A DNA stretch of 26,436 bases from positions 1-26,436 of the IMG/VR virus record IMGVR_UViG_3300025769_000703. One strand, given 5' to 3'. Below are positions 1-26,436 of the stretch, one piece after another. The position numbers and the translations under genes are program-made. The notes under the pieces were generated by a model, which was given only the letters and a program-made list of their open reading frames with translations, was not told the origin of the DNA and did no database searches. The DNA is from a virus. Position 1 is the first letter of the stretch. Every line of letters starts with the position of its first letter.

Positions 1-2
1 AA

Positions 3-227
3 ATGCTAGGCCTCGATCACGCCAAGCACCGCGAATACAGTTTTGCAAGTTGGCTGGCGTTTGCAATGACCGAAGATGACCGCAACGTCTTATCGATTGA
101 CATTCGCCGCGTATTTTACGGTATGGCTGATCGTGATGCAGCTAGCAGCCTAGGGGATTTCTACGCTAACTTTCTGGAAGCTAACGGGATGTTGGAAGTC
201 ATGCTTTCTGATTTGGGGATGAAATAA
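3..227 (+). CDS. hypothetical protein, possibly the 3' end of a longer gene
   Basis: I do not recognise this 74-aa product. The ATG lies only two bases from the window edge, so no ribosome-binding site can be seen and the frame may simply continue upstream. What is visible is a soluble, mixed-charge, mostly helical-looking sequence with no membrane segment or catalytic motif. Its TAA is followed one base later by the ATG of the next gene, so the two are probably co-transcribed. It could be the C-terminus of an early phage protein; no function is assigned. Confidence 0.45.
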   Translation: MLGLDHAKHREYSFASWLAFAMTEDDRNVLSIDIRRVFYGMADRDAASSLGDFYANFLEANGMLEVMLSDLGMK

Positions 228-228
228 G

Positions 229-579
229 ATGTTAATTGATTACAAAGACGAGATATTAATCACACTAGCTTTTATAGTTACGGTTTGGCTTATATTGACA
301 ATTTGGAAGGAAAACATGCGAGATTTTACAGGGTATAAAGTATACAAAATAAACGGCGATCTTAAAAAAATAAAGAGGTCTGACGGACTGAATGCAAGCG
401 CAAAAGAGATTGATTTGATGCTTTCTAAAGATCTGCCATTTGAGATAAAAATCAAGAATCGACAGGGCGTAACAGTTAAGCAAACAACAGCAAAGACCTC
501 AGTTCTCGGTATAGATCGGGAAATTGACGGGTACTTACACGATTGGGTTGCGACAGTAGCTAAAGAGAGAACGAAATAA
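229..579 (+). CDS. small membrane-anchored hypothetical protein
   Basis: This is a 116-aa protein with one clear hydrophobic segment at about residues 8 to 26 (ILITLAFIVTVWLILTIW), followed by a basic, hydrophilic C-terminal domain of roughly 85 residues rich in Lys and Asp. The shape suggests a single-pass inner-membrane anchor with a cytoplasmic or periplasmic tail. The start lies one base after the preceding stop, with a purine-rich GGGGATG about 10 bases upstream as a weak ribosome-binding site. Gene context is the small + strand module. I do not recognise the family. A superinfection-exclusion or host-membrane role would be a guess only. Confidence 0.6.
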   Translation: MLIDYKDEILITLAFIVTVWLILTIWKENMRDFTGYKVYKINGDLKKIKRSDGLNASAKEIDLMLSKDLPFEIKIKNRQGVTVKQTTAKTSVLGIDREIDGYLHDWVATVAKERTK

Positions 580-631
580 TATTGGTTTTTTAGCTTACAC
601 GCTGATTATGCAAAAATATTTGATAAAAGTG

Positions 632-659
632 TTGACTATGCCAAGCATTTTGGTATTAT
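632..659 (+). promoter_or_regulatory. candidate sigma70-type promoter
   Basis: TTGACT at 632-637 (five of six bases of the -35 consensus) is followed after 16 bp by TATTAT at 654-659 (five of six of the -10). It lies in the only sizeable gap of the + strand module (580-698), about 40 bp before the ATG at 699. The spacer contains an imperfect inverted repeat, CCAA-GCATT-TTGG, that could be an operator half-site pair. It would drive the 55-aa ORF and the genes after it. The box match is seen directly; activity is inferred. Confidence 0.55.
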
Positions 660-698
660 ATAGATATTGAAGCAAACAGCAAAAAGGGCTAACCAATA

Positions 699-866
699 AT
701 GAAAAAATTAACTAAAGCACAATTTAAAAAAATGTTAAAAAATGAGCTCAAAAATGGTCGCTCCCATTTACAAGCAATGGCGGCGCTACAATATGAGTTT
801 GAGCTGTACGCAGAAGTAATACACAAAGCAACTATTGAACTAATTTTAAAAGATGCCAGCTTATAA
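699..866 (+). CDS. small hypothetical protein, 55 aa, Lys-rich
   Basis: The ORF begins ATG-AAA-AAA-TTA just downstream of the candidate promoter. An AAGGG about 10 bases upstream is an acceptable ribosome-binding site. The product is short, starts very basic (MKKLTKAQFKKMLKNELKNG) and continues as a likely amphipathic helix, with no membrane segment or known motif. The last codons and the TAA form part of a perfect 20-bp palindrome at 854-873. It stands alone between the promoter and the helix-turn-helix gene, in a position typical of small early phage proteins. I do not recognise it, but start, context and composition support a real gene. Confidence 0.55.
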   Translation: MKKLTKAQFKKMLKNELKNGRSHLQAMAALQYEFELYAEVIHKATIELILKDASL

Positions 867-873
867 GCTGGCA
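854..873. repeat. perfect 20-bp palindrome spanning a stop codon
   Basis: TGCCAGCTTA is followed directly by its exact reverse complement, with the central TTATAA supplying the last codon and stop of the 55-aa ORF. In RNA it would fold as a stem with little or no loop. No T-run follows on the + strand, so a standard terminator is unlikely there; on the - strand it is followed by ATCTTTTAAAA, which is only weakly terminator-like. The symmetry better fits a dimeric DNA-binding protein site or an RNA-processing element ahead of the next genes. Confidence 0.5.
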
Positions 874-891
874 AACACAAAGGGGAATGCA

Positions 892-945
892 ATGGAGGCT
901 GTAAAAGTAAGAATCGCAGCTAACGGCGCTCAACTTGAGCTATAA
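892..945 (+). CDS. possible 17-aa leader peptide
   Basis: ATG at 892 follows AAAGGGGAA with 4 to 7 bases of spacing, a good ribosome-binding site, and opens a 17-codon frame (MEAVKVRIAANGAQLEL) ending at TAA 943-945, just after the palindrome and before the helix-turn-helix gene. The strong ribosome-binding site is the only reason to list it. It could be a true micropeptide, a translated leader, or a chance match in the 100-bp gap. No function can be assigned. Confidence 0.25.
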   Translation: MEAVKVRIAANGAQLEL

Positions 946-968
946 CATATAAAAGCGCAGTTATAATA

Positions 969-1151
969 ATGACGACAACGACATCAAGTAAAGCAAAAGC
1001 GGCAGGTTTTAAAAGCCTGTCACAAGTTGCAGAAATTTATGGAGTTACAACCGAAACTTTGCGCAACTACGACAAGCACGAACCGACAAAGCTACAGATA
1101 ATCTTTTTGGGTTGTGCGGCTTATTTGGCGCAATTTGAAGACCATGAATGA
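969..1151 (+). CDS. small helix-turn-helix-like DNA-binding protein
   Basis: This 60-aa product has the pattern of a compact helix-turn-helix of the type seen in small phage regulators: KSLSQVAEIYGVTTETLRNY at about residues 15 to 34, where the Ala/Gly turn and the TxETLRNY recognition helix are recognisable. The C-terminal part (IIFLGCAAYLAQF) is probably a packing helix. No good ribosome-binding site precedes the ATG, and TATAAT lies immediately upstream, so the start is less certain than for its neighbours. The nearby palindrome and the inverted repeat in the upstream promoter are possible targets, but that is inference. It does not resemble a full CI or Cro. Confidence 0.6.
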   Translation: MTTTTSSKAKAAGFKSLSQVAEIYGVTTETLRNYDKHEPTKLQIIFLGCAAYLAQFEDHE

Positions 1152-1237
1152 AGAGTTAAGGCTATACATAGAGCACAACGTTTTCGTTTTCCTTGCTCTT
1201 ATTAACATTCATTTATTTTTAGACAGGATAAATTTTT

Positions 1238-1783
1238 ATGAACTCTATTGATGATATTACGAAATTTCAACGCTTAATTGTCACGCCGGGTGACGAGCAC
1301 CAGAAGTTATACGAGGATTTAATAGAAGAGGAATGGAAGGAATTTGAAAGCGCGATAGAAATAGGCAATAAAATAAAAGAGGCGTGTGATGTCATTGTGG
1401 TTTGTATTGGCTATCGAGTGGCAGCTAGCAATGTTATTGGGGTGGTCGACGGCGATGTCTGTGTGACGAAATTTTGGAAAGCGTTTACCTGGCTCAATGA
1501 TGCGCTTGGAGAAGATGCCGCGAATAAAGCTTTAAGGTTAGTTAACGAATCCAATCTATCTAAGTTTATCTTCGATGAAAAAAACGTGTCAGAGTCGTTG
1601 CTATGGTATTCAGATCGGGGAATAAAAACTTATGGCGAGGCTGTTGACGGCAGGCTCATTGGTATATTTTCATCTGAAGATCAAAAGGTTGGCGGGAAGG
1701 AATACAAAAAAGGTAAATTACTTAAAGCTGAGCCGTTTTATAAGCCTGTTAATGAGGCTGAACTAGCGGGGCTTGTGAAATGA
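1238..1783 (+). CDS. MazG-like nucleoside triphosphate pyrophosphohydrolase
   Basis: This 181-aa protein belongs to the all-alpha NTP pyrophosphohydrolase superfamily (MazG / phosphoribosyl-ATP pyrophosphohydrolase-like). The metal-binding signature EExxE followed by ExxD is visible as EEWKE at residues 31-35 and EACD at 48-51. Family members hydrolyse (d)NTPs to monophosphate and pyrophosphate; phage versions are thought to shape the nucleotide or alarmone pool during infection. The start follows ACAGGATAAATTTTT, a reasonable ribosome-binding site. The C-terminal ~100 residues extend beyond the minimal MazG core and carry no motif I know. The stop overlaps the next start as ATGA, so the two genes are translationally coupled. 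Substrate specificity cannot be read from the sequence. Confidence 0.75.
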   Translation: MNSIDDITKFQRLIVTPGDEHQKLYEDLIEEEWKEFESAIEIGNKIKEACDVIVVCIGYRVAASNVIGVVDGDVCVTKFWKAFTWLNDALGEDAANKALRLVNESNLSKFIFDEKNVSESLLWYSDRGIKTYGEAVDGRLIGIFSSEDQKVGGKEYKKGKLLKAEPFYKPVNEAELAGLVK

Positions 1784-2052
1784 CTGCAAAAGAGAAGGCT
1801 ATAAAAGTAATGCGTTCGTGTAAAACCATGTATCATATACCAATGGCGCGGCGATTTGCTAAGCTAGCGGGACTTACAGACGATGAAATTAAACAGCTAG
1901 TGCCAGTGCTTTTGTCCGGTGATAAATTTACCATAAGAGGATTAAAGCGTAGGCAGAGGCCATCAAAAGATGGCGTGTGGTGGTTTATTGATAAAAAGGA
2001 TAAATCAGAATTTAAGGAGGTTGCTTTTACTGTCATAGATAGCGGCAAATGA
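1780..2052 (+). CDS. hypothetical protein coupled to the MazG-like gene
   Basis: This is a 90-aa basic protein whose start overlaps the upstream stop by ATGA. It has an N-terminal helical half (about residues 1 to 50, with a KLAGLTDDEIKQLVPVLLSG segment) and a C-terminal part that looks like a small beta-hairpin with aromatic residues (DGVWWFIDKKDKSEFKEV). The richness in Arg/Lys around residues 53 to 61 (RGLKRRQRP) could bind nucleic acid. I do not recognise the family. It is the last gene of the + strand module and converges on the holin gene ten bases away. Confidence 0.6.
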   Translation: MTAKEKAIKVMRSCKTMYHIPMARRFAKLAGLTDDEIKQLVPVLLSGDKFTIRGLKRRQRPSKDGVWWFIDKKDKSEFKEVAFTVIDSGK

Positions 2053-2058
2053 GCCGCT
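2042..2058 (+). terminator. possible terminator hairpin at the convergent junction
   Basis: AGCGGC, an AAATGA loop containing the stop codon, then GCCGCT form a six-base-pair GC-rich stem at the end of the + strand module, followed by TTCATTACTT. The tract after the stem is not a clean T-run, so termination strength is uncertain. Its location between two convergent operons (stops at 2052 and 2062) is where a terminator, possibly bidirectional, would be expected. Confidence 0.4.
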
Positions 2059-2061
2059 TCA

Positions 2062-2478
2062 TTACTTAGCCTTACCCTTGAGCTTCTCGAACGTTCGCAA
2101 TCCACCAAGACCAAGCATACCCATAAGCACAGTCTGAAGTGATATCATGTCGAACTCAGGCAATTCGGGAAGTTCTGCACCAGTAGCGGCTATTATGAAT
2201 ATCAGGAATGGCTGCAATACGTAATGATATCCAAAGCCAAAGCCGCACACCCAGCCAATGAAAGGACGCCACCCAGCCACAAAGGTCGATCTGTGCGTTG
2301 CCTCGACTTTGTTCAGCTCTACTTGCAGTGCGGCGGGCTGCTGCTTCAGCTTTTCCATGACCATTTTGGCCTGCGCCCGCTCTTCGTCGCTTGTGAATAT
2401 CTCATCAAAAGCATTGCCTACTGCTGTTATAGCATCAGTACCACCACCAACACCAAATAACTTTGATAACCAACTCAC
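2062..2478 (-). CDS. holin, 3-TM gene-transfer-release type
   Basis: This 138-aa protein matches the family described as holin of 3TMs for gene-transfer release. It has an N-terminal polar helical part (about 1 to 65), then a WRPFIGWVCGFGFGYHYVLQ signature at about 70-89, a further hydrophobic stretch to about residue 100, a LPELPEFD linker, and a final hydrophobic LMGMLGLGGLRTFEKLKG segment. Such proteins open the inner membrane so that the endolysin reaches the peptidoglycan. The start is GTG, overlapping the endolysin TAG by one base; GGAGAA nine bases upstream supports it. It is the last gene of the late operon, directly after the endolysin. Confidence 0.85.
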   Translation of the reverse strand: MSWLSKLFGVGGGTDAITAVGNAFDEIFTSDEERAQAKMVMEKLKQQPAALQVELNKVEATHRSTFVAGWRPFIGWVCGFGFGYHYVLQPFLIFIIAATGAELPELPEFDMISLQTVLMGMLGLGGLRTFEKLKGKAK

Positions 2479-2960
2479 TATAGTTTCTCCAGTTGATTAG
2501 CTAATTCCGCATAGTACAACGAAGCGTCTTTGTGTTCGTAAATGTAGTTGTCGTCAACACGTAGCCACCTTATCTGCATGCCGTTTACGCGCTTAACGAC
2601 GGGCCGCGCATCGACATGAATCATTACTGATGGTTTGGTGTCAAAGTACAAACCAAAGCCACCGATAGCGTGAATCTGTCTTGCGTGACTGAGAACAGTT
2701 GCGACTTTGTTTTTATCTGAAGCAATGAATAGGTCGCTGGCGTCAGAGAGTCTGGGGCCGTCGCCGTGATCTAAGCTGTGTCTTGAACCGCCAACTGCCC
2801 TGATATGGCCCTCTTTTAGCGGGGAGGGTGTCATAGGCACGCCGGTAGCTTCACGCAACGGGAATATGCACTCATGAAATAAATAATAATCCATGCTGCC
2901 AAGAACATTCCCAGGCCATTCATTAGCTTCAAAGTTGTCTGTTTTTGTCCAATCTATCAT
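2478..2960 (-). CDS. endolysin, peptidase M15-like
   Basis: This 160-aa protein looks like a zinc-dependent M15-family peptidase (D-Ala-D-Ala carboxypeptidase / L-Ala-D-Glu endopeptidase type) that cuts peptidoglycan stem peptides. The expected ligand pattern is present: His61 in GGSRHSLD, Asp76 in LSDASDLFI and His115 in MIHVDAR, the last being the typical C-terminal HVD motif. The distance between the first His and AxD is 15 residues, longer than in the compact SxHxxGxAxD form, suggesting a small loop insertion (DHGDGP). No signal peptide is visible, so export would depend on the holin encoded immediately downstream. It overlaps the holin start by one base. Confidence 0.8.
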   Translation of the reverse strand: MIDWTKTDNFEANEWPGNVLGSMDYYLFHECIFPLREATGVPMTPSPLKEGHIRAVGGSRHSLDHGDGPRLSDASDLFIASDKNKVATVLSHARQIHAIGGFGLYFDTKPSVMIHVDARPVVKRVNGMQIRWLRVDDNYIYEHKDASLYYAELANQLEKL

Positions 2961-3350
2961 TTACGGGCCCCCAAATTTAAAGCTCAACCAAAATGCAAAT
3001 GCTGAAATTACTATACCCGAAACAGTCACAGCGACAATAGCCCTGATGCCTTTTTTGATTTCCATGCCGCCCTTTTGCTTGTTCACCCAGGTTCGCAGAT
3101 CGGAAACATCTTCGACTAAGCAAGTCACATGTTCAACAATCGCTGCGTTATCGGCTCGATCTCTTTGCATTGTAATCAGTAAATCTGTCTGTATTTTTGA
3201 TTGCCCTGCCATCTGCACCTGACTTGCCGCTGCCGTCTCTGCTAAGTGCTTCATTTCCGTCGCTAATTGCGACATCTGTATTTCTACTCCTCGCAAACGC
3301 TCTTCGATTGAGTTCGATCTTATATTTTCTACAATTTTCTTTTCGCTCAT
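2961..3350 (-). CDS. coiled-coil protein with C-terminal membrane anchor (XhlA/spanin-like position)
   Basis: This 129-aa protein has an N-terminal alpha-helical, coiled-coil-like region (about 15 to 95, with EERLRGVEIQMSQLATEMK and VEDVSDLRTWVNKQK) and one transmembrane helix at about 104-124 (AIVAVTVSGIVISAFAFWL) before a short tail. The architecture resembles XhlA-type haemolysin/holin-associated proteins found in phage lysis cassettes; it is the reverse of a standard i-spanin, whose membrane segment is N-terminal. Its ATG overlaps the upstream TGA as ATGA inside an A8 tract where a third frame is also open, so it may also be reached by frameshift. It directly precedes the endolysin. Function in lysis is inferred from position and shape. 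Confidence 0.7.
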   Translation of the reverse strand: MSEKKIVENIRSNSIEERLRGVEIQMSQLATEMKHLAETAAASQVQMAGQSKIQTDLLITMQRDRADNAAIVEHVTCLVEDVSDLRTWVNKQKGGMEIKKGIRAIVAVTVSGIVISAFAFWLSFKFGGP

Positions 3351-3453
3351 TTTTTTTCAGCTCTCTGAATGCTGCTGGGGCTATTGCTATAAAAATGGTT
3401 ATACTTGCGATAAAAGCTAGTAAGGAGACGGCGGCGACTAAAGCCTCGATCAT
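3148..3453 (-). CDS. nested small membrane protein (overlapping gene)
   Basis: This 101-aa frame overlaps the end of the polytopic membrane gene by 107 nt and the start of the coiled-coil gene by about 200 nt, in a different frame from both. In its favour are a perfect AGGAGG ribosome-binding site at 3459-3464, five bases before its ATG, and a strong N-terminal transmembrane helix at about residues 4 to 28 (ALVAAVSLLAFIASITIFIA). The remaining 70 residues are polar and basic and read like an out-of-frame shadow, so the functional product may be shorter, or may continue by slippage at the A8 tract into the coiled-coil frame, giving a membrane-coiled coil-membrane protein. No lipobox is present. 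Possible roles are small holin/antiholin or spanin component. Confidence 0.5.
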   Translation of the reverse strand: MIEALVAAVSLLAFIASITIFIAIAPAAFRELKKNERKENCRKYKIELNRRAFARSRNTDVAISDGNEALSRDGSGKSGADGRAIKNTDRFTDYNAKRSSR

Positions 3454-3970
3454 TCCAACCTCCTATTACCAAGCCCATTACCATCATCGAGACTAATATC
3501 AGCCAGAGTTCAGGCATGATATCGTCAATGTAGTCGTAAGTAGTCCAGAAAACCTCAATATCAATATCATAAATCAAGCTAGGCGGTGGTATTGACCACC
3601 ACTCGTTGTTAAAAATCGAATAAACCAGCACATAGTAATTTTCATATAAGTAATATAAAACTGGACTACTGAACAACAGTATAACACTCGTGCTGATAGC
3701 AAGCTTTAAAAGTGCAAAACGACTCACAAAAACAAGCATATAAACTAAGGCTGTAGCGTAAAAACCGCCGAATATCAAGGCCCAATGGCGTCCTTGGAGG
3801 TCAAACAGAGTTAGAATGTGCCAGTCAATAAGTACTAAAAAGGAGTAAAAAAGAGCGAAGCCAAGGCCAACCATATTGCGACAAAATAGCATCGCAGCAG
3901 TTAGCATGACTAATATTGAAAGATGGTCAATATAGATCATGCAACTGGTCAGCTCTTGACATTGCTCCAT
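3347..3970 (-). CDS. polytopic membrane protein of unknown function
   Basis: This 207-aa protein has about five hydrophobic segments: around 13-30, 33-55, 63-82, 84-108 and 154-172, with an acidic, aromatic-rich stretch (SLIYDIDIEVFWTTYDYIDD) at about 130-149 between the last two. The C-terminal 35 residues are basic (DRGFSRRRLLTSFYRKYN), suggesting a cytoplasmic tail by the positive-inside rule. The ATG directly follows the TAA of a 22-aa mini-ORF, so translation is probably coupled; there is no independent ribosome-binding site. It lies between receptor-binding and lysis genes, and its last codons end in the A8 tract shared with two other frames. I do not recognise the family. Confidence 0.65.
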   Translation of the reverse strand: MEQCQELTSCMIYIDHLSILVMLTAAMLFCRNMVGLGFALFYSFLVLIDWHILTLFDLQGRHWALIFGGFYATALVYMLVFVSRFALLKLAISTSVILLFSSPVLYYLYENYYVLVYSIFNNEWWSIPPPSLIYDIDIEVFWTTYDYIDDIMPELWLILVSMMVMGLVIGGWNDRGFSRRRLLTSFYRKYNHFYSNSPSSIQRAEKK

Positions 3971-4039
3971 TTACTTGCGCTTGGCCTTGCGAGGCTTAGG
4001 CTTTGGTGAAGGTTTGTCGTCTTTCGGTTTAGTTGGCAT
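3971..4039 (-). CDS. 22-aa Lys/Pro-rich mini-protein
   Basis: A short frame, MPTKPKDDKPSPKPKPRKAK plus two residues, runs from ATG at 4039 to TAA at 3971-3973. It is preceded by AAAGAGGAAG, a strong ribosome-binding site, in the gap after the last tail gene (stop at 4062). The TAA abuts the ATG of the membrane protein gene. Composition is extreme: about ten Lys/Arg and six Pro in 22 residues, so the peptide would be disordered and nucleic-acid or membrane-surface binding at most. It may be a real micropeptide or a translated leader that delivers ribosomes to the next start, which lacks its own site. Confidence 0.5.
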   Translation of the reverse strand: MPTKPKDDKPSPKPKPRKAKRK

Positions 4040-4061
4040 TTTATCTTCCTCTTTAGTTTGT

Positions 4062-6311
4062 TTATCTTGATACCCGCCCTACATCAAACCTGTAAATGCT
4101 TGTTGAATCAACAGCAAACATATATTGATTTGACTTGGCAAATTTTAACCCTTTGAAGGCTAAGCTATCGAGCTGTTTTGTGCTTGTGTTTGTTGCGTTC
4201 TCAAAAAGCCCAGGATTTGAGAAGAATAAATTCAAGAATCTATCCACACCAAAAGCAACAGCATACGCACCGCTTTGCTCTGCATCAAAGGCATCGACTC
4301 TGGTTAAGGTTGCTGCTGACAAGCTAATACTACCCGTTTGAGTTAATGTCGATATGTCGTAATTAGTATATGCAGAATAAGTAACGCCAGAAGATGTAGA
4401 GCCGTTATCTTCCATTACTAAAAACTGACTTCCTTCTCCAATTATTCTTAATTTTTTCACTGGGATCGAGGAGCTATAAGTCGCAGTTGATGACAGTCCG
4501 GTTATGCTGGATATGTCAAAAGCTGAACTTAAACTATACTCTTCAATAATAAATTCAGTTCCAATACTTTGGTTCATTAAAAATAATCTTGTGCCGTCTA
4601 TACTGAAATCAAAAGACTGGTAAAGCGAATCAGACAAAGTGTAGGTGTCGCTCAAGGTAGCGCCAGAAACTACATATTGAGTTGCAAAGTCGTACTTTAC
4701 GATACGATAAGGCGATGTACCTGTCATGATTAGAGCAAAGTTGCCGCCAGGATCAATAAAGACATCCCTAAAAGACAATGACCCTAATAACTGGAAGTCG
4801 CCTAAATCTATTGCTGATGGATCATAAATTGCTGCCGGTCCATACAGTAGCTGACTTGATGTAGGTGCAGGTGATAGCGGGTCTTTGTTTATCTCGTCAG
4901 CAACCCATGCCCTTTTATATCTGCCCTCTGACAATCGTTCACTGTAAATACATCTATAACTAATGGCATCATCAAGGTGTATAATTGGGTAAACGCCGTC
5001 AGCGTCAGATTTAATGGGCTGGGCTATGACATTTTGCAGGTCAGAATCTGAATATACATCTTCTTGGTCGTATGAGTCTGTAGTAAAAAACTCTAATTGA
5101 CCCTGCACAGACCTGCCTGTCTTGTCGTTCTGAAATGTTTTTGGCAGGCTAAAAAGGCCTGTAGTGCTCCCCGCAGCCCTTAAATAGCTTGCAGGGTATA
5201 TGCTCACACCTCTTAATCTGACGATAGAAAAGTATTTCCCCCCGCTAAAAAAAGCTATTTGAAGCCAATCGCGGTTATCGCTGTCACTGTCTGTGAAGTC
5301 CTCGTCATAAACAATATCTAAATAGTAGCTGCCATTTATAGAGCTAAGGCTGAACGCTGTCGTGCATTTGTACTGCACCAACCTCCTAACTCCGCTGGAT
5401 TCCTGGGTAGCGTAACAAGTAAGCCCGTCATCTGAAAAGCACACAGCATTAGGAGTGCCTAGCAAACCGTCTGATGATTCGAACGTTTCCGATATCGTAG
5501 CGCCCGTAATGTTAAAGTCAGAAGAAAGTACTCTTTTTTCTATAAGCGAGTTCGTCTTGTCGCATGAAAATAAATTCAGGCCGTCCGGTGAAACATAAAG
5601 CCCAGAATGACCATCATTGCCAAGGTCAAGCGATTGGCTCAGTGAAGCGGTCGATAGATCGTAATTTGTGCCAAGTGTGTACACTCTTAGACCATCGGTT
5701 CCAGTTAGATTCTGAAGCACCATTATTTTAGAGCCGTCAGAATTAAACTTAATACTCCTCATGCTTGTTAAGCCTGGTATTTCAACGTCAACGCCGCTAT
5801 CTCTGCTATTTAAGTCGTAAGCAGTGCTTAGAGTAAATACTTTAAAAAACCCTGTTGTTGCCTGGGCGATAAATACCTTTGTGCCATCGCTATTGAAATC
5901 AACACCGCCGTTCGGCGTCCTAGAGCTGGAATCAGGACAAAAGCTCAAATAATCAAACACATCGGGGGTGTAATAAATTGCCTCATTAGATCCAACTATA
6001 TCTCTTTGTGTATCATTGTCGGATGGTGCCAATGGATAATCATCAACAGAATAAAGCTCTTCATAAACTCCAGGTCTTGTGCGCTTAGATAAAACCACCG
6101 TATACGACAAGGCATCATTTATATAAATTTGCGGGAATATACCATTTTCATCAGCTATAACAGGGTTGTCTATCTGAAAACCAAGCCCGGAGTCTGAATA
6201 AACGGGCTGCAAAATAGCAGTGCCAGACTGATAAAAAGTAAGGCTAGCATAAGGTAATGACAGGCCTTTTTTGTCGTTAGCAAAGGCTTTGGGGTTGCTA
6301 AAAAGCGCCAT
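4062..6311 (-). CDS. tail fibre/spike protein with two tandem attachment-propeller units
   Basis: This 749-aa virion protein probably binds the host surface. Residues 1 to about 90 are a tail-attachment domain of the type GxxLPYASLTFYQSGT...VYSDS...NPVIADENGIFP...Y.V. Residues ~130-377 hold five repeats with the core FNSDGTKVFI...VFTLSTAYDLNS, typical of beta-propeller blades. At ~385 a second attachment domain starts (LFSLPKTFQND...VYSDSDL...DADGVYP), followed by five more repeats at ~512-749. The second unit begins almost exactly like the N-terminus of the next upstream gene, so this gene looks like a fusion of two once-separate spike genes. Start overlaps the upstream stop by one base (TAATG). 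The function is inferred from domain order and position; no enzymatic motif is seen. Confidence 0.75.
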   Translation of the reverse strand: MALFSNPKAFANDKKGLSLPYASLTFYQSGTAILQPVYSDSGLGFQIDNPVIADENGIFPQIYINDALSYTVVLSKRTRPGVYEELYSVDDYPLAPSDNDTQRDIVGSNEAIYYTPDVFDYLSFCPDSSSRTPNGGVDFNSDGTKVFIAQATTGFFKVFTLSTAYDLNSRDSGVDVEIPGLTSMRSIKFNSDGSKIMVLQNLTGTDGLRVYTLGTNYDLSTASLSQSLDLGNDGHSGLYVSPDGLNLFSCDKTNSLIEKRVLSSDFNITGATISETFESSDGLLGTPNAVCFSDDGLTCYATQESSGVRRLVQYKCTTAFSLSSINGSYYLDIVYDEDFTDSDSDNRDWLQIAFFSGGKYFSIVRLRGVSIYPASYLRAAGSTTGLFSLPKTFQNDKTGRSVQGQLEFFTTDSYDQEDVYSDSDLQNVIAQPIKSDADGVYPIIHLDDAISYRCIYSERLSEGRYKRAWVADEINKDPLSPAPTSSQLLYGPAAIYDPSAIDLGDFQLLGSLSFRDVFIDPGGNFALIMTGTSPYRIVKYDFATQYVVSGATLSDTYTLSDSLYQSFDFSIDGTRLFLMNQSIGTEFIIEEYSLSSAFDISSITGLSSTATYSSSIPVKKLRIIGEGSQFLVMEDNGSTSSGVTYSAYTNYDISTLTQTGSISLSAATLTRVDAFDAEQSGAYAVAFGVDRFLNLFFSNPGLFENATNTSTKQLDSLAFKGLKFAKSNQYMFAVDSTSIYRFDVGRVSR
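4887..5159 (-). repeat. internal fourth copy of the fibre-attachment domain
   Basis: Codons ~385-475 of the 749-aa gene repeat, in mid-protein, the domain that starts the three fibre genes (other copies at about 8506-8769, 7184-7459 and 6042-6311, all - strand). Similarity is visible in DNA too: the segments near 5131-5159 and 7425-7459 share the GAATGTTTT/GGCAGGCT-like runs that encode FSLPKTFQND in both. This points to duplication within the locus rather than independent acquisition. Confidence 0.7.
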
Positions 6312-7459
6312 TATGCGGGCCTCTCAAAATTAGTTAAATAGTCATAAATTCTGTACCATTGCTCATCAACAAACCACAATCGTTTGCCAGAATCAAGAAA
6401 CCTAAACCTACCGTACACGCCAATCTGTGAAGTTAAGTTTAAAAATTGCCTGCCTGGAACAGCAGTGGTTATATTAAATGGCGTCTCCATGTGTAACGAG
6501 TACACGCGCTCTGATGAGCTGCCGTAAAAGTAAGCCTTCTTTCCGTCTGGCGTCACTTGTATTGAATTTATGCTGTTCTCCTGAGCCACGCCAGACGTAA
6601 GATCATAAGCGCCAATATAGGTTAGAGTAGCTATGTCGTAAGGCGTTGAGGCCAAATAGTATAAAATTTCTTGGTCGTTAACATTACAGACATAAAAAGC
6701 AGATCCACTGTTAGACCAAATTATATCGACGCCACCCGCTAAAAACTGACCTGTCGTAGTAAACGTCTTTTCTCTAGTTGCGGTTCTTAAGTCATAAGCT
6801 GTGGTTAGTGCATACTGTATGTATAAATCGCCAAGATTATCTATTATATAAAACTTAGTGCCGTCATCGTTGAATGTGAAACAACCAACATTTACCGTGC
6901 CGCCGTCTATAGCTTCTGCGTATTCGAGCGAGTATGAAGATAGATCAAGCAAGTTACTTAACACAAACGACTGAATGACTCGGCCTGTGCCACCATAACC
7001 AAGAAAGAATCGCTCACCGTTTGGCTGTACTTCAAAGCCTGCCGTAGGTGTCGTGACACTTAAAACGTCATCGGTAAAATTAGCCACGCTGCCAGAAAGA
7101 TTCTGGTAACTGAAATGGTATGGAACGTTTTCACTGTTGCCGGTATATTCTACGACGCCATTTGCAGGGGCAGCCCCATAAACAACGCCGTCTTGCTCCC
7201 ATACTGTCTTGTAAAGGCCTTCTCGTATACGCTCCTCATAGACAACTCTATACTCTTCTCGCTCAGTAGCGTAAAAAACAGGGAATCGACCGGCACCGTC
7301 AGCATATACAGGATTGTCTGTGGTTTTAGTTAGAGCATAATCAGAATATATTGCTTTAGGGTTGTATGTGCCTGTTTCATAAAAAGAGTACCTAGCATAA
7401 GCACTAGTGCGCCCATCACTATCATTTTGGAATGTTTTGGGTAGGCTGAAAATGCTCAT
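6311..7459 (-). CDS. tail fibre/spike protein, attachment domain plus beta-propeller
   Basis: This 382-aa protein has one attachment domain (1 to ~92; SFYETGTYNPKAIYSDYALT, NPVYADGAGRFPVFY) and five repeats of ~45-55 residues. Repeat cores are at ~141-175, 192-227, 243-278, 299-333 and 349-377 and follow (F/V)xxDGxKxY...(V/I)...Y.L.TxYDLxT, as in WD/YVTN-like or tachylectin-like propellers. It is a single unit of the module found twice in the downstream gene. Start and stop overlap neighbours (ATGA upstream, TAATG downstream). It is most likely a receptor-binding protein recognising cell-surface glycan, but ligand and stoichiometry are inference. Confidence 0.75.
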   Translation of the reverse strand: MSIFSLPKTFQNDSDGRTSAYARYSFYETGTYNPKAIYSDYALTKTTDNPVYADGAGRFPVFYATEREEYRVVYEERIREGLYKTVWEQDGVVYGAAPANGVVEYTGNSENVPYHFSYQNLSGSVANFTDDVLSVTTPTAGFEVQPNGERFFLGYGGTGRVIQSFVLSNLLDLSSYSLEYAEAIDGGTVNVGCFTFNDDGTKFYIIDNLGDLYIQYALTTAYDLRTATREKTFTTTGQFLAGGVDIIWSNSGSAFYVCNVNDQEILYYLASTPYDIATLTYIGAYDLTSGVAQENSINSIQVTPDGKKAYFYGSSSERVYSLHMETPFNITTAVPGRQFLNLTSQIGVYGRFRFLDSGKRLWFVDEQWYRIYDYLTNFERPA

Positions 7460-8769
7460 ACAGTACCAAAGCCTTTTATTTTAAACTTAAAAACCCCCAG
7501 CACTACAGTGTTGGCGACATCATTAGTGCCAACACCGACAGTAAATGAATTGTTTGATTCTAAGTATATTCTTGACATTTCATACATAACATTGTCAGTG
7601 CCAGCCGCTGTAGTTACGATAGTCGAGCATTGCGCTCTACGTAGGTCTTTAGTGAACCCTGATGACTTTCCCGCATAAACAATAAATGAATCATCAGCAG
7701 GGCTTACTGATGCTGTAGCCTGCCAAATCACATCTATATAAACGGTGTCAGACGGAAGTATGTCTAGGTCAGCGTCTATTATCGTTGCGCCTGAGCCTGT
7801 TGGACCTACAGTAACATTGGAATCTGTAGTGTCATTTATCGAACCAATCAAATCAATAGAGCCAACACCTGAAGGATAATCCTCAGCGCTGTAATAAAAT
7901 ATGTCGGCAGTAAAACCGGAAACCGTTGGTGCATCTAATCCTAAGTTAGTTCTAGCTGTGGCTGCATTGGCAACATCGGAAAGATTATTGGCTATACTGA
8001 GAAACTCGCTAGCGATACCTAGGTTAGTTCTAGCTGTCGATGCGCTATTTACATCTGATAAGTTGTTGGCGCGACTTAAAAACTCACTTGCAATGCTTAG
8101 GTTAGTTCTAGCTGTTGCCGCGTTAGACACATCAGATAGATTGTTCGCTATCTGTAAAAACTGGCCTGCAATGTTTAAATTAGTTCTTGCGGCAGACTGA
8201 GCTGCACCGCCAGCCGCTGCTATCTCAGATAGATTATTCTTTGTATAAAGGTAATTATATAATCGCTGTATTTGGTTGCCGTTATCGAGATCAGCAAAAG
8301 CGTCATCATCTGCGGTGCCAGTTCCGCCAGCCACAACAAGCCATTGAGCGCCTTCATCGTCTGTTTCATTTGCAGTGCCAAGCGTTACGATGGTTTGCCC
8401 AATCTGTAAATCAACCGTTTCGCCAGTGATTGTAATGCCTTGCTTGGCGTCAACTAAGTCATCGAAGTATAGGGCGCTGGTTGTTAAGACAGTACCCTCA
8501 GCAGCGTTTATCCCATCTCGGTCAAATAGCTGAACATCATTCTCGTCAGTGACTACAATTCTATATGCGCCAGATTCTAAAAATATGGGAGGGAAAACGC
8601 CGCCATCGTCAGCAATGACGGGGTTCGTGTTGAGATTGACCAAGGAGCTATCTGTAAATGTATCTTTGTAAGTCGATGTTCCTGACTCATAAGTGTATAT
8701 TTTAGCACCTGGCAGAGTTCGCCCAACTGCATCATTAAAAAATAGGATTTCTTGCTTTAGCGTCGCCAT
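7456..8769 (-). CDS. tail fibre protein with NNLSDV-type repeats
   Basis: This 437-aa tail fibre has three regions. Residues 1 to ~88 are the same attachment domain as the two downstream genes (KIYTYESGTSTYKDTFTDSS, NPVIADDGGVFPPIF). Residues ~120-175 form a linker. Residues ~178-279 are four repeats of 26 residues (the first longer) with the pattern NNLSDVxNAATARTNLxIAx, a widespread phage fibre shaft repeat that forms trimeric stalks. The C-terminal ~155 residues are a beta-rich, possibly receptor-binding or trimerisation head (DIFYYSAEDYPSGVGSIDL near its start). Unlike its neighbours it lacks the propeller, so it is probably the primary fibre. It overlaps the ejection-protein stop by one base. 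Confidence 0.85.
   Translation of the reverse strand: MATLKQEILFFNDAVGRTLPGAKIYTYESGTSTYKDTFTDSSLVNLNTNPVIADDGGVFPPIFLESGAYRIVVTDENDVQLFDRDGINAAEGTVLTTSALYFDDLVDAKQGITITGETVDLQIGQTIVTLGTANETDDEGAQWLVVAGGTGTADDDAFADLDNGNQIQRLYNYLYTKNNLSEIAAAGGAAQSAARTNLNIAGQFLQIANNLSDVSNAATARTNLSIASEFLSRANNLSDVNSASTARTNLGIASEFLSIANNLSDVANAATARTNLGLDAPTVSGFTADIFYYSAEDYPSGVGSIDLIGSINDTTDSNVTVGPTGSGATIIDADLDILPSDTVYIDVIWQATASVSPADDSFIVYAGKSSGFTKDLRRAQCSTIVTTAAGTDNVMYEMSRIYLESNNSFTVGVGTNDVANTVVLGVFKFKIKGFGTV
7936..8238 (-). repeat. 78-bp coding repeats of the fibre shaft
   Basis: Four in-frame units encode NNLSDV/NNLSEI...ARTNLxIA(S/G)xFL. Units 2 and 3 are exactly 26 codons; unit 4 is cut at the shaft end and unit 1 is degenerate and longer. 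DNA identity between units is high (repeated TTAGTTCTAGCTG on the + strand), so unit number may vary by slippage or recombination. Confidence 0.8.
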
Positions 8770-11180
8770 TAGTTATTCTCCTGGGCTTCGTCGCCCTCAC
8801 CCTCAATAAGCCAAGGTATTATACCAACAGTTGCTATTTCAGCCCTAGTTGCCTCTGGCAAAGTCGCTACCCAGTCATTATAAGCTCTACTGTCTATAAG
8901 TGCTCTCCTAGTCCTTCTTGCTGCCTGGGATGCTGGATTGCTAGCAGCGACTAATACAGCCCTAGTGAACTGCGGGCTTGCCATCAGCGAGTCAGCGGCA
9001 TCTAACGTGCTCTGCTTCACCCCATTCCCTGACAGGGTGCTTGCCAATGCGCTAAATGCTGGGTCTACCTGGGCTGTACTTGCTATATTGTAGAGCCTAG
9101 ACACAATACCGTCTTTTTTATCAAACTGACGCAAAAGCGTTTGTATTCTCCCTGTAGGTGCGGCTCTCTTTGCGGCTGCACTCCAGCCTTTCGACACTTT
9201 ATATAGATCATCCAATCTACTAACTTGATCTTCACTGAAATGTTGAAAAAGCTTGTTTTTTAAAGTAGGAGAACGCTGTAAACCCTCATACCAGCTAGCA
9301 TACCCTGGCATGGTCAATTGGCTTGCATTCCTTCCGCCATTCGTAAACGCATAACGCAAAGAGGTCGCCATCGCCTCTTGCCGCATATCTTCAGGAATAG
9401 CTGCCATGACCCTATCAAAGTTTCTAAGCTCATCAACACTAGCTCTACGCACAACAGCGCCGAGCTCAGGAATAATGCTCTTTTGTAAATTGCGACCTAG
9501 GGCGTCAATCATCGCCCCCTCAATGCCTTTTTTCTGAGCAGTCAAGTTTTTAGCTTGATCCCAAACACCTTGAACACCATAAATCGGGTTATCTGCTATC
9601 TGTCCCTGTATGTCAGTTAAAACCCCGTAATATTTGGAAAGCTCAGCCTCCGAGGCATTCTCAAATGGTGTTGATTTTTTAGCTAGCTGTTCACCTATAA
9701 GCTTTCTTTCCCTGTCTATCAACTCATAAGTTACTACCTTGTCGGGGTCACTTACAAACCTATAAAGCTTTTTTTCTACTGGCGACAATTCAGAAACATC
9801 GCCGCCATAAACGGCCAGCCTTTGGCTTAATACATCACCTAGACCAGAAACATCAACAACCTCATCACCTGGAATAGCATCGCCTATAGCATTATAAAGG
9901 GCGTTAGCTTCATCCTGTAATGCTAGCCTTGTGTCCTCGACTCCTTGGGTTATCCTGTTTGACATGCTTGCGGTGTCAATGTCGCCGCCAAACTCTTTAA
10001 TGATTTCATCAGCTTTTAATGACATCTGATCTATAAATCTTGCTTTCTTGGTTGCTGTTTCACTGCCAATAATGGTCGCAAGTCCCATTTCAAAATCCTG
10101 GAATTGCGGGTTTTGCGAAGCGGCTGATAGTGGCATTTGATCAGCAACGCCCAACCTTTCAGCCGCTTCAATTGTTGCGGGGTTTACCTCTACCTCTGCC
10201 GCTAACGTCGAAACCCTATCAGTTGTCGGTTTAGTTACCGTTTCACCAGCAAGCTGCGTCACCTGGCCTAGTTCATCAACTCTCTGGCCGCCTTCTTGGG
10301 CAATGCTCATCGCATCCTTTACGGCATCATTGTAAGTAACCCCGTTGGCACTAAGTACTGACACTAGATGATCTGTTGGCTCGCCTGTAGCTTTTATGAG
10401 TGGGACAGTTGGAGCCTTTCCGGTCATCCTCCGATATACCGAACCAAGACCGCGACCAACAACAGGAATGCCCATTTCGATAGCCAAGGCCACGCCGCCG
10501 CCAATACCCGCCCCAGCCAAGGGGTCTTGCCCTCTACCTTGGGAAATAATCCCACCTTCTGACGCTCCTAATAATCCAGCTCCAGCAACCCTGGCAGCCG
10601 TTGAGCTTAACATTGGAACTTTGCTCGCTACAGCACCAGCCCCGCCACCTGCCGCCAAAAATGGCGCAGTCTCACCAACAAACTCACCAGCAGTAACAGC
10701 CCCACCAGTGGGTGAAATTTGTTTTAACTGCTCCATTGATCTAAGGTCAAATTCGTCCTCTTTTTCCATCATCCCTAAGCCCCTAGCAACTGTAGAGAAT
10801 CCCCTACCAGTGCCGACCAGAAAATTGTCCAGGGTTGACATATCTTCAATTTGAGCCGCCTGATAAGGGTTGACTTGTCGTAACTGCTCAAGCTTTATAA
10901 GTCGCTCACGCTCTTTAAGTCTACGCCTTTTTGTTCTGGTGTCTCTTCGCCTGTCTCCAGTATTTCCGGTTCTAGCCATGATGTCTGCATATACATCCTG
11001 TGGCAATCCAAATTCATTGCTTGCGCCCTGGGGTATGACGGCACCTACCGGGTTTGCCCTTATATCACTGCGCTCAGCGGCCTCAATCATAGCCGCCAAT
11101 CTTGCCGCGCCGTTCCTGTCGCCAGCTTCATGCGCCGCTCTCATAGCTTGCTTTAATTGCTCGACATTGTTGGTGGTCAT
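8769..11180 (-). CDS. large internal virion / DNA ejection protein (P22 gp16-like position)
   Basis: This 803-aa protein is the third of three successive internal-protein genes after the gp10-like gene. Residues ~5-36 form a helix pair with the pattern LKQAMRAAHEAGDRNGAARL, often seen at the N-terminus of phage ejection proteins. A basic patch (GDRRRDTRTKRRRLKERERL) lies at ~75-94. Residues ~158-245 are very rich in Gly/Ala and hydrophobic (AGGGAGAVASKVP, AGAGIGGGVALAIEMGIPVVG), suited to membrane insertion during DNA entry. The rest is long and helical. Similarity to P22 gp16 is by position and composition, not recognised residue identity. No lytic transglycosylase motif is visible. ATGA overlap with the upstream gene indicates coupled synthesis. 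Confidence 0.7.
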   Translation of the reverse strand: MTTNNVEQLKQAMRAAHEAGDRNGAARLAAMIEAAERSDIRANPVGAVIPQGASNEFGLPQDVYADIMARTGNTGDRRRDTRTKRRRLKERERLIKLEQLRQVNPYQAAQIEDMSTLDNFLVGTGRGFSTVARGLGMMEKEDEFDLRSMEQLKQISPTGGAVTAGEFVGETAPFLAAGGGAGAVASKVPMLSSTAARVAGAGLLGASEGGIISQGRGQDPLAGAGIGGGVALAIEMGIPVVGRGLGSVYRRMTGKAPTVPLIKATGEPTDHLVSVLSANGVTYNDAVKDAMSIAQEGGQRVDELGQVTQLAGETVTKPTTDRVSTLAAEVEVNPATIEAAERLGVADQMPLSAASQNPQFQDFEMGLATIIGSETATKKARFIDQMSLKADEIIKEFGGDIDTASMSNRITQGVEDTRLALQDEANALYNAIGDAIPGDEVVDVSGLGDVLSQRLAVYGGDVSELSPVEKKLYRFVSDPDKVVTYELIDRERKLIGEQLAKKSTPFENASEAELSKYYGVLTDIQGQIADNPIYGVQGVWDQAKNLTAQKKGIEGAMIDALGRNLQKSIIPELGAVVRRASVDELRNFDRVMAAIPEDMRQEAMATSLRYAFTNGGRNASQLTMPGYASWYEGLQRSPTLKNKLFQHFSEDQVSRLDDLYKVSKGWSAAAKRAAPTGRIQTLLRQFDKKDGIVSRLYNIASTAQVDPAFSALASTLSGNGVKQSTLDAADSLMASPQFTRAVLVAASNPASQAARRTRRALIDSRAYNDWVATLPEATRAEIATVGIIPWLIEGEGDEAQENN

Positions 11181-12244
11181 AATTGACCCCTATAATGCTG
11201 CAATAGCTCATCGTCGCTCATTTCGTCAGTGCTTACCAAATCAGGCATATCAAACATCCCAGGTTTTCTGGCCCTGTACTTGTCTAATAGGTCTTCATTT
11301 ATTCTGTTTTCGTACAACGACAAATACTCGTCCATTGTTGAGTTAGAATTCTTGACAGAGCTGTTAGAAAGCCGTTTTGCCGTGGTCACTATCTCGCTGA
11401 TCATCCTTGGCGATAAAGCCTCACCAGTATTCAACTTGTTTATGTAGTTAGACATATAATCAAAAAGACCACCGGATTTTTGAAGCATTACTTGTTCGCC
11501 TTCCCTGACAACAGAGCCAGGGTCTAAAGCCTTCATAAATTTGAACACAATTGCTAATTGATCCGATGGTGAAGAACTTTGCCCTAGTACTTCCAAGTCC
11601 TCAGCAGCCTGTCTGATAGCTTTTGATTCCTTGACTATGCCGTCAATATCCTTGCTTATGTCTCTAATGGTCTTTGTGTCTACCTCTTCAGCTTGTGATG
11701 CCATCCACTCATCAATAGATGGATTCTTGGACAGCTCACCCGTTGCAGTATCAAAGACGCCAAATTCATTGACCTGAAATCGGCCTTTTTCTTGCTGATC
11801 TAGTTCTATACCGGATTGCTTCGCTAGCATATTTATCATTATACGTCTTTGCTCTGGCCGCATATTAATCAGCATTTGCGTATCCATAGCATTACCTCCG
11901 CCAGCGCCAATATCTTGCAGCCTCTTCTGTAAGATCTGATTTTGCGAATCGACATCATCACCAACCGATATTAGCTGCATAATATCTTGCTTGTCTCGCT
12001 CATCAGACATGACCCTATTAGCCTCTGCCTTACTTGCAGCCTGACCCGACAAGTAATCCTTTGCCCCAATGTACATCTGAGGCGACTGTTTTGATAACTG
12101 ACCCAATGCGTCTTGATCACCAGTTATCGCTTTGCCAAATAACATATTAGTCATTTTGTTTTGGTCGCGCTCATCTACATACTGTTTTGACCTCAGAAAG
12201 TTCTGAACTGCGTTTGTAAGACCTATCGATCCATAACCAGCCAT
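11177..12244 (-). CDS. internal virion / ejection protein (P22 gp20-like position)
   Basis: This 355-aa protein is mostly alpha-helical, rich in Gln, Asp and Ser, with no membrane segment except weak ones. The N-terminus (GSIGLTNAVQNFLRSKQYVD) and a long polar helical middle (for example QNQILQKRLQDIGAGGGNAM) resemble internal core or ejection proteins of short-tailed phages. The region around LDPGSVVREGEQVMLQKSGG at ~243-262 is a segment I have seen in several podoviral ejection-type proteins. The start lies 2 nt from the preceding stop; its end overlaps the 803-aa gene by ATGA. Role: probably packed with DNA and released into the host envelope. This is inferred from order and composition. 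Confidence 0.65.
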   Translation of the reverse strand: MAGYGSIGLTNAVQNFLRSKQYVDERDQNKMTNMLFGKAITGDQDALGQLSKQSPQMYIGAKDYLSGQAASKAEANRVMSDERDKQDIMQLISVGDDVDSQNQILQKRLQDIGAGGGNAMDTQMLINMRPEQRRIMINMLAKQSGIELDQQEKGRFQVNEFGVFDTATGELSKNPSIDEWMASQAEEVDTKTIRDISKDIDGIVKESKAIRQAAEDLEVLGQSSSPSDQLAIVFKFMKALDPGSVVREGEQVMLQKSGGLFDYMSNYINKLNTGEALSPRMISEIVTTAKRLSNSSVKNSNSTMDEYLSLYENRINEDLLDKYRARKPGMFDMPDLVSTDEMSDDELLQHYRGQL

Positions 12245-12245
12245 G

Positions 12246-13571
12246 CTATAACCTCGCGTAATCTACAAATAAGATTCCGTCAACATTGTGAACAGCATCA
12301 GGTGTTATTTCCATTGCCTCCTGAGCCATCACGCCGACCATTGGAGTTTTATCAAAAATGTAGTTGTAACTATACCACTGGTGCTTGCCTATTTTCTTGT
12401 ATGGCTCGATGTTCTCCTTAAACCGTCTATCACTTAAAAACGGCAAGACTGATGCACCCGCTCCAATAATGTCACCAACAAATCCACGTCGGCCCTCAGC
12501 TTCTTTTGCGTCCATCTGGGCCTGTGTTTGAGCTGCATTCAAATCTTGTCCGCGCTGACCCATTAGCATATTTGCAATTGATTGCTGACCGCCTAAATTA
12601 AATTGCGCTTGATTCACGCCGCCTTGACTTTGCAAGCCAGCCAAATACTGCGATAGGTTTGCCGTATTACCAGCACCTGCGACAGCGCCTTGTTGCGCTA
12701 ACTGAGCTAGCCTATTTGCTGCATCAGTTTCTAAGCCAGCACGCTGTTGACCACCCGTCAAAGCTAACTGTGCCAATTCTGAGCCACCGCCACGTAGCAG
12801 ATCAGCTATGCTCATGGCTTCCTGAGTTGCAAGATTAGCGCCAGCACCCGCTAAGTTACGACCGGCGCTTGTTTCAGAGGCAAGCCTTGCAAGTTCTCGC
12901 TCGCGCTGCATGTCTTGACGATCCAGCAAGCTCATTTCCATTGCGCCGCCAATGTCAGCGGCTTGCTCAGCAGTAGAGCCTGAGAACAGCTTTCCTAATC
13001 CAGCGCGATTAGTGACAAGATCATCTATAGCAGACTTCCTGCCTCGCTCCATTGCGCCATAGCCACGAGTTTGCTCTAAGGGCGTTCTTTCACCATAAAG
13101 CATATCTTCAAATCGTTGTGCTGCTCGCTCTGTTCTCTGCATATGCGGGGATAACATTTCACGAGCACTTGCAAAGCCAGGAACTAGCGATTGCCTAGCC
13201 TGGTCAATGCCTGTTTGCACGTTCCCTGTAGCTTGAGCTAATGCAGGATTTAAGGCTTGTAGCGCCCTATCTCGCCCACCAGATACATCACCACGGGCGG
13301 CGGTTGTTCCGGTTGCTAGCTGCTGGTTTGCACTCATGAGGGCGTCACGTATGCTTTGCTCTGCGCCTTTATAGCCCTGAGCTATTCCAGCAGAACCCTG
13401 GCTTATTGCTGGATTAAGCATGGCAGCAAAATCTATGTTTTCTGGCGTGTTTAGATCATCAAGTGATCCAAGCCCCATAAAATCACCCACTGATTCCAGG
13501 GCTTTGCCGCCAGTCAAGGCATTTAGTGAGGCTGGGCCTACACCCATAGCCAATGAAGCTATATCAAACAT
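12246..13571 (-). CDS. virion protein ending in an S74 intramolecular chaperone (P22 gp7-like position)
   Basis: This 441-aa protein begins with a Gly/Ala-rich hydrophobic stretch and continues as a long Gln/Ala-rich helical region (for example QQRAGLETDAANRLAQLAQQ). The last 62 residues are a short S74 / endosialidase-type chaperone: SDRRFKENI at ~380-388 with the usual Ser nucleophile, then GVMAQEAMEITPDAV and VDGILFVDYARL. In fibres such domains trimerise the protein and then cut themselves off; here the host protein is by position an ejection or internal protein, a combination reported in other podoviruses. Autocleavage before Ser380 is an inference. The start is one base from the stop of the 59-aa gene. 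Confidence 0.75.
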   Translation of the reverse strand: MFDIASLAMGVGPASLNALTGGKALESVGDFMGLGSLDDLNTPENIDFAAMLNPAISQGSAGIAQGYKGAEQSIRDALMSANQQLATGTTAARGDVSGGRDRALQALNPALAQATGNVQTGIDQARQSLVPGFASAREMLSPHMQRTERAAQRFEDMLYGERTPLEQTRGYGAMERGRKSAIDDLVTNRAGLGKLFSGSTAEQAADIGGAMEMSLLDRQDMQRERELARLASETSAGRNLAGAGANLATQEAMSIADLLRGGGSELAQLALTGGQQRAGLETDAANRLAQLAQQGAVAGAGNTANLSQYLAGLQSQGGVNQAQFNLGGQQSIANMLMGQRGQDLNAAQTQAQMDAKEAEGRRGFVGDIIGAGASVLPFLSDRRFKENIEPYKKIGKHQWYSYNYIFDKTPMVGVMAQEAMEITPDAVHNVDGILFVDYARL

Positions 13572-13572
13572 T

Positions 13573-13752
13573 TTATGGCCCCTCTAACACAGTGACTCGT
13601 GCGTCCAAGTCTTCTATGCACTCGATAAGTGAATCAATGGATTTAGTTAATTGGTAGTATGTGTCTTCAAAATACTTTGTCGGTCTGCCACGCTCGTCAA
13701 CTATGCTTATGTTTACGTCCAGCTCTGGCGCTGGTATCGGGTTACAAGCCAT
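13573..13752 (-). CDS. 59-aa mini-protein in the tail-needle position
   Basis: The frame runs from ATG at 13752 to TAA at 13573-13575. The product starts MACNPIPAPELDVNISIVDE, then RGRPTKYFEDTYYQ, and ends in a short heptad-like helix (SIDSLIECIEDLDARVTVLE). It fills the gap exactly between the gp10-like gene and the S74-bearing gene, with a 1-nt gap to each neighbour. Short proteins with a Pro-rich start and a terminal coiled coil are common next to gp10-like genes in podoviruses; a role as trimeric tail plug or virion accessory is plausible. P22 has its much longer tail needle at this place. Confidence 0.75.
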   Translation of the reverse strand: MACNPIPAPELDVNISIVDERGRPTKYFEDTYYQLTKSIDSLIECIEDLDARVTVLEGP

Positions 13753-15177
13753 CTAAACCCCCTTTTCAACGTAAAGTGTTGGGTAGTAAACAACAAACGA
13801 AATAGGCTCTGTAACGATTATCTTAAAAGTCATTTCAAAACCTCGTTTAACCATACCGAAGCTACGAGAAACGACTCTTATATTCCTATCCCCTGGCTCG
13901 CCAATACTTATATCTTTTTTTGACTTATAGGTAACGCCGCCGTCTTTACTATATTTTAGCTGTATTTTTGGCGTGTAAGTAGGCGCAAAGTCGCTTCCAA
14001 CTTCCATGTTCAGCTCAAACATAGATATGAACAAAGCAGCGGAATCGTCAGAAATAGCAGGAGTGACAATAGTAACTGGTATGGCTTCACCCGCTTCAGT
14101 GAAAGTCGCATCGTCAAACTCCCATAGAGTGCCTAAGCGCCAGTCACCAACAATGACTTTATTGAAATTAAGAACTGATTCTTTGCCGCGCCATCTTGAA
14201 ATGCCTTTGGATTCTCGCTTATGCCAAAGCCCTGTTGAAACATCGTACACCCATGTAACCTCTGCAACGGGGAACGTTAGCACATAGAACTTATGTACAG
14301 GGTGATCGATAAAAAATCCTTGCGCCAATTCAGGGTTGGCGTATCCCGTGTATTCTCCAAACCCCTCACCGCTTATTGCATACTCAAGATTGATATCGCT
14401 AATTTTTCTGGCTTCTGAACCGTCTATTTGCCAGACCGTAAGATCATTAGCAAGCCAAAATAAATTATCTTTCCATTGTGCTAGTGAGTCTTGTGCGGCG
14501 ATACCGCGATCAATCGCAGCACCTTGAACCGGCCTAACAGGAACTGTGGTGTCTGTTGGGTCACGCTGCCAATATTCGATAGTTTTTGAGCCAAAAAGCC
14601 ACAAATTCGTCTTAGTTGCGGCGATTGCTTTTAGTGGGTCTGGCGAAGCCTCTGCACTTGCTAGCCTAGTTGCTGAATAGTTAAGTCCGTCAGCGGTATC
14701 GCTTCCGATAAACACATTTGAATCTGGGCGATTTAGCCAAAATATCTGGTTTAACGAAGCAACATAAACATCAGCCGAAAAGTCTGGATCAGTTATTGCT
14801 TGAAACCCGCCCGCGTCATCGTAAATATAGCCGTTGCCTTCGCTTATGATGATTAGCTGATTGTCGTCTGTGCCATTCGCGTTAATACTGACTTTTGCTG
14901 TAGTCCCGCCAATATTCCCCAACAAAGTAGCCGCGCCTAATTCGTCAACACGGTAAAGCTCGTCTCGTGATGCAACATAGATAAACTCTTTTAGCGAGTA
15001 AAGCCCACGTATTGGGCCACTGCCAACGCTAGCAAATGTTTTAAGTCCTGGTGCTCGCCTTACTCGCGTAAAATTACCGTCTTTGTTTGCTTCAATATAG
15101 CAGTTGATCGCTTCCGAACGAGAGCGTCTTGAGTTGTAGTTCTGGTCAGCCCCGCCAAGCGCGATTTGTTGGTACAT
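13753..15177 (-). CDS. P22 gp10-like packaged-DNA stabilisation / tail accessory protein
   Basis: This 474-aa protein has the hallmarks of the P22 gp10 family (same length class, 472 aa in P22). It starts YQQIALGGADQNYNSRRSRS, followed by EAINCYIE, APGLKTFASVG and GPIRGLYSL, and continues through a beta-propeller-like sequence (LYRVDEL, NGYIYDDAGGF, LWLFGSKTIEYWQR, TGLWHKRES). Gp10 forms the lower ring of the portal vertex beneath gp4 and holds DNA inside after packaging. It sits directly after the gp4-like gene (TAATG overlap) as in P22. The assignment rests on recognised N-terminal motifs and gene order. Confidence 0.88.
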   Translation of the reverse strand: MYQQIALGGADQNYNSRRSRSEAINCYIEANKDGNFTRVRRAPGLKTFASVGSGPIRGLYSLKEFIYVASRDELYRVDELGAATLLGNIGGTTAKVSINANGTDDNQLIIISEGNGYIYDDAGGFQAITDPDFSADVYVASLNQIFWLNRPDSNVFIGSDTADGLNYSATRLASAEASPDPLKAIAATKTNLWLFGSKTIEYWQRDPTDTTVPVRPVQGAAIDRGIAAQDSLAQWKDNLFWLANDLTVWQIDGSEARKISDINLEYAISGEGFGEYTGYANPELAQGFFIDHPVHKFYVLTFPVAEVTWVYDVSTGLWHKRESKGISRWRGKESVLNFNKVIVGDWRLGTLWEFDDATFTEAGEAIPVTIVTPAISDDSAALFISMFELNMEVGSDFAPTYTPKIQLKYSKDGGVTYKSKKDISIGEPGDRNIRVVSRSFGMVKRGFEMTFKIIVTEPISFVVYYPTLYVEKGV

Positions 15178-16190
15178 TAGCGGCCACCATTCAAGCTAAT
15201 CTCTAAATCTGTGTTTTCATTATCAAATGCTAAAGCGTCAGATAGTGATCTTATAGCTATTTCTTTGATTTCCATTGATAGCTGTTGAGGCACCCTGTAT
15301 TTTATCTTTAGCCGATCAGCAAGGTTATAGGTTACTGCCTCAAGCCACGACTTGGGCATGTCTGCGCAGTCGTCATTATTCACAAAGTCGTCGATCTTGC
15401 GCTCATAAGTAAAGTTTAGCGGGTATGTTGAATCTGCCGGTGTTGGCCACGTCCATAATGTGCCTTGTGGCAAGCTGCGCTGATAATAAGTTTGAGATAC
15501 CTGACCCAAACTGTCCTTAGTTGGCAAATCAAAAAACCGCTTGTGCGACAAGCTAAACAACGGCGTTGTATTTGGCCCTGTTGAACTCCAAAAACCATCT
15601 AGACGCCTAACACTATCATTGAATATGCGGTCAACTGAGTCTATCTGGTCACGGTAGAACACAAGCTGTGTTCCGCTGTCCATGTCTTCTGGCAAGCCAT
15701 CGTCTATAGTTACATCGTTACCAGATACGCTGGACACTTGAGTCCAGAATATATTGCAGTCTTCTTTTAAAAATCCGATCCACCAGCCCGCGTCAAGAAA
15801 CGCAGTTACCTCTTGACCTAGCGCAAGCTCAGTCGTTGACAGAGTGACTGTAGTTGCTGCTGTCAAGGCATCAGCAGTAAGCTCTGTTTTTGTATAAAAA
15901 TCAGTGGCTCTTACTTGCTCTATTGTGTAGTTATTCTTGCCAGCTTCTAAAAAAACAATACCCTCTGAATACGTCCAAAGGTGAAGCCCTTGATTGAGAA
16001 AGCTAGTAAGTAATATATTGAGACTACGGCGGCCATTCTCGAACTGGTCAGCACTTAGTGACTCACCTTCGATTCCAATTTGACATATAGCGAAAGACTC
16101 TCTAATTATGTCGCTTGTCGTCATTCTAAATGCTGTAGAGCCGCTGGAATCTCTGCCAAACGGATCAGTAGTTGATACTGGTGCGCTCAT
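15177..16190 (-). CDS. P22 gp4-like head-to-tail adaptor
   Basis: This 337-aa protein resembles the P22 gp4 tail accessory / adaptor family: TTSDIIRESFAICQIGIEGE near the N-terminus, then SLNILLTSFLNQGLHLWTY at ~51-69, and a C-terminal part with PKSWLEAVTYNLADRLKIKY and a helical end. Adaptors of this kind form a dodecameric ring beneath the portal. P22 gp4 is shorter (166 aa) and also has muramidase activity. Here an extra beta-rich middle (residues ~90-190) makes the protein about twice as long, as in many environmental podoviruses. No clear catalytic Glu/Asp site for muramidase can be assigned. ATGA overlap with the 95-aa gene upstream. Confidence 0.85.
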   Translation of the reverse strand: MSAPVSTTDPFGRDSSGSTAFRMTTSDIIRESFAICQIGIEGESLSADQFENGRRSLNILLTSFLNQGLHLWTYSEGIVFLEAGKNNYTIEQVRATDFYTKTELTADALTAATTVTLSTTELALGQEVTAFLDAGWWIGFLKEDCNIFWTQVSSVSGNDVTIDDGLPEDMDSGTQLVFYRDQIDSVDRIFNDSVRRLDGFWSSTGPNTTPLFSLSHKRFFDLPTKDSLGQVSQTYYQRSLPQGTLWTWPTPADSTYPLNFTYERKIDDFVNNDDCADMPKSWLEAVTYNLADRLKIKYRVPQQLSMEIKEIAIRSLSDALAFDNENTDLEISLNGGR

Positions 16191-16474
16191 AGTTGCGTGA
16201 TATCCTCTGGCGGCGTGTAAACATTAACACTTTCCTCGCTTTCATCTTTCGCGCCTTTAAACACACGATTAGGCCTAATTTCTGGCGGGAAGTCTTGAGG
16301 CTGTCGTGGCTCGTAATTGTCTTTTTGTACTATTAAGCCATTCCATAGCTCAACAGAATCAGACATTTTAATCTTGAAGCCTGTCAAATCATCAATTGTG
16401 TTACAGGTGCCGTTCTCATAATAAGAATTATTATGCGGCTTGCCTTTTCCGCTTGCCGTCTTGTATCTCATCAC
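16187..16474 (-). CDS. small conserved phage head-tail region protein
   Basis: This 95-aa protein contains FKIKMSDSVELWNGLIVQKD at ~34-53 followed by EPRQPQDFPPE. That pattern, GFKIKxSDxxxxWNGLxVxKDxxEPRxPQDF, is recurrent in small proteins found just upstream of gp4-like adaptors in podoviruses. Its role is unknown; position suggests a head-completion or tail-interface component. The N-terminal 30 residues are basic and polar (MMRYKTASGKGKPHNNSYY). Start and stop overlap both neighbours by 4 nt, so expression is tied to the adaptor. No metal or enzyme motif is evident beyond a single Cys. Confidence 0.7.
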   Translation of the reverse strand: MMRYKTASGKGKPHNNSYYENGTCNTIDDLTGFKIKMSDSVELWNGLIVQKDNYEPRQPQDFPPEIRPNRVFKGAKDESEESVNVYTPPEDITQL

Positions 16475-16791
16475 GCACTGCCAGCGTTAAGAACTTGAAC
16501 TGTAGCCCCGCCGCCAGCCATTGTTGCCCCTGTTACCTGGAGTGCCTCAATGGGCGTATCAGAAACAACAACGCTTGCATCAGCAGTTAACGAAGTCAAC
16601 CCAGTAATATCAAACCAAGTTGCTGTTTCGCCTCGATTGAGCTTTGAAACTGTCCCCTTAACAGTAACAGTGCCAGTTCCAGCATAGACAACAATTACAG
16701 ATGTTTCACCAGAACCCCAGCGGCCATTGATTGGCACAACGACGACATCATCAGAAGACAAGTCGACGCTTTTACTTACGTATGCTGACAT
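16471..16791 (-). CDS. small beta-rich structural protein
   Basis: This 106-aa protein is almost wholly Val/Thr/Ser/Gly-rich beta sequence (DDVVVVPINGRWGSGETSVI, YAGTGTVTVKGTV, ASVVVSDTPIEALQVTGATM), with no hydrophobic helix and few charges in the second half. Such compositions fit small virion surface proteins. It has a strong ribosome-binding site (AAGGGGTG, 4-7 bases from the ATG) just after a hairpin that separates it from the lectin-fold gene. Probable role: capsid decoration or neck accessory protein. The family is not named with certainty. Confidence 0.65.
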   Translation of the reverse strand: MSAYVSKSVDLSSDDVVVVPINGRWGSGETSVIVVYAGTGTVTVKGTVSKLNRGETATWFDITGLTSLTADASVVVSDTPIEALQVTGATMAGGGATVQVLNAGSA

Positions 16792-16814
16792 AAATCACCC
16801 CTTTAAGGTGGTAA

Positions 16815-16837
16815 ATGCAGCCCTTATCGGGCTGCAT
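16815..16837 (-). terminator. 9-bp hairpin between two structural genes (attenuator)
   Basis: ATGCAGCCC, loop GATAA, GGGCTGCAT (- strand sense) form a perfect nine-base-pair stem, 11 nt after the stop of the 229-aa gene and before the ribosome-binding site of the 106-aa gene. Only TTT follows, so read-through is likely. It may act as a partial terminator or mRNA-stability element that lowers expression of tail genes relative to capsid genes. Confidence 0.6.
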
Positions 16838-16848
16838 ACCTTGTCAAA

Positions 16849-17538
16849 TTACCGTTCTTTTGCAGCTAGGATATAGTCAACGCTCATAGTTTTTGCAGCA
16901 GCTTCGCCATTTTGAACGCCAAAGCTAACAGTAAGAACCTCATCGTCTGGCAAGTTCGTGGTAACGCTTGAACCTTGCTTGACGCCATCAACAAAATAAT
17001 CGATTTTATCTTTACCGTTGTAATAAAAAGACAACTTAACGAATGTTGCGTCAGCATTTGTTGCTATTGCCGCTGCTGTAGTCGCTGTGTCGTTTTTCTC
17101 AACAACAAAATCAATGTTAGCGTCGCCGTCATCCTTTCTAAAGAATACGCCGTCTGTGACATCTAAGGGCGTGGTATCTGTGATCTGTAGGCCGCAAACC
17201 CAGTCAGACTGCGTGGCATCAGAAACAGCAATACGAGCATCAAACCAAAGCTTTTTCCCAGCTTCAAAAGTAAATGACTCGCCGACTTTATTAAAAAAGT
17301 CACTGTCGTTGTCAGCGTCATCATTAGTAATGAGCAACACCCCGCCATCGGCATCGGTCAGAGCTTCAGTAGCATTGCCTGCGCCTGCTTCAACCGTGGT
17401 TATAGTCCAATCTGCTGCTGTAAAATAATCAAAATCATCAAAGTAGATGTGTGCTTTGGTAACGTCAGGAAGTAAGAATTCGCCCAATGGCGCACCCTTG
17501 CTTGCCGTAGTTAACCCATTTGGAAATCTAGTTGTCAT
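16849..17538 (-). CDS. concanavalin/lectin-fold-like structural protein
   Basis: This 229-aa protein has the features of a jelly-roll domain of the concanavalin/LamG type: AHIYFDDFDYFTAADWTITT at ~29-48, FEAGKKLWFDARIAVSD at ~91-107, GVFFRKDDGDANIDFVVEKN at ~130-149, KLSFYYNGKDKIDYFVDGV at ~167-185, and a C-terminal MSVDYILAAKER. The same string of features occurs often in marine phage contigs beside the capsid gene, so it is probably an abundant head decoration or surface protein that could bind glycans. It sits between the MCP terminator and a strong hairpin, giving it its own expression segment. The glycan-binding claim is inference. Confidence 0.7.
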   Translation of the reverse strand: MTTRFPNGLTTASKGAPLGEFLLPDVTKAHIYFDDFDYFTAADWTITTVEAGAGNATEALTDADGGVLLITNDDADNDSDFFNKVGESFTFEAGKKLWFDARIAVSDATQSDWVCGLQITDTTPLDVTDGVFFRKDDGDANIDFVVEKNDTATTAAAIATNADATFVKLSFYYNGKDKIDYFVDGVKQGSSVTTNLPDDEVLTVSFGVQNGEAAAKTMSVDYILAAKER

Positions 17539-17589
17539 AGTAACCCACCAGTTTTATAAACCACCGTAAGGCAGTAGGTAATGAACAAA

Positions 17590-17603
17590 GGGGCTTTCGC
17601 CCC
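17590..17603 (-). terminator. tetraloop terminator after the major capsid gene
   Basis: On the - strand GGGGC-GAAA-GCCCC followed by TTTGTTC forms a compact stem with a stable GNRA loop, 14 nt after the capsid stop. The stem is only five pairs and the T-tract is interrupted by a G, so termination is probably partial. Such sites after major capsid genes help keep the capsid mRNA abundant. Confidence 0.6.
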
Positions 17604-17617
17604 AGTTTAATTAGTGC

Positions 17618-18544
17618 TTAAACTTGACCTGATCCGTAATACTGACGCCCGTCAGTAACACCAACCGAGAATCGAGTTGCACCTTTATAGCGGAAGTTAG
17701 AAGTACCAAAGTCATTATCTTGAGCGAACTCATGATCATATCGACGAAAGAACTTGCCGCCATCCGGGACATCAGTGCGTAGGAACCAGTTGTCTGCATC
17801 CGTAAAACGATGATTGACATGGTAGCCACCTGGAACGGAGCCAGTTTTAGACAGTGCGTTGATAGCATTACTAGCTGTGTCATTCTGCAATGTGCTGCCC
17901 AAGATTCGTTCAGCAACAAAACGCAATTGCCTTGGAATGTGGAGAGTTTGCACTTTAGCAGAAATGATTAAGCCCGCATCGTCGCGGAAGTCTTCAACGT
18001 TTATAATGGCATCTTCTAAGCTAGCTTCAGACAAATCTGATGGCGTAGCCAAAACGTTTGAGTACGTACCGCCTTTAATCAACTTGTGAGAGTCGTTAAA
18101 AATACTTAACCCGTCCCAAAGAAGAGAAGAGCTATAGCCATTATTAAATAAGTTAGCTGCAATCTGTTCTTCGGTGTGCACTAAAGAACGCTTGAGTGCT
18201 GCGCCACCCTTAGTAACGAGGTCCAAATACAAGTTATCTCGGATAGCTTCATCAGAAATAATCATGCCCAGCGCATAAACGATATGATTGTACCGCTTTT
18301 TTTGGCCTTCCTGCATTGCATCATATTCGATTTGCTGGCCTTCAGGCTTTTGATTTGCTAGACCTGTCGTTGCAAATGGAACGTCTTCTTCATAAGCTTT
18401 CTTTGATTTTAAAACCTCAAGTATTTTTACGTATTCAGGCTCATAGTCTTTATATTCTGTATTAGTGACAGCGTTAAGCCCCTCTTGGAGCATACGTGCA
18501 GTGTTGCCGCTACCAGTTAAACCACCGTTTACTGTAATAGTCAT
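17618..18544 (-). CDS. major capsid protein (HK97 fold, Mu gpT-like)
   Basis: This 308-aa protein resembles the Mu gpT-like / HK97-fold coat group. An N-terminal helical part has EYVKILEVLKSKKAYEED; RYNHIVYALGMIISDEAIRD at ~84-103 looks like the spine-helix region; LLWDGLSIFNDSHKLIKGGT at ~141-160 is the typical phrase before the A-domain. The C-terminal portion has NWFLRTDVPDGGKFFRRYDH, which caps many gpT-like proteins. P22 gp5 is 430 aa with an inserted I-domain; this protein is much shorter and of a different coat group, so the capsid is not P22-type although the tail machine is. AAGGGGTTATAAA before the ATG is a strong ribosome-binding site. It follows decoration and scaffold genes, as usual. 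Confidence 0.85.
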   Translation of the reverse strand: MTITVNGGLTGSGNTARMLQEGLNAVTNTEYKDYEPEYVKILEVLKSKKAYEEDVPFATTGLANQKPEGQQIEYDAMQEGQKKRYNHIVYALGMIISDEAIRDNLYLDLVTKGGAALKRSLVHTEEQIAANLFNNGYSSSLLWDGLSIFNDSHKLIKGGTYSNVLATPSDLSEASLEDAIINVEDFRDDAGLIISAKVQTLHIPRQLRFVAERILGSTLQNDTASNAINALSKTGSVPGGYHVNHRFTDADNWFLRTDVPDGGKFFRRYDHEFAQDNDFGTSNFRYKGATRFSVGVTDGRQYYGSGQV

Positions 18545-18555
18545 TTTATAACCCC

Positions 18556-19137
18556 TTATACACCAGTGGTGTTGCTGTATGGATCAAGGTTTGTAGAAAC
18601 AAGCCACTGCGTGTAATTACCAGATCCGACGGTGTTGCCATCAATGCCCTGAACTTCAACAAGCCGCAAAGAAAGCGTGTTTGTTGTTGCAGCGGTGTCT
18701 GAGTCAATTTCCATCGTGCTTTGGCCTGTTACCGTATCACCAGATTCAGCCGTAAAGTCAACGTTTAAGCCAACTGAAGTTACTGCTAGTGATGATGTGT
18801 CTTGATCTTCTTGCGCTGAATAAAGCACATCACGATCTTGTGGGATATAAGCCAGACGCTCAGTTGATGCGGGTCGATAACTTAAGTATGTATCGTTATC
18901 CGGTGAGAATCGTGTGACTGCTCCGGCGATTGAGTCGCCCGCGCTAGCAATGGTAACTACTGAGTAATACTTACCGTCTTTTAATACCGAGGTTCCGGTA
19001 AATTTAACTAATGAGCCGACAAACGCCGCTGTCGCATCACCAGAATCAAAAATAACTGCTCTTTCACTACCGCAATATGGCTCACCTCGTTTTGTGACAG
19101 GGCGAAAACCATATGCGCGATCTACTTGTGTAGTCAT
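18556..19137 (-). CDS. capsid decoration / cement-like protein
   Basis: This 193-aa protein starts AYGFRPVTKRGEPYCGSERA at ~9-28 and continues FDSGDATAAFVGSLVKFTGT, then VVTIASAGDSIAGAVTRFSP and a C-terminal AEK-free beta-rich tail. The GFRPV..G.PY...SGDATA.F.GD.VK pattern is common to small proteins encoded directly upstream of gpT-like coats in podoviruses and siphoviruses, thought to stabilise the shell. It has a good ribosome-binding site (AGAGGATAATTCT) after a 72-bp gap, and the coat start lies 11 nt after its stop, so it is likely made in large amount with the coat. The cement role is inferred from position. Confidence 0.75.
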   Translation of the reverse strand: MTTQVDRAYGFRPVTKRGEPYCGSERAVIFDSGDATAAFVGSLVKFTGTSVLKDGKYYSVVTIASAGDSIAGAVTRFSPDNDTYLSYRPASTERLAYIPQDRDVLYSAQEDQDTSSLAVTSVGLNVDFTAESGDTVTGQSTMEIDSDTAATTNTLSLRLVEVQGIDGNTVGSGNYTQWLVSTNLDPYSNTTGV

Positions 19138-19209
19138 AGAATTATCCTCTATTTCGCATTAATGTTTAAGTTTTCAACACCTGTCACAGTCTTGTGCAAG
19201 CAGGTTAGC

Positions 19210-19761
19210 CTAGATCAGTTTGTCTTTTAGCTCTTCCTGATATCCCCTATTCTTTTGGGATGAATCAGTGTAAGGGGCATAAAGAACATCGCCGTCTACA
19301 CCTCGGTCACTTTGATTTTGACCGCTTTTAAATTTCTCGGTAGTCTGTTCAACTTCGTATGCAAGGGCCGCTCGCTCTTCCTCTTCGAATGCTTCACGGT
19401 CTTTCATCATAAGTAAACCAAATGTACCTAGTGAATTATTATACTTGTTAACAGGAATACGCACAACTGACCCATCGCCGCTCTCCTTATCACGCAAAAA
19501 CCGCTTTAGAATGGGGTTACTGCTAGCGTCTGCGCTCGTCAATATGACTGGCTCCCAACCTCGATCAGCGTAGTCATACTCGTTAACGCCCTCATTATCC
19601 TCAGTTATCAGGCGAAACACTTTGCTGCCAAATTTTTTAGGGAACATCTCTTTTAGGAAGCTAAAGTCTGTTTTTGACTTGCGACCTGAGAACTTGCGCA
19701 GCTCTTTCGGCGTTAGTTTCTTTTTCTCTTCAGTCTTTCTGGGGCGTCCGCGCTGGCTCAT
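19210..19761 (-). CDS. basic head-region protein of unknown function
   Basis: This 183-aa protein begins SQRGRPRKTEEKKKLTPKEL. The RGRPRK core matches the AT-hook minor-groove motif, so DNA contact is possible. The centre (FRLITEDNEGVNEYDYADRGWEPVILTSAD, ~48-77) and GDGSVVRIPVNKY followed by FGLLMMKDREAFEEEERAAL look like a small mixed alpha/beta domain. The C-terminus is polar and disordered. It overlaps the scaffold stop by 4 nt (ATGA) and precedes the decoration gene. I do not recognise a family with a known function; a head-assembly or DNA-associated virion role fits the context. Confidence 0.6.
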   Translation of the reverse strand: MSQRGRPRKTEEKKKLTPKELRKFSGRKSKTDFSFLKEMFPKKFGSKVFRLITEDNEGVNEYDYADRGWEPVILTSADASSNPILKRFLRDKESGDGSVVRIPVNKYNNSLGTFGLLMMKDREAFEEEERAALAYEVEQTTEKFKSGQNQSDRGVDGDVLYAPYTDSSQKNRGYQEELKDKLI

Positions 19762-20741
19762 GATGTTCTCTCCTGTATCGTCTTGTAATATGCCTTTGCA
19801 TATTCTGGTCGGGTATCTTTCATCAACTCATAAAATGCTTTCTCTTCTGCATTCATCTTCGCAGCCTTTGGCTTAGCTTTGGCCTGGGTTGGCCTTGTCG
19901 TGGCTGTATTTGGCGCTGTCTTCCTTATTCGCGCTGGTTGTTTTGGTGCAAACTTCTTAGTAACAGCCTCCCATTCTTGATTGATAATGGCTGCCATCCT
20001 GTCCTCATCGGGCTTGCCGTCTAGCTTTGCGAGCCTGTTATCTAGACGGGTTCCAAACGCGGCTACGATATCACCATCAAACTGGTCGCTAGTTTTATCA
20101 ATGATGGGGTTCTCAGACACAAGTTTCATCAATGCGGCTGGCATTTGCGGGGCTGGCTCTGCTTCTGTTTCAGCCTCAGCCTTACCACCATCAAGCTTTG
20201 CAATGTCTGTAGATATCTTTTGGACTGCATCCACGTCCATAGTGTCTCTAGCTTCTTTTAGGGCATTCTCAAGCTCTTTCTTGTGCCTAGTTTGAGATTC
20301 TTGCTGTGTGCGGATGAATAATGTGGATAACTCATCTATCTTGGATTCTAGACTTTTAACCTTGTCAGCTTCCTCGTCACGCTGACCACGGTACTTGTCT
20401 TTTACTTCCTGAAATTGCATAAAAGCTTTGGCACCACGGTACATGTTTGGATCACCACCGCCAGCCGTATACTCATCGTAGGGAGTCCATCCAAGCGCCA
20501 ACGCCTGCTCTTCGATAGATCCTTCGCTTTCACTAGCTGTTTCATCAATGTCGTCGCTCGGCTCTTCATCTTCTAGCTCGCCACTTTCAGCCGCTTCTAC
20601 TTCCTCGGCCTCATCGACAACCTCGAATAATTCCTCTTGCTTTTCTTCTTCAGCTTCTACTGGATCACCAGCTTTTAAAGCTTCAATACCGGCTTGCATA
20701 CTTGACAGCGCATCATCAACGCTTTGCTCTTGTTCGCTCAT
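19758..20741 (-). CDS. capsid scaffolding protein
   Basis: This 327-aa protein has the composition of a phage scaffold: an extremely acidic, disordered N-terminus (residues ~1-78, runs of E/D/A), a short conserved-looking ALALGWTPYDEYTAGGGDP at ~81-99, a coiled-coil block at ~112-170 (ADKVKSLESKIDELSTLFIR, ELENALKEARDTMD) and a basic C-terminus (KQPARIRKTAPN, KAKPKAAKMNAEE) that would bind the coat. It lies between the GroES-like gene and the coat cluster, where scaffolds belong. No protease domain is visible, so scaffold removal is probably by exit rather than cleavage, although this cannot be decided from sequence. Confidence 0.75.
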   Translation of the reverse strand: MSEQEQSVDDALSSMQAGIEALKAGDPVEAEEEKQEELFEVVDEAEEVEAAESGELEDEEPSDDIDETASESEGSIEEQALALGWTPYDEYTAGGGDPNMYRGAKAFMQFQEVKDKYRGQRDEEADKVKSLESKIDELSTLFIRTQQESQTRHKKELENALKEARDTMDVDAVQKISTDIAKLDGGKAEAETEAEPAPQMPAALMKLVSENPIIDKTSDQFDGDIVAAFGTRLDNRLAKLDGKPDEDRMAAIINQEWEAVTKKFAPKQPARIRKTAPNTATTRPTQAKAKPKAAKMNAEEKAFYELMKDTRPEYAKAYYKTIQERTS

Positions 20742-21118
20742 TCTTTAAGCCCTCGTTGGTTTTTATATTCCAATGCCTGATCTTTCGGCATAACACCCAT
20801 GACGTCAGTATCTTCCATTAAGTGCCAAAACGTCTCGTTTTCCTTTGGAGTCGTATTCATAATATCTGACATCTGATATTGAACACCCGAATATCGCGGG
20901 AACAGTACAACGTCGCCTACTTCGCAATAGGCCTCACTGCCATCAAAGCCACTGCATTTGTGGTAAGAGTCTGGCCCCATTTCGCGGACAATACCCACTT
21001 GCTGTCCTCGCTGCTGTCGCTTCTCTTCTAGAGCTGATGACATGATGATGCCGCCGCCGCTCATCTTAGAAACAGGTAATTGCTCGATCAAGATCATGTT
21101 TCCTTTCGGCTTAAACAT
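20738..21118 (-). CDS. GroES-like co-chaperonin (Cpn10)
   Basis: This 126-aa protein has the Cpn10 fold order. MFKPKGNMILIEQLP matches the usual first strand (xxPxxDRVxVxxxx). Residues 17-34 form a mobile loop with SGGGIIM, the hydrophobic triplet that docks on GroEL. G38-V44 corresponds to the GxVxAVG strand, GDVVLFPRYSG at 68-78 to the GDxVxFxxYxG motif, and LMEDTDVMGVM at ~100-110 to the C-terminal strand. The Met at 21118 is preferred over 21127, being preceded by AAGGA eight bases upstream and aligning with the family N-terminus. It replaces or alters the host GroES on host GroEL to fold coat protein, as for T4 gp31. It sits between portal-side genes and scaffold, ATGA-coupled to scaffold. 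Confidence 0.88.
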   Translation of the reverse strand: MFKPKGNMILIEQLPVSKMSGGGIIMSSALEEKRQQRGQQVGIVREMGPDSYHKCSGFDGSEAYCEVGDVVLFPRYSGVQYQMSDIMNTTPKENETFWHLMEDTDVMGVMPKDQALEYKNQRGLKE

Positions 21119-21407
21119 CGTCACCATCCTTTTCTAGTACGTCTTGAATCTTGCAAAATTCCACTAAATCCTCAACGTCAATAAAATTAGCCTCAGCCGC
21201 TCTAGTGCTGTTGTAGACTACCATTGAGCTGTGCAAGTCTTTTGCATCAGCATCTTTGACCTGGCCACTATCCAAGTATTCCAATAAAGATTTCTCATCA
21301 CTGGAATGTTTCTTGCGGTAAGCCGCTTGAATCGCCTTGAACTCGTTGCCCCTCAGTACTGATAGCAACTGCGCTTTGGTCGGTTTCGAATATCTTTCTT
21401 GCATCAT
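21111..21407 (-). CDS. 98-aa hypothetical protein overlapping the portal gene
   Basis: The frame is open from a GTG at 21416, but the ATG at 21407 is the likely start because AAGAGGTG lies just upstream. The product is charged and helical (YSKPTKAQLLSVLRGNEFKA near the N-terminus, then acidic DVEDLVEFCKIQDVLEKDGD at the end). It overlaps the portal 3' end by 110 nt and the GroES-like gene by 8 nt. The family is unknown to me. Placement between portal and co-chaperonin suggests a head-assembly accessory or a regulator of their expression. Confidence 0.6.
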   Translation of the reverse strand: MMQERYSKPTKAQLLSVLRGNEFKAIQAAYRKKHSSDEKSLLEYLDSGQVKDADAKDLHSSMVVYNSTRAAEANFIDVEDLVEFCKIQDVLEKDGDDV

Positions 21408-23358
21408 CAAAAACACCTCTTAGGTTTTCGTAGTCTTGCTTCAACGTTTTGAGCATTAATTCACGCTCATTTTTATCAACCTGAGACAAATTCTTTAATG
21501 TCTCAGATTCGGTCTTCTTAATTTTAGAATCCACTTGGAACATTTCGACGCGGGCTTTCATCATGCTAGCCATTGACGACATCATCTTGGCCTGACTGCT
21601 AAGCTCTTCAGCCTTTGAGATTCTTTCCATAGACTGGGCTTGCATTACTGCTAGCGGGTCTGGCTGCTGTGGTTTAGGCTTTGGTAGGATCTGTTCAGGA
21701 TCACGCACACCTAGTGCGCTGTAATAACGGTTATATGCTTCACGTAAGTTATGCACTGGGTTTTGTTTGGCTTCTTCTAAGACAATCTTAGCCCTAGCTA
21801 CTCGCTCCTCATCGCTACCTTGTGCAGGATCGGCAGTTAAGCAAAGCGAGACATAGTTCTCGTCAAAGTCCTGCTCGAAACTAAATCCTTCGCCAACAAC
21901 CATTGAATACTCTTCAGTAGTCAAATAATCCCTGTAAATCTCCTGTAACCGCAGCAAGTCGCCAGTAATGCCACTGAATACGTTTATCTTTATAGCGTTG
22001 GGCAGTTTCTGAGCCTGTGAAAGTCGAGCCAAGTACAGTTCAGCCGCTTCACCTGGGTTAGACTCAACGTTGTGGATAGTTGATACCACATTCCTCGTGT
22101 CTACCTTCATCGATTCAAGTAGTTGGAACAGCGTTGAAGAGGGTCCATTAAAACTAGGCTGCCATATAGATTGACCTAAGTTGTCAGCTTCCAGGGCTTT
22201 AAATTTGCCCATTTCCAATTCAAAGCTACCTTTGCGGCTTCGGCTATTCGGCCCTAACCCACGACCTACAGATATGAAGCCGCTATTCATTGCCGTATTC
22301 TGTAGAGTTCCTGCATCAATTAGCTGGCGGGTGATCGAATTCATCGAATGGAACATGTCGCACAGCAGTACTCCCCACCCCATACCAAGAAATGAGCCGC
22401 CTGGATCTGGTATGTAAATGGTCAGAGTAAATAGAGCCTCGCCATCAATAGAAACGACCTTGCTGTCTTCAGTGAGCGTTACGTCTGAAACATCGAATCG
22501 AGCAGATACGGAAACGACCTCGCTTGAATCCTTGGCTATAGTGACTACATACGGCTCTTGGCATCCATCACCATCTAGGTCTAGCAAGCAATGAGACTCT
22601 ATGAATTCGACATCGTCTCTAGTGTCATCATCTTCACCATAATCAAACTCAATAAGCTGCCCCATTAATATTGCTGTCCTTACTTCACTCTTAGTCATCG
22701 TGTATTCGAACGACTTACGCGGGCAGTCTTTGAACGAGGCTTTTGTGTGGTCACAGATTAGCTCGTCTGGTTGAATTAACTGGGATCGGCGCTTCCCAGT
22801 CGATGGGTCATACCATATCTTCTTGTAGTACATACCTGTGATTGGAAGGGATAACAGGGCCTTTGACTGATCATCGCGCCAATTACTAATGCCTTTGCGT
22901 AGATCATAGTTAGTGAAGTCAGAGATTCTATCGCCACGCGCTACCGTTTCTGGGTCTTCTTTCGAGAATATTTCAGCCTGAGCTATGTTCTTTCGTTCAA
23001 CCACTTCGGGCGTAGTTCGTGACCAGAAGTCCAAGGCAGCCTCCATAACGTAGGGCATCATAACTCTAGAGGCCCCCTGAAATGGAAAATTCTTGTCTAC
23101 TTTCTCATCATCCATCTTGGCCAGCTTGAGTGCAACGTTGTACCTCTCTAGGTATGGCTTCATGGTCTGACGATCTTCCTCGATCCCATTGATCAAATCG
23201 GCCAAAGTGTCGTCATCGACCATATCGACGGGGTTTTCACTATCTAATATCTTCTGCAAGTCTTTGGGCAGCTCATAGATAACTTGAGCTTCATACACAT
23301 TAACATCAACGTCTTGATGTACTGGCAAGCTGTTTGGTGAGTTCTTATCATCATTCAT
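21298..23358 (-). CDS. portal protein (P22-like)
   Basis: This 686-aa protein is a portal of the P22-like, long-portal group (P22 gp1 is 725 aa). Visible landmarks are FPFQGASRVMMPYVMEAALD at ~91-110, ICDHTKASFKDCPRKSFEYT at ~201-220, DLDGDGCQEPYVVTIA at ~260-275 (a conserved phrase of the group that resembles a Ca-binding loop), GMGWGVLLCDMFHSMNSITR at ~325-344 and DAGTLQNTAMNSGF at ~348-361. A coiled coil of ~80 residues lies near 570-650, corresponding to the barrel region in P22. The portal forms the dodecameric DNA gateway and binds terminase and gp4-like adaptor. It starts 2 nt after the terminase stop. Confidence 0.9.
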   Translation of the reverse strand: MNDDKNSPNSLPVHQDVDVNVYEAQVIYELPKDLQKILDSENPVDMVDDDTLADLINGIEEDRQTMKPYLERYNVALKLAKMDDEKVDKNFPFQGASRVMMPYVMEAALDFWSRTTPEVVERKNIAQAEIFSKEDPETVARGDRISDFTNYDLRKGISNWRDDQSKALLSLPITGMYYKKIWYDPSTGKRRSQLIQPDELICDHTKASFKDCPRKSFEYTMTKSEVRTAILMGQLIEFDYGEDDDTRDDVEFIESHCLLDLDGDGCQEPYVVTIAKDSSEVVSVSARFDVSDVTLTEDSKVVSIDGEALFTLTIYIPDPGGSFLGMGWGVLLCDMFHSMNSITRQLIDAGTLQNTAMNSGFISVGRGLGPNSRSRKGSFELEMGKFKALEADNLGQSIWQPSFNGPSSTLFQLLESMKVDTRNVVSTIHNVESNPGEAAELYLARLSQAQKLPNAIKINVFSGITGDLLRLQEIYRDYLTTEEYSMVVGEGFSFEQDFDENYVSLCLTADPAQGSDEERVARAKIVLEEAKQNPVHNLREAYNRYYSALGVRDPEQILPKPKPQQPDPLAVMQAQSMERISKAEELSSQAKMMSSMASMMKARVEMFQVDSKIKKTESETLKNLSQVDKNERELMLKTLKQDYENLRGVFDDARKIFETDQSAVAISTEGQRVQGDSSGLPQETFQ

Positions 23359-23360
23359 AA

Positions 23361-24899
23361 TCAGTAACCTGTAACCGCTGAACGGCCCTCGAATCTAGTT
23401 TTATCTTCGTAGTGATCTTCATACGCTACTCTATCGACTCGCTCTGCTATTGCATATATAAGCGAATCCCCTTTGTCTGGCGACCTACCTAGTCGCTCCT
23501 TCATTTCCTGCTTAGAGCGAATCTGCATACCGCGAGCCGTCATTTTGTACTCATAAGAACACAAGTCAGCCTTTAGCTCAGCATCAACAGGCAGCATAAG
23601 ATTATACCCGTTTCGAGGGTCAAGTAAGTCTCGCATTTTCCAGATCCAATATGACCTTAGATTTGGAAAGTTAAGCTGGTCACTGATATCTCTCCTGGCA
23701 TCTGATTTAGAACCGTTAAGTGCTATTGCTTCCACGCCAAAAGTAGTTAAATGATCATAGCAAGAGGAACCATAGCCAATCATATCAACCAGTGGCACAG
23801 CGCCATGTGTGAGGTTCTTTATAACGAGTGACGCGCCGGTCTGACCATCAGGAACCTCTGCACCCGTATATGATATCTGTCTGGCAAACCAAGGGCCATG
23901 ACGTGGGGACAAAATCATTTTATCCTGACCACCACGGTTAGGGTCGACGCCCATAGCTTCCATTCGCTGATACTGTTCTGGCGGCTGCTCAGTCCATCGC
24001 TCCATAGCTTGATCAACCCAGCGTGTGGGTATCACTTGCCATTCGCCATCTGTTCGGCCTGCGCTAAAGTCACCATATAACATTTGGCTACGCAATGGCT
24101 CTGGCAATGCTTGCAGGGTAGCGATGTAATCTGTGTTTACTAAGTATTGGTTGTCAGTAACTAAGGAAGGGATAAACGTGCGGCTTTTAGGTGTTATCAG
24201 TTGGCCTTTGTGTTTTATTTGCTCTTGGCTATCAACTTCGATATCTTCGCCATCGATGACAGCAAACCATCGCAATTCCCCTGGCTTTGCAGGATTAGGA
24301 TGTTTTTCATCAAGCCACGGCCCAAAAAAAGGTATTACCCAGTCGCCCTGCGAGTCTGTTGGTGGGTTGCCAGTGAATACCACTCTACAGCGTTGACCTT
24401 CTTCTGTAGTACGTAGCCAGCCCATAGTAAAACGAACCATTGATTCTAAAAAGTGGGGGATTTCGTCATAAACGATCAGGTCATGTGGTCTACCCTGGTA
24501 CTTTGTTTCATCACCTGGGTGTGGCATTGACCCAAATTCTACTTGACGACCATCGAGCCGCCAGATCTTCTCCTGACCGTTGTAACCTTCACGATTACCA
24601 ATGATTTCGGTCATTCGATCAATCACGCCTGTCAGCTGTGTTGCTTCACGCCTAAAGATAATTGATTTTTTATGCTTAGTAAGAGCAAGCCCTATAGCTA
24701 GATCAGTCTTACCGCCACCTGCCGCACCACCATAGAAAGTTATATCAGCCTCACTATCCAAGGCCTTGGTTTGCGGCCCCTCCATTGGTATCCATAGAGG
24801 GGGAATGACGTTAGCTGTCAAGCTGTCTAGTTCTTCTACCTCTTGCTTCGTCAAATATGGCAGCAACTCTAGCAGCTCTTTCTGCGTCATTTGCTTCAT
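23361..24899 (-). CDS. terL: terminase large subunit
   Basis: This 512-aa packaging motor has Walker A GGAAGGGKT at 57-65, Walker B LIVYDE at 141-146, coupling motif FTGNPP at 175-180, and an RNase H-like nuclease with GVDPNRGG (Asp319), VDMIGYG (Asp372) and a terminal DKGDS with Asp475/Asp478. All motifs expected for an active ATPase-nuclease are in place. The N-terminus overlaps the small-subunit gene by 89 nt; ATG at 24899 or 24890 could be used, and the helical QKELLELLPYLTKQEVEELD at the start is typical of such TerLs, so the longer form is favoured. It is followed by portal, a standard order. Confidence 0.95.
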   Translation of the reverse strand: MKQMTQKELLELLPYLTKQEVEELDSLTANVIPPLWIPMEGPQTKALDSEADITFYGGAAGGGKTDLAIGLALTKHKKSIIFRREATQLTGVIDRMTEIIGNREGYNGQEKIWRLDGRQVEFGSMPHPGDETKYQGRPHDLIVYDEIPHFLESMVRFTMGWLRTTEEGQRCRVVFTGNPPTDSQGDWVIPFFGPWLDEKHPNPAKPGELRWFAVIDGEDIEVDSQEQIKHKGQLITPKSRTFIPSLVTDNQYLVNTDYIATLQALPEPLRSQMLYGDFSAGRTDGEWQVIPTRWVDQAMERWTEQPPEQYQRMEAMGVDPNRGGQDKMILSPRHGPWFARQISYTGAEVPDGQTGASLVIKNLTHGAVPLVDMIGYGSSCYDHLTTFGVEAIALNGSKSDARRDISDQLNFPNLRSYWIWKMRDLLDPRNGYNLMLPVDAELKADLCSYEYKMTARGMQIRSKQEMKERLGRSPDKGDSLIYAIAERVDRVAYEDHYEDKTRFEGRSAVTGY

Positions 24900-25176
24900 T
24901 AACTTCTATTTCCCCTGAAATTTCCACTTCTACGGCTTTCAGTTTTGGTTCGATGTATTGGGCTATCTTGTCCCAGCCATCCAGGCAGTCTTTGTGTGCC
25001 TTTAGTCTTTTCTCTGGTTCTTCTTTTGCCATATCCACGCCTGATGCAATCTTTTCCATTTCTAGCGCATGTTGGCTGGCTTTCATTATTGGGTCGAAGT
25101 CGTCGCCAAACATATCTTTGAGGCGATTCATTAAGAACTTTTTGTTCTTATTGGGTATGTTTTTATATCTTGGCAT
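24811..25176 (-). CDS. terS: terminase small subunit (probable)
   Basis: This 121-aa protein is immediately upstream of terL and overlaps it by 89 nt. The N-terminal part (KNKKFLMNRLKDMFGDDFDP, ~11-30) and MEKIASGVDMAKEEPEKRLK followed by DGWDKIAQYIEPKLKAV are consistent with the helical DNA-recognition and oligomerisation segments of small terminases of P22-like and related podoviruses, and it has a typical basic tail (DEARGRRTRQL). Small subunits recognise the pac or cos site and regulate TerL. Residue-level identity is not strong enough to be certain; size, context and composition carry the call. Confidence 0.75.
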   Translation of the reverse strand: MPRYKNIPNKNKKFLMNRLKDMFGDDFDPIMKASQHALEMEKIASGVDMAKEEPEKRLKAHKDCLDGWDKIAQYIEPKLKAVEVEISGEIEVNEANDAERAARVAAIFDEARGRRTRQLDS

Positions 25177-25218
25177 ACTCTATCTGTAAGTAATTGAACA
25201 AGAATGAATTTATTTAAA

Positions 25219-25236
25219 CTAATAGTACATTATTAG
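25219..25236 (-). terminator. AT-rich inverted repeat at the end of the 266-aa gene
   Basis: CTAATA and TATTAG (extended by one pair) flank a six-base loop at the stop of the 266-aa gene. On the - strand it is followed by TTTAAATAAATT. Low GC makes it a weak terminator at most; it lies in the 56-bp gap ahead of terS, which otherwise shows no strong promoter boxes. Confidence 0.3.
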
Positions 25237-26033
25237 TAGATATCTGCAAAGTAGCCATCAAAACCCGCCGTTACGTCATTACTTGAACCGCTTGTGGCTT
25301 GTGCGTCTATCTCAATGTCGCTGTTGGGTGGGATAATAGCATATGGATCAAAGTAATAGTTTACTGAGTTACTAGCACTAATACCCCTTGTTGGAGCCAC
25401 CCTGAAGTCACTCCCAAGCTGTCGTACTTTCAAGAATCCTGCGCCAGCTGCTGATGCCGATCTTACAATGTCCATCCAACCGTAAGTCAATATCAGATAA
25501 TTGGTTGCCGCTATGCTCGTTGCCGCTTTTTGGCTCTGATTGAACCCAGCTGTTATTTGATTGTGTGTGTTACTTATTGTATCTGGCACACCAGCCGTTG
25601 CCGCGCCTCTGTAAAGCCATATGTCGCCTGTCACGTTTGAATCAGTATACATTCGCATCCATCGACAACCGGCGCTATCTAATGCGACGGGGGTTTGACC
25701 TTGCAGCTGCTTAGTCTGAATAGCGAACGTTAAATCAGAGCCAACAAAATACATGTACTCAATAGTAACTGTAGCCGTATCTAATGCGCTTGAGCTACTT
25801 AGATTTAACGTCACATTACTTGTCTGGTAATCTTCGTACTCTCCCCATGAGTTTACAGGGGTTTGGCTTGTTCCAACACTGAAGTTGGCACCGAACTTCC
25901 TTAGACTCTTTCGATTTACCCTAGTCTTGTCGCCAAATGTCGAATATATCTCACGTAATGCAAAAGCCATTCTAGAGTCGTTTTGGCTCATGCAATAAGA
26001 ACCGTCGAAAGGCCCTATCCTATTTGATGCCAT
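25233..26033 (-). CDS. virion structural protein of unknown function
   Basis: This 266-aa protein is beta-rich, with Asn/Ser/Thr abundance and few hydrophobic helices. The first ~50 residues (GSYCMSQNDSRMAFALREIY, TRVNRKSLRKFGANFSVG) look like a helical N-terminal arm, followed by mixed beta sequence with several Trp/Tyr (GCRWMRMYTDSNVTGDIWLY) and a short C-terminal YFDPYAIIPPNSDIEIDAQA. No enzyme motif is visible. It sits ahead of the terminase genes, where podoviruses may place accessory head or fibre genes. Ribosome-binding AAGGA precedes the ATG by 6-8 bases. Product and role are not recognised. Confidence 0.65.
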   Translation of the reverse strand: MASNRIGPFDGSYCMSQNDSRMAFALREIYSTFGDKTRVNRKSLRKFGANFSVGTSQTPVNSWGEYEDYQTSNVTLNLSSSSALDTATVTIEYMYFVGSDLTFAIQTKQLQGQTPVALDSAGCRWMRMYTDSNVTGDIWLYRGAATAGVPDTISNTHNQITAGFNQSQKAATSIAATNYLILTYGWMDIVRSASAAGAGFLKVRQLGSDFRVAPTRGISASNSVNYYFDPYAIIPPNSDIEIDAQATSGSSNDVTAGFDGYFADIY

Positions 26034-26051
26034 GTGGAATCCTTAATTCAA

Positions 26052-26436
26052 TCATATTGTGCTAGAAGATATTGCGCTAGAAGATATCACGTCCGCACTT
26101 ATATCTGTTGCTGTTATCGTGCCGATCGATAATGATCCATTAGACCATGTAATCGTGTATGCCGTCAGTGTACCAGCCACATCATGTATGTATTGGAATG
26201 TGAATGTGCTTAGATCTGTAGTTATGCCACCAGCCGCACTAATAACTGTGCTATCTGCTGTAGGATAATACCAGGTATCGCCGTTTGCTGGCGCTGGCAG
26301 TGTTGGCAGTTGCGTCGTTATGAGTTGATACAGATAACTTGCTGTTACCGTGTCAATGCTGGCTACGACTGTGTTTGTCCAACCTGCTTTTACGTTTAGC
26401 GTCGTTGTTGTGCTTGCACTCTCTGTGCCGTTTGAT
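26052..26436 (-). CDS. structural protein, C-terminal part only (runs off the window)
   Basis: The frame is open from the right edge to TGA at 26052-26054, giving 127 codons of a larger protein. The sequence is Thr/Ser/Ala-rich beta (TTTTLNVKAGWTNTVVASID, LPTLPAPANGDTWYYPTADS, DLSTFTFQYIHDVAG), as in tail or head surface proteins. The end carries a five-residue tandem repeat, ISSSA-ISSST, encoded by a duplicated 15-bp DNA unit. It lies 18 nt upstream of the 266-aa gene and is probably in the same operon. Its start is outside this window, so the full identity cannot be judged. Confidence 0.6.
   Translation of the reverse strand, partial: SNGTESASTTTTLNVKAGWTNTVVASIDTVTASYLYQLITTQLPTLPAPANGDTWYYPTADSTVISAAGGITTDLSTFTFQYIHDVAGTLTAYTITWSNGSLSIGTITATDISADVISSSAISSSTI

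Follow-up and report, generated by a model that had tools for sequence, protein, structure and literature searches.

A podovirus tail locus with four copies of a head-binding domain and predicted five-bladed propellers as candidate receptor-binding heads

Introduction

Five-bladed phage receptor-binding domains are of a known kind, since one is present in Gp45 of the Staphylococcus phage phi11, a known receptor-binding protein whose propeller is thought to bind the GlcNAc of teichoic acid, and PRD1 P2 has a distorted five-bladed propeller (PMC4901313). Receptor-binding modules are nevertheless unknown for most marine phages, and the papers describing the Lentibacter phage ICBM2 and the Roseobacter phage CRP-9, whose gp51 and gp42, respectively, carry propellers of the family considered below, do not mention them.

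The anchors of podovirus tailspikes are represented by the solved structures 7eeq ("Tailspike head-binding domain"), from Pseudanabaena phage Pam1, and 9vyg/9vyh ("Tail spike protein"). In Pam1, Pan3, PBR31, H6/1 and a Manatee Spring phage, this domain begins the tail spike gene, right behind ejection-type genes, and what follows it in these related podoviruses is a pectate-lyase-like or other spike body. Tandem anchors are ordinary in this group, as 10 of about 50 related loci (collected with a single anchor as query) have adjacent anchor genes, two in nine loci and three in one (L145), in which the first gene is usually the shorter and the second is longer and spike-like.

The window, by which we mean the whole stretch of 26,436 bases of a virus record that was analyzed, carries four copies of the anchor in three genes, three of the copies with propellers, whereas a Pam1-type locus has one spike gene with a different body. 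New in the window are the joining of anchor and propeller modules and the occurrence of the anchor-propeller pair twice in one chain. We consider it probable that the locus is the host-recognition apparatus of a podovirus, in which a multiplied anchor carries five-bladed receptor-binding heads.

Results and Discussion

Genome setting of the spike locus

The window is identical to part of the 35,069-base IMG/VR contig 3300025759_000299, its ~35-kb parent, and by this identity the two records cannot be treated as independent evidence; what is reported on the window all derives from one assembly. Genes were identified for the large terminase (23361-24899, PHROG 979), portal (21298-23358), major head protein (17618-18544), head closure protein Hc3 (13753-15177), an 803-aa protein in the ejection/internal-protein position (8769..11180, minus strand; PHROG 6704, 21143) and a holin of the gene-transfer-agent 3TM type (2062-2478, PF11351), and the window was therefore assigned to a tailed phage with a podovirus layout. 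The 803-aa gene lies directly upstream of the first spike gene, the same order as in Pan3, H6/1 and PBR31, so that the placement in a tail locus that had been read from the sequence alone agrees with the tailspike loci of related podoviruses. As most terminase relatives had no detectable anchor (one was found in one of 13 outside records), the locus could not be traced among close kin. Two other genes of the window are mentioned for their own sake. A 441-aa protein in the ejection-gene region (12246-13571) has at its C-terminal end a Peptidase_S74 intramolecular chaperone domain (E 6e-11), which is normally on fibres or spikes and not in such a region, and a MazG-like nucleotide pyrophosphohydrolase (1238-1783; PHROG 671, 2144) is encoded on the opposite strand.

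Four copies of the head-binding domain

The spike locus consists of three minus-strand ORFs encoding proteins of 437 aa (7456..8769), 382 aa (6311..7459) and 749 aa (4062..6311), which overlap by 4 bases and 1 base. According to the sequence-only reading, one ~90-residue domain for attachment to the virion opens all three of these adjacent tail genes and recurs internally as a fourth copy, and a domain search recovered exactly this arrangement: copy 1 in the 437-aa protein (residues ~1-93; 8491..8769), copy 2 in the 382-aa protein (residues ~1-98; 7166..7459), and copies 3 (residues 1-98; 6018..6311) and 4 (residues 386-479; 4875..5156) in the 749-aa protein, all on the minus strand, with no fifth copy anywhere in the 35-kb parent contig. 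The attachment role claimed for the domain was borne out by its matches to 7eeq and 9vyg/9vyh, at E-values of 4e-6 to 7e-13 for single proteins and of 2e-34 for the anchor family profile. The homology to these tailspike domains extends over the domain length, and the anchors are of the same length and have the same N-terminal position, in tail genes beside ejection genes, with the exception of the one internal copy.

The four copies have pairwise identities of 33-39%, and the three that are linked to propellers have 37-39%. In a tree of 62 anchors these three formed a clade (support 99/95), and they have a 4-residue insertion in common. The odd one out is the anchor of the 437-aa protein, placed elsewhere in the tree on a long branch, although forcing all four into one clade was not rejected (AU p 0.41). 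The comparisons thus support a multiplication of the anchor within the lineage of this phage. The idea of one attachment domain in four copies stands in that all four copies were found, but it has to be modified for the 437-aa protein, whose copy falls outside the well-supported clade and is joined to fibre repeats.

The 437-aa protein has no propeller and consists of the head-binding domain, four NNLSDV..TARTNL tail-fibre repeats (residues 172-280; 7930..8256, minus strand) and a C-terminal domain; its gene may represent the first member of a tandem anchor-gene pair. Its fibre-type repeats, and the fact that it alone of the three proteins matches named tail fibre families (PHROG), would suit an arrangement in which this fibre is the receptor-binding protein and the propellers serve to space or decorate the tail. 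We consider such an arrangement very improbable, given that no part of the locus is more divergent than the propellers, which are C-terminal to the anchor, where the receptor-binding domains of tailspikes lie, and sit behind different anchors in other phages. Our preferred assignment of receptor binding is to the propellers.

The internal anchor, copy 4, was complete across its ~90 columns and fell in the clade of copies 2 and 3. Both properties are consistent with its serving as a docking platform that holds another spike instead of being a mere fusion remnant, a role that would add to our preferred explanation and not replace it; phage CBA120 has a branched multi-spike system. By profile score, however, this is the most diverged copy (69 bits versus 88-95 for the others), and we regard a docking function as unlikely.

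Predicted five-bladed propellers

To identify propeller blades we used an HMM of 52 positions trained solely on CRP-9 gp42 and ICBM2 gp51. The E-values were 3e-28 for the 382-aa protein and 3e-27 for the 749-aa protein, and none of 1000 shuffled copies scored better than 8.6e-6. These matches place the proteins in the propeller family of those two phages. The HMM scores were too low for blades 1 and 5 of the 382-aa protein and for several blades of the second propeller of the 749-aa protein, and since the HMM alone missed these, the count of five was derived from alignment to the family and from AlphaFold2 models. Folding was performed with propeller-only alignments, as full-length ones misplaced blade 1 into anchor columns. 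The propeller of the 382-aa protein (residues 125-375; 6335..7087, minus strand) was modelled as five four-stranded blades at residues 139-183, 191-234, 243-286, 297-341 and 350-375, the last of which is completed by an N-terminal strand (125-127), with a pLDDT of 85 and pTM of 0.84. The second propeller of the 749-aa protein (residues 514-743; 4083..4772, minus strand) also had five blades in its model, of which the last two were less certain (pLDDT 80, pTM 0.81). For the first propeller of that protein (5163..5969, minus strand), four units were detected by the HMM, and the sequence aligned with the family over five. The earlier proposal that three of the anchors are each followed by five repeats was therefore upheld, by closed five-bladed rings in the models for two of the propellers and by alignment for the third.

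The nearest solved folds for both modelled propellers were five-bladed glutaminyl cyclases (3mbr, with Z 19.4 and rmsd 3.0 over 220 residues for the propeller of the 382-aa protein, and Z 17.4 and rmsd 3.2 over 215 residues for the modelled one of the 749-aa protein), with the paraoxonases and SMP-30 among the other enzyme folds. These similarities, together with matches of Pfam SGL and Lactonase to family members outside the window and the presence of pectate-lyase-like spikes at the same position in related phages, raise the question of whether the propellers act on surface polymers, as lyase, lactonase or cyclase-like enzymes that break down or alter them, and have replaced the depolymerase spikes of their relatives. 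We judge this quite unlikely. The conserved columns of the family (DG, Y, S/T-x-x-D) recur in every blade and look structural, and in the family alignment variation is highest in the b-c and d-a loops, both on the same face of the propeller, with the a-b and c-d loops conserved. Such variation fits binding by that face and suits recognition better than catalysis. Blades of this type can, though, also belong to enzymes or to structural spacers, and recognition of the host cell is what we consider the most likely role of the propellers.

In sequence, the propellers of the window are outliers of their family, with 18-30% identity to outside members compared to a median of 44% within the family, and scanning the propeller parts with Pfam and PHROG models produced no usable match. 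The mutual identity of the three (16-23%) is no greater than that to outside propellers (medians of 21-23%), and a joint duplication of the propellers is consequently not demonstrable. The propeller tree was unresolved, with window branches of 4-5 changes per column and long-branch warnings, and for this reason no claim is based on it. The suggestion that the locus was expanded by duplication accordingly holds for the anchors, by virtue of their clade and shared insertion, and is not demonstrable for the propellers. The difference in identity between anchors (37-39%) and propellers (16-23%) indicates that the heads either diverged much faster or were exchanged. The viral models closest to the window propellers included the ICBM2 protein and other uncharacterized marine phage proteins (TM to 0.84).

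Of the solved structures, the YVTN surface-layer propeller 1l0q matched the propeller profile best by sequence (E 2e-20); it is a seven-bladed ring and, unlike the tail proteins of the window, belongs to a cell-surface protein. Tachylectin-2, the example cited in the sequence-only reading, has five blades and binds sugar; it was not among the sequence or fold matches listed for the propellers. The more apt functional precedent is the phi11 Gp45 propeller, the best structural match of which is likewise a glutaminyl cyclase (PMC4901313). The nearest enzyme fold published for Gp45, 3nol (PMC4901313), is also that of the propeller of the 382-aa protein; Gp45 itself was not among the matches listed. 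Gp45 and the modelled window propellers have in common five blades, a place in a tail protein and a ring closed by an N-terminal strand. The phi11 protein differs in having as its anchor a coiled-coil stem on a siphovirus baseplate and in its tower domains, which the window propellers lack. No sequence relation was found between the window propellers and that of phi11 (hhalign probability 0.1%), and the model to which Gp45 belongs, PF21311 (Phage_RBD_prop), had no match in the contig of the window; one outside family member scored 21.9 bits, against a curated cut-off of 23.7.

Proposed function

We propose that each ~90-residue domain docks its protein onto the short tail, in the manner of the homologous tailspike head-binding domain, and that the propellers of the 382- and 749-aa proteins, presumably assembled as trimers, would point outward and bind a receptor on the host surface, probably a sugar. 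The propellers would stand where related phages have depolymerase-like spikes. If the anchor was multiplied in this lineage and its heads diverged or were exchanged, several binding specificities would become available to a single type of tail. The earlier suggestions that the heads may bind glycans and that one virion may bear a mixture of spikes are both plausible.

A family of five-bladed propellers in marine phages

Viral-contig scans with the spike proteins of the window matched only its parent contig, and relatives of the propellers were identified by scanning viral contigs with the ICBM2 protein, which yielded 80 IMG/VR loci, 63 of them distinct. These loci, ICBM2 gp51 and CRP-9 gp42 have the blade family and five-unit rings of the window but different N-terminal anchors, and the outside propeller genes have tape-measure, tail-fibre and baseplate genes among their neighbours. 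The number of units in contiguous arrays was 5 (87 arrays), 10 (10 arrays) or 15 (6 arrays), with none of 6, 7 or 8. Counted per gene across the 63 distinct loci, there were 59 genes with 5 units, 18 with 10, seven with 15 and one with 20. Eight other genes departed from multiples of five, mostly owing to contig ends, frameshifts or divergence; two of them, L117:3890-5527 and L085:3191-6847, with 9 and 14 detected units, are unexplained, and perhaps one unit was missed in each. Given that nearly all intact genes carry 5, 10, 15 or 20 units, five blades are the rule of the family, and the half-blades at both ends of a set would fit a ring closed through a shared blade. Five-bladed propellers in general may be uncommon, as had been remarked of this locus, but marine phages often carry members of this family.

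Propeller genes, too, are commonly multiplied in marine phages: at 20 of the 63 loci (L051, L071, L090, L101, L111 and others, all marine viral contigs), between two and four of them lie side by side. L051 has four such genes, with six rings. In L071, a short N-terminal motif (NNKDF.. / NDKSF..) is common to three genes, which parallels the window with a different anchor. A P22-like head-binding domain precedes a five-bladed propeller in L055:3038-5065. The match of this anchor to 1lkt was weak (E 0.027), and a profile comparison with the anchor family of the window gave E 5e-5; L055 is probably an independent second case of the pairing of a podovirus anchor with a propeller.

The scans did not reveal a Pfam or PHROG model made for this family, and the broader propeller family behind the window merits description. 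We see an even chance that a family of receptor-binding propellers, so far mostly undescribed, is common to marine phages, being locked at five blades, multiplied as whole rings (5, 10, 15 or 20 units in a gene, with as many as four such genes side by side) and transferred among unrelated anchors. The window would then represent rings placed on a podovirus head-binding domain and multiplied there to give several recognition heads, including one chain with two anchors. A recognizable ring of fixed size that occurs in tandem in tail loci provides a handle for finding receptor-binding modules in metagenomes, and the family forms a natural set for the study of how phages diversify host recognition. 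Among ~85,000 bacterial and archaeal genomes, two matched the family, likewise in sets of five. One example from bacteria is a large protein of Marivirga aurantiaca (L177), which contains two five-unit sets of this blade family.
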